Source of the DNA: Lactiplantibacillus plajomi
GTDB taxonomy: Bacteria > Bacillota > Bacilli > Lactobacillales > Lactobacillaceae
Direction: 5' to 3'
Assembly (NCBI RefSeq): GCF_005405405.1
Contig: NZ_BJDZ01000001.1
Coordinates: 1 to 64,000, forward strand
DNA length: 64,000 nt
Shown: positions 1 to 64,000 of the stretch, piece after piece
Position numbering within the stretch: position 1 is the first letter of the stretch
Layout: each line of letters opens with the position of its first letter
Program-made: the position numbers and the translations under genes
Notes under the pieces: generated by a model
Told to the model about the DNA's origin: nothing
The model's database searches: none
Seen by the model: the letters and a program-made list of their open reading frames with translations, nothing else

Positions 1-28
1 CTTCGGCCGTGAATTTGCTTCTAGGCAT
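1..28 (-). CDS. 5' end of a probable IS transposase subunit (truncated by window edge)
   Basis: Only the first nine codons are visible: an ATG at 28 followed by residues reading MPRSKFTAE. A Shine-Dalgarno AAGGGG lies about ten bases upstream. A short basic start of this kind is common in IS3-type orfA transposase subunits, and an imperfect inverted repeat just upstream fits an insertion-sequence end. The family assignment is an inference from nine residues plus context, so it could be another short DNA-binding protein. Confidence 0.35.
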
Positions 29-36
29 AGTAAAAT

Positions 37-90
37 CCCCTTAGAGTTGATAGACGAAATTATAGTTTTTCATCTGTCAACCTTAAGGGG
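37..90 (-). repeat. Imperfect inverted repeat, possible IS end and RBS-masking hairpin
   Basis: Arms at 37-53 and 74-90 match at 14 of 17 positions with a 20-base loop. On the minus strand the 3' arm contains the AAGGGG ribosome binding site of the partial gene at 1-28, so folding of a read-through transcript would hide that site. Hairpins of this kind are known from insertion sequences as a guard against transposase synthesis from outside promoters. The IS context here is inferred. Confidence 0.4.
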
Positions 91-135
91 ACTATAGCAT
101 AGCGCCGTTTGGCTGACCCTAAAGGGGGATTAAAT

Positions 136-1785
136 TTAGTTCGGATGGTGGTCGTGTTCGTGGTCATCCAATGGTGGCTCGTCCGAAGGCGTGGCCGGCT
201 TGATGCCCGCCGGTAGTTCGGACTTCGCAATTTTTTCGACCTTATCGGTTTCTTCTTCGGCCACCGCTAACAGTTCCGGATCACGTAAAATTGGTAACTG
301 GAAGCGGAAAATCGAACCCTGACCAACGACCGATTCCACGCTAATCTTGCCGTGGTAACCTTCAATTAACCGTTGGGCGATCGATAACCCCAACCCGTTA
401 CCACCCTTGTCGCGGCTCCGGGCTTTATCAACGCGGTAAAAGCGGTTGAAGACCCGGTCGAGGTTATCGGTGGCGATACCTTCACCAAAGTCTTGAACCG
501 CCACCTCAACGTTACGGCGGTCAGTTGATAACGACAGGTGAATTTCCTTGCGACGCGTCGAGTACTTGACCGCGTTATCCAGCAAGATGATCAGCACCTG
601 TTCTAGGTGGTTACGATAGATCTGCGCGTAAACCGGCTTTTTAACGTCGTCGTCAAAGGTAAAGCGGAAGTCCGGATGAATCATCCGAAAATCGTTGAAC
701 GCTTGGCTGACCTGTTTTTGAACGTCGGTCGTCTCACGGCTAAAGTTGATTTCCAACTGTTCCGCACGTGATAGGTCCAACATTTCCTGAACCAGACTTT
801 GCATCCGCTTGGTTTCGGCCAAGCTGGCCGCTAACGACTCGGATAACACTTGTGGGTCATCCTTTCCCCAACGGTTCAAAAGCTCCATGTGGCCCTGAAT
901 AATTGCCACTGGCGTCCGTAATTCGTGAGAAACGTCCTCAACGAACTGCTGTTGCTGATTGATGTAGCGCTGCATTTGGTCCAACATGTCGTTGAATAAC
1001 CGCGCGATATCGGATAACTCGTCATTTTGCTTCAACTCCGGTACCCGTGAATCGGTCTGCGGGTCCGCCTTAGCAGCATTAATGGTTTTCGTAATGTGGC
1101 GCATCGGTCGCAACAGGAACGCGGCTAAGAAGTACCCTAACAACGCCGCCCCAAAAATCGCAATCATTGTCATCACGACAAAGATCCAGATCAGATTGTG
1201 GGTCGTATTATGATAATCACTTAAATTATTCGTGACCTGCGCGTAACCGATTAGCTTATGATTTTTAGCCGCGCGAATCGGTGCCCGACCAACTAATTCG
1301 GTCGCCGACCCCCGGCCGACGCGGGCCACTTTACGGTTGGCATCCTTCTTAAATTCGTGACTATCCTTACGCGATAAATATAAGGTCGTCCCGTGCGGAT
1401 CGTAGACGGTCACGGCTAAGTTGGTCCGTGACAGGGCAGTCAATTCAGAATCGGAAAAAATCGTGGTTTGTAACGCGCCGGTGCGGCGTTCATACATGCC
1501 GGTCGCCGGCTCAACGTTGGCTTCCGGTTGCAGTTTAGCGGCGACCGACTTAATCGTCAGCCCCGTTGATTCACTTTTCAACGACTGTTGGACGGTGGAA
1601 ATCGCACTAATCACGTCGCGCTGTTCCTGGCGTAACAAGAGGTTCGTGAAGCTCTTATAAACCAGGGCTGAAAAGCAAATAAAAATGAGCGCGGTCCCAA
1701 TTGCGGTCCCGAGCGCCCACTTCCATTTCAACGACCAGCGGCGACGCTGATTTTGCGCCACGTCGTTTTGAACCCGGTCAGTCAT
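136..1785 (-). CDS. arlS: ArlS-type sensor histidine kinase
   Basis: Membrane sensor kinase of 549 residues. A transmembrane helix near residues 24-45 and a second near 198-225 flank an extracellular sensing domain. A HAMP linker follows, then the dimerisation H-box SHELRTP with the phospho-accepting His at residue 287. The HATPase region has an N-box (LLDNAVKYS), a GEGI G1 box and GGNGLGLSIA. The tail ends in a charged, His-rich stretch (DDHEHDHHPN). It is translationally coupled to the response regulator upstream: its start shares the last base of that gene. Resemblance to Staphylococcus/Lactobacillus ArlS is by domain layout; the signal sensed cannot be read from sequence. Confidence 0.85.
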   Translation of the reverse strand: MTDRVQNDVAQNQRRRWSLKWKWALGTAIGTALIFICFSALVYKSFTNLLLRQEQRDVISAISTVQQSLKSESTGLTIKSVAAKLQPEANVEPATGMYERRTGALQTTIFSDSELTALSRTNLAVTVYDPHGTTLYLSRKDSHEFKKDANRKVARVGRGSATELVGRAPIRAAKNHKLIGYAQVTNNLSDYHNTTHNLIWIFVVMTMIAIFGAALLGYFLAAFLLRPMRHITKTINAAKADPQTDSRVPELKQNDELSDIARLFNDMLDQMQRYINQQQQFVEDVSHELRTPVAIIQGHMELLNRWGKDDPQVLSESLAASLAETKRMQSLVQEMLDLSRAEQLEINFSRETTDVQKQVSQAFNDFRMIHPDFRFTFDDDVKKPVYAQIYRNHLEQVLIILLDNAVKYSTRRKEIHLSLSTDRRNVEVAVQDFGEGIATDNLDRVFNRFYRVDKARSRDKGGNGLGLSIAQRLIEGYHGKISVESVVGQGSIFRFQLPILRDPELLAVAEEETDKVEKIAKSELPAGIKPATPSDEPPLDDHEHDHHPN

Positions 1786-2471
1786 TAGGACCGAATCACG
1801 TATCCAGTCCCACGAACAGTTTGAATGTAACTCTTTTCACCCGGTCGGTCGATCTTATTACGGAGGTACCGAATGTAAACATCCACCACGTTGGTTTCAA
1901 CTTCCGATTCGTAACCCCAGACTTTATTCAGTAACACGTCGCGTGCGAGCACCACGTTGATGTTTTCCATCAGCGTCAGCAGTAATTCGTATTCGCGCTT
2001 GGTCAAGTTAATGACTTCGTCCCCGCGTTTGACCACTAAGTTTTCCTTTTCAATCGTCAAGTCTTTATACGTGACGGTCGTTTGTTTCGTACTTTGTTGT
2101 TCACTTTCCAAATCAATTCGACGAAGCAGTGCCCGCAAGCGTGCAAGCAATTCTTCAATCGCAAACGGCTTGACGATGTAATCGTCGGCCCCGTGATCCA
2201 GACCAGAAACCCGGTCGATCACTGAATCGCGCGCCGTCATCATGATGATCGGCGTATTCTTAACTTCCCGGACCCGCCGGCAAACTTCCAAACCGTTTAG
2301 TTCTGGCAACATTAAGTCCAACAGGATGGCATCAAAATCTTCGGCTAAAGCGGCGTCCAGCCCCTTACGACCGTTATATTCAACTTGAATATCGTAGCCT
2401 TCGTGCTTTAATTCAAGTTCAACAAAGCGGGCCAGATTTTTTTCATCCTCAATAATTAATATACGACTCAT
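1785..2471 (-). CDS. arlR: ArlR-type OmpR-family response regulator
   Basis: A 228-residue transcriptional regulator. The N-terminal receiver has acidic residues E8/D9, the phospho-acceptor D52 in LLDLMLP, the MTA switch motif and the conserved KPF lysine. The C-terminal winged helix is of OmpR type, ending in VRGTGYVI. It is the first gene of a two-gene operon with the adjacent sensor kinase, overlapping by one base. Transcription probably starts from a promoter at 2551-2578 that contains a perfect dyad, suggesting regulation at the promoter, possibly autoregulation. Assignment to the Arl subgroup rests on gene pairing and general likeness. Confidence 0.88.
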   Translation of the reverse strand: MSRILIIEDEKNLARFVELELKHEGYDIQVEYNGRKGLDAALAEDFDAILLDLMLPELNGLEVCRRVREVKNTPIIMMTARDSVIDRVSGLDHGADDYIVKPFAIEELLARLRALLRRIDLESEQQSTKQTTVTYKDLTIEKENLVVKRGDEVINLTKREYELLLTLMENINVVLARDVLLNKVWGYESEVETNVVDVYIRYLRNKIDRPGEKSYIQTVRGTGYVIRS

Positions 2472-2550
2472 TTACTTTTAGTCACTCCTAATGTTTACTT
2501 ATCTAAGAACCGTGCCAAACCGGTTTGCTGGTACGGTCTCCGGTATCCTT

Positions 2551-2578
2551 ATTATACAACATGTTATTTTAACATGAA
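2551..2578 (-). promoter_or_regulatory. Promoter of the arlRS operon with an internal operator-like dyad
   Basis: On the minus strand a TTCATG -35 (2573-2578) and a TATAAT -10 (2551-2556) are 16 bases apart. The spacer carries the perfect dyad CATGTTA-3-TAACATG at 2560-2576, which overlaps the -35. A protein bound there would block polymerase. The 5' leader that follows has a further hairpin around 2508-2540 without a U-run. No Shine-Dalgarno is unusual here. Confidence 0.55.
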
Positions 2579-2657
2579 TATGGTAAATTTCATACCGCAG
2601 AATTTAACGCCACTCTTAACATTAAATTAATTTTATCAGGAAAGCGCCCTTATTTAG

Positions 2658-4013
2658 TTATTGATTATCATTTTCATTATCAAAAGCTTGATCATCATGG
2701 GTGCGGTGCCAGTACTTAATGGCCGCCAACCGCCGGCGCCAAGTTTGTTCCTGACCTTGATCAGTCGGCTGGTAATAAGTGTGGCCCACTAGTTCGTCCG
2801 GCATCGTCTGCATATCAGTTAATTTATCAGCCGTGTCGTGCGCATATTGATAATGGTCACCATAACCTAACGTTTTCATTAACTTGGTCGGCGCGTTGCG
2901 AATCTGTAACGGCACCGGTAAATTTCCGGTTGCTTTCACGTCGGCCTGAGCCTTGGCCTGGGCAACGTACAGGGCGTTCGACTTAGGCGCCAATGCTAAG
3001 TAGGTGACCGCCTCCGTCAAATTAACGTTGCATTCGGGCATCCCAATTAACTGGCAGGCTTGGTAAGCTGCCACCGTCAGCGGTAACGCCTGCCGGTCCG
3101 CCAAGCCGACGTCTTCACTGGCGAAGCGAATCAACCGCCGTGCAATGTACAGCGGGTCTTCACCACCGTTCAACATCCGCATCAACCAATAAATGGCCGC
3201 GTCGACGTCACTATTGCGCATCGACTTATGCAACGCCGAAATAATGTTATAGTGTTCCTCACCGTTCTTGTCATAACGTAACGACTTAGTATTGATCAAC
3301 TGTGAGAGACCGGCCTTAGTGACCGTCACCTGCTGGCCATCCCGTTCACCGTTTAAAACCGCCATTTCCAGCGTGTTGAGCGCCATCCGACCATCGCCGT
3401 TAGCGAAAGCGGCGATCAGGTCAAGCGCGTCCGGTTGGAGGGTCACTTTTAAATTTGGAAAACCGTTGGGGTTAGCCAACGCCGCCTTTAAAATCGCTAC
3501 CAGTGCCGTTTCCGACAGTTCCTTTAGTACCAGCACTTTACAGCGGGATAACAGGGCCGCGTTAATTTCAAACGACGGGTTTTCGGTCGTTGCACCGATT
3601 AACGTGATACTACCGCGTTCCACGTACGGCAAAAAGGCGTCCTGTTGCGCCTTATTGAACCGGTGGATTTCATCAATAAAGACGATCGTCTTTTCGCCAA
3701 AATCACGGTTGGCTTCCGCCTCGTCCATAATTCGCCGAATTTCCTTAATGCCGCTAGTCACCGCGCTAAAGGTGATGAAGTGCGACTTAGTTTGTTGGGC
3801 AATGATTTCCGCCAACGTAGTCTTCCCCACCCCCGGCGGTCCCCAAAAAATCAGGGATGGTAGCTGGTCTTCGGCAATTAGTTGCCGCAATAACTTACCA
3901 CGGCCGAGCAGGTGCTCCTACCCCTTAAACCCATCCAAATTGGTTGGTCGCACCCGGTACGCCAGCGGACTACTGGTCGTGGCGTGCTGATTAAATAACG
4001 ACTCCTGGCGCAT
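2658..4013 (-). pseudogene. rarA: RarA/MgsA replication-associated recombination ATPase, interrupted by an amber codon
   Basis: RarA is an AAA+ clamp-loader-like ATPase that acts at stalled replication forks. The full frame from the ATG at 4013 (RBS GAAGGGG) would give 451 residues, the usual family length. Codon 32 (3918-3920) is TAG where relatives have the Gln of the GQEHLLG motif, a single C-to-T change from CAG. Everything after it is intact: Walker A GPPGVGKTT, Walker B IVFIDEIHRFN, sensor GATTENPSF and the C-terminal tetramerisation region. A TTG at 3890 could restart a 410-residue protein lacking the first 41 residues, but with no clear ribosome binding site. It may be non-functional, partly functional by reinitiation, suppressed, or a sequencing error. 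Confidence 0.85.
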
Positions 4014-4091
4014 GCAACCCCTTCTTTCTCGTATAATCTACTAAGTCTAGTTTATCACGAACGTACGTTCTGAACAATTTTTACTCCCACT

Positions 4092-4130
4092 AAAAAACAG
4101 CCCGTCCAGGCTGAGTGCCAGACGGGCTGC
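4092..4130 (-). terminator. Intrinsic terminator of gnd
   Basis: On the minus strand a nine-base-pair stem (CAGCCCGTC with its complement GACGGGCTG) is followed by a T6 run, 26 bases after the gnd stop codon. Confidence 0.85.
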
Positions 4131-4155
4131 TACATTGTTCAAATTTAGCTTAAAA

Positions 4156-5592
4156 TTATTGTTCTTCGTACCAAGTGTAATGGAAGTTACCTTCACGGTC
4201 GGTCCGTTCGTAGGTGTGCGCACCAAAGTAGTCCCGTTGGGCTTGTAACAAGTTAGCAGGTAAAACTTCGGCCCGGAATGAATCGTAGTACGAAATGGCG
4301 GCACTAAAGGCTGGCATCGGTACTCCGGCTTGGATGGCTAAGCTTAAGACGTCACGCGTTGCTTGTTGGTACTTAGCGGCGATATTGGCAAAGTAGTCGT
4401 CCATCAATAAGTTGTTTAAGTCCGGTTTCTTATCAAAGGCATCGGTAATGTTTTGTAAGAATTGGGCCCGGATAATGCAACCGGCCCGCCAGATTTGGGC
4501 TAATTCACCAAACTTCAAGTCCCAGTCGTAGTGCTTAGAAGCAAAACGTAGTTGTTCAAAGCCCTGGGCGTAACTCATAATCTTACTGAAGTAGAGCGCT
4601 TGCCGGATTTTTTCAACCAATTCTTCCTTGGCTGGTAATTGTAAGTCGTTCTTAGGACCCGCTAACTTCTTGGAAGCAGCGACCCGTTCGTTCTTCATCA
4701 TGGAGATGTAACGGGCGTAAACGGCTTCGGTGATCACGGATTGTGGCACTTGGACGTTCAATGCGTCTTCGGAACTCCACTTACCAGTCCCCTTGTTGTT
4801 CCCACGGTCTAAAATCATGTCAACGATTGGTTTCGTCTTATCATCGCCTAAATCGTCCTTGCGTGATAAAATGTCGGCCGTAATTTCAACCAGGTAACTG
4901 CTGAGTTCACCCTTATTCCAGTCGGTAAAGATTTCGGACATTTCGTCGACCGACAAGCCGGCAACGTTACGCATCACATTGTAGCTTTCATCAATCAACT
5001 CTTCGTCACCATATTCGATCCCGTTGTGGACCATCTTTACGTAGTGGCCGGCACCGTTTGGTCCAATATAAGTGACACAAGGAGCACCGTCTTGGGGCGC
5101 CTTAGCCGCAATTTTTTCCAAAATTGGGGCAACTAGGTCGTAAGCTTCCTTTTGACCACCAGGCATCAACGATGGGCCTTGTAAGGCACCCAGTTCACCA
5201 CCGGAAACCCCCATACCGATAAAGTTGATCCCAGACTTATCAAGCCGGGCGTTACGGGCCATCGTGTCGTTGAAATTCGTGTTCCCACCATCGATCAAGA
5301 CGTCACCCTTATCTAACAGTGGTAATAATTCATCGATCACCATGTCGGTTGGCTTACCAGCCTTAACCATCATAATGATCCGCCGTGGCGTTTCTAGTGA
5401 CGCCACGAAGTCTTCGATCTTATAACTTGGGACTAATTGCTTGTCAGCGTGGTCCTGCATCACCTTTTCGGTCTTGGAACCCGTCCGGTTAAAAATGGCG
5501 ACCTTGTAGCCGCGGCTTTCAATGTTCAACGCCAGGTTTTTACCCATGACGGCCATTCCGATAACACCAATTTGTGGTTTTTCGTTACTCAT
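4156..5592 (-). CDS. gnd: 6-phosphogluconate dehydrogenase, decarboxylating
   Basis: It converts 6-phosphogluconate to ribulose 5-phosphate with CO2 release and NAD(P)H formation, in the oxidative pentose phosphate/phosphoketolase route that heterofermenters depend on. The 478-residue length is typical. The N-terminal Rossmann motif is [16 protein letters not shown], slightly off the usual GLAVMG because Met replaces Leu. Substrate-binding signatures are [16 protein letters not shown] and near the C terminus [11 protein letters not shown]. The ATG at 5592 is chosen because GGGAGG lies ten bases before it; a longer frame from a TTG would start inside that ribosome binding site. It is a single-gene unit with its own terminator. 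Confidence 0.96.
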
Positions 5593-5763
5593 TAGCTTAG
5601 AACCTCCCAATTTTTATTACGAACCTATCGTACCAAAAAAAGAACGCTTATTAAAGTAAACCGCTGTGAATTATAAAATTAATTTCATAAAAATAGTTGC
5701 ACACCGAAAGTTTTTTTCATAAAAGTATCCCCACAATTGGGCGACTTTCAGTGTCCGATGACA

Positions 5764-5796
5764 GAAAAAGAAGTCGTGATTGCTCACGACTTCTTC
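5764..5796 (-). terminator. Intrinsic terminator after the aldo/keto reductase gene
   Basis: The arms AAGAAGTCGTGA and TCACGACTTCTT form a perfect hairpin with a short loop and a T-run on the minus strand, 13 bases after the stop codon. Positions 5593-5763 between this and gnd hold only the gnd promoter region. Confidence 0.85.
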
Positions 5797-5808
5797 CTAG
5801 GATAATCT

Positions 5809-6744
5809 TTAACGTTGAAAGTCCGGTTCCCAGAAACCGACCGTGTCCGCCTGGGTCGCACTGGCCACCTGGTCAAGCTCGGCCATTTCGGTCGCTGATA
5901 ACGCGGTAGCCGCAACTTGCGCGGCTTGATCCACTTGGGCGACCTTGGTGACCCCAATAATTGGTAAGGTGCCCTTAGCAACCGCCCAGGCCATCGCCGT
6001 CTGGGCCGCACTCAGCTGATGCGCGCGCCCAATTGTCGCTAGCTTGGCGACTAACTTAGTCAGTTGGGGCAGTTGGTGATTGTAAACCTTGGCACGTGAG
6101 CTAGTTGCTGGAAACGGGTGGTCAACGGTATACTTGCCGGTTAACGTGCCCTGTTCTAGGACCATGTAAGCGAAAAAGGTCAGCCCATTTTGATGACAAT
6201 AATCCAACACGCCTTCACGCGCGGACGTCTGGTCCAATAAACTAAAGTGGTTCTGAACCCCCGACAACTTAAAGCCGGCCGCACCTAAAATTTCTTGGAC
6301 CCGCTTAATTTCTGGCAACGTGTGATTCGACACGCCAACGTGCTTGACTAACCCCTGCTGGAGTAAGGAAATCAGTTGCGGCGTCCAAGTTTCAACGTCA
6401 TCATCGTGATGGATCCAGTAATAGTCAACGTAGTCCGTGTGCAGCCGCTCCCGGCTACCCGCAAACATCGTCGCGACCGGATCAACCGTCTTTGGTGCCA
6501 TCCGTGGGGTAAACTTGGTTGAAATCATAATTTGATCCCGCGGCGTTTTGGCACTGACCCGTCCTAAAATCTTCTCCGCGTTCCCGCGACTGTACGCGTA
6601 GGCGGTATCAAAAAAGTTCAGCCCATCCTTTAACGCTTCATCGTAGACCGCTTGAAAGTGCGCCGGGTCGTCGTGATTGCCAAAGTAATTATCAGTATCA
6701 CCCCACGCCCAAGTACCTAACACAACGTTTGGTGTTGTCTTCAT
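5809..6744 (-). CDS. Aldo/keto reductase family oxidoreductase
   Basis: Cytosolic NADPH-dependent reductase of carbonyl compounds, 311 residues, with the TIM-barrel signatures of the family. The catalytic tetrad is visible: Asp in FFDTAYAYS, the Tyr four residues later, Lys in MISTKFTP and His in YYWIHHDD. The C-terminal IIGVTK motif fits cofactor binding. The ATG at 6744 is preceded by GGAGGA at eight bases; the upstream MEEFD codons overlap the ribosome binding site and are unlikely to be translated. The substrate is unknown. It stands alone between gnd and rpmF with its own terminator. Confidence 0.88.
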   Translation of the reverse strand: MKTTPNVVLGTWAWGDTDNYFGNHDDPAHFQAVYDEALKDGLNFFDTAYAYSRGNAEKILGRVSAKTPRDQIMISTKFTPRMAPKTVDPVATMFAGSRERLHTDYVDYYWIHHDDDVETWTPQLISLLQQGLVKHVGVSNHTLPEIKRVQEILGAAGFKLSGVQNHFSLLDQTSAREGVLDYCHQNGLTFFAYMVLEQGTLTGKYTVDHPFPATSSRAKVYNHQLPQLTKLVAKLATIGRAHQLSAAQTAMAWAVAKGTLPIIGVTKVAQVDQAAQVAATALSATEMAELDQVASATQADTVGFWEPDFQR

Positions 6745-6883
6745 GTCAAATTCCTCCATTATTATACCCGATTAACTGGTCATGACCAGCTACACCCTCA
6801 GTGTAGGGCACCAGCTACCGCGACACCATTTAGCCGGTTTATTCGGAAAGTTAGCATTAACGGGGGAAGTCGAAAAAAGGGTA

Positions 6884-6961
6884 TTAAAAAAACCCGCCTA
6901 AGCGAGTTTTTTAAGATCGTTTTGTTGTAAAGAAAAGTGCCATGCGCCATGGCCGCAATGG
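6884..6961 (-). terminator. Two hairpins downstream of rpmF
   Basis: The hairpin at 6938-6961 (GCCATTGCG with CGCATGGC) is followed on the minus strand by a TTTTCTTT tract and probably ends rpmF transcripts. A second structure at 6885-6914 (GCGAGTT/AACCCGC with flanking A and T runs) could act on both strands. Positions 6745-6883 hold the upstream region of the aldo/keto reductase gene. Confidence 0.55.
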
Positions 6962-6984
6962 CGTTTTTCATCAACTAATCGGAA

Positions 6985-7164
6985 TTAGTTGTTTACTTTA
7001 ACGACTTGCTTGCCGTTGTAGAAACCACAACTTGGGCAAACACGGTGTGATACACGTAATTCACCACAATTTGGGCATGGTGCCAAATTAGGAGTAGCCA
7101 ATTTAATATGACCACGACGGTTGCGTTTACGAGTCTTAGATGTTCTTCTTGCTGGTACAGCCAT
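6985..7164 (-). CDS. rpmF: 50S ribosomal protein L32
   Basis: A 59-residue large-subunit protein. The basic N-terminal [17 protein letters not shown] is typical, followed by a Cys4 zinc ribbon (CPNCGE then CPSCGF) with all four ligands present, i.e. the zinc-binding C+ form. The ATG at 7164 follows AAGGAGGTG closely; a TTG one codon upstream is less likely as start. It lies just downstream of the DUF177/YceD gene, the arrangement conserved across many bacteria. Confidence 0.97.
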
Positions 7165-7224
7165 CAACCTACACCTCCTTCAAAGGGATTCACAATAATG
7201 TGAGTTTTGATGCGTCGGGCTAAA

Positions 7225-7779
7225 CTAATCCTTATCTTCCTGATCAGGGAACAAGTCTTTTAATTTAGCTAAACGCGGATCAACAGTTTTAAGTTCTGCA
7301 GCTTGGTCAGCGAGGTCGTCTTCACTTAAGACTTCCCAACCCTTACCAGTCGGCATGGGTTCGCCATTCAACTCAGCTTCAGAAAGAATCTGCATGGGGA
7401 TGTGAATTAAAATGTTATCCTCTACAGCGACGTCAAAATCCAAAATATCGTCTTCCGGTAAGATGATCACCGTATCGACTTCTTCGTCGAAACGGCTGAG
7501 ATCAGTCCCCTGCGGAACGTAGTATTCTGTCATTTGAAAGGCCAGCGGAACGTCCACCGGCGTCAACGACCGACTAGAAGGCAACGTCAAGGTTGCTTCA
7601 ACGGCCGCTGAAATTAAGACGCTATCCTTATCATAACTAGCGATTCCCTTAACGTGAACCGTCTTAACGTCCATGATTTCAGAATAACGCGTCATCAGGG
7701 GATGTTTTAAATCCAACGCTTCATCAAACTGAAGTGGTGTCTCACGGGTGCTTTTCAGCTGTGAAAGTGACCATTTCAT
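7225..7779 (-). CDS. yceD: YceD family protein (DUF177)
   Basis: A 184-residue acidic cytosolic protein. The family (YceD/DUF177) is nearly always encoded directly before rpmF and has been tied to large-subunit rRNA/ribosome assembly; in plants its relatives affect 23S rRNA. The central VKGIASYDKDSVLISAAVEA and the LPEDDILDFDVAVED segments match the family pattern. The C terminus keeps the usual DPRLAKLKDLF motif. It begins the yceD-rpmF operon and has a GGAGG-type site before its ATG. The biochemical role is not established. Confidence 0.85.
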   Translation of the reverse strand: MKWSLSQLKSTRETPLQFDEALDLKHPLMTRYSEIMDVKTVHVKGIASYDKDSVLISAAVEATLTLPSSRSLTPVDVPLAFQMTEYYVPQGTDLSRFDEEVDTVIILPEDDILDFDVAVEDNILIHIPMQILSEAELNGEPMPTGKGWEVLSEDDLADQAAELKTVDPRLAKLKDLFPDQEDKD

Positions 7780-7912
7780 TTAAAAACCTCCTAATGCAAC
7801 GTGATAAATTATACCTGTGTGAAAATCCTTTGTCAATGTTTTTTCCTTGACAGTCTAAAATGCGTTAACTCCACCACTTTAACAAGAAAGTCGGCTGCGG
7901 TCAACCATTGCG

Positions 7913-9046
7913 CTAAAAACGCCACGGCCGTCGGTATAAATCTTGCGATTGACCGTTAACCAATTCGTAGACCCGCCCCGCCCGGTAGTCCAGGTTCATG
8001 GCGTGCTGGCGTAGGTCCTTGTTAATCTTCGTGTATAGTGGCCATTCTAACTGCTTTTTGACCTGATGTAAATAAGTCTGTCCGGTCGCGTTAAACCCTA
8101 GCACCCGAATGTACGGCTGCGCCTGCGCGGCCTGCACTTCGGCCTGCGTCAGTTGCAACAGCGCCGCGGTCGCGACCCGTTGCAGGCGGGTGTAAGTGTA
8201 ACGTTTTGACTTGACCTGGTGAATAAAGTCATCAAAATCGGTGGCGGTCTGTGCTTTTTCCCGCATCCGGTACTCCAACCCTTCCGCCATCTGGTCATAC
8301 TGACCGCTTTGCGCGACGCCGACCGTCAGTAGCTGGTACTGTAAAAACGGCCAGAAGTCCGCCCAGCGCTGCAGCCGTTGCCGTTGTAACTGGTCAAACG
8401 TATCTGCCGGAACAACCGGTTGAATCGTCGTCCACTGCCGAGCAAACGCGGCCTCACGAATCGCCGTGCCACTGGCAAAGTGGCGGTCGTCAATCGTCGT
8501 GTCGGCGTGATCCGCCCGTTGGCGTTGAATCGGTAATAATGTCATCGGCCGTGGCAACTGCTGATTCGCCACGTAATAACAAAAACTTAGCATGTCATTA
8601 GCGTGGGTCAGGGTCACCCCGGTAGCCGCCTGCAAAGCCGCATTGAACTGGGTGGCAAAGGTCGCGTTATACGCCGAAAAGTCGGCCCGTTGTTCAGCCA
8701 GCGTTCGGGCTAGGCGCGCAAAGTCCAGTTGCGGGTGTTCGGCCCCGAAGACCAGGTGGCGGACCCCCAGCGCGCTCAACAACGTCACGCCGCCGCGCGC
8801 AAATAAGTGCGCCGGCTGGGTGGCAAAGTAGACCGGCAATTCAATTACGAGGTCGGCCCCGTTTTGGAGCGCAAGCTTGGCGCGGGTCCACTTATCTAAA
8901 ATCGCCGGTTCACCGCGTTGTAACCAGTTGCCACTCATCACCACGACCGTGCAGTCGGCCCCAGTCAGCTGTTTAGCCGTCTGGATATGGTAACGGTGCC
9001 CGTTATGCAGTGGGTTATATTCAGTTATCAGTCCAACCGCGCGCAT
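7913..9046 (-). CDS. tmcAL: tRNA(Met) cytidine acetate ligase / YlbM-family nucleotidyltransferase
   Basis: Members acetylate C34 in the anticodon of elongator tRNA(Met), using acetate and ATP, to secure decoding of AUG. The nucleotidyltransferase signature TEYNPLHNGH near residues 8-17 carries the HxGH motif. The SGNWLQRGEPA and ADLVIELP segments are family-specific. Length is 377 residues from the ATG at 9046, chosen because GGGAG sits eight bases upstream; the GTG at 9055 is inside that spacing. It closes the yqeG-to-tmcAL gene block, 17 bases after the methyltransferase gene. Confidence 0.9.
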   Translation of the reverse strand: MRAVGLITEYNPLHNGHRYHIQTAKQLTGADCTVVVMSGNWLQRGEPAILDKWTRAKLALQNGADLVIELPVYFATQPAHLFARGGVTLLSALGVRHLVFGAEHPQLDFARLARTLAEQRADFSAYNATFATQFNAALQAATGVTLTHANDMLSFCYYVANQQLPRPMTLLPIQRQRADHADTTIDDRHFASGTAIREAAFARQWTTIQPVVPADTFDQLQRQRLQRWADFWPFLQYQLLTVGVAQSGQYDQMAEGLEYRMREKAQTATDFDDFIHQVKSKRYTYTRLQRVATAALLQLTQAEVQAAQAQPYIRVLGFNATGQTYLHQVKKQLEWPLYTKINKDLRQHAMNLDYRAGRVYELVNGQSQDLYRRPWRF

Positions 9047-9063
9047 CCGGCTCACTCCCTATT

Positions 9064-9798
9064 TTAACGGTGGCATTCAAAAAACCAGCGGGTCGTCTGT
9101 TCATCGGGTTGTTGCTGGCCAAAATCAGCCGTGACCGTGACGCGGCTGAACCCGGCAGTGGCTAACGCCTGCCGGTATTCCGCCAGTTCGTAAGTCCGTT
9201 CCCGGTGCAGTTCGCTGACTTCATCAAACGCTTCTTTTTGATCATTATAGATGAAGAAACTTAAATCGTGTTCGGCACTGTGGCCGTGTTCACCGGCGTA
9301 ACTGGTCCACATAAACGCTCGCGATTCATCGCGATAATTATACATGTAACCGGGATACACCGTATCGGTCTGGTACGGCGTAATCACGTCAAACAGGAAC
9401 GTACCGTCCGCCGTTAAGTGTTGCGCTACCTGCGTAAAAGCTTGTTGGACGGTCGCTAGGTCCGGTAAGTAACAAAACGAATCGGCAAAGCAGGTCACCG
9501 CGTCAAACGTCCCGATTTCGCTGAGATCCAACATGTCGCCCTCAATTAGCGGTAAGGTCACCCCGGCCGTTTCGGCGTGCTCCTGGGCCAGGGCCAGCAT
9601 ATTCGACGATAGATCCAACCCGGTGACGTGGTAGCCGGCCTCAGCTAATAAAACGCCTAAGCGCCCGGTCCCACATGCGAGTTCCAGTAATTGGCCGTCC
9701 TTGGCCGGTAGTTGACGACGCACAAAATCCAGCCACTGTGCGTACAGGGCTGGATTGAAAAGTTCGTCGTAAAGTTCGGCAAACGTTTGGTAGATCAT
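9064..9798 (-). CDS. Class I SAM-dependent methyltransferase
   Basis: A 244-residue Rossmann-fold methyltransferase. Motif I is LLELACGTGRLGVLLA (glycine loop for S-adenosylmethionine), motif II includes VTGLDLSSNML, and EGDMLDL and DAVTCFADSFCYL follow. The substrate is unknown, although the gene is conserved at this place between rsfS and tmcAL in Bacilli, where it is called YqeM. It starts with the ATG at 9798, directly after the rsfS stop codon, so it is probably translationally coupled. Confidence 0.85.
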   Translation of the reverse strand: MIYQTFAELYDELFNPALYAQWLDFVRRQLPAKDGQLLELACGTGRLGVLLAEAGYHVTGLDLSSNMLALAQEHAETAGVTLPLIEGDMLDLSEIGTFDAVTCFADSFCYLPDLATVQQAFTQVAQHLTADGTFLFDVITPYQTDTVYPGYMYNYRDESRAFMWTSYAGEHGHSAEHDLSFFIYNDQKEAFDEVSELHRERTYELAEYRQALATAGFSRVTVTADFGQQQPDEQTTRWFFECHR

Positions 9799-10155
9799 CT
9801 AGGCGTTTACCCACTGTTGGACGTCAACTAACGGCGCATCCGACCACAACTTTTCCAAGTTATAATGTGCCCGGGCATCCTTTTGGAAGACGTGGACGAT
9901 CACGTCACCGGCGTCGATCAGGACCCAGTCGCCAGTGGCGCGGCCTTCAACGCTCTTAACGTCGGAGCCGGCTTTACGAATGAACTCCACCACGTTATCG
10001 GCGATGGCTTGGACTTGCCGCTTAGAATCGGCAGATACGATCATGAAGTAATCCGCCATCAGACTAACCTTCGCCACGTCCAACGCGACAATGTCTTCAC
10101 CGCGTTTGTCATCGGCACCTTCAACGGCTAATTGTAATAGTTCTTTGCTTTCCAT
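9799..10155 (-). CDS. rsfS: Ribosomal silencing factor RsfS
   Basis: RsfS binds ribosomal protein L14 and blocks joining of the 50S and 30S subunits when nutrients are scarce. The 118-residue protein has the family core (ADYFMIVSADSKRQVQAIADNV, then GDWVLIDAGDVIVHVF and YNLEKLW). The ATG at 10155 has GGGAGA six bases upstream; an upstream extension overlaps the yqeK reading frame and lacks a site. It sits between yqeK and the YqeM-like methyltransferase, the standard Bacilli order. Confidence 0.94.
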   Translation of the reverse strand: MESKELLQLAVEGADDKRGEDIVALDVAKVSLMADYFMIVSADSKRQVQAIADNVVEFIRKAGSDVKSVEGRATGDWVLIDAGDVIVHVFQKDARAHYNLEKLWSDAPLVDVQQWVNA

Positions 10156-10168
10156 GTAATTCTCCCTT

Positions 10169-10786
10169 TTATTCGTGATAAAGTGCGGGGACCTTGCCAA
10201 CCCACGCGTTATAAGTTGCTAACGTTTGGGGGTAGACCGGGGCCCCTTTTTGAACCAGGTAAGCCAAGGTATGCTGGATTTGGTAACGCACACCGTCGGC
10301 TAAGGACTGCTTGGTCAACTTGCGGGCCACGTCGACCCCCAGAAAATCGCGGGCCGGTTCAATGAAGTCCGCCATAAAAATAATTTGTGCCAACTTCGAC
10401 ATGACCGGGGCCCCGACCGTGTGTTGCCGGACTGCGGTTAAGATGTCTTCGTTGGTAATTTTTAATTCATCTTTAATGAGTTCCGCACCCACAACCCCAT
10501 GCCAGACCCCGTTGCCATAAGAAACTAGGTTAGGATCCAAACCGCGGCTTTTAATTAATTTGATAAACGTCTTATCCGACCGTTGCTTCGCATAGTCGTG
10601 TAATAAACCGGCAATCCCTGCCAGTTCAACGTCCACGTCGTTGGCCGCAGCTAGTTTCCGGGCCGTCGCTTCGACCCGCAGACAATGCTGGTAACGCTTA
10701 TCCGTTAATTGGGCGGCCACTTTGGCCATTAATTCTTCGTGGGTGTACGGCACAATGTTTTCCTGATAGTTAATCTTGTTGCTCAT
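10169..10786 (-). CDS. yqeK: HD-domain hydrolase YqeK (diadenosine tetraphosphatase type)
   Basis: Family members hydrolyse Ap4A symmetrically to ADP and help limit this stress nucleotide. The HD metal site is seen as the His of QHCLRVEATA, the HD pair in GLLHDYAK, and downstream conserved VWHGVVGAEL and VRQHTVG. Length is 205 residues from the ATG at 10786, which follows GAGGAG. The 5' end overlaps the nadD 3' end by 17 bases, indicating coupling within the operon. Confidence 0.9.
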   Translation of the reverse strand: MSNKINYQENIVPYTHEELMAKVAAQLTDKRYQHCLRVEATARKLAAANDVDVELAGIAGLLHDYAKQRSDKTFIKLIKSRGLDPNLVSYGNGVWHGVVGAELIKDELKITNEDILTAVRQHTVGAPVMSKLAQIIFMADFIEPARDFLGVDVARKLTKQSLADGVRYQIQHTLAYLVQKGAPVYPQTLATYNAWVGKVPALYHE

Positions 10787-11405
10787 AAAGATGATGCTCC
10801 TCAATATAAGCGGCCACCGCGTCGGGAACTAAGTACCGCACCGTGTGACCGTGACTAATTTTTTTGCGAATCTGGGTGGAACTAATATCAATCAGTGGCG
10901 CGTCGACCCAGATGACCGGGTACTGACTGGTCGTCGGGTAACCGGTCCGTTTGATGCCAACAAAGGTCACCAACTTTAACAGGTCGTCAATGCGGTACCA
11001 AGTGTGCAAGTAGTCGACCATGTCACCACCGATAATAAAGTAATACTGGGTATCCGGGTGAGCGGCTTTGAGCACCTTCATCGTGTCAAAGGTGTAGCTT
11101 TTACCGCCACGCTTGATTTCCGCCGTTTCTAAACGGAACAACGGGTTATCAACGATGGCGGCTTGCACCATGTTCACCCGGTCACTGGCCGCAATTGCGG
11201 TCTTCTCATCGACGTGCGGTGGCTGAGCGTCCGGCATAAAACGGACCTCATCTAATCCCAACTGATCACCCACCTGTTGGCCCATAATTAAATGGCCCAA
11301 GTGTGGCGGGTTGAACGTCCCACCTAAAATACCGACGCGGCGGTGCGGATAATCCGTCACCGTTTCCGCGACGACTTCCGTCGCTGTCTGACTAACCGTG
11401 TGCAC
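10770..11405 (-). CDS. nadD: Nicotinate-nucleotide adenylyltransferase
   Basis: It joins nicotinate mononucleotide and ATP to form deamido-NAD in NAD synthesis. The nucleotidyltransferase motif GGTFNPPHLGH carries HxGH, and SSTQIRKKI is the second ATP-binding motif. Length is 211 residues, normal. The start is a GTG at 11405 with GGGAGG eight bases before it; the first 20 residues are an extension before the VGILGGTF strand. Between yhbY and yqeK it forms part of the conserved ribosome-assembly/NAD operon. Confidence 0.95.
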   Translation of the reverse strand: MHTVSQTATEVVAETVTDYPHRRVGILGGTFNPPHLGHLIMGQQVGDQLGLDEVRFMPDAQPPHVDEKTAIAASDRVNMVQAAIVDNPLFRLETAEIKRGGKSYTFDTMKVLKAAHPDTQYYFIIGGDMVDYLHTWYRIDDLLKLVTFVGIKRTGYPTTSQYPVIWVDAPLIDISSTQIRKKISHGHTVRYLVPDAVAAYIEEHHLYEQQD

Positions 11406-11418
11406 CCGTAATTCCTCC

Positions 11419-11733
11419 CTACATCTTTTCGACTTCTAAAGAATAGTGCCGATCGTCTTCGTGACTGGCCGGCAAGTACAACACTAACACCCGCCCGATC
11501 GTTTGCACGACCGTGATCGGGGTGTGACTTTCAACGGCGGCCTTAACGTCCGCCGTTGTCACGTCCGCGTTTTGTAAAATATTAATTTTGATGAGTTCGC
11601 GCTTATCGAGCGCCCCCACTAGTTGACTTAACCATTCGTCGGTCAACCCATTTTTACCAACCGCAAATAGCGGCCGCATGTTATGGGCTTCAGCCCGTAG
11701 GTAGCGCTTTTGTTTTCTACGTAAATTTTGCAT
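11419..11733 (-). CDS. yhbY: YhbY family RNA-binding (CRM domain) protein
   Basis: A 104-residue protein made of a single CRM domain that associates with pre-50S ribosomal particles. The basic N terminus RRKQKRYLRAEAH is followed by PLFAVGKNGLT, containing the GKNG loop of the fold, and by KRELIKINIL. It lies between yqeH and nadD, 15 bases after yqeH, so it is cotranscribed with ribosome maturation factors. Confidence 0.93.
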   Translation of the reverse strand: MQNLRRKQKRYLRAEAHNMRPLFAVGKNGLTDEWLSQLVGALDKRELIKINILQNADVTTADVKAAVESHTPITVVQTIGRVLVLYLPASHEDDRHYSLEVEKM

Positions 11734-11748
11734 ACTTGATTCGGTCTC

Positions 11749-12885
11749 CTATTTCTTGTTAATCATTGCTGGCCGCGTAACGACGTCCACGCCCCGTGGT
11801 GCCCAGCCGGCAACCCGGGTATCAGCACCGACCGTCACCCAACCGAGTCCTTCGAAGACGATGTCGGTCACGGCGGTCGTCTTGAACTCGTGCCGGACTA
11901 ACGGTGGAAAATCTTTGACCGCGTCGCCAGTTGGTGGCGTGATCAGCTCGCCGACGTGCTTAGCGTAAAAGTTTTCGGCGTTTTCCGTCTTGGTCCGGTG
12001 AAGCGGTAAATTATTATCCACGTAGACCGTCCCAGTCGGCTTTAGCGCGTCAATAATGTCTAACCGTGCCACGCCCCCGAGGAACAACGTTTGACCGTTG
12101 CCGAGTTGGTAACCCTTGGGCCGGATCTCTCTTTGTGGTGAGACGAGTTTTAAGTCGTCACCACTGAGGACGTGGGCCATTTGTTCCGGATGAATGATCC
12201 CCGGCGTGTCAACCATTTTCTGACCGTCATCCAGTGGGATCTCGATCTTATCCAAGGTGGTCCCTGGGAACCGCGACGTCGTAATCAGGTCTTTTAAGCC
12301 GGTGTTATTTGCGATAATCCGGTTAATTAACGTTGATTTCCCAACGTTGGTCACCCCAACCACGTAAACGTCGCGACCGCGGCGGTACTTTTCAATCAGC
12401 GCTAACAGGTCGTCGATCGAATGACCCTTCTTGGCACTAGTCAACGCGACGTCGACCGGCTTAATGCCCTGAGCCCGAACTTGTTGGTTCATCCATTCAC
12501 GGACCTTGGTTCGGCGGATTTGCCGTGGTAAGACGTCTTCCTTATTACCGACCAACAGGACCGGATTGTCACCAACGAACCGTTGGAGTCCCGGAATGAT
12601 ACTCCCGTTTAAATCAAAAATATCGACCACGTAAACGACTAACGCGGTTGCATCACGAATCGCCGCCAGTAAGTGGCGGAAATCATCGTCGGTCAGACCG
12701 ACCGGCACGATTTCGTTGTAGTGGCGTAAACGGAAGCAGCGTTGACAATATAAGTCACGGGTATCCGTCGCCAGCGCCTTTTTTAGCGCACTTGCCGGCG
12801 TATAACCAGCCGCTTGCGGTGCGGTCGTTTGAATCGCCGCCCCACAACCAATACAGTATAAAGTTTCCTGAGTTGATTCACTCAC
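11749..12885 (-). CDS. yqeH: Ribosome biogenesis GTPase YqeH
   Basis: A circularly permuted GTPase needed for 30S subunit maturation. An N-terminal Cys4 zinc finger (CIGCG, then YCQRC) precedes the G domain, where the motifs occur in the order G4 (GNKEDVLP), G1 (GVTNVGKSTLIN) and G3 (VDTPGI). Length is 378 residues. It starts with GTG at 12885, overlapping the last base of yqeG's stop codon, with AGGAGG upstream, so the two genes are coupled. Confidence 0.95.
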   Translation of the reverse strand: MSESTQETLYCIGCGAAIQTTAPQAAGYTPASALKKALATDTRDLYCQRCFRLRHYNEIVPVGLTDDDFRHLLAAIRDATALVVYVVDIFDLNGSIIPGLQRFVGDNPVLLVGNKEDVLPRQIRRTKVREWMNQQVRAQGIKPVDVALTSAKKGHSIDDLLALIEKYRRGRDVYVVGVTNVGKSTLINRIIANNTGLKDLITTSRFPGTTLDKIEIPLDDGQKMVDTPGIIHPEQMAHVLSGDDLKLVSPQREIRPKGYQLGNGQTLFLGGVARLDIIDALKPTGTVYVDNNLPLHRTKTENAENFYAKHVGELITPPTGDAVKDFPPLVRHEFKTTAVTDIVFEGLGWVTVGADTRVAGWAPRGVDVVTRPAMINKK

Positions 12886-13412
12886 TATTTAAGTTCCTCC
12901 TGAAAATGCATCTCTGGGTACAAATGTGCCAACCGAACTTTAATGAAGCGTTCAAAGAATCGGTTAATACGGGTATTCCAAGCATCGGTCGTCACCAGTG
13001 GCCGGACTAAAATACTGCGCACCCCGGCTAAGTGCGAGGCCCACATGTCCGTAATGTATTGGTCGCCGACCATCACCACTTCTTCGCGTCGCAGTCCTAA
13101 CTGCTTACGGGCTTTACCGATACCAAGTGGTAATGGCTTCAACGCCCGCGAAACGAACGGTAAATCTAACTTTTCCAAAGCCTTGGCGATCCGAGGTTCC
13201 GAATTATTCGAAACGACCACCAACGGAATTCCCGCGTCTTGCAAGCCGTGCATCCATTTCTTTAGCTCCGGGGTCCCGTCCGGATTATTCCAAGCAATCA
13301 GCGTGTTGTCCAGGTCGGCAAACACGGCCTTGATCCCCCGTGCGCGTAACTGCGCCGGTGTGACGTTATAAATTGCTGGTATCATCCAGGTTGGTTTAAA
13401 TTGCTTAATCAT
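12885..13412 (-). CDS. yqeG: YqeG family HAD IIIA-type phosphatase
   Basis: A 175-residue HAD-superfamily hydrolase. The catalytic Asp motif is FADLDNTLIAW, the Thr/Ser motif is VVVSNNSE, and VMVGDQYITDMWA is the metal-binding C-terminal motif. Relatives act on phosphatidylglycerophosphate; the Bacilli YqeG substrate is not settled. It is the first gene of the block running down to tmcAL. Positions 13413-13662 upstream hold promoters for this operon and for the divergent acetyltransferase and no other gene. Confidence 0.88.
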   Translation of the reverse strand: MIKQFKPTWMIPAIYNVTPAQLRARGIKAVFADLDNTLIAWNNPDGTPELKKWMHGLQDAGIPLVVVSNNSEPRIAKALEKLDLPFVSRALKPLPLGIGKARKQLGLRREEVVMVGDQYITDMWASHLAGVRSILVRPLVTTDAWNTRINRFFERFIKVRLAHLYPEMHFQEELK

Positions 13413-13662
13413 TACGATCCCCTTTACTTCTCACTAAATTATTGCCGCGGCAGTAGTACTCTTTCCCATTTTAGCATATCCGGTCCGCAAATACCGTGTG
13501 CCGCTCGCACCCGTTAATCAAAATTGTGTCATCATTATATATTAATTTGTTTTCTAAAAATTAGCAACTGTAATCATTAGCCGGATCCAGCCAACGCCGA
13601 CCGCCACGCGCACCACTTTTATCGTATAATTGGGATAAATTATCAATCACGGAGGTATCCCC

Positions 13663-14106
13663 ATGAAAATTAGCAGCGTTCAAAATCGCCCCGCCGCGTT
13701 AATCAGCCAACTATTAGCCGTCTGGGAAAGCTCGGTTCAAGCCAGCCACCATTTCTTATCTGCAGGTAAAATTGCAAGCATCAAAACAATCGTTCCACAA
13801 GCGCTTAAAGAAGTGCCGCAATTAATTACTATTGAAAATGATCAGCACGTACCGGTCGGCTTTATGGGCATCGCCGAACACCACCTTGAGATGCTCTTCA
13901 TTGCCGCTAATGAACGCGGCCACGGCGCCGGAAAAGCGTTACTTCAAGCCGGCATCGAGCAATACGGCGTGACCGACCTAGCCGTCAATGAACAAAATCC
14001 GCTGGCACGGGGCTTCTACGAACACATGGGGTTCACCGTTTATCGAAGAAGTGCCCGTGACGAGCAGGGCAACCCCTACCCAATATTATATATGAAGCGA
14101 ACTTAA
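13663..14106 (+). CDS. GNAT family N-acetyltransferase
   Basis: A 147-residue acetyl-CoA-dependent acetyltransferase. The coenzyme A loop is seen in ANERGHGAGKALLQAG (Q/RxxGxG/A type) and the C-terminal VNEQNPLARGFYEHMGF matches motif B of the superfamily. The acceptor is unknown. A TATAAT -10 is present at 13625-13630 and GGAGG stands before the ATG. It is on the plus strand against the surrounding operons and appears to be a single-gene unit. Positions 14107-14219 contain no clear gene. Confidence 0.88.
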   Translation: MKISSVQNRPAALISQLLAVWESSVQASHHFLSAGKIASIKTIVPQALKEVPQLITIENDQHVPVGFMGIAEHHLEMLFIAANERGHGAGKALLQAGIEQYGVTDLAVNEQNPLARGFYEHMGFTVYRRSARDEQGNPYPILYMKRT

Positions 14107-14219
14107 CGCCGGTTCGCCAATCAAAAAGGGCCGCCACCCGAAGATGACGACCACCAGTTGACCCAACTTACCGTGTCGTGTTGAACGAGCGACGTTAAAT
14201 CGGAATTATTTCAAGTTAA

Positions 14220-14576
14220 TTAAGCAAGTGCCTTTTTCGCCGTGTCAGCTAATGCCTTGAAAGCATCGGCATCGTTAACGGCTAAGTCAGCTAACATCTT
14301 ACGGTTCATGTCAACGTTAGCAACCTTTAAACCGTGCATTAATTGGCTGTAGCTAATGTCATTCATCCGGGCTGCGGCGTTGATCCGGGCAATCCAGAGA
14401 CGACGGAAGTCACTCTTACGCTTCTTCCGGTCGCGGAATGCGTATTCGTATGACTTCATTACTTGGTCCTTAGCAACCTTAAATTGGATGTGCTTAGCAC
14501 CACGGTAACCCTTAGCTAATTTTAAAATGCGTTTGCGACGCTTACGTGTTACAGTTCCACCTTTTACTCGAGCCAT
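14220..14576 (-). CDS. rplT: 50S ribosomal protein L20
   Basis: Primary 23S rRNA-binding protein of 118 residues, starting MARVKGG and with the basic repeat [16 protein letters not shown]. The C-terminal half, [20 protein letters not shown], is the globular RNA-binding domain that also represses its own operon by binding the leader mRNA. It is last in the infC-rpmI-rplT operon; a GGAGG site precedes the ATG. Confidence 0.98.
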
Positions 14577-14612
14577 CTTATTTCCTCCTAGATTTAACTA
14601 AAACGTTGTGAA

Positions 14613-14807
14613 TTATTTTTGTAATAACTTGTGGTAAGTTTTAACCATTGGCTTTTCAATGATAGCCGTACCACGTAATTGGCGACGTTGTTTCTTAGTC
14701 TTACCATGGAAACGGTGACTAGTGAAAGCGTTGGCGCTCTTAATTTTACCCTTAGCGGTTACTTTGAAGCGCTTAGCAGCGGCGCGGTTTGTCTTTTGTT
14801 TTGGCAT
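14613..14807 (-). CDS. rpmI: 50S ribosomal protein L35
   Basis: A 64-residue ribosomal protein beginning [15 protein letters not shown] with the typical [18 protein letters not shown] core. The ATG at 14807 follows AGGAGG at ten bases; a TTG two codons earlier would lie too near the site. Middle gene of infC-rpmI-rplT. Confidence 0.97.
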
Positions 14808-14828
14808 AATCAATAATCCTCCTAAAAA

Positions 14829-15350
14829 TTACTTATCAGTTTTTGGTGCAAGGACAAGGAACATGCTGCGGCCGTCCATCTTAGGATAGGCTTCCACGGA
14901 TGCGTATTCCTTTGTCGCTGCGATCATTCGGTTCAGCACTTCACGCCCAATTTCTTTATGGGTAATCGCGCGACCCTTAAACCGGATGGAAACGCGAACT
15001 TTGTCACCCTTCGACAAGAACTTTTCAGCGTGTTTCAGCTTCGTGTTAAAGTCGTTAGTGTCAATCGCTGGGCTCAAGCGGACTTCCTTGACGCTGACCA
15101 CTTTTTGCTTCTTACGCGCTTCACGTTGCTTCTTTTGTTGTTCGAAGCGATACTTCCCATAATCCATAATTCTGGCAACGGGTGGTTTCGCTTTCGGAGC
15201 AACCAGTACCAGGTCTAAGCTGGCTTGTTCAGCAATCTTCATTGCGTCCTGTCGTGACTTGACACCTAATTGTTCACCATCACTGGCGATCAAACGCACT
15301 TCGCGAGCACGGATGCCGTCATTAACCATTGAATCTTTAGCTATGGTAAT
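14829..15350 (-). CDS. infC: Translation initiation factor IF-3 with a non-AUG start
   Basis: IF-3 prevents subunit joining and checks start codons and the initiator tRNA. The N domain starts with (M)[20 protein letters not shown] and the C domain has [15 protein letters not shown] and [11 protein letters not shown]. An ATG exists at 15329, but the frame runs further upstream through seven codons that match the usual N terminus. The start is ATT at 15348-15350, or ATA two codons later at the better distance from the GGAGGTGA site (nine bases after GGAGG). Rare starts in infC allow IF-3 to repress its own translation. The operon leader upstream adds L20 control. Confidence 0.9.
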
Positions 15351-15503
15351 TCACCTCCGTAAAATTTTAGAGAAATCCACAAAAAGAGCGGGCGCATAAA
15401 ACGCCCGCTCAACCCCGTTAATGGGAATTAATTCATCGTTCATCTGCCCGATGACACTGGTCACCAAGGCGAGAAGCGGGTGCTTCTGCTTTTTTTCTCA
15501 ACT
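15351..15503 (-). ncRNA. L20-type leader (cis-regulatory) of infC-rpmI-rplT
   Basis: A 5' leader of about 150 bases. Near its start the minus strand reads AGCAGAAGCACCCGCTTCTC, followed by segments that can pair with one another. Before infC stands a perfect nine-base-pair terminator (GAGCGGGCG with CGCCCGCTC) and T5 at 15381-15410. In Bacillus, L20 binds such a leader and favours termination. Classification is by position and layout, not by a covariance search. Confidence 0.75.
15381..15410 (-). terminator. Attenuator terminator within the infC leader
   Basis: A nine-pair GC-rich stem with a TTTTATG loop and T5 on the minus strand, ending 22 bases before the infC ribosome binding site. Because it lies inside the leader it is a regulated terminator. 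Confidence 0.85.
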
Positions 15504-15508
15504 TCAAT

Positions 15509-15537
15509 ACTATAACAGCATTAACCATCACTGTCAA
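15509..15537 (-). promoter_or_regulatory. Promoter of the infC operon
   Basis: TTGACA (15532-15537) and TATAGT (15509-15514) on the minus strand are separated by exactly 17 bases, a near-consensus vegetative promoter immediately after the thrS stop codon. Confidence 0.85.
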
Positions 15538-15550
15538 CTAAGTTTTAGAA

Positions 15551-17515
15551 TTACTTGCTGGCACCGCGGCTGTAGTGTTGAATTTCTTGGGTAATGGCGC
15601 CGATAAACATGTCGACCCCTTCAGACTCAGTCCGTTCTTCACCGTACTTGCGGACCGAAACGCTACCGTTGGCAACTTCTTGATCCCCAACGACTAATAA
15701 GTAAGGCACTTTCTTAGTTTGTGATTCGCGGATCTTGTAGCCCATCTTTTCGTTACGGTCATTGATGCTGACACGTACGCCGGCAGTTGCTAAGCGGCGA
15801 CGAATCGTTTCAGCATAGGCACCGTGAGCGCCGTTATTAACCGGAATGATTGTCACTTGCTTAGGTGCTAACCAAGTTGGGAAGGCTCCTTTGTACATTT
15901 CAGTTAAGTAGGCCACGAACCGTTCCATCGTTGACACTAAGCCACGGTGGATCATCACTGGCCGGTGTTCTTCACCATCGGCACCCACGTACTTCAAGTC
16001 GAAACGTTCTGGTAACAAGAAGTCCAACTGGATGGTCGATAAGGTTTCTTCACCACCGAGGGCCGTCTTGGTTTGAACGTCCAACTTAGGACCGTAGAAC
16101 GCGGCTTCCCCTTCAGCTTCGAAGTAATCTAAGCCCATGTCATCCATGGCGGACTTCAGCATCTTTTGGCTCCGTTCCCACATAGCGTCGTCATCGAAGT
16201 ACTTTTCCTTGTTTTCAGGATCACGGTAGCTTAACCGGAAGCGGTAGTCGGAAATATCGAAGTCTTCGTATACTTCAACCATCAACTTCAAGATCTTCTT
16301 GAATTCGTCTTCGATTTGATCCAAAGCAACGAACGTGTGGCCGTCGTTCAAGGTCATTTCACGAACCCGTGATAACCCGGTCAAGGCACCTGATTTTTCG
16401 TAACGGTGCATCATCCCAAGTTCGGCGATCCGCAATGGTAATTCACGGTATGAGCGGATGTGGTGGTTATAAATTTGAATATGGGATGGGCAGTTCATTG
16501 GCCGTAATTCAAGTTGTTCGCCATCACCCATGTCCATTGGTGGGAACATGTCTTCACGGTAGTGGTCCCAGTGACCAGACTGCTTGTAAACGTCCAAGTT
16601 TGCTAAGACTGGCGTGTAAACGTGTTGGTAACCATTAGCAACTTCCTTATCGATAATGTAACGTTCGATTTGGCGACGAATCGTGGCACCGTTTGGCATC
16701 CAGTAAGGTAACCCGTTCCCAACCTTCGGATCAACAAAGAATAAGTCGAGTTCGTTACCGATAACCCGGTGATCACGTTCGCGGGCTTCTTGGCGCCGCT
16801 TTAAGTCGGCGTCCAAGTCCTTTTGCTTTAAGAAGGCCGTCCCGTAAATCCGTTGTAACATTGGGTTACTGGACTTGCCTTGCCAGTAAGCGCCGGCAAC
16901 GGACAATAACTTGAAGACTCTGACTTTACCGGTAGAAGCTAATTGCGCCCCGTCGGATAAGTCAACGAAGTCACCCTGCTTGTAAACGACCACTTCGCCG
17001 TTGTTGGCGTCGGCACGTTCGTTAACCAAGTCTTGTTGGTAAGGATCGTCACCAACCAAGGCTAAGGCGTCGGCCTTAGATAAGACTTCGCGGCTGATCG
17101 GTAAGTTTTGCTTGATAATTTCGTTCATCTTCAAGCTGATGGCTTCTAGGTCATCCTTGCTAATCTGCTTGCCGTCTTCGGCGGGGTTATCCGTATCGAA
17201 GAAGAACCCGTCAGCATTACCTTCACCACTGCCAAAGTGGATGTTTGGGAAAAGTTGCTTAATCGCGTTTGCCAAGACTTGAGCAGCGGTTTGCCGTAAA
17301 ACGTTCAGACCGTCTTCACTGTCGCCCGCAATAATTTCAATAGAACCATCAGTGGTTAAAGGTTGACGATAATCGACGATCTGGTCATTGAACTTACCCG
17401 CAACTGACCGCTTAGCCAATGAAATACTGATTGACTTAGCAATCTCTTCCGTCGTTACGCCGGCATCAAATTGCTTTTCAGCACCATCTGGGAACTTAAC
17501 ATTAATACTTGCCAT
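15551..17515 (-). CDS. thrS: Threonyl-tRNA synthetase
   Basis: Class II synthetase of 654 residues charging tRNA(Thr). Domains in order: TGS (about 1-63), the editing domain with its [15 protein letters not shown] stretch near residues 95-110, the catalytic core with motif 2 RPMNCPSH and [14 protein letters not shown], a zinc site formed by that Cys and two His, motif 3 GLVSTMERF, and the anticodon-binding domain (QVTIIPVN). In the editing domain the usual HxxxH motif is replaced by H-FGSGE-G, so the second His is absent; this may affect editing of Ser-tRNA(Thr), though relatives with similar sequence exist. Expression is controlled by an upstream T-box. Confidence 0.96.
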
Positions 17516-17573
17516 AAATTTGACACACTCCTTAAAAATTTACCCACTCACCAAAACACCGCGCCGGGACGAC

Positions 17574-17803
17574 AAAAAAGTCCCTAATACCAGCATAAAC
17601 TAGTATTAGGGACGTCAATGACGTGGTTCCACCCGATTTTTCGGCCCGTTAAACGGACCGACTCATTAGCGCTAATAACGGACGCGTTCCGGCTCATTTG
17701 AGCATCTTCACAAAAGTGGTATCTTCGTAAACCTGGTTTTCGGCTTCCAGAACTAGGCCGAAATCTCTGCAATCACAAGTAAACAAAGCGTGTCTTTTGC
17801 ATC
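17574..17803 (-). promoter_or_regulatory. T-box riboswitch controlling thrS
   Basis: The conserved T-box sequence GGGTGGAACCACG is on the minus strand at about 17621-17634, followed by the terminator hairpin at 17580-17613 (GTCCCTAATAC with GTATTAGGGAC) and T6. The upstream stem I region contains GATACCACT, in which ACC would be the threonine specifier codon. Uncharged tRNA(Thr) would favour the antiterminator and allow thrS transcription. Confidence 0.93.
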
Positions 17804-17809
17804 TGTTTT

Positions 17810-17838
17810 CATTAAACCACTTTTCATTGAAAAGTCAA
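17810..17838 (-). promoter_or_regulatory. Probable promoter of the thrS T-box transcript
   Basis: TTGACT (17833-17838) and TTAATG (17810-17815) lie 17 bases apart on the minus strand. The -10 is weak, but the position, just upstream of stem I, is suitable. Confidence 0.5.
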
Positions 17839-17868
17839 CTAGTAGCCGTAAAACTTTTTCACGCCCAC

Positions 17869-18804
17869 TTAGCCGTCCGGATTGAGCCGCCGGTTACGAC
17901 CGACCATCTCAATTTCCGTCGCCAGGAAGCGAATCCTTTGCATGATTCGTTGAGCCTTGACCGGTTCTTCGTCACCCTTTTGTGACAGCGTCAAGTAACC
18001 GTCCTGCAGTTCCTGCATCGAGAAGTTCGATGAAAAGCAGGTCGGCAACTCTTCTTGCATCCGGTACTCTAACATGACGCCTAAAACGTCGTCACGAATC
18101 CAGGCTGACGAGGCATCGGCGCCAATGTCATCGATCATCAATAACGGTGACCGCTTGATCGCATCGACCTTATCCGCCGTCGTATTATTACTGATTGACC
18201 GTTTCATCTCGGTCGCAAAGCTTGGAAAGTGAATCAGGGTCGTTTGAAAGCCCTTGGTTGCCAGCTCGTTAGCCATGGCCCCCAGTAAGTAGGTTTTACC
18301 GACCCCGAACGAACCGTAGAGGTACAGTCCTTGATGGAACTGCTTTGGTGCCTGGGTATACGCGTCAATAAAGTCCAGTGCCCCCATTAATGCCGTCGCC
18401 CGGTCACCGTCCTGATCATAGGTCGACAACTTGGCGTGTTGAATACTCTTCGGCATACTGATCGACCGTACCCGTTGTTGCAGCTCGCGGGCAGCCTGCG
18501 CTTCTTGCAGCTGGGGGGTCGGTTGGTACGCGATATCGATCAGGTGGTTACTCATCACCAGTTCCGGTTGGTACCCCGGTGCCTGGGTCGGTTCGTGGCG
18601 GGCAATTTTGCGCTTTTCTTCGCAAAACTCATAGAGCTTCGCTGCGGACCGTTCCAACGCGTCTTTTGACAAGTCCTGCTGGTGGGCGGCCAAAAATTGC
18701 CGGACGTCCGGATCTTGATAGACCGCATCCATCAAGGCTTCGTAGCGATGATTTAAGTTACGCCGATTCATCAGCGTTTTTAACGTATCGGATACATTCT
18801 CCAT
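17869..18804 (-). CDS. dnaI: Primosomal protein DnaI (helicase loader)
   Basis: An AAA+ ATPase of 311 residues that loads the replicative helicase together with DnaB and DnaD. The N-terminal helicase-interacting part spans roughly residues 1-100; the ATPase follows with Walker A GSFGVGKTYLLGA and Walker B LLMIDDIGADAS and an arginine finger region near MLEYRMQ. It starts two bases after the dnaB stop codon, so the two are coupled. It is last in the polA-mutM-coaE-nrdR-dnaB-dnaI block. Confidence 0.93.
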   Translation of the reverse strand: MENVSDTLKTLMNRRNLNHRYEALMDAVYQDPDVRQFLAAHQQDLSKDALERSAAKLYEFCEEKRKIARHEPTQAPGYQPELVMSNHLIDIAYQPTPQLQEAQAARELQQRVRSISMPKSIQHAKLSTYDQDGDRATALMGALDFIDAYTQAPKQFHQGLYLYGSFGVGKTYLLGAMANELATKGFQTTLIHFPSFATEMKRSISNNTTADKVDAIKRSPLLMIDDIGADASSAWIRDDVLGVMLEYRMQEELPTCFSSNFSMQELQDGYLTLSQKGDEEPVKAQRIMQRIRFLATEIEMVGRNRRLNPDG

Positions 18805-18806
18805 CC

Positions 18807-20201
18807 TTAGTCCTCCTGACCTGAATTTGATTCAAGCTTGGCGATTCGGTCCGCCAACTGCTTGCGTTGTGCTTCCGTCAACTGTTTAGCGGCCGCCTTA
18901 GATTTCGGCGCCGCCCCCGCTTGTTTTTGAGCCCACTTCGGCAATACTTCCTTACGCACCGGTCGCCCGTTGCGCCGCGGCGTCCGTGGCTTTTTCGGTT
19001 GCTGGCGTTTCTTAATGTAAGTCAGCGCGTCCTCGGGGGTCGTCATGCCCTGTTGTTGCCAATCGTTAGCGACCGTTTCCAATAAGTTCCGGTTCAAAGC
19101 GGCCAAGCCCCGATTTTGCAACAGGTAATAAATCAAAATGTTGATCACGGCGTTCGATAAAACACCCCGGCCAACTAAGTCGTGTAATAAGCGCTGTTCG
19201 CCAGAAGTGACAAAACCGTGCTTTTCCGCCTTTAACGCGTTCAAAAAGTCATTCGGCGCGGTCGCCCTGGCAAGGTTGACTAACTGTTGTTCAGCCGGCG
19301 ACAACTGCCCATCGCGAGCCGGGGCCGGGGTCTGTGGCGCAGTTGTCGTATCCGGCGTCGTTACCGGCGCACTCGGTCGTTCGTAGCGGCGGGCAATCAA
19401 CAGCTTTAACTGGTTTTCGTCAAATTGACCGGTCGTTAAACTAGCAACTTCCGAAATTAACTTAGCCATCTCGATCTCACTGATACCGTAGACCCGGCTC
19501 TCCGTGATAATCAGTTGCCGCAAACCGGCAATTTGCTTTAAGTCAACGTAATTTTGTTTGAGCACCTGGCCCAGCAGTTGCCAGTCAAACGCGTCCTCAC
19601 TAATCGTCGTCGGCGCACGCGTTGCCGGGGCGTTAGCTGCTAACTGGGCCCGCGCTGATTGCACGGCGAGCGGTGACTCGGTCACCTTTTGACCATCCAA
19701 ATGAAAGACGTCTAGTAAGTTAGCCGTCACCCGCTGCGCCTTGGACAAGCCGATTGCCGGCGGGGTGAACTCGTCGACTAACTGCTGGTAGCGGTGTTCA
19801 CCGACCGTGTCCAATAACAGGACGCTGAGTAAATCATCCGCAAAAAATTGGATTGCGGGCAGCGGCGCCTGTAATTGATAAATATAAACGGCGCCAATCT
19901 GGTCTTCTTGAAAGTAACTTTGAAGCAGTCCGGTTGCTTCCAGCTTACGGCGCGCCGTCAACACGGTGGGGAGATCGACCCCCAGCACACTAAGCAACGC
20001 CGTATGGCTGCGCCGGTTACTCAACTCATTTTCAGTTGTTTGTAACGACCGCAACGCGGCGTACAGGCTATAAGCCAGCGGCCCGATCAATGGTAAATAA
20101 AGCTTGGCTAAGGCCGCTTGTTGCGCAGCGCTTAACGCGGGGGCCGCCGCAACGACCAGCCCGGTTTTCGGCGTTAATTCTGGTTCCTCGTTCATTGCCA
20201 T
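18807..20201 (-). CDS. dnaB: Replication initiation/membrane attachment protein DnaB (DnaD-fold)
   Basis: Gram-positive DnaB (unrelated to the E. coli helicase of that name), 464 residues, acting with DnaD and DnaI at origins and restart sites. The N-terminal winged helix region includes LPLIGPLAYSLYAALRSL. The C-terminal DnaD-like domain has VINILIYYLLQNRGLAALNR and is followed by a basic tail rich in Lys, Arg and Pro. The hinge between residues 300 and 330 is low-complexity (Pro, Ala, Thr). It lies between nrdR and dnaI, as in Bacillus. Confidence 0.92.
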   Translation of the reverse strand: MAMNEEPELTPKTGLVVAAAPALSAAQQAALAKLYLPLIGPLAYSLYAALRSLQTTENELSNRRSHTALLSVLGVDLPTVLTARRKLEATGLLQSYFQEDQIGAVYIYQLQAPLPAIQFFADDLLSVLLLDTVGEHRYQQLVDEFTPPAIGLSKAQRVTANLLDVFHLDGQKVTESPLAVQSARAQLAANAPATRAPTTISEDAFDWQLLGQVLKQNYVDLKQIAGLRQLIITESRVYGISEIEMAKLISEVASLTTGQFDENQLKLLIARRYERPSAPVTTPDTTTAPQTPAPARDGQLSPAEQQLVNLARATAPNDFLNALKAEKHGFVTSGEQRLLHDLVGRGVLSNAVINILIYYLLQNRGLAALNRNLLETVANDWQQQGMTTPEDALTYIKKRQQPKKPRTPRRNGRPVRKEVLPKWAQKQAGAAPKSKAAAKQLTEAQRKQLADRIAKLESNSGQED

Positions 20202-20216
20202 CGCCTACACCATTCT

Positions 20217-20729
20217 TTAATCTTTTTTTGGTTTAGGGGCGTGACCGTCCTTCGCCGACTTTGCCAGCTTGACCTTGTCACGCGCCATCATATCTTGGAG
20301 TTCATTTAAGAAGACGTGCATGTCCTTAAATTGCCGGTAAACACTGGCGAAACGAATATAAGAAATTTCATCGATATCCGCTAATTTTTCCATGACGTAT
20401 TCACCGATAACCTGACTGGAAATTTCGTTTTCGCCAAGCGCACGAACCTTATTTTCCACGTCGTCGACGATTCCCGTCATGGTTTCCATGCTAACCGGAC
20501 GCTTTTCCGCGGAACGAATAATGCCCCGCAAAACTTTTTCACGGTTAAATTCTTCACGCGCACCATTTTTCTTGATCACTAATAACGGGGTGGCTTCGAC
20601 CCGTTCGAACGTGGTAAATCGAAAGCCACAGTTTTCACATTCACGGCGCCGCCGAATCACGCGACCGTCGTCGGTCGGCCGACTATCGACGACCCGCGAC
20701 CCGTTATGATGACAGTGTGGACATTGCAT
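20217..20729 (-). CDS. nrdR: Transcriptional repressor NrdR
   Basis: It represses ribonucleotide reductase genes in response to ATP/dATP. The 170-residue protein has a zinc ribbon (CPHCHHNGSRVVDSRP, then CENCGFRFTTFE) and an ATP-cone domain (PLLVIKKNGAREEFNREKV). The C-terminal tail is rich in lysine. It lies between coaE and dnaB, 15 bases before dnaB, a conserved linkage of dNTP regulation with replication. Confidence 0.96.
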   Translation of the reverse strand: MQCPHCHHNGSRVVDSRPTDDGRVIRRRRECENCGFRFTTFERVEATPLLVIKKNGAREEFNREKVLRGIIRSAEKRPVSMETMTGIVDDVENKVRALGENEISSQVIGEYVMEKLADIDEISYIRFASVYRQFKDMHVFLNELQDMMARDKVKLAKSAKDGHAPKPKKD

Positions 20730-20770
20730 AGACTTCTCACCTCAATTTGCTAGTAACGATAAGTTTTAAT

Positions 20771-21367
20771 TTAACAATTAATAGTTTTTAGCCATTTTAA
20801 CACGGCACTTCTAGTTTTTTCAATATCCGCGCCGTTGTCAATGACGACGTCCGCTTGGCGGACCTTGTCCGCCAACGGTATCTGGCTAGCCATCCGGGCC
20901 AACGCATCGGCTTCGTTCAAGCCGTTACGCGCCATTAACCGCTGCAAAATCACGGCGTGCGGCGCGGTCACGACGACCACCTGATCACAAACGTTTGGCC
21001 AGCCGCTTTCAAAGAGCAACGGCACGTCTAAAATAACCGCTGCCGGGTGGGCCTTGCCCGCCGCAACAATTGCTTCAAACATCGCGTACTGGATTGGCAA
21101 ACTAGTCATTGCCGTTAACGCCGCGAGCGCCTGTTGATCGTCAAACACGTGCTTGCCTAACCAGGCGCGGTTTAGCGAACCATCGGCAAGTAAGGCTTGC
21201 GGCCCAAAGTACCGGGCAATTTTCGCCGTCGTTGGCTGCCCCAGGCCTTCGACCTGCCAGGCAATCTTATCCGCATCAACGACGGGCAACCCGGCCGCCG
21301 CCATCATTGCCGACACCGTTGACTTTCCACTGGCGATGCCGCCAGTCAACCCAACAATTTTTGTCAT
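20771..21367 (-). CDS. coaE: Dephospho-CoA kinase
   Basis: It performs the last step of coenzyme A synthesis. The 198-residue protein starts MTKIVGLTGG with P-loop GGIASGKST, and has the substrate-binding DADKIAWQV and LDVPLLFESG motifs. The ATG at 21367 follows AGGTGA; an upstream extension is not supported. It begins eight bases after the mutM stop codon. Confidence 0.95.
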   Translation of the reverse strand: MTKIVGLTGGIASGKSTVSAMMAAAGLPVVDADKIAWQVEGLGQPTTAKIARYFGPQALLADGSLNRAWLGKHVFDDQQALAALTAMTSLPIQYAMFEAIVAAGKAHPAAVILDVPLLFESGWPNVCDQVVVVTAPHAVILQRLMARNGLNEADALARMASQIPLADKVRQADVVIDNGADIEKTRSAVLKWLKTINC

Positions 21368-21375
21368 TTGATCAC

Positions 21376-22200
21376 CTATAATTGTTGTTCGTGGGGACAA
21401 AAATGGGTCCCACGCTGAGCAACCTTAATCTTTTCGATGATGGTGCCGCACCGTTCGCAAGGTTCACCCTCACGACCATAAACGTGCAAATGATTTTGAA
21501 ACTGACCGGCTTCACCAAAAGCAGTTGAGAATGAGTGAACGGTCGTCCCGTGCCCCTTAATGGCCATCGCCATTTCATCAATAATGTTCTGCCGTAACGT
21601 CTCAATTTCATCTTCAGTCAGCGAGTTAGCCGGACGCATCGGGTGAATCTTACTCATCCATAAGGTTTCGTCCGCATAAATATTGCCGATACCGGCAATT
21701 TTACTTTGATCTAACAGCAACGGTTTGATCATCTTCTTCGACTTACCGAAGATTTCCGTCATGTAGGCGGTCGTCAGCTGATCAGCAACCGGCTCCGGTC
21801 CCATCGTTTTCAACCCGCCGACCGTATTTTCCTCACCAGTTGGTACCAACGTCATCCGCCCAAATTTCCGGGTATCGTTATAGAGCAAGTCGCGGTCGTC
21901 AGTAAGGTGAAAGACGACGTGGGTGTGCTTAGTCTGCTCCTGACCACGCGGCACCACGTTATACTTACCTTCCATCCGTAAGTGCGAAACCATCGTCAGG
22001 CCGTTACCGAACCGGAACAGCAGGTACTTCCCCCGCCGGTCGATTTTTTCAATCGTTTGGTTTGCCAACCGTTGCTTAAAACTATCGATATCGTTATTAA
22101 TAATTTTTGGCCAATAAACGTCAATGCTTGCAATCGTCGCACCCTTAACGAGCCGGTTAAGCCCGCGGCGGACCGTTTCAACTTCTGGTAATTCAGGCAT
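21376..22200 (-). CDS. mutM: Formamidopyrimidine-DNA glycosylase
   Basis: It removes 8-oxoguanine and formamidopyrimidines and nicks the abasic site. The N terminus MPELPEVETVRRGL supplies the catalytic Pro2 and Glu3; the Lys of RRGKYLLF is the conserved beta-loop lysine. Length is 274 residues from the ATG at 22200 (GGGGGA upstream). The C-terminal zinc finger reads CERCG then THFCPHEQQL: the fourth Cys of the usual FCPxCQ is replaced by Glu, leaving three Cys and a neighbouring His. It lies between polA and coaE. Confidence 0.95.
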   Translation of the reverse strand: MPELPEVETVRRGLNRLVKGATIASIDVYWPKIINNDIDSFKQRLANQTIEKIDRRGKYLLFRFGNGLTMVSHLRMEGKYNVVPRGQEQTKHTHVVFHLTDDRDLLYNDTRKFGRMTLVPTGEENTVGGLKTMGPEPVADQLTTAYMTEIFGKSKKMIKPLLLDQSKIAGIGNIYADETLWMSKIHPMRPANSLTEDEIETLRQNIIDEMAMAIKGHGTTVHSFSTAFGEAGQFQNHLHVYGREGEPCERCGTIIEKIKVAQRGTHFCPHEQQL

Positions 22201-22211
22201 TCTGGTTCCCC

Positions 22212-24866
22212 CTACTTTGCATCGTACCAAGTATCGCCAAAGTGACTTTCGACTTTCAGCGGCACATCCAGCTTAACCGCTGAATCCATCACGCTTGGCA
22301 CTAACTTTTCTAACACCGGAATTTCTTCCTTCGGTGCTTCAAAGATCAATTCATCGTGGACCTGTAACAACATCGTGGCCTTTAAGCCCTCCGCCTTTAA
22401 ACGGTCCTGCATTTTGATCATCGCAATCTTGATAATATCGGCCGCACTCCCTTGAATTGGGGTGTTCATCGCGGTCCGTTCCGCAAACGAGCGCTGGTTA
22501 AAGCCCTTCGCTTTGATATCTGGTAAGTAGCGCCGCCGGTGGGCAATCGTTTCAACGTAGCCCTGCTCGCGCGCCGTCTTCACAATATTTTCCATGTAAG
22601 TCTTCACGCCGGGATATTCACGGAAATAAGCGTCAATAAAGCTCTTAGCCTGTTTCCGGGTAATGCCGATATTTTGCGACAACCCGTAATCACTGATTCC
22701 GTAGACGATCCCGAAGTTGACCGCCTTAGCTTGACGCCGAATATTCGGAGTCACGTCCGCGGCTGACGGTAAGTTGAAGATGCGCATGGCCGTGGCCGCG
22801 TGAATATCCTCACCGTCCTTGAAGGCCTGCTGCAAATTATGGTCACCGGTAATGTGCGCCAGCACCCGTAATTCAATCTGCGAGTAGTCGGACGAGAAAA
22901 TCTGCCAACCCGCGTGACTCGGCACGAAAGCCTGACGAATTTTACGCCCTTCTTCCAAGCGGACCGGAATGTTTTGTAAGTTCGGGTCAACGGAAGACAG
23001 CCGGCCAGTTTGCGTCAAAGTCTGTAAGTAGCGGGTATGCACTTTCTGGTCGGACGAATGAATGGCCTCCAGTAGGCCTTCCACGTAAGTCGAATTGATT
23101 TTGGAAATTTGACGGTACTGCAAAATATTGGCGACGATTGGCGCTTGCGGCGCTAACTTTTCGAGCACGTCGACCGCCGTGGAATAACCGGTCTTGGTCT
23201 TCTTAATAACCGGCAACTTCATTTCTTCAAACAAAATGTGACCGAGTTGCTTTGGTGAATTAATATTAAATTCTTCACCGGCTTCCTGGTAAATCGTCTG
23301 TTCGATTTCACTCAGTCGTTCCTTAAACTGACTGCCCATTGCTTTCAGCGTCCCGCTGTCAACGGAGACCCCGGCCATTTCCATCTGAGCGAGAACGGTC
23401 GCCATCGGCTTTTCAATGTCGTCGTAGAGGCCGGCCATTTCGTTTTCGGTCAATTCTTTCAAGAGTTTCGGCTTCAGGGCGGCAATTGCCGCCAATTTAT
23501 GGGCTAAATGGCTAAAGAAGACCTGGTCGTCATCCGGAATCGCCCGTTTGACCCCCTTACCGTAAACGGTTTCGTCGCTTTGAAGTTCGGTGTAATCGTG
23601 TTGTTCGGCCAAACTACCGAGATCATTACTATTATCGTTGGTATCCAGCAAGTACGACACTAGTAGCAAGTCGAAGTCGACCGCCCCCAGCTTGATTCCG
23701 AGTCGGTTCAACCCGACCATCGTCCGCTTCATGTCAAACACATCTTTTTTTACCGTTTGACTACTTAAAAGCGCCTGGACGTTTTCAGCCAGCAACAATT
23801 CGACGTCCCTGCTAATGAACCACTGACCGTCCGCACCGATTGCAAAGCCGGCAAACGCCGAGGTGTGGTAATTTGGTGTTGGCATTTCTAAATAAAAGTC
23901 TAACTGCTTGCCATCCTTAAACTGATCTAACTGGGTCAAATTATCACGGGTTAAAACGGTGTAATCAATTGGTTTAGCCGGTTCATCAGTCGCCACGTGC
24001 AGTTTTTTTAAAAACGACTGAAAGCCCATTTCGGTGTAAAAATCGGTTAATTGGTCAACGTCCGGACCAGAGTAGTTCAAATCTGCTAACCCGACCGTCA
24101 ACGGCGCATCGCGTTTGATTGTCGCTAAGACCTTTGCGCGCGTCGCCAAGTCGTGATCCTCAATCAGGTGTTCCTTCATCTTGCTCTTTTTCATGCCGTC
24201 GACGTTCTCGTAGACACCCTCAATCGAACCGTAGGCCTTTAACAACTTAATGGCGGTCTTTTCACCAACCTTAGTGACCCCCGGATAATTATCCGAAGTA
24301 TCACCGGTCAGTCCCTTCATGTCGATAATTTGGGTCGGCGTTAGTCCCAACTTTTCCTGGACGTGTTCCGGGGTATAGCGTTCAACCTCGGTCACCCCTT
24401 TAACCGTCACCGCAACGGTCGTCTGGTCGGTCGTTAACTGGGTCAAATCCCGATCCCCAGTCACCACGGTGGTCGTGTAACCGGCCGCGTCGGCCTGACC
24501 CGCTAACGTCCCGATAATATCATCGGCCTCGTAATCCTTTAATTCGTAATGTTGAATGCCGTAAGCGTCCAATAACTTTTTAATGTAAGGCATTTGTTCA
24601 GAAAATTCACCGGGGGTCTTCGCGCGACCACCCTTGTAATCATCAAACATTTTAGTTCGAAACGTCGTTTTACCGGCGTCAAACGCCACCAACATATCGG
24701 TCGGCTCAACGGCTTTGATCATCCGGTCCAGCATCGTGTTGAACCCGTAGATGGCGTTAGTGTGCAGGCCGTCCGCATTCGTAAACCGCTCTAGCTGATT
24801 ATGCAACGCAAAGAACGCCCGAAACGCCACGCTGTTACCATCGATCAATAAAAGTTTTTTTGCCAT
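22212..24866 (-). CDS. polA: DNA polymerase I
   Basis: An 884-residue polymerase for Okazaki-fragment processing and repair. The N-terminal 5'-3' exonuclease (to about residue 290) has LLIDGNSVAFRAFFAL and GDRDLTQL. The middle domain lacks the DxE exonuclease residues, so proofreading is probably absent, as in other Bacilli. Polymerase motif A is SSDYSQIELRVLAH, motif B RRQAKAVNFGIVYG and motif C VHDELIFE. It is the first gene of its block; mutM starts only 11 bases after its stop codon. Confidence 0.97.
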   Translation of the reverse strand: MAKKLLLIDGNSVAFRAFFALHNQLERFTNADGLHTNAIYGFNTMLDRMIKAVEPTDMLVAFDAGKTTFRTKMFDDYKGGRAKTPGEFSEQMPYIKKLLDAYGIQHYELKDYEADDIIGTLAGQADAAGYTTTVVTGDRDLTQLTTDQTTVAVTVKGVTEVERYTPEHVQEKLGLTPTQIIDMKGLTGDTSDNYPGVTKVGEKTAIKLLKAYGSIEGVYENVDGMKKSKMKEHLIEDHDLATRAKVLATIKRDAPLTVGLADLNYSGPDVDQLTDFYTEMGFQSFLKKLHVATDEPAKPIDYTVLTRDNLTQLDQFKDGKQLDFYLEMPTPNYHTSAFAGFAIGADGQWFISRDVELLLAENVQALLSSQTVKKDVFDMKRTMVGLNRLGIKLGAVDFDLLLVSYLLDTNDNSNDLGSLAEQHDYTELQSDETVYGKGVKRAIPDDDQVFFSHLAHKLAAIAALKPKLLKELTENEMAGLYDDIEKPMATVLAQMEMAGVSVDSGTLKAMGSQFKERLSEIEQTIYQEAGEEFNINSPKQLGHILFEEMKLPVIKKTKTGYSTAVDVLEKLAPQAPIVANILQYRQISKINSTYVEGLLEAIHSSDQKVHTRYLQTLTQTGRLSSVDPNLQNIPVRLEEGRKIRQAFVPSHAGWQIFSSDYSQIELRVLAHITGDHNLQQAFKDGEDIHAATAMRIFNLPSAADVTPNIRRQAKAVNFGIVYGISDYGLSQNIGITRKQAKSFIDAYFREYPGVKTYMENIVKTAREQGYVETIAHRRRYLPDIKAKGFNQRSFAERTAMNTPIQGSAADIIKIAMIKMQDRLKAEGLKATMLLQVHDELIFEAPKEEIPVLEKLVPSVMDSAVKLDVPLKVESHFGDTWYDAK

Positions 24867-25161
24867 GTGAATTGCTCCCCGTCTTTCTGTTATCGCGTTA
24901 GTTTGATTTACTGGTTCGCTTACTTTTTTTGGGTGGCTGCTACTCGCTTGAAAACCGGGCGCAGTCAGCCATCATACATACTTAATTGTACCAAACTATC
25001 CGTGAAAACGGGAGCCCCGCCCCCGACTTCACGAGCAACTTTTACCGGTTAGTACCGGATCCTCCCACTAGCCGTTTTCAGTGGCGCAAGCTCGCCATTG
25101 CCCCGCAAAAAAACGACCAGCCCGTGAAAGCTGATCGTCAAAATAACGTCATTCAATTTGC
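24867..25161. other. Intergenic region between polA and the BI-1 gene
   Basis: About 295 bases without a credible gene. It holds the polA upstream region and, at 25107-25139 on the minus strand, an intrinsic terminator (GACGATCAGC pairing with GCTGGTCGTT, then T-run) that ends the BI-1 gene. No other structure was recognised. Confidence 0.6.
25107..25139 (-). terminator. Intrinsic terminator of the BI-1 family gene
   Basis: A ten-pair stem with one G-U pair, a TTTCACGG loop and T7 on the minus strand, 22 bases after the stop codon. Confidence 0.85.
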
Positions 25162-25878
25162 TTAGTCGCGACTTGAACCTGCAAAGATTTGCACGAAATA
25201 CAAGAACAAGTTCACGAAGTCCAGGTAAAGTTGCAAGGCCCCGGTAACGGCTAACCCGGTCGAAGAAACCTGGTCACCGTACTGCAAGTACATCCGGCGC
25301 ATGTTATTGCTGTCCCACATGGATAAGCCGGCAAAGATAACCACCCCAATGTAGGAAAAGATGTAGGTAATCATGGCGCTACCTAAGAACATGTTGACGA
25401 TTTGCGCAACTAATAACCCGATCAAAGCAGCGAACAAGTGGGTACCCAGGCTGGAAATATCGCGCTTAGTCGTATTCCCAATGACCGCCATCGTTCCGAA
25501 AACGGCCGCGGCGGCAACGAAGGCCCCACCTAAGGTTGCTTGGGTGTACAGGCTCAGGGTAATTGACATTTCAACCCCGAAAATCACGGCAAACAGCATT
25601 AACAAGGTAAAGCTCATCGCCGGGTTGCGCGTGGCGTTGCGTTGGATGCCCCCGATCATCACGAACATGCTAATGATAAAAATCAACAACGCCCAGATTG
25701 GGTGTGCACCAAACGCGGCTTGAATTTGCGCCGCAAAAACGGTCATTGATACGTAAGCCGTAGCGGCCGAAACCAGTACGGCTAACGCCATGAACCCGTA
25801 CATCTTGGATAAGAACGACCGCAGCCCAACTTGGGTATTGATCGTCCGTGGTTGTGGATCATTCTGGAAATTATTCAT
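25162..25878 (-). CDS. Bax inhibitor-1/YccA family membrane protein
   Basis: A 238-residue integral membrane protein with seven predicted hydrophobic helices, beginning after a short polar N-terminal stretch with RSFLSKMYGFMALAVLVSA. The C-terminal GALQLYLDFVNLFLYFVQIF with the conserved Asp is the signature of the BI-1 (YetJ/YbhL) family. Bacterial members leak calcium in a pH-dependent way; the role in lactobacilli is not known. It is a single-gene unit with its own terminator. Confidence 0.88.
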   Translation of the reverse strand: MNNFQNDPQPRTINTQVGLRSFLSKMYGFMALAVLVSAATAYVSMTVFAAQIQAAFGAHPIWALLIFIISMFVMIGGIQRNATRNPAMSFTLLMLFAVIFGVEMSITLSLYTQATLGGAFVAAAAVFGTMAVIGNTTKRDISSLGTHLFAALIGLLVAQIVNMFLGSAMITYIFSYIGVVIFAGLSMWDSNNMRRMYLQYGDQVSSTGLAVTGALQLYLDFVNLFLYFVQIFAGSSRD

Positions 25879-26243
25879 ACGTCTCCCTCTTTCACCTAAA
25901 ATTTAACTATTAAATAACTGAGTCCGAGTTAAGAACCCGTTGAGCGGTCGCGGACCGCGCGTGGAACGGCGACTAACTAGCAACCATCCCGCTCCCGTTA
26001 GGGCAATTTTTCAATTAAGCGCAACCATCCGTGCATCTCAACGTGTCACCTCAACTTTCTTGCTATCTAGTTTAGCAGATTAGTCAGGGAAGGTAAAACA
26101 GTTTGTACGTGAGAATAAGATAAGATTTTCTTATGGTTTGCCTGCTAGTTGCGAACTGAAAAGATAAAAACAGCTGGCGGTTGGCCAGCTGTTAACTGTA
26201 CACACACCGATTAACTCAGTATGGTACTTGATATTTGTGAAGG
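25879..26243. other. Intergenic region between the BI-1 gene and murC
   Basis: About 365 bases without a gene. It contains the upstream region of the BI-1 gene and a terminator for murC at 26166-26194 on the minus strand (ACAGCTGG with CCAGCTGT and a T5 run). A stretch near 25960-25985 superficially resembles a T-box core but has no terminator and no synthetase downstream. Confidence 0.55.
26166..26194 (-). terminator. Intrinsic terminator of murC
   Basis: A perfect eight-base stem (ACAGCTGG/CCAGCTGT) with a short loop and T5 on the minus strand, 50 bases after the murC stop codon. Confidence 0.85.
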
Positions 26244-27560
26244 CTAATCCTTCATTTGTTCTTCATAGCGCTTTTCATACTTCTGAATATCGCCGGCACC
26301 CATAAAGACCACCACGGCGTCGTGGTAAGCTTCAAGTGCGGTCATGTCGTCCATCGTAATGATTTCACCACCGTTTGGCAACTTCGCCGCGAGGTCCTTG
26401 GACGACACGTCGCCAGACTTTTCGCGGGCCGAACTAAAGATGTTGGTCAAGAAGACGTGGTCGGCCATACTCAAACTCTTGGCAAAACCGTCCATTAAGG
26501 CCTTAGTCCGTGAATAAGTGTGTGGTTGGAAGACGGCCAGAATCTGCTTGTCCGGATACTTTTGCCGGGCAGCGTCTAAGGTCGCCTTAATTTCGGACGG
26601 ATGGTGGGCGTAGTCGTCAATCAACATCATCCCGTGACCAACCTGGTGTTCAGAGAAACGGCGCTTAACGCCACTAAAGTTCAGCAGTTCACGCCGGATT
26701 TCATCCAAGTTGACCTTTTCAAAGTAGGCCACGGCGATAACGGCCGTACTGTTTAAGACGTTGTGTTCCCCAAACAGCGGAATTTCGAAAGTCCCGAGTG
26801 ATTCGTCGTGGTACTTGACCTCGAATGAAGAACCACGGGTCGTCCGTTGCACGTTGACCGCTTGGAAATCGTCACGATCCTTAGTCCCGTAATAGTAAAT
26901 CGGCGTCTTCACGTCCAAGTGACGTAAGCTCTCGTCGTCACCCCAAGCGAAGATGCCCTTCTTAACTTGGCTGCCGAACTGTTCAAAGGCCGACTGGACG
27001 TCCGCCAAATCCTTGTAGTAATCCGGGTGGTCAAAATCAACGTTGGTCATAATGGCGTAATCCGGATGGTAAGCCACAAAGTGCCGCCGGTATTCATCGG
27101 CTTCAAAGACGAAGAAGCGCGCGTCCAGCGTCCCCTTCCCAGTCCCATCACCGATTAAGTAACTAGTTGGGGCAATGTGACTGAGGACGTGGGAAAGTAA
27201 CCCGGTCGTCGACGTCTTACCGTGCGTCCCGGCAACCCCGATACTGGTATAACCTTCCATCAACTTACCCAAAAATTCGTGGTACCGGTAAACCGGCAGG
27301 CCCATCGCCCGCGCCTTTTTGATTTCTGGGTGGTCATCCGTAAAGGAGTTCCCGGCAATCACCGTTAACCCCTCGTGAATATTATCCGCGGAGAAAGGCA
27401 ACATTTTGATGCCAGCAGCCGCCAAGCCCTTCTGGGTAAAGGTGTACTGTTCAATGTCTGAGCCTTCCACTTGAAAGCCCTTATCGTGCAAAATCAACGC
27501 GAGGGAGCTCATCCCCGAACCCTTGATCCCAACAAAATAATAAACCGTTGCTTTATCCAT
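26244..27560 (-). CDS. murC: UDP-N-acetylmuramate--L-alanine ligase
   Basis: It adds L-alanine to UDP-MurNAc, the first peptide step of the cell wall precursor. The 438-residue Mur ligase has N-terminal [15 protein letters not shown], the ATP-binding loop [13 protein letters not shown] and the central-domain segment [11 protein letters not shown]. It is followed by a terminator. Its order after the sftA-like translocase and ytpR matches Bacillus subtilis. Confidence 0.97.
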
Positions 27561-27623
27561 TATTATCTTAATCTCCCATGTTCACAATTCATCAATCAAA
27601 CGGTGAATCGGTCTTATTTGTAG

Positions 27624-30467
27624 TTATGAATTGGCTTGTAACTGAGTTAAATCATCCGCTGTAAAGTAGACGTCGCGCGGTTTTGAGCCCTTGGCCGCCG
27701 AAACGTAGTGCCGGTGTTCCAAGTCGTCAATAATATTAGCCGCCCGGTTATAACCGATCGAGAAACTACGTTGCAACTTCGAGGTTGAAACGGTGTCTTC
27801 TTCGGCAATGTAGGCCAACACTTCCGGCATCAAATCGTCCTCATTTTTAGCCGCCTCTTCGTGTTTCAACAGGCTATCCGGTTGGAATTCGTACTTAGGG
27901 GCCGCCTGGTCACGCACAAACTGCGTAATGGCGTCGATTTCTGAATCCACAAAGGTCCCCTGTAGACGAATCGGGTTACTCTGACCGTTGCCTAAGTACA
28001 GCATATCACCGCGCCCTAATAATTGCTCAGCTCCGCTCGTATCTAGGACGGTTCGTGAGTCAACTTGACTTGACGTCATGAACGCGACCCGCGTCGGGAT
28101 GTTGTTCTTGATCACCCCGGTCACAACGTCAACGCTTGGCCGTTGGGTCGCAACTAGTAAATGAATCCCAGCGGCCCGTGCCTTGGCGGTAATCCGAGCA
28201 ATGTAATCTTGGAACTCGCTGGACGCGACCATCATCAAGTCGGCTAACTCGTCGATCACGATGACGATGTACGGCATTTTCAGTCCTGGTTCATTATGTT
28301 CATCGGCTAAGCGGTTAAACTGCTCGATGTTGCGGGCACCGCCGGCCGCGAGCCGGTCGTAGCGGTTATCCATTTCATCGACCGCCCACTTCAAGGCAGC
28401 CGACGCCGCTTTCGGATCGGAAATAACTGGCGATAGCAAGTGCGGAATATTATTGTACGGCGCAAGTTCAACCGCCTTCGGGTCAATTAGCAACAACTTA
28501 ACCTGTTGCGGATTTGCCCGGTACAACAGTGAGACTAGAATACTATTGATGAAAACCGACTTCCCGGAACCGGTCGAACCGGCAATCAGGCCGTGCGGCA
28601 TCTTCCGCAGATCAGTCACTTGGGGTTGTCCGAATAAGTCGACCCCTAACGCAACCGTTAACGGTGACTGGCTTTCCTTAAATTTCTTCGAGTTTAAAAC
28701 TTCTGATAACATGACCGGGCGCGACTTTTCGTTCGGAATTTCGATCCCGACCGTGTTGCGACCCGGAATTGGTGCTTCAATTCGGAGCTGCTTAGCTTCA
28801 AGCGCCATCTTAATGTCGTCTTCGAGGTTGGTGATCTTGCTGACTTTGACCCCAAGATCCAATTTAACTTGGAATTGGGTGATCGTCGGTCCGACCGTCC
28901 AATCAACAACACTACCGTTAACTTTAAAGGCGTCGAGCGTTTCTTCCAACGCGTTTTCTTTCTGCTCGATCCAGTCGTCCATTTCCGATTCGTCTAAAAC
29001 GACCGGCGGCTTCAAAAGCGACATCGGCGGGAAGTGGTAAGCGGCTAGTTCCTTATCGGTCAGGACCGGTGCCGCGGAACCGCCGGTATGCATTGGTGTT
29101 TCGGAAGCCGGTGCACTAACTTGACTCGTTGGGGCACTCGACACCGTAGCTGGAGCGGGTTGCGGTGCAACTGGTTGATCAACCACTGCCGTTGAGCCCG
29201 CCGCCTGGGTGGTTTCTCGTTCAGCAGAAGCTACTGCCGAAACTGGTTGGCTGGCTGAAGTTTCAGTCGCCGCGTGGCTGTTCGGATGCATACCCACCGG
29301 TTGGTAAAGCTCCTCTTCCGCAACTGCGGGAGCGCTGGAGGCCGCTGGACGCTGGTCTGAAGTTGGCGCAGACGTGACCGTACTGTTAGCTGGTACGTCC
29401 GTGACGGCCGCACTTTCAGCCGCAGCCGACGCCGGTTGATCCTTAAATAATGCCAAGTCCGACTGGGCGTCGTGTTCGGCGGTCATAATATCGCCAAGTG
29501 AAATACCCAGGCCGTGGCTTGGACGGGCGGGTTGACTAGTTGCTTCGGCATTCGTTGCTGAAGCCGCTTCGGCTGATGCAGCCGACTGCGGCGCAGCGCT
29601 GGTTGAATCAGCTGATTGGCTGTCTCCCCCACCCACTGCCGACTCAGCTGCACTGGCTTGTGAAGCTGATGCAACGGGTGCCGGACGATCAGTCGCTGAA
29701 TCAATCGAACTAGTTGGTTGTAGCGCCTGGGTCGGCTCAAAGACAATCGTTGGGCCGGCGTCGGAACTAGCAGGTCGCGCCATGACCGGTTTGGTCGGCT
29801 CGAACACTTCGGTTGGCGCGCTAGATTGGGCACTTGCGCCACCACTGCTTGCTGACGACTCATTAGCCACTGCTTCACTGGCCGCCGGTACTTCGCTGTT
29901 TGCCGACGTCTCACTAACCGTTGGTGCTTCACTAGTTGCTGACGTTTCATTAACTGCCGGTACTTCACTCGTTACTGACGCAGCGGGAGTAACTTCATCC
30001 GCCGCCCCCGTACTCGTCGCGTTAATGTCCGCACGAACGACCGGTGCCTGTAAATCAACCACCGGTTCGTTGCTATCCAGGTCACTTGCAAATAGCAAGT
30101 AACTGTCAGGCTGCTTATGCAAACTCGCTTCGATTTCGAGATAATTAGTTGTATCACGAACAATGGCGGGACCAATCGCTTGACGGTGCGCCAACTGTGA
30201 CGGGACGTGCGACGGGTGAAAACTCCCGTGGGTGCCACCGCTAAACAGTTCGCGCGCCGATTCAGGTTTGGCCGGCGCGGGTTGGCGCCGTTTCTTGGGC
30301 TGCGGGCTGGGCGTCACGTGCGGCTGAACCGCTGGCTTGGCCGCCGTGGCCGACCGTTCCGCAGCAGAAGGTGCAGGAGTTGATTGACTGGCCGCTGCGG
30401 AATGATTCACTTTTGGTGTTTTAATATGGTACTTCCGGAAAAAAGCCGGGCCATCATAATGGTTCAT
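27624..30467 (-). CDS. sftA: SftA-type DNA translocase (FtsK/SpoIIIE family)
   Basis: A hexameric DNA pump that clears chromosomes from the division septum. From the ATG at 30467 (AGGA nine bases upstream; a TTG two codons before is less likely) it has 947 residues. No transmembrane helices are present at the N terminus, which points to the soluble SftA/YtpS type, not membrane FtsK. A linker of about residues 25-480 is rich in Ala, Ser, Thr, Glu and Pro with degenerate repeats. The motor has Walker A GSTGSGKSVFINS and Walker B IVIVIDELADLMM, followed by the C-terminal gamma winged helix (LQRSFSIGYNRAANIIDDLE). The ytpR and murC neighbours also fit SftA. Confidence 0.9.
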   Translation of the reverse strand: MNHYDGPAFFRKYHIKTPKVNHSAAASQSTPAPSAAERSATAAKPAVQPHVTPSPQPKKRRQPAPAKPESARELFSGGTHGSFHPSHVPSQLAHRQAIGPAIVRDTTNYLEIEASLHKQPDSYLLFASDLDSNEPVVDLQAPVVRADINATSTGAADEVTPAASVTSEVPAVNETSATSEAPTVSETSANSEVPAASEAVANESSASSGGASAQSSAPTEVFEPTKPVMARPASSDAGPTIVFEPTQALQPTSSIDSATDRPAPVASASQASAAESAVGGGDSQSADSTSAAPQSAASAEAASATNAEATSQPARPSHGLGISLGDIMTAEHDAQSDLALFKDQPASAAAESAAVTDVPANSTVTSAPTSDQRPAASSAPAVAEEELYQPVGMHPNSHAATETSASQPVSAVASAERETTQAAGSTAVVDQPVAPQPAPATVSSAPTSQVSAPASETPMHTGGSAAPVLTDKELAAYHFPPMSLLKPPVVLDESEMDDWIEQKENALEETLDAFKVNGSVVDWTVGPTITQFQVKLDLGVKVSKITNLEDDIKMALEAKQLRIEAPIPGRNTVGIEIPNEKSRPVMLSEVLNSKKFKESQSPLTVALGVDLFGQPQVTDLRKMPHGLIAGSTGSGKSVFINSILVSLLYRANPQQVKLLLIDPKAVELAPYNNIPHLLSPVISDPKAASAALKWAVDEMDNRYDRLAAGGARNIEQFNRLADEHNEPGLKMPYIVIVIDELADLMMVASSEFQDYIARITAKARAAGIHLLVATQRPSVDVVTGVIKNNIPTRVAFMTSSQVDSRTVLDTSGAEQLLGRGDMLYLGNGQSNPIRLQGTFVDSEIDAITQFVRDQAAPKYEFQPDSLLKHEEAAKNEDDLMPEVLAYIAEEDTVSTSKLQRSFSIGYNRAANIIDDLEHRHYVSAAKGSKPRDVYFTADDLTQLQANS

Positions 30468-30501
30468 TTTCAATCATCCTAAATTTATTGAGATCGTACG
30501 G

Positions 30502-31143
30502 TTAAGCCGTAAATAACGTCTGGGCACGGTCAAAATCGAAGGCCGCCCCCACGGGTTGATAATTTTCAGGTAAAATCAGGGCACCCGGCCGTTGCGGTGC
30601 GTTCGGTAAGTGGAGTTCACGGCCAGAAACGATCATGCCGTCGCTTTCGACGCCCCGTAATTCGCCCGGCCAAATAATTAGACCATCGGGCATCATTGCA
30701 CCGACCTTGGCTACAACAACTAAAATGTCGGCTTGCATGTTGGGCGAGCCGCTGACAATTTGTAACGGTTTATCGAGGCCGACCTGTGTCTTGGTCACTT
30801 GCAAGTGATCGGACTTCGGGTGGGCTTCCGCCGACTCAACGTACCCGACGACGAATTTCGGGTCCGTATCAAGGACTAGTTCCGGTTCAAAATCGTTGGC
30901 TTTTAATAAATCATTTAATTGGTCGACTTGGGCCTGCGTCAAGTGAACCTGGCCGTTAGCGTCCAATTGGCCGAGCGTCTTCGAAACATCAAAGAAATTA
31001 TAGCCGAGGGTCTGGTCGTTAGCCGCATCACTGATGCGCGTCACAGTGGCGTGCGTTTCGATCTTCTGATCCGCGCTATCCGGACGTAAAATTGCGATCA
31101 ACGTATCGCCCAATTCGGTTGGATTATAACTTGTAATTAACAT
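30502..31143 (-). CDS. ytpR: YtpR family tRNA-binding domain protein
   Basis: A 213-residue cytosolic protein whose C-terminal half is an EMAP/PheT-type tRNA-binding domain (FVVGYVESAEAHPKSDHLQVTKTQ, seen from residue 108 onward in parts, then LQIVSGSPNMQ and VESDGMIVSGRELHLP). It lacks any synthetase domain; its RNA target is unknown. It opens the ytpR-sftA-murC cluster, 34 bases before the translocase gene. A GGGG-type site precedes the ATG at 31143. Confidence 0.88.
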   Translation of the reverse strand: MLITSYNPTELGDTLIAILRPDSADQKIETHATVTRISDAANDQTLGYNFFDVSKTLGQLDANGQVHLTQAQVDQLNDLLKANDFEPELVLDTDPKFVVGYVESAEAHPKSDHLQVTKTQVGLDKPLQIVSGSPNMQADILVVVAKVGAMMPDGLIIWPGELRGVESDGMIVSGRELHLPNAPQRPGALILPENYQPVGAAFDFDRAQTLFTA

Positions 31144-31231
31144 AGGAAACCCCTTTACTCTCGTTTTAAGCGTTCAATATATAATTATAACGTATTTCTC
31201 CTAAATCTTACTGATTAATTATGACTTTTCT

Positions 31232-31259
31232 TTGTATTGTCGTCAATCATTGGTATACT
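31232..31259 (+). promoter_or_regulatory. Promoter for the PepSY-like gene
   Basis: TTGTAT (31232-31237) and TATACT (31254-31259) are 16 bases apart, with a TGG extended -10 element; AAAGGAG stands before the ATG at 31314. Confidence 0.65.
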
Positions 31260-31313
31260 AAATTTGAATAAAAGCTAATTTTTAAAAAAAGTTGGTCGAA
31301 AGGAGTACGCAAC

Positions 31314-31637
31314 ATGACTAAACAATTACAATATGGCGGCTTATTGGCAGTTGGCATGGCTGGCATCGCCGGGGGCTTTTCCGTTGGCGGCCTGCTCAAG
31401 CGGTTGCGCCGACCAACCCCCAACCAAATTTTGAACCAGGTCAAACGGGCCTTTCTCAAGGAAGCCCCCATTGAAGGTTCTTGGATTGAAATGACCAAGG
31501 CACCCTTACAAAAATTCGCGGTGCGCACCGACGTCTACCATGGCGGGATTACCCGTTACGAAGACGGCACCTTGGTTCAATACGAGTTCTTAGCGGACGC
31601 CAATACGGGCAGTATCTTAGATATTTACCGCCTTTAA
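31314..31637 (+). CDS. Small membrane-anchored PepSY-like protein (YtzB-like)
   Basis: A 107-residue protein with an N-terminal hydrophobic, glycine-rich segment (GGLLAVGMAGIAGGFSVGG) that could be a signal anchor. The rest resembles a PepSY module, ending in YEDGTLVQYEFLADANTGSI with the common DANTG turn. Bacillus has a similar small protein, YtzB, in the same neighbourhood. The function is not known; PepSY domains are proposed to inhibit peptidases. It is on the plus strand with its own promoter and a shared terminator. Confidence 0.65.
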   Translation: MTKQLQYGGLLAVGMAGIAGGFSVGGLLKRLRRPTPNQILNQVKRAFLKEAPIEGSWIEMTKAPLQKFAVRTDVYHGGITRYEDGTLVQYEFLADANTGSILDIYRL

Positions 31638-31676
31638 TCGTAAAGCGCGTTCCAACTATTATCGTTCGAAAACGAC

Positions 31677-31711
31677 AAAACGGCTGTGACCAACGTCACG
31701 GCCGTTTTTTT
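31677..31711 (+). terminator. Terminator of the PepSY-like gene, possibly bidirectional
   Basis: AACGGCTGTGAC pairs with GTCACGGCCGTT around a CAAC loop, followed by T7 on the plus strand. A-rich sequence on the other side gives a weaker T-run on the minus strand, so it may also end the PH-domain operon, whose stop codon overlaps it. Confidence 0.85.
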
Positions 31712-33206
31712 ATGCAGTTTGATATTCTGGTGCGTCTTGCGGTAAGTACCAGTCCCGGATTTGACGGGCGGTTTTACTGTCAATAAAGCGGGCTTCCACC
31801 GACTTATTGTCATTACCGGCACGTACTTCCAGCGTCAGGTGAACCAGATCACGCCGTGCCATCCAGACACTCTGATTGATTTCTAGTGATTGAACGCAGC
31901 GTCGTGGAATCAGGTACTGTTCGCGGCTAAACCACGCCCCATGCTGAACGCACACCACCGCGGGCGTTGCTAACGCCACCCCCGTCTGGCGGGCCGCGTA
32001 GTTCCCCTGCGCTACGGCTAGCGGCAACCATAGGAGCCAACTGGCGAGGTAAATCGGTAACCCCTTAGGTAACTGCCACCAAATAAAGCCGCCGGCCACC
32101 AGGAGCGCACCCAGCCAAACTAGGACGCAGTTCCGAATAAACAACCAGCGGGCGGCCGATCGCACCCGCTTAATCGTTGGTAACCGGTCTGGCAGCCAAT
32201 CGATAAAACCACTCACGGTCGGCACCATCGCCGAACGCCGTAAAACCGGTAGCAAGACCAGGTTATGGTCACTCTCGGATTTTCCCGCTTGATCCGCGGT
32301 TAAAACCTGGGCCGTTACTAGCCGGGCCCACTGCCGAATCAACGTCTGCTTAAAGTGCACCGCCTGAATCCGCTGCTGATCGACACTAACGCGGCTGCGT
32401 TGGAAATAGCCGCGCGCCATCGTCAGGGTGCTGCGCTTCTTCGTCAGCGTAAAGCGGTAATAGCGCTGGATAATCGTCAAATAAGACGTTAGCAGGCTTA
32501 GGACTAACACTGCCACCATTAACGCAATTTGCCACCCAATTTGAATCACGTTCAGGTGTTTAAGCGCATCGTCAACGACTTCATCAGAAAAGATCGTGGT
32601 TAGCTTGTCGTACAGCCAGAAAAAGGCCAGTAAAATCGGCACGATGCCCATCGAGGTCAGCGCGTATAAACGCAAGTCGTGGCGGTTGATTTGAAACTGC
32701 CGCTCGCCGGGTCGCGCCGTCGTCGTAGTGGGCTGGTCAGTCGCAACCGTGGGATTCGTTGGCGCCCGCCGATATCGGTCAATTTGCTGGCCAACCGTGA
32801 CTGGTACGACCGGTAACTCCCCTTCCGGCTCATCATCGGTCTTCCCGGCCGTCTCAATGGTCAGCCGTTCTAAACCGAACGGCCGTAGGAAAAACCACTG
32901 TTGGCGTTGAACCGTCTGAATCTTGGCGTAGGGAATGTGCACGACTTTACGTTCGAACAGTCCCCGGTTAATGGTGATACCCGCCGGTGTAACGGCGTAG
33001 GTAAAGCGCACGTAGCGAATGACGGCCGCCACAATGGTTGCAACCACCACGACCCCCGCTGCCAAGAATCCCCAGAAAGCGGCTTCACCGGTTAGGCTGC
33101 GCCAGCTAAAAAAGACTAGGATCACTAACACCAGACTAACCAACTGGCGTACGGCCCGCGCCACAAAAACGAACAACGCCGGCCACGCTAAGTGTTTATG
33201 CGTCAT
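31710..33206 (-). CDS. PH domain-containing membrane protein (YdbT-like)
   Basis: A 498-residue membrane protein from the ATG at 33206 (GGGAGG eight bases upstream). It has paired hydrophobic helices near the N terminus, in the middle and near residue 375, each followed by a bacterial PH-like (bPH2, DUF304) segment, for example ITINRGLFERKVVHIPYAKIQTVQ and TMARGYFQRSRVSVDQQRIQAV in parts. Such YdbT proteins pair with YdbS. In Bacillus the pair affects sigma-W and resistance to lantibiotic-like peptides. Its first codons overlap the 3' end of the YdbS-like gene by 11 bases. Confidence 0.82.
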   Translation of the reverse strand: MTHKHLAWPALFVFVARAVRQLVSLVLVILVFFSWRSLTGEAAFWGFLAAGVVVVATIVAAVIRYVRFTYAVTPAGITINRGLFERKVVHIPYAKIQTVQRQQWFFLRPFGLERLTIETAGKTDDEPEGELPVVPVTVGQQIDRYRRAPTNPTVATDQPTTTTARPGERQFQINRHDLRLYALTSMGIVPILLAFFWLYDKLTTIFSDEVVDDALKHLNVIQIGWQIALMVAVLVLSLLTSYLTIIQRYYRFTLTKKRSTLTMARGYFQRSRVSVDQQRIQAVHFKQTLIRQWARLVTAQVLTADQAGKSESDHNLVLLPVLRRSAMVPTVSGFIDWLPDRLPTIKRVRSAARWLFIRNCVLVWLGALLVAGGFIWWQLPKGLPIYLASWLLWLPLAVAQGNYAARQTGVALATPAVVCVQHGAWFSREQYLIPRRCVQSLEINQSVWMARRDLVHLTLEVRAGNDNKSVEARFIDSKTARQIRDWYLPQDAPEYQTA

Positions 33207-33663
33207 CGCGGGCCTCCCTTGCAAGCTGTAGGATTTGATCACGCAACCGTTCCGCGACCGGGACGGTTACCCCGTTGATCGAATAACGGGTCGCCGCGGT
33301 ATCGACGGCGACCTCCCGCAATTGCTTGAATTGCAGCAACGGACCGGCCGCCAAGGTCACGTTTTGAATCCGGTTAATCGGCACCGCAATCTCGTGCTTG
33401 AAAAAGACGCCGGTGCGGACATAGACCGCTGTTTCCGTGATCCGGTAACGCGAAAACGCGTAGCGGTAAGGAATCACGGCTAATTCCACGATGACGTCTA
33501 ACAAGCTTAGACCGACCGCCGCTAACGGCAACCAGAACCACCAGTTCAAATAAACGTGGGTCAACCATAGCGCGACGCTGATCAACAACCCAACGCCACC
33601 GGAAATCAGCGCTGAGTAGGTCCACACCGCCTTAATTTGCGACGGTAACTGTTCAGTTTGCAT
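33196..33663 (-). CDS. PH domain-containing protein (YdbS-like)
   Basis: A 155-residue protein with two transmembrane helices near residues 13-50 and one bPH2 domain (RITETAVYVRTGVFFKHEIAVP and IQNVTLAAGPL). It is the first gene of a two-gene operon with the YdbT-like protein. The pair probably forms a membrane complex; the function here is inferred from the Bacillus pair. Confidence 0.82.
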   Translation of the reverse strand: MQTEQLPSQIKAVWTYSALISGGVGLLISVALWLTHVYLNWWFWLPLAAVGLSLLDVIVELAVIPYRYAFSRYRITETAVYVRTGVFFKHEIAVPINRIQNVTLAAGPLLQFKQLREVAVDTAATRYSINGVTVPVAERLRDQILQLAREARDDA

Positions 33664-33741
33664 TCATTTCACTCCAAAATTAATTTACTCTTAGTCTACC
33701 ATAGGTAAAATAACGCTCAAAGATTGCTTTCCCCTTAACTA

Positions 33742-33773
33742 CAAAAACGGCCCGGCTTACGCCGAACCGCCCG
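33742..33773 (-). terminator. Hairpin with T-run upstream of the PH-domain operon
   Basis: GGCGGTTCGGC and GCCGGGCCG form a GC-rich stem around a GTAA loop, with TTTTTG on the minus strand. It lies between trmB and the PH genes, on the minus strand directed towards the terminator region after the trmB promoter side, so which transcript it ends is unclear. Confidence 0.55.
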
Positions 33774-33834
33774 CGCCACTATAATTTACGCATTATTTTA
33801 GCCACCAAAAATCAAAATTTCAATATTGGCAACT

Positions 33835-33867
33835 CAAAAAGCGACCCAGCTCCTGCCAGGTCGCTCA
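33835..33867 (-). terminator. Intrinsic terminator of trmB
   Basis: GAGCGACCTGGC pairs with GCTGGGTCGCT and T5 follows on the minus strand, right after the trmB stop codon. Confidence 0.85.
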
Positions 33868-33872
33868 TTACG

Positions 33873-34523
33873 CTACTTTTCAGCTGCTGGAAAAGTCGCA
33901 ATAATTTTATAAATCGGGCCCTTCGCACTGAATTTTTGTTCGTACTCGGTTTCCACGTTCTCTTCGGGGGTGACGACCGCGTGTAAGTCCAACCAGACCT
34001 GTTCAAAGTGAAGCCCGTAGTTATTCATGCTGGTTAAGGAGAATTCAAACAGGCCGCGATTATCGGTCTTAAATTCAATCTGCCCGTTCGGCTTCAAAAC
34101 TTCTTGGTACGCTTGCAGGAAGGTCTTGTACGTCAAGCGCCGTTTTTCGTGCCGAGACTTTGGCCACGGGTCCGAGAAGTTTAAGTATAACCGGTCGACT
34201 TCGTGCGGTTCGAAAAACGCGGTGACGGCCTGCCCGTCCGCGTGCGCTAATTGTAAGTTCGGTAACGGCTCAGCGACCAACTTCTTCAAGATGACCGCAA
34301 TCACCGACGTTTGAATCTCAATTGCCACGTAGTTGATTTCGGGGTGGCGCTTCGCCATTTCAATAATGAACTGGCCCTTACCACTGCCGACTTCAATTTG
34401 TAACGGCTGCGTCTTTTCGAAGCGGCTTTGCCACTGCCCCTTCAACTGGGTCGGGTCTTCCGTAATTAATTCGGGATGGGCCGCAATCAGTTTTGGCGCC
34501 CACGGTTTGTTTCTAACACGCAT
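33873..34523 (-). CDS. trmB: tRNA (guanine-N7-)-methyltransferase
   Basis: It methylates G46 in the variable loop of tRNAs. The 216-residue protein has the S-adenosylmethionine site IEVGSGKGQFIIEMA, the YVAIEIQTSV strand and the family hallmark LYLNFSDPWPKSRHEKRRL. It is separated from the kinase-like gene upstream by that gene's terminator. The start at 34523 gives the usual N terminus MRVRNKPWA. Confidence 0.96.
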   Translation of the reverse strand: MRVRNKPWAPKLIAAHPELITEDPTQLKGQWQSRFEKTQPLQIEVGSGKGQFIIEMAKRHPEINYVAIEIQTSVIAVILKKLVAEPLPNLQLAHADGQAVTAFFEPHEVDRLYLNFSDPWPKSRHEKRRLTYKTFLQAYQEVLKPNGQIEFKTDNRGLFEFSLTSMNNYGLHFEQVWLDLHAVVTPEENVETEYEQKFSAKGPIYKIIATFPAAEK

Positions 34524-34551
34524 ATTGGTATAAACTCCTTATGATTTCAAT

Positions 34552-34586
34552 AAAAGGGCCGCGAATTCCGACGGGGACTCGCGGCG
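34552..34586 (-). terminator. Intrinsic terminator of the phosphotransferase gene
   Basis: GCCGCGAGTCC and GGAATTCGCGGC form a stem and are followed by CCTTTTA on the minus strand. It is 19 bases after the stop codon and just upstream of trmB. Confidence 0.7.
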
Positions 34587-34604
34587 CTCGGTAACTGTTT
34601 TCGA

Positions 34605-35390
34605 TTAAACTTCGTACTGTGACAATTCTTCTAAGAAGATGATCTCATGGTTCATTTGGTGGTACTGATTACGATAATAATTGTCTTTAATATTAAGTAG
34701 TAAATTAACCTTGGCGTACCAGACCACGCGGGTGCGCATGGCGGCCGTCATCGTTTCGCCATAAGCTTGGAACCAGCCCTGCCAGTCCTTAAGCGGTACG
34801 TATTCGCACAATAACAGACTAATATCGGAAGCGGGGTCCGCAAAGCGCGCGGAATCCCAGTCGACCAAGTAAAGTTGCCGGTGATCAGATAGTAGCCAGT
34901 TCTTATGGTTCAAATCACCGTGGCAAACTCGGTAATCAGCCACTGGTAACTTGGGTAGGTGCCCTTTTAGGGCCGTTAACGTCTTCGCCATCAGCGGGTG
35001 GCGCCGTAAATCATCGGGCAGATCTTGTAAATACTGACCGATAAATTCTTGCGGGCGGACGACCTGGCCGCCAACCTTGGTTAACATACGATGAAGCAAC
35101 TTGGAATTGTGCACACGTGCCAATAAATGCGCCACTTCAGGCAGCCGCATTTGTTGCTTGGTTAAAGTTTGACCATTCAGCCATTCTTGGGCCGTCAACG
35201 TATCCCCACTGGAGATGCGTTTCGTCCAAATCAATCGCGGGGTAATTTCTTCCATCGACAGCGCCGCTAAAAACGGCGAAGCGTTTCGTTTTAAGAACAA
35301 CCGTTGGTGATTTTTTTTGCCCATGAACGCCTTGTTCGTATTACCATAAATCGGATATATGTCCCAGCCGTCATCAAGTTCGAAATCCAT
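34605..35390 (-). CDS. Phosphotransferase family protein (YtmP, aminoglycoside/choline kinase fold)
   Basis: A 261-residue kinase-like protein. The catalytic loop VCHGDLNHKNWLL and the metal-binding LVDWDSARFADPASDISLL are intact. The nucleotide region around NKAFMGKKNHQRLFLKRN has the Lys expected in the N lobe. Bacillus YtmP next to trmB is the likely counterpart; the substrate is unknown (a small alcohol, sugar or cytidylyl-linked metabolite). The ATG at 35390 follows AAGGAG at nine bases. Confidence 0.82.
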   Translation of the reverse strand: MDFELDDGWDIYPIYGNTNKAFMGKKNHQRLFLKRNASPFLAALSMEEITPRLIWTKRISSGDTLTAQEWLNGQTLTKQQMRLPEVAHLLARVHNSKLLHRMLTKVGGQVVRPQEFIGQYLQDLPDDLRRHPLMAKTLTALKGHLPKLPVADYRVCHGDLNHKNWLLSDHRQLYLVDWDSARFADPASDISLLLCEYVPLKDWQGWFQAYGETMTAAMRTRVVWYAKVNLLLNIKDNYYRNQYHQMNHEIIFLEELSQYEV

Positions 35391-35502
35391 CAACCCCACT
35401 CCTTCCAAATAAATTTACCGTTCATAATTGACTTAACAATCACATTTTAAAGACCAAAACGGCTCGCGTCAAGTCCTTTTTAAACGTTGTGGTATCGGCG
35501 TT

Positions 35503-36735
35503 TTAAGCCAATCTGACCTTCGCATATAAAGCAACTAAGAGATAGATTTCAAACGCGTTGATCAACGTCAAAATGCCGACCTCAACTAACGATGCGTTGC
35601 TTGCCCAGAAGGCAATTAAAAAGATAATTGCCGTGACGCTCAACACGACCGTTAGTAACCGTTGAAAGTTCGCTAACCGCCGTTTTAACGCCACCGGATA
35701 AATGTGCGTAAAAACTATATTATCGTAACGCTTGTAAAACGGCAACAATTGGAACCCAATTAAGTAAATAAATAGCACGTCTAAGGCCATTGCTAACCAG
35801 CCGTGACCGCTAAAATAGAGCAGTACGGCGCCGATGACGGTCAAGCGGGCAACTAAGTTACTGAATTCGGTGCCACGGGCCATCCCGCGGCTAAATAGGT
35901 ACCCGAACGCGTGCCGTTGGTCAGCGGGCAACCAGCGGTAAACCCAGTCTAAGTACCGGCGGCGTTTAACGGTTCCCTGCACCATCGGCACGTCGGTGAA
36001 GAGGTTAAAGAAACGGTAAATCCCGAGCATCCGGTTAGCCTCTAGCTTAACGTCCGCCCGCCAAGCAACCGTAATGCGCGGTTGCAACCAGCGGAACCAG
36101 AAGCGGAACCCAATTGCCAAAACTAGGCTACCTGAGAGCCCCTCCCACGGTCCGGCAAATAGGGTCAACCCAACGCCTAGTAGACTGACGACCCAGGTCA
36201 TCCAACTACTCCAAGGCGCCGACCATGAGGACTTAAATAACTGCCGGGTCGCCGCGGTGGTATCGTACAGTCTGATCATGCTAACCGTCAGTTGGAAATC
36301 TTTTAGTAACACCTGGGTTAGAACCACCATCACGAGGTCAAGCCCCGAAAAGTGGTCAACCAGCACTAGCAGTGGCATTGTTAGAACAACCAACGCCACC
36401 TGCACGAGCTGTGCCAGCCACCAGCTGTAACGCCACGCGTGGCCAAGGTACTCTTGAAAATCCCGTTCCCGCGGTAACAAGAAGACCGGGTCGGCCGGTT
36501 CGATCAGGGTCGCGATCCGTCCGATCCGTAACCCCAGCCACAAAAAGGCACCGATAACGAATAAAATCCAAGTATCGCGCGGACCAACCGTCTTCAACCA
36601 GTTTGAGTAAGCCAGCCCCAAGCCACCGACAAAGAACATCAGGGCAATGACGAAGTGGTCGTTAAAGACTAGCCGTAAGTATTTCAGCATTTGCCGTAAG
36701 TGGCGTTGCAAGCGCCGTTGATAAAGCTCATTCAT
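35503..36735 (-). CDS. ecsB: ABC transporter permease EcsB
   Basis: A 410-residue membrane protein with about eight to ten hydrophobic helices; it pairs with the EcsA ATPase. A VFLLPRERDFQEYLG segment after the second helix is typical. In Bacillus the Ecs transporter affects protein secretion, intramembrane proteolysis by RasP and competence. Its start codon overlaps the ecsA stop by eight bases, so the two genes are coupled. Confidence 0.88.
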   Translation of the reverse strand: MNELYQRRLQRHLRQMLKYLRLVFNDHFVIALMFFVGGLGLAYSNWLKTVGPRDTWILFVIGAFLWLGLRIGRIATLIEPADPVFLLPRERDFQEYLGHAWRYSWWLAQLVQVALVVLTMPLLVLVDHFSGLDLVMVVLTQVLLKDFQLTVSMIRLYDTTAATRQLFKSSWSAPWSSWMTWVVSLLGVGLTLFAGPWEGLSGSLVLAIGFRFWFRWLQPRITVAWRADVKLEANRMLGIYRFFNLFTDVPMVQGTVKRRRYLDWVYRWLPADQRHAFGYLFSRGMARGTEFSNLVARLTVIGAVLLYFSGHGWLAMALDVLFIYLIGFQLLPFYKRYDNIVFTHIYPVALKRRLANFQRLLTVVLSVTAIIFLIAFWASNASLVEVGILTLINAFEIYLLVALYAKVRLA

Positions 36736-37465
36736 CGCGGGTCACCCCAGTCAAGCTCAGATAAATGTCGTTTAGTGAGTCCCCCGCATCCGGATAGTTC
36801 GCTTTAATTTCAGTGAAGGTTCCCTGGGTCTTGACTTCACCGGAATGCAACAGCACGAAGCGGTCACAAGCCTTTTCGGCGGTATCGAGCACGTGAGTCG
36901 ACATTAGGACGGCGGCACCGCGTTTTTTGACCGTGGCAATCAGGTGCAACAAGTCGTGCACGGCAAGCGGATCAAGCCCTAAAAACGGCTCGTCAATGAT
37001 GAACAACTTTGCGTTGGTCATGAAGGCGCAGACGATCATGACTTTCTGTTTCATCCCCTTGGAAAAGTTCGCTGGGAACCAGTCCAATTTATTGGCTAAG
37101 CGGAACGTTTTTAATAATTCAGTCGCACGTTCCCAGGCCGCTGCGTGGTCTAACCCGTAGGCTAAAATCGTCATTTCTAAATGTTCTTTTAACGTTAATT
37201 CTTCATATAATACGGGCGTTTCTGGAATGTAGGCAATCTGAGCCTTATACGCCTGTGGATCTTGGGCCAGCGTCACGTCGTTGAGCGTGATGGTCCCCTT
37301 CATCGGCGTTAATAACCCAATAATGTGGTTAATGGTCGTTGATTTCCCCGCGCCGTTTAAGCCAATCAAGCCAACCAGTTCACCGGGTTGGACGTCAAAA
37401 CTAATATCTTTTAGTACCGGAATTTGTGAATAGCCACCAACTAAGTGGCTGATTGTTAATACCAT
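36728..37465 (-). CDS. ecsA: ABC transporter ATP-binding protein EcsA
   Basis: A 245-residue ATPase. Walker A is GLNGAGKST, the signature motif is the degenerate NFSKGMKQKVM, Walker B is KLFIIDEPFLGLDP and the switch His is in MSTHVLD. The ATG at 37465 has AGAGG eight bases upstream; longer frames overlap the promoter region. It forms the ecsAB operon, divergent from hit, as in Bacillus. Confidence 0.92.
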   Translation of the reverse strand: MVLTISHLVGGYSQIPVLKDISFDVQPGELVGLIGLNGAGKSTTINHIIGLLTPMKGTITLNDVTLAQDPQAYKAQIAYIPETPVLYEELTLKEHLEMTILAYGLDHAAAWERATELLKTFRLANKLDWFPANFSKGMKQKVMIVCAFMTNAKLFIIDEPFLGLDPLAVHDLLHLIATVKKRGAAVLMSTHVLDTAEKACDRFVLLHSGEVKTQGTFTEIKANYPDAGDSLNDIYLSLTGVTRDE

Positions 37466-37550
37466 CGGACTAACCTCTTTCTGTTTCATTTCAGTGCGTC
37501 TATTATAGCATAGGGCTAGCGGAGAGGTCCGCAACCGCTACCAGTTGCTT

Positions 37551-37580
37551 TTGATTGCGCTACCGTGATTAGTGTATAAT
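37551..37580 (+). promoter_or_regulatory. Promoter of hit
   Basis: TTGATT (37551-37556) and a perfect TATAAT (37575-37580) are separated by 18 bases; the hit start codon lies 50 bases downstream. A TATAAT on the opposite strand at 37502-37507 is likely the -10 of ecsA. Confidence 0.7.
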
Positions 37581-37629
37581 GGTCACAACGTAATTAATGA
37601 CCTAAATCTAAACTAGAAGGTGTTCTGCA

Positions 37630-38076
37630 ATGACAGCTTTTGAACCGAATTTTGATGACGATTGTATTTTTTGCAAAATAATCAAGGGGGATATCCCGAG
37701 CTACACGGTCTACGAAGACGACATCGTTAAGGCCTTCCTGGACATTTCACAAGGCACGCCCGGGCACACCTTAGTGATCCCGAAGACCCACGTCGCGGAC
37801 ATTTTCGGTTACGACCGTGACCTCGCCAGCCTAGTCTTCGCCCGGATTCCTGAAATCGCGCGGGCTATTAAGGCGGCCGACGACCGCATTATCGGCATGA
37901 ACATCGTGAATAACAACGGTGCCGTGGCCTACCAGTCGGTCTTCCATTCCCATTTCCACTTAGTGCCACGTTACAGTGACAAGGACGACTTCCGGATGAT
38001 CTTCAAGGATAACGCTAAGAAGTACGATGAAACCGACTACGCCCGCCTTCAAAACGCCATTAAGGCGGCGCTGTAA
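37630..38076 (+). CDS. hit: HIT family protein (nucleotide hydrolase/transferase)
   Basis: A 148-residue histidine-triad protein that hydrolyses nucleotide conjugates such as AMP-lysine or dinucleoside polyphosphates. The N-terminal CIFCKIIKGDIPSY motif carries two of the zinc ligands; the active site is reads HSHFHLVPR (H-x-H-x-H). It is divergent from ecsA and followed 16 bases later by a YtxH-like gene, an order conserved in lactobacilli. Confidence 0.93.
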   Translation: MTAFEPNFDDDCIFCKIIKGDIPSYTVYEDDIVKAFLDISQGTPGHTLVIPKTHVADIFGYDRDLASLVFARIPEIARAIKAADDRIIGMNIVNNNGAVAYQSVFHSHFHLVPRYSDKDDFRMIFKDNAKKYDETDYARLQNAIKAAL

Positions 38077-38092
38077 CTAAGGAGGAAGCGGT

Positions 38093-38434
38093 ATGGCTAA
38101 ATTCATTCGTAACGGTCTGATTGGGATCGGCCTGAGCGCCGGCGCTTACATGCTGATCAACCATAAAACTCCGGCCGCATTGTACCGGGATATTAAGAGC
38201 TACGTTCAAGACGTGCTAGACGCCGCTGACGAGGTGCAGTCGGCCCGCGAGTCACTCAGTGATAATTCGAACAACGTTTCGCTAGAGTTTGCGCACGCCG
38301 CCGAGGTATTCGACGATATTCAAACTGAAATCGATAAATTTCAATTTCAAATCGAACCACACCTCAAATTGTTAAAGCAGCACAGCGATCATTTACAGGC
38401 GACCCTCGATCACCTCGGTCAACCCAAGCAATAA
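38093..38434 (+). CDS. YtxH-like small membrane-associated protein
   Basis: A 113-residue protein. An N-terminal glycine-rich hydrophobic segment (LIGIGLSAGAYMLI) looks like a single membrane anchor; the remainder is helical and acidic, with heptad-like spacing compatible with a coiled coil (residues 40-105). It has AAGGAGG before the ATG and lies between hit and prsA, as in related lactobacilli. No catalytic motif is seen; the function is not known. Confidence 0.7.
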   Translation: MAKFIRNGLIGIGLSAGAYMLINHKTPAALYRDIKSYVQDVLDAADEVQSARESLSDNSNNVSLEFAHAAEVFDDIQTEIDKFQFQIEPHLKLLKQHSDHLQATLDHLGQPKQ

Positions 38435-38442
38435 ATAATCAC

Positions 38443-38474
38443 GCCCCCAATCAGCTTTCGGTGGTTGGGGGTTC
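38443..38474 (+). terminator. Intrinsic terminator of the hit operon
   Basis: CCCCCAATCAGC and GTGGTTGGGGG pair around a TTTCG loop and are followed by a moderately T-rich stretch. Positions 38475-38720 then hold the prsA upstream region with a TATAGT -10-like element at 38661-38666. Confidence 0.7.
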
Positions 38475-38720
38475 GTTATTGCCCCCATTCTCTTTACAAT
38501 GTAAATATCTAGCAAGCGAATTCAGCGGTCAAAGCCGCGCACGGACTTGTAAATAATACTAAAATGATGTCAAACCAGCTATACTTTATGAAGGCGTTGT
38601 GAATTCTCTGAAAATTTTGTAAAGATTTCCAACGACCTGCAGAACTTCAGATAGTTATGGTATAGTAGTCTGGTAAGTCTGCAGAGGCAGAAGATTTCAA
38701 GAATAGGATGTGTTTTTGGT

Positions 38721-39617
38721 ATGAAAAAATGGCTTATTGCCCTTGCCGGCGTCTTAATGACGTTTACGTTAGCCGGCTGTGGTAGCAAGACAGTTGCATC
38801 AACTTCTGGTGGTAAAATCACTGAAAGCCAGTATTACAGTAGTATGAAAGGAACTTCTTCAGGTAAAGCCGTATTACAACAAATGATCCTGAACAAGGTT
38901 CTTGAAAAGGACTACGGTTCCAAAGTTTCTTCAAAGGCCGTTAACAAGCAGTACGACTCTTACAAGTCCAGTTACGGTAGCCAATTCTCAACCGTTTTAT
39001 CACAAAATGGTTTAACGGCGAAAGCCTTCAAGGAACAACTTCGTTCGAACTTGTTACTTAAAGAAGCCGTTAAAGACAAGGTTAAGATTACTGACAAGGC
39101 TTTAAAGAAGCAATGGAAGTCTTACCAACCTAAGGTCACGGTTCAACACATTTTAGTGACGAAGAAGTCTAAAGCCGACGACGTTTTAGCCGAATTGAAG
39201 AAGGACTCCAGCCAAGCTAACTTCACCAAGTTAGCCAAGAAGTACTCCGCTGATACGACCACTAAGAACAAGGGTGGCAAGATGGCCGCGTTCGATAACA
39301 CCGATACGACCCAATCCTCGAAGTTCTTGAAGGCCGCCTTCAACTTGAAGAACGGTGAGTACACGACCGAAGCCGTTAAGACGACTAATGGTTACGAAAT
39401 CATCCGGATGATCAAGAACCCTGGTAAGGGTAAGATGTCTGATCATACCAAGGACTTGAAGCAACAAATTTGGGACAACGACATGAGCGACTCAACCGTC
39501 CTACAAAACGTGGTTTCCAAAGTGCTTAAGGGTGGGAACGTGTCAATCAAGGATAACGACTTGAAAGACATCTTGTCACAATACCTTTCAACTTCATCAA
39601 CCACTAGCTCAAACTAG
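38721..39617 (+). CDS. prsA: Foldase lipoprotein PrsA (peptidylprolyl isomerase)
   Basis: A 298-residue extracellular chaperone that helps secreted proteins fold after Sec export. The lipoprotein signal peptide [20 protein letters not shown] places the lipidated Cys at residue 20. The parvulin domain (about residues 135-235) starts at [20 protein letters not shown] and includes the [11 protein letters not shown] end. The rest is lysine-rich, consistent with wall association. A strong terminator follows. Confidence 0.93.
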
Positions 39618-39629
39618 TCATTAAACGAT

Positions 39630-39672
39630 AAGGCTGCGAAAAATCTGATTGATTTTTCGCAGCCTTTTTTAT
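39630..39672 (+). terminator. Intrinsic terminator of prsA
   Basis: AAGGCTGCGAAAAATC pairs perfectly with GATTTTTCGCAGCCTT around a TGATT loop and is followed by a T-rich run on the plus strand. Confidence 0.92.
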
Positions 39673-39920
39673 TTTCTGGATTGCCAACAGGTCCAAATTA
39701 TCTGGCCGTTAATAACCAGCAATGCCAGTAACACAAGTTCACCGACGATTCCGATCGGCCAGTGCAGCTGGGTTAAGAAAAAAATCAACGCCCCCATCGA
39801 CACCAGCCAACCGTACCGCCGTGCAAATGGAATCACCGGCGCATCCGGATGGCGCTTGCTCAAGCCATAAAGCACGCCAATTAGAATCAAACAGCTAAAG
39901 AATGCTCCGTTTTGTGGCAT
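39669..39920 (-). CDS. Small membrane protein, unknown function
   Basis: An 83-residue protein from the ATG at 39920, which follows GGGAGG at six bases. It has three hydrophobic helices (FFSCLILIGVLYGL, LVSMGALIFFLT and GELVLLALLVINGQIIW) and no recognised motif. Its 3' end overlaps the prsA terminator region on the opposite strand. It is convergent with prsA. Confidence 0.6.
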   Translation of the reverse strand: MPQNGAFFSCLILIGVLYGLSKRHPDAPVIPFARRYGWLVSMGALIFFLTQLHWPIGIVGELVLLALLVINGQIIWTCWQSRK

Positions 39921-40042
39921 GATTGCCCTCCCCGTTGCGGGATTTGCTGCCCCGCTTTGCTTAGTATCAGCCCTAACGGTTACCAGCTTAACGCCGCTGA
40001 TCACGGCCGACGACCACGGTTGCGTAAATATTCGGTAAAGGC

Positions 40043-40089
40043 ATCAAAAAGACCTAAGCACCGTTAAGTTGGATGCTTAGGTCTTGATT
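40043..40089. terminator. Bidirectional terminator at the left edge of the accessory region
   Basis: AAGACCTAAGCA (40049-40060) and TGCTTAGGTCTT (40074-40085) pair perfectly, with A-rich sequence on one side and T-rich sequence on the other. On the minus strand it ends the unknown gene at 40139. A further pair of arms, GCGTAAATA (40022-40030) and TATTTACGC (40090-40098), encloses it. Confidence 0.7.
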
Positions 40090-40138
40090 TATTTACGCGG
40101 TTACTTTATTGCTTTGCCATTCACATGACGGGCTACCA

Positions 40139-40693
40139 TCATGATCCTTCCTCTAACAACTCAAACATCAAATTCACAACCTCAGTGGAAATATCATCTG
40201 CCGAACCAAAGTTTGAACTGTGAAGTCCATACTTATTACGGACCCACAATCCCAAACTATAATGTTCTAAAAAGGCGTTCCCCCGCATTGCCAAGACTTC
40301 ACCGCGTTCTTTTTCGGATAACCCATCAATGATATCATAGGCTAAATCGCTTACATATTCTTCAAATTTTTCATCTTTCGGTTGACTGAAGCCACAAGCA
40401 AAATCCACGGATAAATCATCCAAACTTTCAAACTTTCGAAACGCAAAACTAAACCGACACTCACTGGTATCGTCGACTTCCAAGTATGATGGTAACTGGT
40501 GCGCTTTAAAGTCACCACCATCTTCCCAAAATTTTCCGGTGTCGCTTGCACTTTTACTATCCCAATTAGACGTATAAACGGCGGTACCAAATGTAATTTT
40601 AAAGTCCTCATCCACGACATCGTAACCATAGACAAATTCATCAGAGATAATATCATTCTGCATAAATCTCGAGAGGTTGATATTTGTTTTCAA
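40139..40693 (-). CDS. Hypothetical protein, acidic, with a DUF6794-like C-terminal motif
   Basis: A 184-residue acidic soluble protein in an AT-richer stretch. The C-terminal part has GLWVRNKYGL preceded by a helical RGNAFLEHYSL segment, a pattern that recalls DUF6794-type domains; this likeness is from memory and uncertain. The start is weak: a TTG at 40693 or an ATG at 40663 (giving 174 residues), neither with a good ribosome binding site. It follows a small unknown gene by two bases in a different frame. Composition and the neighbouring endonuclease suggest acquired DNA. The function is not known. Confidence 0.55.
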   Translation of the reverse strand: MKTNINLSRFMQNDIISDEFVYGYDVVDEDFKITFGTAVYTSNWDSKSASDTGKFWEDGGDFKAHQLPSYLEVDDTSECRFSFAFRKFESLDDLSVDFACGFSQPKDEKFEEYVSDLAYDIIDGLSEKERGEVLAMRGNAFLEHYSLGLWVRNKYGLHSSNFGSADDISTEVVNLMFELLEEGS

Positions 40694-40695
40694 TT

Positions 40696-40866
40696 CTAAT
40701 TTATCAATTCTATTATTGGGAACACAATCGGTTTAAACACTTTTCTATCGAGAACCTGATACCCCTTATAGCGTATATCTTTTGGCTTAGCAATTAACTT
40801 GAAGGGGATTCTTATGCCGTCTGCCTCTAGCCAAAAGTCACCAATTTTTGAATGATAACTATCCAT
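40696..40866 (-). CDS. Small hypothetical protein upstream of the acidic unknown gene
   Basis: A 56-residue protein starting at the ATG at 40866, which follows AAAGGAG at 11 bases; a 73-residue reading is also open. It is rich in aromatic and basic residues (DFWLEADGIRIPF and KDIRYKGYQVLD) and matches no family I recognise. It ends two bases before the next gene in a different frame, so the pair could be coupled or might be one gene split by a frameshift. Confidence 0.45.
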   Translation of the reverse strand: MDSYHSKIGDFWLEADGIRIPFKLIAKPKDIRYKGYQVLDRKVFKPIVFPIIELIN

Positions 40867-40950
40867 AAGTATCAACGCTCCTTTGTTAACATTATAGCGT
40901 AATCGGGTCTGATTCAAGTTGGATTATTCAATTATGTTTGCCATACGATA

Positions 40951-40995
40951 TAAAAGCAGCCTCACCGCAACAGAATATGGCAATGAGACCGCTTA
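40951..40995 (-). terminator. Probable terminator after the zinc-finger ORF
   Basis: On the minus strand AGCGGTCTCA and TGAGGCTGCT form a stem with wobble pairs, followed by TTTTATA. It lies about 85 bases after the stop codon at 41078, in a 160-base gap that also contains the 14-base motif shared with the left-edge IS end (41019-41032). Confidence 0.55.
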
Positions 40996-41077
40996 AGCCA
41001 CGTCCAAAAGTTATACCATTTCATCTGTCAACTTGACAAGAACTAGTACAGAACCTCAAGAGTTAGTGATAGTTATG

Positions 41078-41575
41078 TTAACTTGTTTTTTTCGTTAGAA
41101 AATCTACTCGATCCTGACGTTTCTTAGCCATCGCTATTGGGTAACAATGGTCACAATAAGCTTTTCGGGTACGAAGAGAAGCAAACTGCTGACCACATCG
41201 AGCGCACATATTTTGGTAAGTTGGCTCACGCTCGAGCACATATTGTGCTGAGCGCATATCAGCAACTTTCAAGTCAAAAATTCGTTGTTGTCTTTTTTCT
41301 TCAGCATTCAGAGCTTTACATTCATCACAATATTTTGTACGGTTTGAGCGAGCTTCAAAAATCCGGTGGCAACGCTGACATCTATTATGATACACACGAG
41401 TCTTACAACCAGCAATCATTTTTACATCAGTACCTCGTTTATGAAACCCCACAATTCTGCGACAATCCGCGCAATATTTGGTACTATTTGACTCATCAGT
41501 AAAAATCAGACCACAATAAACGCAGGTGTATGAATACCTACGTTCTCGCATTTTTTTATACCAACTTTCAGGCAT
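41078..41575 (-). CDS. Triple Cys4 zinc-finger protein; probable C-terminal half of the split endonuclease
   Basis: A 165-residue basic protein with three similar zinc knuckles: CVYCGLIFTDES with YCADC, CQRCHRIFEARS with YCDEC, and CARCGQQFASLR with YCDHC. These are probably DNA-binding. The ATG at 41575 lacks a ribosome binding site. The same frame runs upstream through five codons (RPRQ) to the TGA that ends the GIY-YIG ORF, so this looks like the continuation of that protein. It could be expressed by read-through or reinitiation, or not at all. Confidence 0.6.
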   Translation of the reverse strand: MPESWYKKMRERRYSYTCVYCGLIFTDESNSTKYCADCRRIVGFHKRGTDVKMIAGCKTRVYHNRCQRCHRIFEARSNRTKYCDECKALNAEEKRQQRIFDLKVADMRSAQYVLEREPTYQNMCARCGQQFASLRTRKAYCDHCYPIAMAKKRQDRVDFLTKKTS

Positions 41576-41587
41576 TTGGCGGGGACG

Positions 41588-42247
41588 TCACATCCGTTGC
41601 TTAGCCCGATCAGACATTACCCTTCCTGTAAAAACTTTTGATAAATGTCTTTTGGCATTATTTGACATGTGTTTGCCATAATTTGCATTATTTTTACCAC
41701 TATTAGCCCTGCAATCCTTTTCACGGGCCGCCACCGACATGTGTTTCCCATAATTAGCCCCAGTTTTTCCATACATTCCATTGCCAACACCTGAATTACA
41801 ATTACGTAATTTCGCCTGATTTTCAGGACGTTTCATCGGATTTTTGGCGCCGGCGATGGCCGTATGGTTACCATAATTCGGATTGCCCATTCCTGCATTA
41901 TTAATTCGCATTTTAGCTCGTACTCGAGCTTTACCAACAGGATCATTACGGAGTAAATCACCGCCATCACCCCCACTGGCAATATTGTAACCGTGTCCGT
42001 ACTGAAAATTAGATTGATACTTTGCAATCGCATCAATTTCAGCTTGATTCAATGCCTCCAAGGTCTGATAATAGCCTAACACATCGATTGTAAAGTTTTC
42101 CAAACCATATTTTTTTATTGCGCGCTGGATTAGTTTACCACTGCCAAAATAGGTCTTGACAAATACAGGGCTTTCTTTTTTACCAATATATATTTTTCCG
42201 TTTATCTGATTAGTTATTCTATAAGTATAGCCATAAACATTCTTCAT
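41588..42247 (-). CDS. GIY-YIG endonuclease with NUMOD3-type repeats, cut short by an in-frame TGA
   Basis: A 219-residue phage/intron-type homing nuclease. The N-terminal GIY-YIG domain (residues 1-95) shows YRITNQINGKIYIGKKES, the FGSGKLIQRAIKKYG helix with its Arg, and the catalytic Glu in LNQAEIDAIAKY. NUMOD3-like repeats follow, each with a GMGNPNYG, GNGMYGK or GKNNANYGKHMS core. The protein stops at TGA (41588-41590) just after SDRAKQRM, where the repeat would normally run on. No good ribosome binding site precedes the ATG at 42247. No interrupted host gene is visible around it, so it is a free-standing or degenerating element. Confidence 0.75.
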   Translation of the reverse strand: MKNVYGYTYRITNQINGKIYIGKKESPVFVKTYFGSGKLIQRAIKKYGLENFTIDVLGYYQTLEALNQAEIDAIAKYQSNFQYGHGYNIASGGDGGDLLRNDPVGKARVRAKMRINNAGMGNPNYGNHTAIAGAKNPMKRPENQAKLRNCNSGVGNGMYGKTGANYGKHMSVAAREKDCRANSGKNNANYGKHMSNNAKRHLSKVFTGRVMSDRAKQRM

Positions 42248-42514
42248 AACTTTATCTTATCACCAAATTAATCAAAAAACATTTGCTAAGAAAAAGGGAT
42301 GGGTGTGTCAAAGTTTTGTGTAGAACTCGTCTTTGTATGATTTGCCTCAAACATTGAGTCGATATACCTTGGCGAATACGTACATCGTTTAAACGGACTA
42401 GCATTACTTTTATTAGCTATTTTAAAAAAAGCCAAAGGAGAATACCATTTAGTGCTTTTCATCCGCCCCAATATTCGCTGATAAACGCCTCAAACCATAC
42501 CTCTTAGTTTCCAA

Positions 42515-42724
42515 TTAAAACTTATCAATCTGTAGCAAATTATTTTCCGTTCCTAACAGATATAGTGTTTCATACCACGATTAATATTACCTTTCTGATA
42601 TCACCACCACATTTTGCTGATGCGGCTTAGTTATGGCTAAATCGTCACCATAATCAACGACATTATCCGTTAATCTTTTTAAATTTTTGCATACCTCTGC
42701 GAGATTGACTACGATTGTTGCCAT
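42515..42724 (-). pseudogene. Relic of a Phd/YefM-type antitoxin gene
   Basis: Starting from an ATG at 42724 with AGAGGA six bases upstream, the frame reads MATIVVNLAEVCKNLKRL and continues through DYGDDLAITKPHQQNVVVIS, the usual DNA-binding region of Phd/YefM antitoxins. It hits TAA at 42587-42589 and again at 42581-42583. In the same frame it then resumes with SWYETLYLLGTENN, which matches the family's toxin-binding neck. Two in-frame stop codons six bases apart within an otherwise recognisable protein indicate a decayed gene. No intact toxin was found. Confidence 0.7.
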
Positions 42725-42747
42725 ATTGTGTCCTCTATCTTGCCAAC

Positions 42748-42792
42748 GCAAAAAACACCAGTCATCAGCATCCCCGCCAATAACCAGTGTCC
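42748..42792 (-). terminator. Intrinsic terminator of the DsbA-like gene
   Basis: ACACTGGTTAT and ATGACTGGTGT form a stem with several wobble pairs, followed by T6 on the minus strand, just after the stop codon at 42803. Confidence 0.65.
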
Positions 42793-42802
42793 CTTCATCA
42801 TT

Positions 42803-43309
42803 TTAATCCAGCACCGGCCGCACAAACGGCAAACTGTCGCCGGTATACTTACGGTCATCAAAAATCAAGGTGGGCACCGTCGCCACGCCGTTGGTCACCA
42901 CATCGTTGGCCACCGCCGCCGCGACTTTTTTCGCCGCTGCTTGGGAGTGCGCGTCAAAGTTCGTAGTTAAGAACCCCGGCACCGCTTCTGCTGGTAATTC
43001 ACGTAATTCGTCCTGGTGATCAAAAACCGCTTGGACGTAACTAAGTGCGGCTTGTGGTTGCGTGTAGTCGATGGCGTCTTGGGCTAAGTTGCCGTTTTCG
43101 AGCGCCGGCTTGGGCTTGTTCCAAAACTTGAGGTGGGCTTGTAGCCGGCCCAATTCAACCATTTCATCAATGACCGGCCAGTTGGTTTCCCACCACCGGC
43201 GCGTGTCGGGACAAACTAAATTTAAAACCGCAATCAAGGTATGCGGTGCGGTTGTCGAACCGAGGTTAAGCGTCGTTGCGTCACGCAAATCAAAATTATA
43301 TGCCGCCAT
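42803..43309 (-). CDS. DsbA-family thioredoxin-fold protein with a single active-site Cys
   Basis: A 168-residue cytosolic protein. The fold is suggested by the beta strand TLIAVLNLVCPDTRRWWE with the motif CPDT, where a CxxC would stand, and by the cis-Pro loop VATVPTLIFDDRKYTG near the C terminus. With Thr in place of the second Cys it cannot form an internal disulfide, so it may act through a monothiol mechanism or bind glutathione. No signal peptide is present. The substrate is unknown. It has its own terminator. Confidence 0.7.
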   Translation of the reverse strand: MAAYNFDLRDATTLNLGSTTAPHTLIAVLNLVCPDTRRWWETNWPVIDEMVELGRLQAHLKFWNKPKPALENGNLAQDAIDYTQPQAALSYVQAVFDHQDELRELPAEAVPGFLTTNFDAHSQAAAKKVAAAVANDVVTNGVATVPTLIFDDRKYTGDSLPFVRPVLD

Positions 43310-43392
43310 GTGAGTGCCTGCTTTCTATTTGTTTACGCCTAGTATAGCCAGCCCCATTTTATCCTGTCAAAAGAAGACCCATCCCAAGACTA

Positions 43393-43427
43393 AAAAACCA
43401 GCCTTCCGTAACAGAAGTCTGGTTTAC
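43393..43427 (-). terminator. Intrinsic terminator of the 110-residue unknown gene
   Basis: AAACCAGACTTC and GAAGGCTGGTTT form a stem around a short loop with T6 following on the minus strand, eight bases after the stop codon at 43435. Confidence 0.85.
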
Positions 43428-43434
43428 TCGCTTT

Positions 43435-43767
43435 TCAAACTGGTTGGGCGGTCACTGGAATCGTCAAAGTCCGCCGCGGTTTCTTAATTTTTAAGTTACC
43501 CGCCTGATCGTACGTTAACTGGGCCGCATAGTGTTCGTTAACCCCGTGCTCGTACAGCAGCGTTTTGAACTGGGCAATCCACGCGCGGTAAACGTCGGGG
43601 TGGTGGGTCGCCAACTCGAAAACGTCGCTACAATCATACTTGTCCATCAAAGCTGCAAGGTGCCCATCAACAAACGCCTGCCAGAACCGGTTGAACGCTA
43701 ACCGCTCCCGCGCGGGTAAATTCTGAATAACCTGATCAAACTGTTGGCAAACCGTTACTTGAGTCAT
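43435..43767 (-). CDS. Hypothetical protein
   Basis: A 110-residue soluble protein starting at the ATG at 43767, which follows GGAGGG at seven bases; an eight-codon longer frame is less likely. The middle is helical (ERLAFNRFWQAFVDGHLAALM) and the C terminus is basic (KIKKPRRTLTIP). I do not recognise the family. Single-gene unit with a terminator. Confidence 0.6.
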   Translation of the reverse strand: MTQVTVCQQFDQVIQNLPARERLAFNRFWQAFVDGHLAALMDKYDCSDVFELATHHPDVYRAWIAQFKTLLYEHGVNEHYAAQLTYDQAGNLKIKKPRRTLTIPVTAQPV

Positions 43768-43883
43768 AAGAAGTCCCTCCGTTTGATTCATTTCTAACGA
43801 TTATACACCCATTTGTGGTCAGTTGAACAAACTTTTTAAAGCGTTTTCATGGACCCCCGTTCAGTTTTACCTTCAAACGCAAA

Positions 43884-43922
43884 AAAGTACCGGCATTCCG
43901 TCAGAATCCCGATACTTTTTAA
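43884..43922 (-). terminator. Intrinsic terminator of the DUF2200 gene
   Basis: AAAAAGTATCGGGATTCTGA and its complement around AATGCCGGTACTTTTT form a stem with T5 on the minus strand, immediately after the stop codon at 43923. Confidence 0.85.
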
Positions 43923-44273
43923 CTATTGGCGTAATATTTTAGCCAGTGGCCGTCCCTGCGCTAACTCGTCGACCAGCTTATCCAAATACCGAATTTGGCG
44001 CATCAATGGATCAGCAACCGTTTCGACCTGCACGCCACAAACTTTGCCGGTAATTAAGTGCGCGTTAGCGTTCAACTGCGGCATTTGTTCAAAGAACGTC
44101 GCCACCGAAACGTCATCGTCAATTTGAGCTTGTAGCGTTGCCGGTTGGTACCCGGTCAGCCAGCTGATCACCTGAATCAGCTCAGCTTCACTGCGGTGTT
44201 TGCGGGTCACTTTATTAACGTAGGCCGCGTAAATCGTCGCAAACGGCATGCTAAAAATTTTTGGTGTTGCCAT
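43923..44273 (-). CDS. DUF2200 family protein
   Basis: A 116-residue protein matching DUF2200: the N-terminal IFSMPFATIYAAYVNKVTRK, the central VISWLTGY and the C-terminal DPLMQ-like DPLMRQIRYLDKLVDELAQG are the conserved blocks. Domain function is unknown. It is flanked by its own terminator and the dehydrogenase operon upstream, 68 bases away. Confidence 0.82.
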   Translation of the reverse strand: MATPKIFSMPFATIYAAYVNKVTRKHRSEAELIQVISWLTGYQPATLQAQIDDDVSVATFFEQMPQLNANAHLITGKVCGVQVETVADPLMRQIRYLDKLVDELAQGRPLAKILRQ

Positions 44274-44341
44274 TGAACCACCCCCATTATTTTTCTTAAG
44301 GATAGCATGGTCACCACCATTTGCCGATTAAAACGCGCTGA

Positions 44342-45424
44342 TTAGAGTGCTGCCGGCACCGGAACCCCGTAGGCTTGGCCAATCGCCTGCATTTCAGCGA
44401 TGGTCTTGTCATCGATCGACACACCCTGAACCAGATTTTCATCGTAGTGCTTATATTCGCGGTCACCCGGAATCATAATTTTAGTGCCTGGTAAGTGCTT
44501 CAAGTGGCGAATCCGGTCGAACATGTCCGAAACGTTGGCCGTCAAGACGTCCAAGTCGCCGAAGACGGACGGATCGATAACCATGAAGAACTGACTGAAG
44601 TCGTGCTTTCCGACGTTCGTGTCCGCGGATAAGGAACCCTGCGCTAAAATCCCGGTTAGGATTTCGATGATCAGCGAGTTACCAAAACCTTTATAGTTCG
44701 AATTGACTTCGTCCTGACCACCGAGCGTCAAAACGCCACCGCCTGGTCGGTGGGCGGAAAAGGCAATCGTGCCTAAATTATCTTCCACCTTCTGAGCATC
44801 ATGGAGCACGTGGCGGTTTTCGTCGACCGCCCAGTCACCGGGGATTTTTTCACCCTTCTTCGCCAAAACTTGAATTTTCCCACTGGAAACGACCGAGGTC
44901 GCCCCGTCAAAAACGAACGGGTGTGGCTTTGCCGGAAACGTAAACGCAAAGGCGTTTGAACCCAAGAACGCTTCTAACGCGTTAGTTGGTACAACCAGCG
45001 GACGGGTGTTGGTCGTTGAAATCCCAATCAAACCGTGCTTGCAGGCCATCCGTGAGTAATAGCCAGCCGTCCCGAAGTGGTTCGAATTGCGGATAACCGC
45101 CATCGCAAGCCCCATCTTCTTAGCCTTTTCAATCAACTTATTCATCGTAAAACCGGACGCAATTTGCCCCATACTCTTATTAGCATCGACCAATAAGCTC
45201 GTGGCGGTTTCCTTAACCACTTCCGGCTGATGAGTTGGTTCCAACACGTGGTCCTTCATCATCCGGGTATACCAGTCTAACCGTTGAATCCCGTGTGAGG
45301 AAATCCCCCGCAGGTCGGCATCGACTAAGGTATCGGCTAGTAAGGCGCCGTCCTGAGCATTAAATTGTTGGGCCTTAAAAACGGCCTCTAAAAATTGACG
45401 TTCCGCTTCCGCACTAATTCGCAT
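44342..45424 (-). CDS. Ldh family (malate/L-lactate/ureidoglycolate-type) dehydrogenase
   Basis: A 360-residue NAD(P)-dependent oxidoreductase of the LDH2/MDH2 (YlbC, DpkA) family, distinct from ordinary lactate dehydrogenase. Signatures include SSHGIQRLDWY near residue 40, AVIRNSNHFGTAGYYSRMA and GFGNSLIIEILTG. Candidate substrates are malate, lactate and other 2-hydroxy acids. The ATG at 45424 follows AAGGGG at about eight bases; the longer frame has no site. It stands alone. Confidence 0.88.
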   Translation of the reverse strand: MRISAEAERQFLEAVFKAQQFNAQDGALLADTLVDADLRGISSHGIQRLDWYTRMMKDHVLEPTHQPEVVKETATSLLVDANKSMGQIASGFTMNKLIEKAKKMGLAMAVIRNSNHFGTAGYYSRMACKHGLIGISTTNTRPLVVPTNALEAFLGSNAFAFTFPAKPHPFVFDGATSVVSSGKIQVLAKKGEKIPGDWAVDENRHVLHDAQKVEDNLGTIAFSAHRPGGGVLTLGGQDEVNSNYKGFGNSLIIEILTGILAQGSLSADTNVGKHDFSQFFMVIDPSVFGDLDVLTANVSDMFDRIRHLKHLPGTKIMIPGDREYKHYDENLVQGVSIDDKTIAEMQAIGQAYGVPVPAAL

Positions 45425-45695
45425 TGACGTTCCCCTTCTCAATCCTATCGGCCCACTCAGTCTAACCATTCCTTAATATTCAGCGGTCAACTTAGCCGAT
45501 AGCTTTTTAATCTTAATTTCATCATCACTTAAACTTAGCTGACGTTAACAGAAGTAATTATGTCGCTTTTAATGAGAAAATTCAAGGGAAAATTAATGAT
45601 ATTCACATTTTTATCAGTGTTCAATTAGATTAACGTTTAATTAAAAAAGTTACGGCTTTTACCGTAACTTTTCAAGCAGTCAATGAACGTTTAAA
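45425..45695. other. Intergenic region before the dehydrogenase gene
   Basis: About 270 bases of AT-rich DNA with no gene. On the minus strand it holds a terminator for the UvrA-like gene (45643-45673) and then the dehydrogenase upstream region. Confidence 0.5.
45643..45673 (-). terminator. Intrinsic terminator of the UvrA-like gene
   Basis: AAAGTTACGG and CCGTAACTTT pair around a TAAAAG loop with a T-run on the minus strand, 23 bases after the stop codon. Confidence 0.85.
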
Positions 45696-48209
45696 CTAAG
45701 CCTCGAACCGCTGCCAATAGTCCGCCAAGTAACGACTCGTCAGCCCACGTGGTGCTTGAATCAACGCATGCGGCGTCCCTTGCGCCACGATTTGGCCGCC
45801 ACTCGCACCGCCGCGCGGTCCTAAGTCGAGGATTTCATCCGCGTTGACGATCAAGTTGAGGTCGTGGGTAATCGTGATAATCGTCGCCCCACGGTTTAAT
45901 AATTGCTGCATAACGTTGACCAGCGTTTTAACGTCGAGTGGGTGCAAACCAATCGTTGGTTCGTCAAAGACGAAGAGCGTCGTCGCCTGATTATGGTTGA
46001 GATGCTTAACCAGCTTTAACCGCTGGGCCTCGCCACCGGACAGGCTTGGCGTACTTTCACCTAAATGAAGGTAACTCAAACCAACCTCTTTTAGCAGTTG
46101 CAACTCCCGCTGAATTTTCGGAACCGTTGGGAAAACGGCCAGCGCTTGGTTGATGTCTAGCTTCAAAAGGTCAACGATCGAATAGCCGTGCCACTTAACG
46201 ACCTGTACGGCCTGGTTATACCGCTCGCCGTGGCAAACTGGGCAGACCTGTTGCATGTCGGGTAAAAATTGAATGTCTAAGGTCACAACCCCGGCACCGC
46301 CACAGTTCGGACAGGCGCCCTGTTTATTATTATAAGAAAAATAACTCGAAGTAAAGTGTTTCTCTTTCGCCAGCGGTTGACTGGCATACAGGCGCCGCAG
46401 GTTATCCATAATACTGGTGTAGGTCGACACCGTTGACCGCTGGGTTTTACCGACCGGCGAAGCGTCCACGCTAACGACTTCCTTGATTGGCGACGTCAGC
46501 GCCTTAACTTGCGCGGGGAGCGGTTCGCCCTTGATTTGCCGCCGAATCGCCGGTACTAGACTATCCAAAATCAAGCTAGTCTTACCGGCACCGGAAAAAC
46601 CGGTCACGGCGCTCATCCGGTTGACTGGTAAACTGGTCTTTAAATCCTTCAAGTTAAAATAGTCTGCCACTTCAAAGCTTAACTGGTCGGCGGTCTTTAA
46701 ACTAGCCGGGCGACGGGCCATCAACTGGGCACTGCCGTTCAAGTACGGGCCGATTTTAGATGCCGGGTTCGCCGCAACGTCGGCCGGCGTCCCCTGAGCA
46801 ATCAGCTGGCCGCCTTCCGCACCGGAACCGGGACCGACTTCCAAGATCCAGTCAGCGGCCTGAATAATGTCAACGTTATGGTCGACGACAACTAACGAAT
46901 TTCCCTGATCGACCAAGGCCCGCATAATTTTAAGCAGGCCGCTCACGTTATCCGGGTGCAAACCGATCGACGGCTCGTCCAGTACGTACAGCACACCGGT
47001 CGTCTGGGTCCGCAACGTCCGCGCGAGCTGAATCCGTTGCAACTCACCAGTCGACAAACTGTTCCCGTTGCGCGAAATCGTTAAGTAGTCCAGCCCTAAT
47101 TCCAGCAGTGGCCGTAAGTCGTCTTCAAATTCTTTGAAGAGGCTCCCCGCAACTTTACTCATATTGGCTGGTAAACTCGCGAGTACCCGTTGCTGCCAGT
47201 CGGACAACTCACCCAAGGTTAATTCACTAACCTCGGCAATGTTTAGTCCCCCGGCTCGTTGTACCAGTAATTCTGGCTTTAAGCGCGTACCGTGGCAGAC
47301 CGGGCAAGTCGAAAAGTGGAAGAATTCGGCGATCCGCTTCTGGGCGCGCTCGCTCTTGCTGCTTTTCGCCGATTCCAATACCGCGGCGTGCGCGTTTTCA
47401 TACAACGCGTTAAAATCGTGGAAAACGCGACCGGTGCCAGAAACGAAATCCATCTTATATTTCTTTTGTGGCCCGTTCAGCACAAAGTCCTTTTCCTTAG
47501 CGGTTAAGTCGCGGTACGGCACGTCGATGCGGACACCGGCTTGAGCCGCCACCGACGGCATAAAGTTCCGTCCCGGTAGGTGCCAAGACGCCACCGCCCC
47601 TTCTTCAAGCGTCAGGTGGTCGTCACCGATCAGTTTACTTTCATCCAACTCACGGACTTTCCCGGTTCCTTGACATTCCGGGCAGGCCCCGTCGGCGTTA
47701 AAGGCGAAGTCTTCGGCACTGAAAGCGCCAAATTGTACCCCACAGGTCGGACAGGTCAACTGTCCCATTTGAAAGCCATCGCGAGCCATCGCCTGGGCAA
47801 TTTCCAGACTGGGCTGCAACCGGTGCCCGTTCGGACAAACTGGTGCCCCGAGCCGTGAGAAAATCAATCGAATCACGTTAAACAATTCACTCATGGTCCC
47901 AACGGTCGCCCGTTCAGACGGCACCGCCGGTCGTTGTTTCAACGCCAAGGATGACGGGATGTGCTTCACGCTCGTCACGTCAGCCTGGGCGCCCAACTTA
48001 ATCCGTCGGCGGGTGTAAGTCGATAAGGCCTCCAAGTAACGACGCGAGCCCTCTTCGTACAAGATCCCCATCGCGAGTGAACTCTTTCCCGAACCGGACA
48101 GTCCCGAAATCGCCACGAACTGGTGTAACGGAATGTCAACGTCGATATTTTTCAAGTTATGGACCCGTGCTCCCCGGATCTCAATTTGTGTCGGTAATTT
48201 TGATACCAT
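45696..48209 (-). CDS. UvrA paralogue (UvrA2-type excinuclease subunit/ABC ATPase)
   Basis: An 837-residue UvrA-like protein with two ABC ATPase modules: Walker A GLSGSGKSSLAMG and GFSGAGKTSLILD, signatures LSTGELQRIQLARTL and LSGGEAQRLKLV, and Walker B VLDEPSIGLHP and VFDEPTIGLHP. Zinc-binding CxxC pairs occur (CPTCG, CPECQGTGKV, CPNCGGAG). It is about 100 residues shorter than housekeeping UvrA (about 940) and so is the UvrA2 class, whose members protect against DNA-binding drugs or modulate repair. It has no uvrB nearby. Confidence 0.9.
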   Translation of the reverse strand: MVSKLPTQIEIRGARVHNLKNIDVDIPLHQFVAISGLSGSGKSSLAMGILYEEGSRRYLEALSTYTRRRIKLGAQADVTSVKHIPSSLALKQRPAVPSERATVGTMSELFNVIRLIFSRLGAPVCPNGHRLQPSLEIAQAMARDGFQMGQLTCPTCGVQFGAFSAEDFAFNADGACPECQGTGKVRELDESKLIGDDHLTLEEGAVASWHLPGRNFMPSVAAQAGVRIDVPYRDLTAKEKDFVLNGPQKKYKMDFVSGTGRVFHDFNALYENAHAAVLESAKSSKSERAQKRIAEFFHFSTCPVCHGTRLKPELLVQRAGGLNIAEVSELTLGELSDWQQRVLASLPANMSKVAGSLFKEFEDDLRPLLELGLDYLTISRNGNSLSTGELQRIQLARTLRTQTTGVLYVLDEPSIGLHPDNVSGLLKIMRALVDQGNSLVVVDHNVDIIQAADWILEVGPGSGAEGGQLIAQGTPADVAANPASKIGPYLNGSAQLMARRPASLKTADQLSFEVADYFNLKDLKTSLPVNRMSAVTGFSGAGKTSLILDSLVPAIRRQIKGEPLPAQVKALTSPIKEVVSVDASPVGKTQRSTVSTYTSIMDNLRRLYASQPLAKEKHFTSSYFSYNNKQGACPNCGGAGVVTLDIQFLPDMQQVCPVCHGERYNQAVQVVKWHGYSIVDLLKLDINQALAVFPTVPKIQRELQLLKEVGLSYLHLGESTPSLSGGEAQRLKLVKHLNHNQATTLFVFDEPTIGLHPLDVKTLVNVMQQLLNRGATIITITHDLNLIVNADEILDLGPRGGASGGQIVAQGTPHALIQAPRGLTSRYLADYWQRFEA

Positions 48210-48558
48210 TCAAACAACCCCCAGTAACTCATTTTTTTACCGTAGCCGCATCCGCCCACACCACTTCTAAGAATGTCCAACCAATCAAAACTAGCCGTTA
48301 GCTATCAGCTAACCAAGCGGTCGTTTGTCAACTTGCTAAACCAAGTGGGCAACAACCTTAATCCTTTAAAGATTACAGCTGGTACGTCCGCACTACGCAT
48401 ACTTCACACAGCGCCAGTATACCACACGACAACTCAACCACCGGCTGAATTAATCACCACTTTTTTTCGCCAAAAACGCCGGCTGTCAGAAATTTCCGAC
48501 AACCGGCGTACTAATTTTCATGCACTTGATTCACTAATTGGTCAGACTACCGCCCACA
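48210..48558. other. Long leader/intergenic region before the UvrA-like gene
   Basis: About 350 bases with no gene. On the minus strand: a terminator for rsgA at 48472-48510; a TATACT -10 with TGG extension at 48416-48421; then about 200 bases of leader to the UvrA-like ATG at 48209, where GGGGGT is the ribosome binding site. No riboswitch class was recognised in the leader. Confidence 0.5.
48472..48510 (-). terminator. Intrinsic terminator of rsgA
   Basis: ACGCCGGTTGTCGG and CTGACAGCCGGCGT pair with T5 following on the minus strand. It is 49 bases after the rsgA stop codon. Confidence 0.88.
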
Positions 48559-49617
48559 TTACGAGTGCCGGTGCCGGCTAGCCTTGACAACCGCCTTCAT
48601 CGCACTTTTACCGCCAAACATCCGTTGTAGCTTGGCCTGTTCACGCTGACGGGCGTCTAAGCCCTGATAACTCAGTTCGCGTTGCAATTTCTGATAACTT
48701 TGCAAACGCTCAGTACTCAGTTGACCAGCCGCCACGGCAGCCAAAACCGCACAGCCGGGTTCGTTAACGTGCCGGCAATCGTTGAACTTGCAACCGCGGG
48801 CTAAACTGGCGATGTCTTCAAAGGTCTTCGCCAAATCACCGGTATACAGTTGTAAGGCCCGCATCCCCGGCGTATCGATGACGACCCCGCCGCTGGGCAC
48901 AACGAGCAGTTGCCGACTGGTGGTCGTGTGACGGCCCTTATCATCATCCGCCCGAATCTCCCGGGTACTGAGTAGCGGTTGCCCAACTAGCGCATTAATC
49001 AGCGTAGATTTACCGACCCCCGACGACCCGACAAAGGCCACCGTTTGTCCCGGCTGAACGTGGTCCGCAATCAGCGCCATCCCGTCCGCGGTTTTAGCCG
49101 AACACACGATGGTTTCGACGCCGACGCTGACTTCCGCTAACGCGGCTAATTTTTGGGACACGTCCTGACAAACGTCGGCCTTGGTTAGAACCAGTACCGG
49201 CGTCGCCCCGCTTTCCCAGGCCATCGTCAGGTAGCGCTCCGCCCGCCGCAAGTTAAAGTCGGCGTTTAGCGACATGCAAATGAAGACGGTGGTTAAATTT
49301 GCCGCAATCAGTTGGGCCTGATTGCCAGCACCGCGCGCAAGGACGCTGACCCGCGGGAGCACCCGTTCAATTTGGGCCTGGTCACTGGCCACGTTGGTCA
49401 GCCAGACCCAGTCACCGACCGTTGGAAAATCAACGCTGGTACTCAGCTGATGGCGCAACTTACCACTGACCGCCGCGGTAACGGTACCGGCTTCGTAGAC
49501 GGCTTGGTATAAGTCGCGGTGCTGCGCCGTAATTCGTGCCAACACCACCCCCGTTAACGTGGGCATTTGGGTGGCAAAGGTGGTCGTTAATCCGTATTGT
49601 TGTAACGTTAAATTCAA
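48559..49617 (-). CDS. rsgA: Ribosome small subunit-dependent GTPase RsgA
   Basis: A 352-residue circularly permuted GTPase that helps finish 30S subunits. The N-terminal OB fold leads into G4 (LVLTKADVC), G1 (GSSGVGKSTLINAL) and G3 (VIDTPGMRAL). The zinc domain has CKFNDCRHVNEPGC. It is longer than the Bacillus form (about 300) and nearer the E. coli type, with a basic C-terminal KASRHRHS. The start is a TTG at 49617 after AAAGGA. It is preceded by a separate leader with terminator and mini-ORF (49663-49865), so its expression is probably attenuated. Confidence 0.93.
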   Translation of the reverse strand: MNLTLQQYGLTTTFATQMPTLTGVVLARITAQHRDLYQAVYEAGTVTAAVSGKLRHQLSTSVDFPTVGDWVWLTNVASDQAQIERVLPRVSVLARGAGNQAQLIAANLTTVFICMSLNADFNLRRAERYLTMAWESGATPVLVLTKADVCQDVSQKLAALAEVSVGVETIVCSAKTADGMALIADHVQPGQTVAFVGSSGVGKSTLINALVGQPLLSTREIRADDDKGRHTTTSRQLLVVPSGGVVIDTPGMRALQLYTGDLAKTFEDIASLARGCKFNDCRHVNEPGCAVLAAVAAGQLSTERLQSYQKLQRELSYQGLDARQREQAKLQRMFGGKSAMKAVVKASRHRHS

Positions 49618-49662
49618 TTTAATAATCCTTTCGCAAGTGCGGCTTTTCCGCTAACTCACGAC

Positions 49663-49687
49663 AAAAAAGGCGTCGTTAAACGACGCC
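49663..49687 (-). terminator. Intrinsic terminator in the rsgA leader
   Basis: GGCGTCG and CGACGCC pair around a TTTAA loop and are followed by T6 on the minus strand. It ends about 45 bases before the rsgA start codon, so it must be bypassed for rsgA to be transcribed. A second hairpin (CCCACCGAATCGGTGGG, 49687-49703) abuts it. Confidence 0.88.
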
Positions 49688-49788
49688 CCACCGAATCGGT
49701 GGGTGTCGGAGGTGGTCTATTAACCAGGATGGAAATTGCGCGCACTTAAACAAGCAGCCCTAAGTCTGCTAAGTGGCATACAACCAAA

Positions 49789-49806
49789 CTAGTTATTGAC
49801 CGACAT
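49789..49806 (-). CDS. Five-codon upstream ORF (MSVNN) in the rsgA leader
   Basis: ATG at 49806 is followed by TCG GTC AAT AAC TAG. A strong AAGGAGG (49815-49821) sits eight bases upstream, better than the site of rsgA itself. The ribosome binding site and start codon lie within or next to the outer stem arm, so translation would disturb the leader fold. Such mini-ORFs are typical of ribosome-mediated attenuators. Translation has not been shown; interpretation is inferred. Confidence 0.5.
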   Translation of the reverse strand: MSVNN

Positions 49807-49836
49807 CCGACAACCCTCCTTCAATATAGTGGCATA

Positions 49837-49865
49837 AGCATAGCACACCCACCGATACTTAGCAA
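49837..49865 (-). promoter_or_regulatory. Promoter of the rsgA leader
   Basis: TTGCTA (49860-49865) and TATGCT (49837-49842) lie 17 bases apart on the minus strand, immediately after the vanZ stop codon. Predicted start is near 49830. Confidence 0.7.
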
Positions 49866-49867
49866 CA

Positions 49868-50347
49868 CTACGTCTGTTTCAACGGTTGCCTCAACCGGGC
49901 CAGCCCGTATGTCAAAATCGCACCAATCAAAATTCCAGTCGCGTTAGCCAGCACGTCGTTAATATCACTACTGCGATTGATCAGACAATTTTGCGGCAGA
50001 CCGTATTGAACGGCTTCAACCCCGCCACCGATCAACCCGCCGACCACCGTCATTAACGGGAGTGACCGGGGTAGCCAACGACCGATCAGCCACCCCAACG
50101 GTACCGTTAAGCCAATGTTTTCAACGAATCCTAAGCTGGTGACGTTTAAGTGGGTCAAGTTGACCTGACCAACGCCGGCCGGCATCACGTAAAGGGCAGA
50201 ACCATCAAAAGAAATTGGGGTAAACACAATCATGCTCAAACCGACGAAGTAGCCTAACCATAATAAACGGCCCCACCGATGCGATCGTTGCACCACACCG
50301 TAACTAAGCGCCACCAAAATAATGATGAGAACTGGTAACCAGCGCAT
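49868..50347 (-). CDS. VanZ family membrane protein
   Basis: A 159-residue membrane protein with four to five helices (for example MRWLPVLIIILVALSYGVV at the N terminus). The C-terminal RSSDINDVLANATGILIGA is the VanZ/TeaZ signature. VanZ of enterococci gives low-level teicoplanin resistance; most chromosomal relatives have no known role. It lies alone upstream of the rsgA leader promoter. Confidence 0.82.
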   Translation of the reverse strand: MRWLPVLIIILVALSYGVVQRSHRWGRLLWLGYFVGLSMIVFTPISFDGSALYVMPAGVGQVNLTHLNVTSLGFVENIGLTVPLGWLIGRWLPRSLPLMTVVGGLIGGGVEAVQYGLPQNCLINRSSDINDVLANATGILIGAILTYGLARLRQPLKQT

Positions 50348-50643
50348 CCAACCACCCCTTTCCGAGCGAATTGGGACCTAGCTTAACTGAAATCGGCGCC
50401 GCCGTGTTGGTTTCAAAGCGACCTTTACCCTTTCTTCGGTAATTTAAGCTTTCTTAGGAAAATTCATATAAAAATTTTTATACATTTTGGCAACTCACAA
50501 GCTGTTAAAGCCTTGCAGCTTATCGGTTAATCGGCACTAGCTAATATTCAAATTATGCATAAAAATTTATTTTTATCAATTTTTATTGTATTAATAATCA
50601 TTCAAGACTATACTAACCGTAATTTGAAACGGGGGCAGTCAGG
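50348..50643. promoter_or_regulatory. Regulatory region of the amino-acid transporter, with two ArgR-box-like dyads
   Basis: About 295 bases with no gene. It contains a perfect 16-base palindrome TATAAAAATTTTTATA (50467-50482) and a second dyad ATAAAAAT-TT-ATTTTTAT (50559-50576) preceded by ATGC. Both resemble AT-rich ARG boxes of Gram-positive ArgR. The promoter for the transporter follows: TTGTAT (50586-50591), 17 bases, TATACT (50609-50614). The second dyad sits just upstream of the -35. Confidence 0.6.
50586..50614 (+). promoter_or_regulatory. Promoter of the amino-acid ABC transporter gene
   Basis: TTGTAT and TATACT with a 17-base spacer; GGGGGC is the ribosome binding site eight bases before the ATG at 50644. 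Confidence 0.75.
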
Positions 50644-52122
50644 ATGAAACGACTAATCACACGAATACTTTTAATCATGGGGCTATTACTAATCGGCATT
50701 ATTAGTAATAATCCATCCGCCCGGGCGAGCGACCAGTCACTTGCCACGGTCAAGGAGAAGGGCACCTTAGTCATGGGGACGTCGCCGAACTACCCACCCT
50801 ACGAATTTCAGATCAACCAAAACGGGCAGTCAAAAATCGTTGGTATGGACGTTGAAATCGGTAAGCAAATTGCCAAGGACCTTGGCGTCAAGCTGGTGGT
50901 TAAAAAGCTGTCGTTTGATTCGCTATTACCAGCGCTCTCAACCGGTAAAGTCGACATGATTTTATCTGGGATGAGTCCGACCCCAGCGCGGCGGAAAAGC
51001 GTCGATTTCACCGACATTTACTATACCGAGGGTGAATCGATCCTACTGAATAAGCGCGACTTAGCCAAGTATCCCAATAAAGCCGCCTTCAACGGCAATA
51101 AGGTTGCCGCCGAAACCGGGACCTTGCAATACGACCTAATCAAAAAGCAACTACCAAACGCCAAGCTGGTCGGCATGAGTAGCGCCGCTAACCTAATTCT
51201 GGCGTTAAAGACCCATAAAGTTGACGCGGTCGTTAAGGGCACGGCTTCCGCTACCGCCTACGCCAAAAATGATCCTAGCCTGGTTGCCATCAACGGTCAC
51301 TTTAAGACCAGTAGTGCTCAGGCCGGCAATGCGATTGCCCTTAAGAAAGGTTCCGGCCAGTTAAAGAACGCCATCAACCAGTCGCTCACCAAAATTAAAC
51401 GCCACGGCTGGATTCAATCACGGTACTTAAAAACTGCCGGTAAATACTTAAAGGTCAACACCGCCGACACGTCAATGTGGCACTACCGCGGCTACTTCTT
51501 AAAGGGCTTGAAATACACCCTCCTGATTGCAATCGTCGGAATCATCGGCGGTAGCCTCCTGGGCTTACTGCTCGCAATTATCCGCTTTGGTGCCGTCCGG
51601 CCGTTACGCTGGCTAGCGACCGCCTACGTAGAATTTGTCCGCGGGACGCCGCTAATGGTCCAAATCATGTTCGTCTACTTTGGCATCGGGATTATCATCG
51701 ACGTCGACGCCCTCAGCGCTGGGATGATTGCCATCGTCCTTAACAGTGGCGCCTACCTCAGTGAAATTATTCGCGGTGGGATTCAAGCCGTCGATCCCGG
51801 TCAACGTGAAGCCGCCGCTAGCTTGGGCCTATCCCGCGGTGCGACCTTGCGCTACGTGATCTTACCGCAAACCGTCCGCATTATTTGGCCGTCACTGGGT
51901 AACCAGTTTATCAACCTAATCAAGGATACCTCGATGGTTTCAATCATTGGGGTCACCGAGTTGATTTACCAACTAGGAATCGTTCAAGCCGACACTTACC
52001 GCGGCGTTGCGCCGATTGCCATTGCCATGGTGATCTACTTCGTTATCTGCTGGCTACTAACGCGGTTGCTCGCCTACTACGAACACCGCTTCAACCACGG
52101 CCAACAGCGTCAATTAGGCTAA
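50644..52122 (+). CDS. Amino-acid ABC transporter, fused substrate-binding and permease protein
   Basis: A 492-residue GlnP-type fusion. A signal sequence (RILLIMGLLLIGIISNNPSARA) is followed by a type 3 solute-binding domain (MGTSPNYPPYEFQINQNGQ, DMILSGMSPTPARRKSVDF; about residues 40-265). The permease (about residues 280-480) has KGLKYTLLIAIVGIIGGSLL, the VRGTPLMVQI loop and the EAAxxLGLSRGATLRYVILPQ coupling motif. The ATPase must be encoded elsewhere. Substrate could be glutamine, arginine or another polar amino acid; ArgR-box-like sites upstream hint at arginine. Confidence 0.9.
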   Translation: MKRLITRILLIMGLLLIGIISNNPSARASDQSLATVKEKGTLVMGTSPNYPPYEFQINQNGQSKIVGMDVEIGKQIAKDLGVKLVVKKLSFDSLLPALSTGKVDMILSGMSPTPARRKSVDFTDIYYTEGESILLNKRDLAKYPNKAAFNGNKVAAETGTLQYDLIKKQLPNAKLVGMSSAANLILALKTHKVDAVVKGTASATAYAKNDPSLVAINGHFKTSSAQAGNAIALKKGSGQLKNAINQSLTKIKRHGWIQSRYLKTAGKYLKVNTADTSMWHYRGYFLKGLKYTLLIAIVGIIGGSLLGLLLAIIRFGAVRPLRWLATAYVEFVRGTPLMVQIMFVYFGIGIIIDVDALSAGMIAIVLNSGAYLSEIIRGGIQAVDPGQREAAASLGLSRGATLRYVILPQTVRIIWPSLGNQFINLIKDTSMVSIIGVTELIYQLGIVQADTYRGVAPIAIAMVIYFVICWLLTRLLAYYEHRFNHGQQRQLG

Positions 52123-52123
52123 A

Positions 52124-52156
52124 AAAAGTCGCCCGCAAATTGCGGACGACTTTTTG
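52124..52156 (+). terminator. Intrinsic terminator of the amino-acid transporter gene
   Basis: GTCGCCCGCAA and TTGCGGACGAC form a stem followed by T5 on the plus strand, directly after the stop codon. Confidence 0.9.
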
Positions 52157-52181
52157 GTCGTTACTGTTTCAAATAGACCCA

Positions 52182-52373
52182 CTAATACTCTTCTAAAAAG
52201 AGCGTCGGGGTGGTTAACTTCTCGGTAGATTGTAAAAAGGCGGCTCGAAATTCTAAGTTATCCTGCTTAATAGCAATCCGCCGCAATTCATCTTCGGAAA
52301 ACCGATCAAGAAAACGCTTAAGATCAAGCGCCGTTAAGTGCCGTTTATCAGCATTTTTAACCTGGATTAACAT
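52182..52373 (-). CDS. Small hypothetical protein
   Basis: A 63-residue soluble, charged protein with a predominantly helical sequence (LTALDLKRFLDRFSEDELRRIAI) and no motif I recognise. It has a GGGGG-type site before the ATG at 52373. It lies convergent to the transporter gene. It may be a real small gene because its frame is the longest here and keeps a ribosome binding site, but there is no family support. Confidence 0.5.
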   Translation of the reverse strand: MLIQVKNADKRHLTALDLKRFLDRFSEDELRRIAIKQDNLEFRAAFLQSTEKLTTPTLFLEEY

Positions 52374-52687
52374 ACAATTCCCCCAATATCTAATAGTCTC
52401 AGTTCACGTTGTAAGAAGCGACACGGACCGCTTCTAATGACGTGAACTCTTCCCGTCTCAAACGGACAACCCATATTATGGCACTAAAATTCGAATTTTG
52501 TTTGAATTTTAAGTGACTAACTTAAATAGACGCCCCCCTTAACTGCTTCCAACCCCATTAACCAACCCAATCCCGTCATTATGGATATTAATTATCTAAT
52601 AACTAGCTTGTACGAAGCGGTATTTGCTTGTTCCGCTTCCATAAAAAAACGACGACCCGTAGCGGATCGTCGTTTTTGATTAAACAT
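52374..52687. other. Intergenic region before the small hypothetical gene
   Basis: About 315 bases with no credible gene. It contains the terminator of the dehydrogenase gene (52643-52677) and the upstream region of the 63-residue gene. Nothing else was recognised. Confidence 0.5.
52643..52677 (-). terminator. Intrinsic terminator of the succinate-semialdehyde dehydrogenase gene
   Basis: AAAACGACGATCCGC and GGGTCGTCGTTTTTT form a stem with T6 on the minus strand, 11 bases after the stop codon. Confidence 0.88.
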
Positions 52688-54055
52688 CTATTTTGCGCTA
52701 ACCACTAAGTGTTCATTGACAAAGGCGTCAAAGCCAAGCTTGTAAAGTTCGCGGCCGTAGCCGGAGTTCTTGACCCCACCGAATGGTAATTCCGGAACGG
52801 AAGCCCAGGCGCGGTTGATGAACGTCATCCCAGTTTCAATCTGGCTGGCAACCGCCTTGGCGTGGGCGTCGTCTTCTGAGAAAATCGCACTCCCCAACCC
52901 GTAGCTGGAATCGTTAGCTAACGCGATGGCTTCTTCTTCGGTGTCGACCTTATAAACCGTGGCGACCGGCCCGAACAGTTCTTGATTATAGGACGGGTTA
53001 TCCTTGGTCACATCAGTTAAGATGGTTGGCTGGAAGAAGGCGCCTGGTAAGTCGACCGGTTGGTTGCCATAGTACACCTTGGCACCAGCGGCGACCGCCG
53101 CGTCGACCCGCTTTTGTAACGTGTCGCGGGCCTTCATTGATGATAACGGCGCTAAGGTCGTGGTTGGGTCAAGTGGATCACCCATCTTAACGGCGGCAAA
53201 ACTGTCCTTTAAAATGTCGAGGACTTGTTGGTACTTGTCCGCCATAACGATGAAACGCTTAGAAGCAGCACAAATCTGACCAGCGTTTGATAGCCGCGAT
53301 TGTGGGGCCCACGCCTTAACCTTATCCATGTCAGCGTCATCCAAGACGATGAACGGGTCGTTACCGCCCAGTTCAAGCGTGGACTTCTTCAAGTTAGCAC
53401 CGGCTTCCTGAGCAACCGAAGCCCCACCGCGTTCGGAACCGGTCAGGGCAACCCCGGCCACCCGTGGATCGGCGATGGCTTTAGAAACCTGGTCGTAACT
53501 GATGAACAGGTTGGTCAAGCTACCCTTTGGTGCGCCGGCTTCTTCAACTAACTTGACGAAGGCTTCGGCACTGCTTGGCGTGTTGGACGCGTGCTTCAAG
53601 AGCAACGGGTTCCCAATCATGAAGTTCGGTGCGAAGACCCGCATGATTTGGTAATACGGGAAGTTCCACGGTTCCACCATCACGAGGATTCCCAACGCCT
53701 GTTTTTCGTAGTGGGCGTCACCGAGCGCCGTCGTTAACGGCGTTGGCTGTAAGAATTCCGTGGCATGATCGGCAAAGTAATCGGCAATGTCGGCACACAG
53801 GTCAACTTCCGCTTCGGATTCCGCAATCAGCTTCCCCATTTCCTTAGTCACGATAACGGCTAAGTCGTGTTTTTGCGCCCGTAAAAGCGCTGCCACTTTA
53901 TGGAGCGTTGCTTTCCGCGTTTCGGCTGGTTCGCCACGCCATTGCTTGTAAAGTGCGTGTCCAGTCGTTAAAGTTGCTTCTAATTGTTCGTCGGAAGCGT
54001 TTTCAAATTGTTTTAAAACTTGGTTGTTGTACGGATTAATTGTTTGATAGGCCAT
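52688..54055 (-). CDS. gabD: NAD(P)-dependent succinate-semialdehyde dehydrogenase
   Basis: A 455-residue aldehyde dehydrogenase of the SSADH class: it oxidises succinate semialdehyde (GABA breakdown) or similar short aldehydes. Motifs are LVMVEPWNFPYYQ for cofactor binding, ALTGSERGGASVA, the catalytic Glu in LELGGNDPFIVL and the catalytic Cys in SNAGQICAASKRFIV. The C terminus has LPFGGVKNSGYGREL. It is a single-gene unit. Assignment to SSADH rather than another aldehyde substrate is moderate. Confidence 0.88.
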   Translation of the reverse strand: MAYQTINPYNNQVLKQFENASDEQLEATLTTGHALYKQWRGEPAETRKATLHKVAALLRAQKHDLAVIVTKEMGKLIAESEAEVDLCADIADYFADHATEFLQPTPLTTALGDAHYEKQALGILVMVEPWNFPYYQIMRVFAPNFMIGNPLLLKHASNTPSSAEAFVKLVEEAGAPKGSLTNLFISYDQVSKAIADPRVAGVALTGSERGGASVAQEAGANLKKSTLELGGNDPFIVLDDADMDKVKAWAPQSRLSNAGQICAASKRFIVMADKYQQVLDILKDSFAAVKMGDPLDPTTTLAPLSSMKARDTLQKRVDAAVAAGAKVYYGNQPVDLPGAFFQPTILTDVTKDNPSYNQELFGPVATVYKVDTEEEAIALANDSSYGLGSAIFSEDDAHAKAVASQIETGMTFINRAWASVPELPFGGVKNSGYGRELYKLGFDAFVNEHLVVSAK

Positions 54056-54291
54056 ATAAATGCAGACTCCTTTTCTATACCACTAATTATTTTTGGTTGT
54101 TTGATAACAACTACCCGAATTATACTTTACCGCAACTACTGGGGGGGTACGCAAGCTTTTTGTTCCAATTTTTTCATATTTTTCTAATAAAACCAATTAA
54201 AATCCAATCCTAACGGTGTTTATCAGTCCTTTAAAAAATAAAAAATCCTTCTATCGGTGTGTTGCCACCCCGAGAAGGATTTTTGAGTCAT
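54056..54291. other. Intergenic region upstream of the aldehyde dehydrogenase gene
   Basis: About 235 bases with no gene. It includes a terminator for the unknown gene at 54292 (AAAATCCTTCT with AGAAGGATTTTT, 54238-54287, T-run on the minus strand) and the promoter region of the dehydrogenase. Confidence 0.5.
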
Positions 54292-54855
54292 TTATTGTGC
54301 GCCAATTGTTTGGCAGCGCGCGTTGTACGGCGTCCCACGTGTCAGTTGATCGAACTGGGCTTCCGTTAAGCGTGGCAACCCACGCGCCCGCAACGCTAAT
54401 GCCAGCGGGTCGTTAACCGTGATTCGGTAAGCCCTGGCCCAGGCAAGTAAGGCCGGTAACAGGGTCAAGTCGGTATTCAAACAACGAAAACTGCCGCTGC
54501 TAGTAACCAGGGTAATTTCCAACGTATACCGCCAGGCCGCGTGGTGGCCGCGGGGACCGAACTCGCGCCGTTGCGAGTGCCACAAGCCGAGGTCCAAGCT
54601 GACGATAGCCCCACTAAACAGTGCAAAACTTTGAAAAACGCGGCCCGCCTCGTCTGCCAACTGGAGCTGGTTGGTCGAAATCGTCACCCGTCCGTGGGCC
54701 GCCGCCCCGGCACTGAGCGCTTTCAAAATAAACGGCGTGTGCTTACGCGCAGTTGAGAACTTCTGGCCGTTAACGACGAACGTCATGTAAGCAGCGGTTT
54801 GCGGCATCCGTTCACCGATGGCCGTCACCGCTACGGGAAGTAATTTGGTCATCAT
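54292..54855 (-). CDS. Unknown protein encoded at the end of the yhaO-yhaN-yhaM operon
   Basis: A 187-residue soluble protein with mixed alpha/beta sequence, no transmembrane helix and no motif I recognise. It starts 12 bases after the yhaM stop codon, with a weak site (ACGGGGCG), and is followed by a terminator, so it is the last gene of a nuclease operon. An N-terminal basic patch (KFSTARKHTPF) and a C-terminal LPRLTEAQFDQLTRG are the most distinctive parts. A role beside the nucleases is inferred only from context. Confidence 0.6.
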   Translation of the reverse strand: MMTKLLPVAVTAIGERMPQTAAYMTFVVNGQKFSTARKHTPFILKALSAGAAAHGRVTISTNQLQLADEAGRVFQSFALFSGAIVSLDLGLWHSQRREFGPRGHHAAWRYTLEITLVTSSGSFRCLNTDLTLLPALLAWARAYRITVNDPLALALRARGLPRLTEAQFDQLTRGTPYNARCQTIGAQ

Positions 54856-54867
54856 TACGCCGCCCCG

Positions 54868-55845
54868 TTAATCGTGGGACGGCGCCGCCCCCTTGGTCTG
54901 ATCGTTACTTGGGCGGTAAAAGTTACGGCCGTCCATCGCAAAGATGCGTTCGGTATAGGTTCCCGGTTCCGTGTGACTAAGCGACGTCTGCATCATTTGA
55001 ATCGACGCATCCAATTCATCCAAATCGTGGAGAATTTCCGCTTCCATGACGTGTGGTCGCACCGGCGAGCCGTATTCCAGTAAACCGTGGTGGGCTAAAA
55101 TCATGTGCCGTAAAACGAGGACCGATTCGGATTGCTCGTCAATTTTTAACTGCTGGCAGGTTTCGACGATTTTTTCGTCAATTAAAACGATGTGCCCCAC
55201 CAAGTTACCCGCCAGTGTATAGGTTGTCGAGACCGGCCCCGACATTTCAATCGTTTTACCCATGTCGTGTAAAATTGCACCGGCGTATAACAACGGCCGG
55301 TTCACGTGCGGATACTGGTCCGCGACCGCTTTAGCCAACTTCAAAATCGATAATGTGTGGTAGGCGAGCCCGCCCGCGAACGCGTGGTGGTTTTTCTTAG
55401 CTGCCGGAAAACTAAAGAAGTCGGCGTGCAAGTCATTCAACAAGTGACGGACGATCCGATTCCAATTTGGTTCGGTAATCGCAAAGACGTAGGTGTTCAG
55501 TTGTTCCTCCATCGTACTAGTCTTGAGCGGTGCGTGCTCCACGAACTGTTGAACCGACTGTGGTTCGCCGGGACGGGTCAGACGCATTTGCTGAATCTTG
55601 ATCTGCGGGTTCCCCTGATAGTTCTCGCGCTTACCCTTCAAATGGATCACGCACCCCGCTTGGAAATGTTCGATATCCTGGTCACTGGCGTCCCAGAACT
55701 TACCGGAAATTTCACCGGATGTATCCTGAAAATTAATCGCCAAAAACTTTTTACCGTTCTTAGCGACCCGTACCTCGGCGTCTTTCAATAAGAAAAAGCC
55801 GTCGACCGTTTCATCTAGTTGGTAATCAAATAATTTTTTTGCCAT
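54868..55845 (-). CDS. yhaM: 3'-5' exoribonuclease YhaM
   Basis: A 325-residue enzyme that trims RNA and single-stranded DNA. An N-terminal OB fold (AKNGKKFLAINFQDTSGEI) is followed by an HD domain: HAFAGGLAYHTLSILKLA and LYAGAILHDMGKTIEM provide the His and HD pair, and LAHHGLLEYGSPVRP a further ligand. The ATG at 55845 follows GGGGGA. It lies 14 bases after yhaN in the operon yhaO-yhaN-yhaM. Confidence 0.92.
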   Translation of the reverse strand: MAKKLFDYQLDETVDGFFLLKDAEVRVAKNGKKFLAINFQDTSGEISGKFWDASDQDIEHFQAGCVIHLKGKRENYQGNPQIKIQQMRLTRPGEPQSVQQFVEHAPLKTSTMEEQLNTYVFAITEPNWNRIVRHLLNDLHADFFSFPAAKKNHHAFAGGLAYHTLSILKLAKAVADQYPHVNRPLLYAGAILHDMGKTIEMSGPVSTTYTLAGNLVGHIVLIDEKIVETCQQLKIDEQSESVLVLRHMILAHHGLLEYGSPVRPHVMEAEILHDLDELDASIQMMQTSLSHTEPGTYTERIFAMDGRNFYRPSNDQTKGAAPSHD

Positions 55846-55859
55846 CGTTTTTCCCCCGT

Positions 55860-58349
55860 TCAAGCTAAGTCCAGGACGGTCGCATCCGCAAACTGGGTCC
55901 GAGCCGCCGGTTCATTGGTGAAATAAATCAGTTGGTGCTCTTGGGCAATTTCAGTCAACAGTGCCCAGGCCGCTTGCCGGCGGTCGGCATCAAAGTTGAC
56001 TAGGCCGTCATCGATCATCAACGGTAACGTGGCCCCGGCACCCAAGTGACTAATTAACGCCAACCGAATCGCTAAGTACAACTGTTCCTTGGTTGCCGTC
56101 GATAGCGCCGCCGCGTCGAAGCGACTCCCATCGATCGTTGTCACCACCAACTGGTTACCGTCCAAATTAATTTTATTATACCGCGCCAAGGTCAAGCGCG
56201 CGAAATTTGTCGTAGCGCGTTGTAATACCGCAGGCAACTGCTGATCAGTTAACCGTTGTAGCGCCGTTTCAATCCACCGGGCACCCAGTTGCCGCGTTAG
56301 CCACCGCCGCGCTAACACGGTGATGGTCGTCTGTAAGTTAGCCTGTTGCTGCCGTAACTCGGCGTAGCGGCCATCTTCGGTCAAATGCCTTAATTCTGTC
56401 TGGGCACTGACCAAGTCCGCGGTTTGGCTGGTCAAGGCCTGCTGGGTTGCGGTCAAACGTTGACGCACATCCCCGATTTCAGCCTGCAAGGCGGCCAAGT
56501 TGGGATACCGCTGCAAGTCGGCGTAGTCGTTCGCTAACTGCCGCTGTAACTGTTCGGCCGCCGTTACGTTAGTTTGGCGCATGTCCTGGGCGTCAATTGC
56601 GGCGGTCAACTCATCGACATCCGCCAAACCGTTGTCCTCAGCTAGTTGTTGTAACTGGTTGGCGACCGAACGCAGCTGTTCGGTCAACTGCTGCACCTGA
56701 CGTTGCGTGTAGGCAAAGTCCGGACCGGCCATCCCCTGCTTTTGTAACAACTGGTGGACGTCGGTATAAAACCGTTGCACGCGTTGCACACTTTGCGCCA
56801 GTTGCGCCTGCGCCACCGGAATCCAGGCGGTCGCAAACCGGTATGCCTGTAACGACTGCCAGACCCGTCCCGCTTGAGTGGTGGCGTGTTGTTCCGCCGA
56901 AGTCACCGCCGCCTGCGCGCGCTGAAGTGCGGTCAGCTGTTCTAGGGCGCTGCGGGCGTCGTTAACGTCCAATTCGGCCGCTAAACCGGCTGCGCGCAGT
57001 TGGGCTTCCAGGTCGGGTTGTGGGGTTGCAGTCGCTACGGCCGGTTGGTTGAACTCGTCGTAACCAAACCAACCCACTAAGCCGAAGCCCGCTAACGCTA
57101 ACACCCATTTAAACGCCCCTAGTGGTAGGAACAGGCCGGCGACAACCGCAATCCCACCGGCAATCAGGCGCCAATCGATTTGGCGCTGTTGCTGATGTTG
57201 TTGCCGTGATTGCGGCTGCCAGTTGGCGACGGTCGTTCGTAACGTCCGAACGGCGTCCTGGCGTTCCGGTGCGAGGCACGCAACGAGCTCGGGATGCGCC
57301 GCTTGCTGCTGACTTAGGTCCCGCTGCGCCTGGGTGACTTGATCGGTGAGCGCCTGGTACTGACCGTACGCTTGTTGCAACGTTGGTAACTGGGCTTCGA
57401 GCGCTTCGAACTCGGTTTGGTGCTGCACGTAAAAGCCCAACAGCCCACGGGACTGGTCATCAACCGGCTGCTGACTTAACTGCTGCCGGGCACTCGTCAA
57501 GCTCGGCTGTAACTCGGTTTGACGGCGCAATAAATCCTGCGTGCGCTTAACGGTCGCCGGCGTCAGCGTTTGGGCTGTGCGGGGCGTCTGCGCTTGCAAC
57601 TGTTGCAACTGCTGATAAACCGGCCACTGGTTACGCAAATTTGCGAGCCGTTGCTGCTGGTCGGTCAGCGTTTTTAACGTTTGCTGGTACTGGATTTGTT
57701 GATCACTCAGCGTCGCGATTTTCGTTTGGAGGGCCTGGTACTGCGGGTACCGCACCCGCGCCGCTTCGACCTGGGCACTCAACTCGCGGTACTGGTGCAA
57801 CGCCCGGTTTAATTCCGGCTTGCGGCCGCGCGGTTTATACAAGTCTTCAGCATCGTGTTGTAGACTGGCGGCGGTCGTCCGCCAAGGCGCACTGCCGACT
57901 AAGCCAACTTGTTGTAGCTGGCGGTTCAGCTCTTGGGCCCCCAACGACTTCAACGCCGTTAGTTCCGCCTGGTTAAACGTAAAGAGTTGCTTATACTGGT
58001 CTAAATCATAGGGCGCTAACCAGTGGTCCAGTAAGGATAACGGCTGCGCCGCTTGGGTCGCTAAATCGATTAGTTGGGCTGGCTGATCACCGAGCCGGGT
58101 CAGTCGGTAAGTCGTCCCGTTGACCATCAGATCCAGGCTACCCCCGTACTGACTAGTGGCTTGTGGCTCATAGCGCTCTAGCGGGTGGCGCCGGGACGGA
58201 AAACCAAATAACATTCCGAGGATGAAAGCCCGCAGCGTTGATTTGCCGGACTCATTATCCCCGTAAATCACCTGTAAACCGTCGGCCAACTCAAAAACTT
58301 GTTGCGTAAACTTCCCAAAGCCAGCAATTTCAACCCGTTTAATCCGCAT
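55860..58349 (-). CDS. yhaN: YhaN SbcC/Rad50-type AAA ATPase
   Basis: An 829-residue SMC-like ATPase. The N terminus has Walker A YGDNESGKSTLRAFILGM; a long Gln-rich coiled coil (about residues 180-650) carries two hydrophobic helices near the centre (about 395-430), unusual for Rad50 but typical for YhaN. The C-terminal LSTATKEQLYLAIRLALISH signature and LMIDDGLVNFDADR Walker B complete the ATPase. It overlaps yhaO by 11 bases, so the two probably form a nuclease complex like SbcCD. Confidence 0.9.
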   Translation of the reverse strand: MRIKRVEIAGFGKFTQQVFELADGLQVIYGDNESGKSTLRAFILGMLFGFPSRRHPLERYEPQATSQYGGSLDLMVNGTTYRLTRLGDQPAQLIDLATQAAQPLSLLDHWLAPYDLDQYKQLFTFNQAELTALKSLGAQELNRQLQQVGLVGSAPWRTTAASLQHDAEDLYKPRGRKPELNRALHQYRELSAQVEAARVRYPQYQALQTKIATLSDQQIQYQQTLKTLTDQQQRLANLRNQWPVYQQLQQLQAQTPRTAQTLTPATVKRTQDLLRRQTELQPSLTSARQQLSQQPVDDQSRGLLGFYVQHQTEFEALEAQLPTLQQAYGQYQALTDQVTQAQRDLSQQQAAHPELVACLAPERQDAVRTLRTTVANWQPQSRQQHQQQRQIDWRLIAGGIAVVAGLFLPLGAFKWVLALAGFGLVGWFGYDEFNQPAVATATPQPDLEAQLRAAGLAAELDVNDARSALEQLTALQRAQAAVTSAEQHATTQAGRVWQSLQAYRFATAWIPVAQAQLAQSVQRVQRFYTDVHQLLQKQGMAGPDFAYTQRQVQQLTEQLRSVANQLQQLAEDNGLADVDELTAAIDAQDMRQTNVTAAEQLQRQLANDYADLQRYPNLAALQAEIGDVRQRLTATQQALTSQTADLVSAQTELRHLTEDGRYAELRQQQANLQTTITVLARRWLTRQLGARWIETALQRLTDQQLPAVLQRATTNFARLTLARYNKINLDGNQLVVTTIDGSRFDAAALSTATKEQLYLAIRLALISHLGAGATLPLMIDDGLVNFDADRRQAAWALLTEIAQEHQLIYFTNEPAARTQFADATVLDLA

Positions 58350-59553
58350 CCTGATCGCCCCCCGTCGTTAAGTGGTATTGTTCCGTTAATAGTCGCATCA
58401 CCTGGTCTCGCCACTGTTCAGCGGACTGGTCTTCTAGTAACGCCTGGTTTAAAAAAGCCTCGTTGAGCAATGAATCCGCTAAGTCGGCAATCGTCTGGGG
58501 CGTCACGACCGCTTCACCGGCAGCGTCCCAGGTGGCGCCATTCAGCCCGAAAAGTTGCGGTTCAGCGGCGGTCCCCATTTGATGCAATCCGACCGGCCAC
58601 CAGGTTGTGCCGGCGTTGGCCTGCAACTGTCCCAGTAAGCTACCCTGGTTCAAGGCTAAACTGGCATTGGCCGCCAACTGTGCTTCCGCTGGTAAGGTCA
58701 CCGTGACCAGTGTCAGGCCGCTTTGAAACTGGGCGTTGAGTTGGTCAGTTAGTTGCCGCAATAAGTCGGCACGGTCACTCATACCACGTAAAGTCGGCTG
58801 CCAGTCCGTCCAAGTCACGTCCGTTAAGGGGATGAATTCCGGTTGTAAGCGGTGGTCGGCGGTACTGGTTACGATTAGGCAGCCCTTGGCCCCTTGTTCA
58901 TCGCGGTGCCGCCCCTGAATATTTCCGGGGTACATGATTGGCGGGGTCTGACTCAATGCTTGGCGTTGATGAATGTGCCCCAACGCCCAGTAATCGTAGT
59001 GCTTGGCCTGTAATTCGCCGACGCTAAACGGTGCGTAGTGGTCACCGGGACGGCCGACCTGCCCGTGTAAGCACCCAATTCGGTAATCGACCGCGCTGGT
59101 TTTCAACGGGTAGTCCGTGACCATGTCGCGCTCGACCCAGCGTTGCCCGTAACTAAAGCCGCTGATGGCAACCCGCTCCTGCGCGGCGGTCGTCAGCGTA
59201 ACCGTTGTAACGACGTTACCAAGCACGTGCACGGTGCTCGGAAAGTGCCAACTGCTAAGGTCCGGCTGAAAATCATGGTTTCCAAAGGACAGAACGACCG
59301 GAATTTGGGCACGAGCTAAGCGGGTCAGGTCACTCATCAAAGCCGCCTGGGCCTGTACACTCTGAGCCGAAGCGTCGAATAAGTCCCCGACCAATAGCAC
59401 GCAGTCGACCCGTTGATCCAGCGCCAGGTCCGTTAGCCGTTGCAAGGCCTTGATCGGTGCTTCGACGAGTCGCCGTTGCAACGCGGGCGAGACGTCACTC
59501 AACCCGCGAAACGGGGTATCTAAATGTAAATCCGCAGCGTGTAGAAATTTCAT
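58339..59553 (-). CDS. yhaO: YhaO metallophosphoesterase, DNA repair exonuclease (SbcD-like)
   Basis: A 404-residue nuclease subunit. The metallophosphoesterase signature begins with FLHAADLHLDTPF, continues with LLVGDLFD and LSFGNHDFQ, and ends with GCLHGQVG and YWALGHIHQRQ. The ATG at 59553 follows GGAGG at five bases; the longer frame runs through the terminator upstream. Together with YhaN it resembles the Mre11-Rad50 pair. Confidence 0.92.
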   Translation of the reverse strand: MKFLHAADLHLDTPFRGLSDVSPALQRRLVEAPIKALQRLTDLALDQRVDCVLLVGDLFDASAQSVQAQAALMSDLTRLARAQIPVVLSFGNHDFQPDLSSWHFPSTVHVLGNVVTTVTLTTAAQERVAISGFSYGQRWVERDMVTDYPLKTSAVDYRIGCLHGQVGRPGDHYAPFSVGELQAKHYDYWALGHIHQRQALSQTPPIMYPGNIQGRHRDEQGAKGCLIVTSTADHRLQPEFIPLTDVTWTDWQPTLRGMSDRADLLRQLTDQLNAQFQSGLTLVTVTLPAEAQLAANASLALNQGSLLGQLQANAGTTWWPVGLHQMGTAAEPQLFGLNGATWDAAGEAVVTPQTIADLADSLLNEAFLNQALLEDQSAEQWRDQVMRLLTEQYHLTTGGDQDAD

Positions 59554-59563
59554 TCTAACCTCC

Positions 59564-59610
59564 ATAAAAAAAGAGAACAATCACGAAATAATTCCGTCAT
59601 TGTTCTCTCC
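59564..59610 (-). terminator. Intrinsic terminator between yheA and yhaO
   Basis: GAGAACAATGACGGAAT and ATTTCGTGATTGTTCTC form a long stem with T7 on the minus strand. It follows the YlbF/YheA gene by 14 bases and ends just before the yhaO ribosome binding site. Confidence 0.9.
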
Positions 59611-59623
59611 ACCTTCAATTGAA

Positions 59624-59968
59624 CTAGTCGCGGTAAAGTTCTTGAACCGGCTTCGTGATGATGCCGTTCAAATCATTCATTAACTGGTTTAAGCCCCGTT
59701 CTTTGCCCATTAAATTCTTAATTTCATCAACGTTACCGATTTTATCGGCTAAGTCGTGAGCCTTGTTAACTTCATCATCCGAAAGGTCTTCACCGTTCAT
59801 TTGTTTTTGAGAAAGCTGCATTTGAACTTCCTGGAAATCCTTGAAAAGCGCGTAGGCACTTTCGTTCGCCTTCATAGTTTCATAAGCAGCTTGTAATTCC
59901 TTGTATTCTTTAGTTTGACGCAGATCTTGTTCTAATTGGTTCGCAGTATCGTAAATATTAACGGCCAT
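59624..59968 (-). CDS. yheA: YlbF/YmcA (YheA) family protein
   Basis: A 114-residue helical protein of the YlbF/YmcA/YheA family. Bacillus YlbF and YmcA form a complex regulating RNase Y; YheA's role is less clear. The N terminus MAVNIYDTANQLEQDLRQT and the central ALFKDFQEVQMQLSQKQMNG fit the family. The ATG at 59968 is preferred; the ATG one codon upstream is also possible after GAGGAGG. It lies ahead of yhaO but is separated by a terminator. Confidence 0.85.
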   Translation of the reverse strand: MAVNIYDTANQLEQDLRQTKEYKELQAAYETMKANESAYALFKDFQEVQMQLSQKQMNGEDLSDDEVNKAHDLADKIGNVDEIKNLMGKERGLNQLMNDLNGIITKPVQELYRD

Positions 59969-60039
59969 CATCAGTTCCTCCTCGAAGTATCGGTCAATAT
60001 TATTTTAGCATGTTTAACCTGCCTTGAATAGCGCCAGTC

Positions 60040-62178
60040 CTAGTTACCAAGGAAATTCTTCGCCTTCGAGAACCAGTCCTTTGCGGTATCCTTAACGGCC
60101 TTACCCACGTCGCCGGCACCCTTTTCAACTTCTTTCCAAACCGACTTGCCACTGCCGGAAGAACTATCGCTATTATTCGACTGGTTCGCCAACGTGGCGG
60201 CGTCCTGGGTGTCAAAGCTGGTATTCTTCGTATTCGGCAGGATATTTTGCAGCTCGGTCTTAAAGAGTGATGAGAGTTGGTTTTCGGACAAACTCTTCAA
60301 GTAATGGGTGCTGTTCGTATTGTCAAAGCCAATCCAAGTTGTGACCACGATATCCGGGGTGTAGGCGATCATCCACTGGTCCTTCGTTCCGGAACCGGTA
60401 TCGTAATCGGCCTGGGTACTCCCGGTTTTCCCAGCGACCTTATAACCGTACGGCTTAGCCGCCGCCCCGGTCCCACTGTTGTAGACGCCGAGCATCATAC
60501 TGGTCATTTCCTTAGCGGTACTTGCTGACATGACACGCTTCGTATCCGTATCGGTATTGTCAACGACCACGTTGCCGTTCGCATCGACGATCTTCGTAAT
60601 GAAATGGGTCGTGGTCTTCTTACCACCATTTGCAAACGCCGTGTAGGCACTCGTCATTTGCGCGGGCGAGACCCCGGACGTTAAGCCACCGAGGGCCAAC
60701 GCCAGGTTCTTATCGGACTTAGAAACTGGTAAGCCAAACTTCTTAACCGACTTGTAACCCTTATTAACGCCGACCTTGTTTAATAACCAAACGGCCGGAA
60801 TGTTCATACTTTGTGACAGGGCGGTGTACATCGGTACCGATTCCGAATAGACGTTGTCGTAGTTATGCGGGGCGTACTTGTTAGCTCCGAAGGTTTGTTT
60901 CTTATTCGACAAGTCAGAATCGTAGGTGTAGCCGTTTTCGAGCGCCGGCGTGTAGACGGCCAGCGGTTTAATGGTTGATCCCGGCTGCCGTTTGATCTGG
61001 GTTGCGCGGTTAAAGCCGCGGAAAACGTGCTTGCCACGGCCGCCGACAACTGCTAAGGCGCCCCCGGTCGACGGGTCGACCGCGATTGAGGCCCCCTGCA
61101 CCTTGGTTCCGTCGTCCGCGTTGGCGGGAAACAGCGTTGAATTCTTAAAGGCGTTTTGCATCTCGGTCTGGTCATCCTGGTCGAGAGCCGTATAAATCTT
61201 ATAGCCCCGGTTCATGATGTCCGATTCGGACAAGTCGTACTTATTAATGGCCTCGCTGATCACGGCGTCGAAGTAGTACGGGTAGTTATAACTACTCTCA
61301 TAACTGTAGGCGTCGTTTAAGGTCATCGCCTTTTTCGAATACGTCTGGTAGTCCGCCTGTGACAACTTCTTGTTGTTGACCATGTTGTTTAAAACAACGT
61401 TGCGGCGGGCGGTCGAGGCCTTCGGGTGATTGATCGGGTCGTAGCCGCTCGGCGAGCTTAACATCCCCGCCAAGGTGGCGGCCTGGTCGACCGATAATTC
61501 CGCGGCGTGCACGCCAAAGTAGCGCAACGACGCGTCTTCAGCGCCCCAAACGCCGTGACCAAAGTAGGCGTTGTTCAGGTACATCGTTAAAATTTCTTTT
61601 TTTGAATAAACGTTTTCGACTTCGATCGACAGGAAAATTTCCCGTAATTTCCGGGTAAACGTCTGCTGCTGGGTCAAATAAGCGTTTTTCACCAGTTGTT
61701 GGGTCAGGGTACTCCCACCACCGCTAATGTAGTCGCGGCGGAGTAGTTTATTAACCACCAACATGACGGCGGCCCGGCCCATCCCCTTGATTGAAAAACC
61801 GTGCTCGTGGTAAAAATTACGATCTTCCGTTGAAATAACGGCATTTTGTAGGTTCGTCGAAATGCGGTCTAAGTGCACGTAGGTCCCCTTTTGTGAGTAG
61901 AGGGTCCCCGCCTTCTGCTTATCGTGGTCGTAAATCGTCGTCACCTTTTCCAGTGACGCCTGTAAGTTACCGACCTTGGCCGTCTTGGCTTCAAACGTCA
62001 AGTAGGCGCTCACGACTAATATCATGGTCAAAAAAAGTACGATCAACCAGCGGGTCAACTGGCGGCGGTGCCACTGATAGCCCACCGCAGCGGCAAACCG
62101 TTGCCAGTATGGGTGTAACCAACGACCAATCGCCCGCAAGCCGGACTTGATCGTCGCCCAAAATCCATTTCTTTGCAT
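60040..62178 (-). CDS. Class A penicillin-binding protein (PBP1A/2A type)
   Basis: A 712-residue cell-wall synthase: a short cytosolic basic part, one transmembrane helix (LIVLFLTMILVVSAYLTF), a glycosyltransferase-51 domain and a transpeptidase domain. GT motifs are STEDRNFYHEHG, GGGSTLTQQLVKN and RKLREIFLSIEVE. The transpeptidase has SxxK in PGSTIKPLA, SMN in ALSQSMNIP and KTG in AGKTGSTQ. The C terminus is Ser- and Gly-rich and ends in a basic helix. The ATG at 62178 follows AAGGGGA. Name pbp1A or pbp2A depends on the species. Confidence 0.93.
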   Translation of the reverse strand: MQRNGFWATIKSGLRAIGRWLHPYWQRFAAAVGYQWHRRQLTRWLIVLFLTMILVVSAYLTFEAKTAKVGNLQASLEKVTTIYDHDKQKAGTLYSQKGTYVHLDRISTNLQNAVISTEDRNFYHEHGFSIKGMGRAAVMLVVNKLLRRDYISGGGSTLTQQLVKNAYLTQQQTFTRKLREIFLSIEVENVYSKKEILTMYLNNAYFGHGVWGAEDASLRYFGVHAAELSVDQAATLAGMLSSPSGYDPINHPKASTARRNVVLNNMVNNKKLSQADYQTYSKKAMTLNDAYSYESSYNYPYYFDAVISEAINKYDLSESDIMNRGYKIYTALDQDDQTEMQNAFKNSTLFPANADDGTKVQGASIAVDPSTGGALAVVGGRGKHVFRGFNRATQIKRQPGSTIKPLAVYTPALENGYTYDSDLSNKKQTFGANKYAPHNYDNVYSESVPMYTALSQSMNIPAVWLLNKVGVNKGYKSVKKFGLPVSKSDKNLALALGGLTSGVSPAQMTSAYTAFANGGKKTTTHFITKIVDANGNVVVDNTDTDTKRVMSASTAKEMTSMMLGVYNSGTGAAAKPYGYKVAGKTGSTQADYDTGSGTKDQWMIAYTPDIVVTTWIGFDNTNSTHYLKSLSENQLSSLFKTELQNILPNTKNTSFDTQDAATLANQSNNSDSSSGSGKSVWKEVEKGAGDVGKAVKDTAKDWFSKAKNFLGN

Positions 62179-62330
62179 AATCTTCCCCTTGTTCAGCCGG
62201 TGTTGCAACCAAGCAAATTGGTTGCACGAGTTATTGACACCCGCGTTACTTGTTGCTAGCTTTCATAATTGTATCATAAATCTAGCCGAACTTAGTTGCC
62301 GGCCGTAAGCTTGGAAAAATCTTCAGAATT

Positions 62331-62376
62331 TTAAAAAAGGCGGTGACTTTCCGTTGATTGGAAAATCACCGCCTAC
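62331..62376 (-). terminator. Intrinsic terminator of the 40-residue basic gene
   Basis: AGGCGGTGATTTTCC and GGAAAGTCACCGCCT form a stem around ATCAAC, with T6 on the minus strand, 13 bases after the small ORF's stop codon. Confidence 0.88.
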
Positions 62377-62388
62377 CGAGCAGTCCGG

Positions 62389-62511
62389 TTACTTGCGCCG
62401 GACTCCCCGGCGATTTGCGTTTAATTCGTTTTGTTGCCGCTTGAATTTTTCAAAGGTCGCGTCCCGTTTCTTTTGGTTTTGACGGGAAGACCGTTTTTTG
62501 GTGTATTTCAT
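62389..62511 (-). CDS. Small basic protein, 40 residues
   Basis: A 40-residue ORF starts at ATG 62511, seven to eight bases after GGGAGGG. The sequence is MKYTKKRSSRQNQKKRDAT and ends in basic RRGVRRK, with about 16 Lys/Arg residues, so it could bind nucleic acid. The clear ribosome binding site and immediate terminator support a real gene. I do not recognise the family. Confidence 0.6.
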   Translation of the reverse strand: MKYTKKRSSRQNQKKRDATFEKFKRQQNELNANRRGVRRK

Positions 62512-62576
62512 TTTCGATCCCTCCCTAACTTATGCTGTCCCTTCTATGATACCTGCTGAAAGCGGGGCTTGTAAAC

Positions 62577-62607
62577 TAAAACGGCGGCCAAGGACCGGCC
62601 GCCGGCT
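62577..62607 (-). terminator. Intrinsic terminator of argR
   Basis: GGCGGCCGGTCC and GGACCGGCCGCC-type arms (with TTGG loop) form a GC-rich stem with TTTTAG on the minus strand, two bases after the argR stop codon. Confidence 0.8.
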
Positions 62608-62608
62608 T

Positions 62609-63076
62609 TTATAAGTCGTCTTCATTTGCAACGTGGCGCATTAAGAGTGCGTGAAACTGCTTAGCGACCGTCACGCTCGGGCTAACGACAAAGATGGTGT
62701 CGTGCCCCGCCAAGGTTCCGGCAACTTCCGGCATGTTCAGGTCGTCAATAATCGCTGCCAACAGGTTTCCATTGCTTGGTAACGTGTGAATGATATTCAT
62801 GAATTCGACCCGGTCAACACCGGTGACGACGTCGTGTAAACTTTCGAACAGGCGGTCCTGTTCGTTCTTACTGGTCGTTTTGAAAATCGCGTAGTGCGCT
62901 TGGCCGTGTTCGTCGGGCGTTTTGACGATTTGCATTTCCCGGATGTCCCGCGAAATGGTGGCCTGCGTCGCAGCAATCCCCTCCGCCTTTAATTTAGCCA
63001 TTAGTTCTTCCTGCGTGGCAATCGGGTACTGGTTGATCAGTTGCTCAATCGCCGCCTGCCGGTCAGTCTTTTTCAT
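62609..63076 (-). CDS. argR: Arginine repressor ArgR
   Basis: A 155-residue repressor that forms hexamers with arginine and binds ARG boxes. The N-terminal winged helix-turn-helix includes LINQYPIATQEELMAKLK and TQATISRDIREMQIVK. The C-terminal arginine-binding domain has LPSNGNLLAAIIDDLNMPEVAGTLAGHDTI; the GTLAGHDT part carries the conserved Asp. The ATG at 63076 follows AGGGGGG at about eight bases. A dyad-like TGAATATT element near its -10 suggests autoregulation. Confidence 0.93.
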   Translation of the reverse strand: MKKTDRQAAIEQLINQYPIATQEELMAKLKAEGIAATQATISRDIREMQIVKTPDEHGQAHYAIFKTTSKNEQDRLFESLHDVVTGVDRVEFMNIIHTLPSNGNLLAAIIDDLNMPEVAGTLAGHDTIFVVSPSVTVAKQFHALLMRHVANEDDL

Positions 63077-63106
63077 TGCGGGACCCCCCTTAATAAATAT
63101 GAGTAC

Positions 63107-63125
63107 ATTATAGCAAATATTCATT
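63107..63125 (-). promoter_or_regulatory. argR promoter -10 with an ARG-box-like half site
   Basis: On the minus strand TATAAT (63107-63112) is preceded by TAATGAATATTTGC, and TGAATATT resembles the half site of an ARG box. A clear -35 is not seen. Autoregulation is inferred. Confidence 0.4.
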
Positions 63126-63148
63126 ACCTAAACTACGCTGATTGCACG

Positions 63149-63195
63149 AAAAAAGCATAATTTCCCCGTTTGTCAGGAAACTATGCTTATTTTTA
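63149..63195 (-). terminator. Intrinsic terminator of the aminotransferase gene
   Basis: AAGCATAGTTTCC and GGAAATTATGCTT form a stem with a T6 run on the minus strand, about 20 bases after the stop codon at 63216. Confidence 0.88.
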
Positions 63196-63215
63196 ATTGC
63201 ATATATAACCGGCTA

Positions 63216-64000
63216 TTAATCTAACTGGGCTAAGTAGTCACCGAGTAAGTGCAAGCCGCGCTTTAGCGTCGGCGTGTCCGTACAGTAACCGAGGCGGGCG
63301 CGCCCTGGTAAGTCGAAGCGACTCCCCGGCACTAATAGTACGCCGGTGTCACGCAACAGGTTCAAACAAAAGCTTTCGTCGTCCATTGGTAAATCGAGCT
63401 TAATGCAGGCGACCGAAATCCCCTTTGGCATGATCAGGCTGACCCGTGGTTGCTGGGCGATCCAATCCCGAACGATTGCCCGGTTACGGACCACGATTGC
63501 CCGGTTGCGCGCCCAGATCTGCTGGCGGTGCTTTAAAATCAGCACGGCCAACTGATCGTTAACGACCCCGCCACAAATCATCGTGTAGTCGCGGTACTTG
63601 CGGAATTGGTCGACGACCGCGCTGTCCGGGGTGGCCACCCAGCCGATCCGCACGCCGGGCGCTGAATAGGTTTTGGACAAACTGTTAACCGCAATCCCGT
63701 GCTCGTAAAGGTCGGCAATTGAGGTAAACGGCGTCCCGTCCAACGGCTGATAAACTTCATCCGCCAAGACGTAGGCCCCGACTTCACGTGCTAGCGCAAC
63801 GACCGCGCTTAACAACGCTTTATCCATCAAGCCGCCGGTCGGGTTCATCGCGTTATTCAATAAAATCATCTTGGTGTCGGGGCGGATTAACCGCCGTAAT
63901 TCCGCGATGTCCGGTAACCACTCGCGGTCTTCACGTACGTGCCAGTAATCGACGGTTGCGCCTAGTGACCGCGGGATGTCGTAAAGTTGCTGGTAAGTTG
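63216..64000 (-). CDS. Class I/II pyridoxal-phosphate aminotransferase (5' end outside the window)
   Basis: About 261 codons are visible; the frame is open to the right edge and continues upstream of the apparent internal ATG at 63869. The pyridoxal-phosphate lysine is in NSLSKTYSAPGVRIGW, with ADEVYQPLDG the Asp/Tyr cofactor contact and NAMNPTGG the substrate-region Asn. The C terminus has VPGSRFDLPGRARLGYC with the Arg that binds the substrate carboxylate. The exact substrate is unknown. It follows argR in the opposite arrangement of transcription units. Confidence 0.9.
   Translation of the reverse strand, partial: TYQQLYDIPRSLGATVDYWHVREDREWLPDIAELRRLIRPDTKMILLNNAMNPTGGLMDKALLSAVVALAREVGAYVLADEVYQPLDGTPFTSIADLYEHGIAVNSLSKTYSAPGVRIGWVATPDSAVVDQFRKYRDYTMICGGVVNDQLAVLILKHRQQIWARNRAIVVRNRAIVRDWIAQQPRVSLIMPKGISVACIKLDLPMDDESFCLNLLRDTGVLLVPGSRFDLPGRARLGYCTDTPTLKRGLHLLGDYLAQLD

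Follow-up and report, generated by a model that had tools for sequence, protein, structure and literature searches.

A conserved leader with a very short upstream ORF precedes the second rsgA gene of Lactiplantibacillus: a putative ribosome-sensing attenuator with Ile-Val counterparts in other Bacilli and Clostridia

Translation attenuators of the ermC/ermA type combine a leader peptide with alternating RNA arms that hide or free a Shine-Dalgarno (SD) sequence. In the vmlR leader of Bacillus subtilis, stalling on a three-codon upstream ORF (uORF; MIN) prevents an anti-antiterminator from forming, and induction has been tested by experiment (PMC9226507). In the cplR leader of Clostridioides difficile, a 5' hairpin sequesters a three-codon uORF (MR[I/M]), control comes from the terminator jointly with SD occlusion, and drug induction was tested there too (PMC10201436). 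In Escherichia coli, the toiL uORF upstream of topAI reports translation stress by refolding a ribosome-binding site (RBS), and termination is Rho-dependent (PMC12121999).

The leader described here, upstream of an RsgA paralogue gene (rsgA2) of Lactiplantibacillus plajomi, is not a member of the ARE-ABCF leaders (vmlR, cplR, lsaA), although it appears to work alike; its downstream gene encodes an RsgA-family GTPase. Our leader shares with vmlR a very short uORF, a first structure over that uORF, a terminator and further control at the RBS, and our model is patterned on vmlR, where the uORF structure acts as an anti-antiterminator. Unlike vmlR, whose target is an ABCF resistance ATPase, it has an ORF of four to five codons, its SD and ORF both pair with one downstream arm (arm3), and an antiterminator finds no support. 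From cplR, our leader differs in peptide, target and helices. The likeness to toiL lies in a uORF ahead of a gene outside antibiotic resistance; the unrelated gene and the Rho-dependent termination set toiL apart.

The window, that is, the whole stretch of 64,000 nucleotides analysed (L. plajomi contig NZ_BJDZ01000001.1), carries the leader on its minus strand, where a VanZ-like gene (end at 49868) is followed by promoter, SD, mini-ORF, hairpin, a long 3' arm, terminator and rsgA2. The putative promoter (49837..49865) reads TTGCTA (49865-49860), a 17-nt spacer and TATGCT (49842-49837) with the extended -10 TGCTATGCT; it lies below the threshold of a simple scan and aligns with the boxes of the genus. 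An SD, AAGGAGG (49815..49821), which has an SD-like stretch at the same place in the genus loci and is weaker in loci L020 and L022-L024, precedes a predicted uORF of five codons, MSVNN (ATG TCG GTC AAT AAC TAG, 49806-49789), recognized from the sequence and its conservation in the genus. SD and uORF together make up the 5' arm (49788..49823) of the predicted helix A, at -34.3 kcal/mol and z -4.1 in the window, and arm3 (49691..49728), directly 5' of the terminator, makes up its 3' arm; within them, GGGTTGTCGGA (49816-49806) is complementary to TCCGACACCC (49710-49701) over 10 pairs with one bulge. Between the arms lie hairpin H2 (AGCAG/CTGCT, 49753..49770) and a motif segment (49732..49745), GTGCGCGCAATTTC in the window and GTGTACCC in most relatives, which is the 5' arm of helix B; its 3' arm (49636..49650) falls in the interval between the terminator and the rsgA2 RBS, with -12.1 kcal/mol in the window. 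The intrinsic terminator (49663..49689), found by the scan and supported by covariation, has the stem GGGGCGTCG...CGACGCC at 49689-49669 and T6 at 49668-49663, and 45 bases separate T6 from the TTG start of rsgA2 (49617), whose SD, AAAGGA (49626..49631), is GAAAGGA-like in most relatives of the genus. Perfect 12-base inverted copies on the minus strand, ATCGGTGGGTGT in the promoter spacer (49856-49845) and ACACCCACCGAT before the terminator (49706-49695), were also seen; if transcription of the VanZ-like gene reads through, ATCGGTGGGTGT in that RNA would compete for arm3.

Folded as a whole, the 174-nt leader reaches -71 kcal/mol, far below the -46.8 kcal/mol of shuffled versions (z -5.9; 0/200 shuffles as good). 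The simple scans of the single sequence gave counts not above chance, with 0 promoters found against 0.7 expected and 1 terminator against 1.6; despite this, promoter and terminator are made more credible by conservation in 18 relatives and by covariation, respectively. The promoter, SD, MSVNN frame, outer arms, inner hairpin and GC stem with T6 proposed in the first-pass annotation were all recovered in place.

The downstream gene (48559..49617, minus strand; 352 aa) encodes a protein of the RsgA family, with 154.1 bits to TIGR00157 (cut-off 100) and 173.8 bits to PF03193 (cut-off 30). Housekeeping rsgA typically lies in a pknB-rsgA-rpe cluster. A second RsgA-like gene in the same genome (G000:C9), an open frame of 302 codons that is 31% identical to the window gene, is flanked by a frame with a PASTA domain and by one for an epimerase, taken as pknB and rpe by reading of the frames. 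Because that copy holds the pknB/rpe setting, the gene in the window is the paralogue rsgA2 and not housekeeping rsgA; the name rsgA given to it in the first-pass annotation is corrected accordingly. The paralogue was found in 19 of 21 genomes of the genus, in 96/397 of the family, in 62/345 of the order draw and in 134/299 of the class draw, these last three counts, from overlapping draws, being taken at E 1e-45. No conserved neighbour gene was seen within 3-kb flanks, where the largest clusters other than rsgA2 covered 7, 4 and 4 loci. In the window, the gene is followed on the same strand by one for a UvrA-like protein of 837 aa (45696-48209; 753.4 bits to TIGR00630, cut-off 729.8), shorter than the 924-position model, and an L20 ribosomal protein leader (RF00558, 85.2 bits) lies at 15374-15497 on the minus strand.

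Start codons of rsgA2, assigned by SD and frame alone, were TTG 35, ATG 16, GTG 6, ATT 4, CTG 2 and ATC 2 in 65 loci, and frequent non-AUG starts include, besides the window (49617), L065, L073, L076, L087, L086, L066 and L079. An ATT-type start is known from infC, and by this analogy the ATT and ATC starts may make rsgA2 sensitive to initiation fidelity. The counterpart in L. plantarum WCFS1 is probably lp_1687, judging by genus and name, a gene named rsgA2 whose expression was modulated in a hydroxytyrosol transcriptome (PMC7278804); this passing mention was the only one of bacterial rsgA2 or lp_1687 found in the literature searched, most subscription papers lying outside the search.

The leader is conserved together with its gene. 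In the 330 nt before rsgA2, all 19 genus loci align with promoter, SD, ATG, a stop after four to five codons, terminator and RBS, and where the window reads TTGCTA the 18 relatives have TTGAC(A/T) with a -10-like box. The stretch TTTnGTGTACCC is present in most leaders of the genus; the window is the outlier, being without GTGTACCC and carrying GTGCGCGC at the same place. Next to MSVNN in the window, the genus peptides include MSVIR, MSAVQ, MSVSR, MSARN, MLFIG and MSVVY, such that codon 5 varies freely in the genus loci with the length of the uORF kept, and codon 4, Asn in the window, is Ile or Val in many relatives. Leaders of the same type, here type T, occur in genus codes g4, g13, g14 and g16, with peptides MSDIQ, MLFI, MSAIV, MAVID and MSVVQ. 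Because type-T uORFs were picked by a rule of four to five codons, the constancy of their length across the type-T set is partly circular; the genus alignment is the unfiltered check. The stop was TAA in 21 and TAG in 12 of 33 type-T leaders, and, counted from the first base of this codon, their terminators begin at a distance of 94-118 nt.

A pattern search of 397 family genomes, with a pattern built from known leaders that left the window itself unmatched, gave 32 matches, of which 23 lie upstream of rsgA2 (positions compared by eye) and carry an early stop; neither applies to the other 9. The DNA similarity search across the genus returned, besides the window's own copy, short matches only; these lay 5' of rsgA2 in three genomes (G008, G009, G017), and a protein-anchored search was therefore used. 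A search of a plasmid collection gave no match. At Rfam gathering scores, none was found in the leader and there were 0 matches in 20 loci holding rsgA2 upstream regions; relaxed scores gave five sub-threshold matches, none inside a leader. Based on this comparison, we regard the region as a conserved cis-acting leader of rsgA2.

We then compared cognate and swapped helix partners among the type-T leaders. Thirty-five entered, two terminators being set by hand (L038, L039) and three leaders not entered (L040, L046, L052), and 33 were used after L041 and L051 were dropped. For helix A, the SD plus uORF with the pre-terminator stretch, cognate partners gave -31.6 and swapped ones -24.2 kcal/mol (mean z -3.3), with weak values in L053-L055 (z -0.3 to -1.4). 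In an all-pairs permutation scan of eight segments in 27 combinations over 28 non-redundant leaders, ORF:arm3, SD:arm3 and motif:RBS each reached p 0.0005, the floor of the test; the next combinations, post:motif (0.022), ORF:motif (0.035) and arm3:T5 (0.037), are near chance level for 27 tests. The third of the strong pairs is helix B, in which the motif GUGUACCC pairs with the ribosome-binding region of rsgA2. Its partners co-vary, being GUACCCAC/GUGGGUAC in L047 and GUGCG/CGCAC in the window, which keeps both helices despite its divergent sequence. Helix B is weak in L012, L014, L019 and L021 (-2.8 to -6.1 kcal/mol), and it also came out weak in a coarser test of the middle segment against the RBS region (mean z -1.4, the cognate rarely best). 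As helices A and B cross, they would form a pseudoknot or exclude one another.

In the terminator helix, both partners have changed at 5/5 pairs and 95.6% of cells are paired, with 0/500 shuffles as high. Hairpin H2 keeps its position with a changing stem sequence (mean z -2.0 in 33 leaders) and in the window is no better than shuffles (z +0.5). A consensus fold on the sequence-only alignment yielded the terminator alone, since the arms of the other helices were misaligned, and was replaced by the cognate/swapped tests. All permutations and shuffles for helices and uORFs ignore the relatedness of the leaders. The first-pass annotation had made its reading depend on conservation of the ORF and stems in relatives, and this was borne out by the ORF in all 19 genus loci, the SD:arm3 and ORF:arm3 pairings at p 0.0005 and the covarying terminator.

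Does occupancy of the uORF alter the terminator? In transcripts ending at the terminator, its predicted probability was 0.90-1.00 unmasked and fell on masking of the uORF to 0.23 (L013), 0.12 (L043) and 0.20 (L044), among the leaders listed; in the window the drop was small, from 0.90 to 0.81, as in some other leaders. When the transcript was cut off midway through the terminator, upstream pairing of the 5' half stood at 0.68 masked against 0.37 free, rising in 26 of 29 non-redundant leaders, and stayed unchanged in the window (0.64 free, 0.66 masked). Terminator halves of other species paired equally well, at 0.65 against 0.68 for the cognate, which was higher in 19/29 (p 0.14). A dedicated antiterminator, sought in these 29 leaders through the pairing of the terminator half, was not supported. 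In the window, a short hairpin, CCCACCG-ATT-CGGTGGG (49703-49687), can be read in the sequence, and a candidate antiterminator, CGAC-CCCACCG...CGGTGGG-GTCG (49681..49708), which is without covariation support, would take the 5' arm of the terminator. The candidate is predicted at -17.1 and the terminator at -14.7 kcal/mol; since the short hairpin plus a shortened terminator is more stable (-22.9 kcal/mol), antitermination is possible in such models, kinetically at most.

Comparison across genomes supports the ORF, helix A, helix B, the terminator, the link to rsgA2 and the Ile-Val uORFs described below. What we infer is that ribosome occupancy is the switch, which state is on and which off, that antitermination takes place and what kind of inducer acts. 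We propose that the leader is probably a cis-acting, uORF-dependent and ribosome-sensing attenuator, in which holding a ribosome on the uORF would turn rsgA2 on. To judge from the promoter, transcription would start directly upstream of the uORF SD, and a ribosome would load once this SD emerges from the polymerase. When the five codons are finished and the ribosome is gone, SD and uORF would pair with arm3 in helix A, the terminator would fold and transcription would end at about 49663, the off state. A ribosome held on the uORF, by a ribosome-targeting drug or other translation block, would prevent helix A; arm3 may then take the 5' half of the terminator and the polymerase would read through, the on state, in whose RNA helix B would tune translation of rsgA2. 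The attenuator reading of the first-pass annotation gains a conserved ORF, the pairing of ORF and SD with arm3 and a covarying terminator, and its gene turns out to be a paralogue, which changes the biology.

In other genera, rsgA2 is often preceded by a longer SD-led uORF that contains Ile-Val (IV), for example MLGIVMGVVTSLEDYKA, MFNMTVTQMDIVMRREALAK, MIKMAIVIFREEYTD and MIRNQRAEIVTIGEVCAK, as well as MYSKQKLEIVTNGEVCAQ in Peribacillus cavernae, MRVNKEIVRHGEALALV in Lactococcus formosensis and MMNKRNVQIDIVLNGEVATN in Clostridium sp. K13. The survey covered 77 of the 80 family places outside the genus (the broken or partial G040, G209 and G229 left out) and, chosen by hand outside the family, 20/47 order-level and 20/133 class-level genomes. 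When SD-led ATG ORFs of 4-30 codons within 330 nt upstream were scanned, 40/117 loci had an IV uORF, where dinucleotide shuffles predict 0.6 and the reverse strand gave 0; by genus codes, the count was 20/46 with 0.3 predicted. Any SD-led short ORF was present in 78/117 loci (14.1 expected), and the scan found none in the other 39/117. Among titled loci, 12/78 had an IV uORF compared with 3/407 other genes of the same stretches (Fisher p 4e-8), these control regions often lying inside neighbouring genes and therefore having a lower uORF rate. Val is encoded by all four codons (GTA, GTG, GTT, GTC) and Ile by ATT in 47/50; the motif itself served to select the uORFs, and this partly fixes all residue counts except the Val codon spread. 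As Ile is nearly always ATT, we do not claim pure peptide selection, and conservation at this site may partly concern RNA (an ATTGTA-type motif) rather than peptide.

Of 42 distinct peptides with an SD-like arm, this arm begins 9-12 nt past the start of the Val codon in 20 and 22-23 nt past it in 11; 32 further distinct peptides are without such an arm by the pattern used. Statistics were taken on 65/100 non-type-T loci; the rest lacked an SD start or a motif uORF, or their segment was too short. Over 50 IV loci from 25 genus codes, mean z was -2.2 for arm 1:arm 2 and -2.3 for arm 2:rsgA2 SD, and the two helices overlap in arm 2 in 40/50, which is partly expected because both were sought in one short segment. 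These arms have, in the folding models, the layout of a translation attenuator and could hide the rsgA2 SD. The IV leaders are like ermC/ermA in the leader peptide and the arms alternating over an SD; unlike them, they are without the IFVI or IAVV motif and have no methyltransferase target. Outside these types, L131 (genus code f7g56) has a 28-codon ORF ending FFTPSK before rsgA2 and L125 a similar frame, each with a terminator-like hairpin by eye, possibly a third leader architecture; in L187 and L244, a Synergistaceae MAG and the cyanobacterium Trichocoleus, IV- or IA-like uORFs before rsgA2 may be due to chance.

The same logic would operate in these genera at the level of translation, the order being IV uORF, arm 1, arm 2 and rsgA2 SD, where arm 2 paired with arm 1 would mean on and arm 2 paired with the rsgA2 SD off. 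Going by the size of the ribosome footprint, arm 1 would stay mostly exposed (on) when the ribosome halts at Ile-Val and would be covered (off) when it reaches the stop.

An unlikely alternative, though the most probable of three, is that the uORF senses translation capacity and needs no specific stall or drug: the frequency of initiation on it would be reported, such that rsgA2 tracks the supply of working 30S subunits in a homeostatic loop. An RsgA-family GTPase as product would suit such a loop, as would the non-AUG starts, as assigned, of rsgA2 in 39/50 IV loci; in 37/50, arm 1:arm 2 is stronger than arm 2:SD, so rsgA2 would stay on in these loci when the uORF is not translated. In the window type, however, an empty uORF would predict off, and capacity sensing has no need for a conserved IV motif. 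A held ribosome predicts on in both types and makes use of the motif, and we therefore favour the sensing of a stall. Much less probable is a leader bound by a protein or ligand, as an RNA thermometer, a riboswitch or a binding site at GUGUACCC; conservation of the SD would then yield the short ORF as a by-product. Few stretches outside the ORF are indeed as well conserved as TTTnGTGTACCC, but the motif and its RBS partner change together as in a helix, the length of the ORF is kept in the genus over a varying codon 5, and the Rfam search at gathering scores was empty. The least probable reading, offered as an alternative in the first-pass annotation, is an independent small RNA of about 170 nt acting in trans with incidental readthrough into rsgA2, for which the leader has its own promoter, its own terminator and a very stable fold; the ORF is conserved, however, all early-stop pattern matches (23 of the 32) are at rsgA2, and helix B ties the leader, with the cognate partner preferred, to sequence past the terminator near the RBS, which disfavours an unrelated small RNA.

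Ribosome-mediated attenuation on a stalled uORF is a known kind of control; its target, peptide motif and leader:RBS helix are new here as far as searched, no description of an rsgA leader or rsgA attenuation having been found among the titles and abstracts listed from a literature in which most subscription papers are missing. Tentatively, and with rather more doubt than for the attenuator itself, we suggest that RsgA2 may be an inducible ribosome-stress GTPase of Firmicutes, controlled by a new and ancient family of leader peptides (approximately [DE]-I-V, then an SD-like arm) that would stall the ribosome on translation inhibitors, and that lactobacilli may have shortened this to an ORF of four to five codons with an intrinsic terminator and a crossing leader:RBS helix. 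If true, cells would make a ribosome-assembly factor in direct response to the state of the translating ribosome, the common second RsgA would gain a function, and the short list of leader-peptide signals would gain a peptide motif, Ile-Val.
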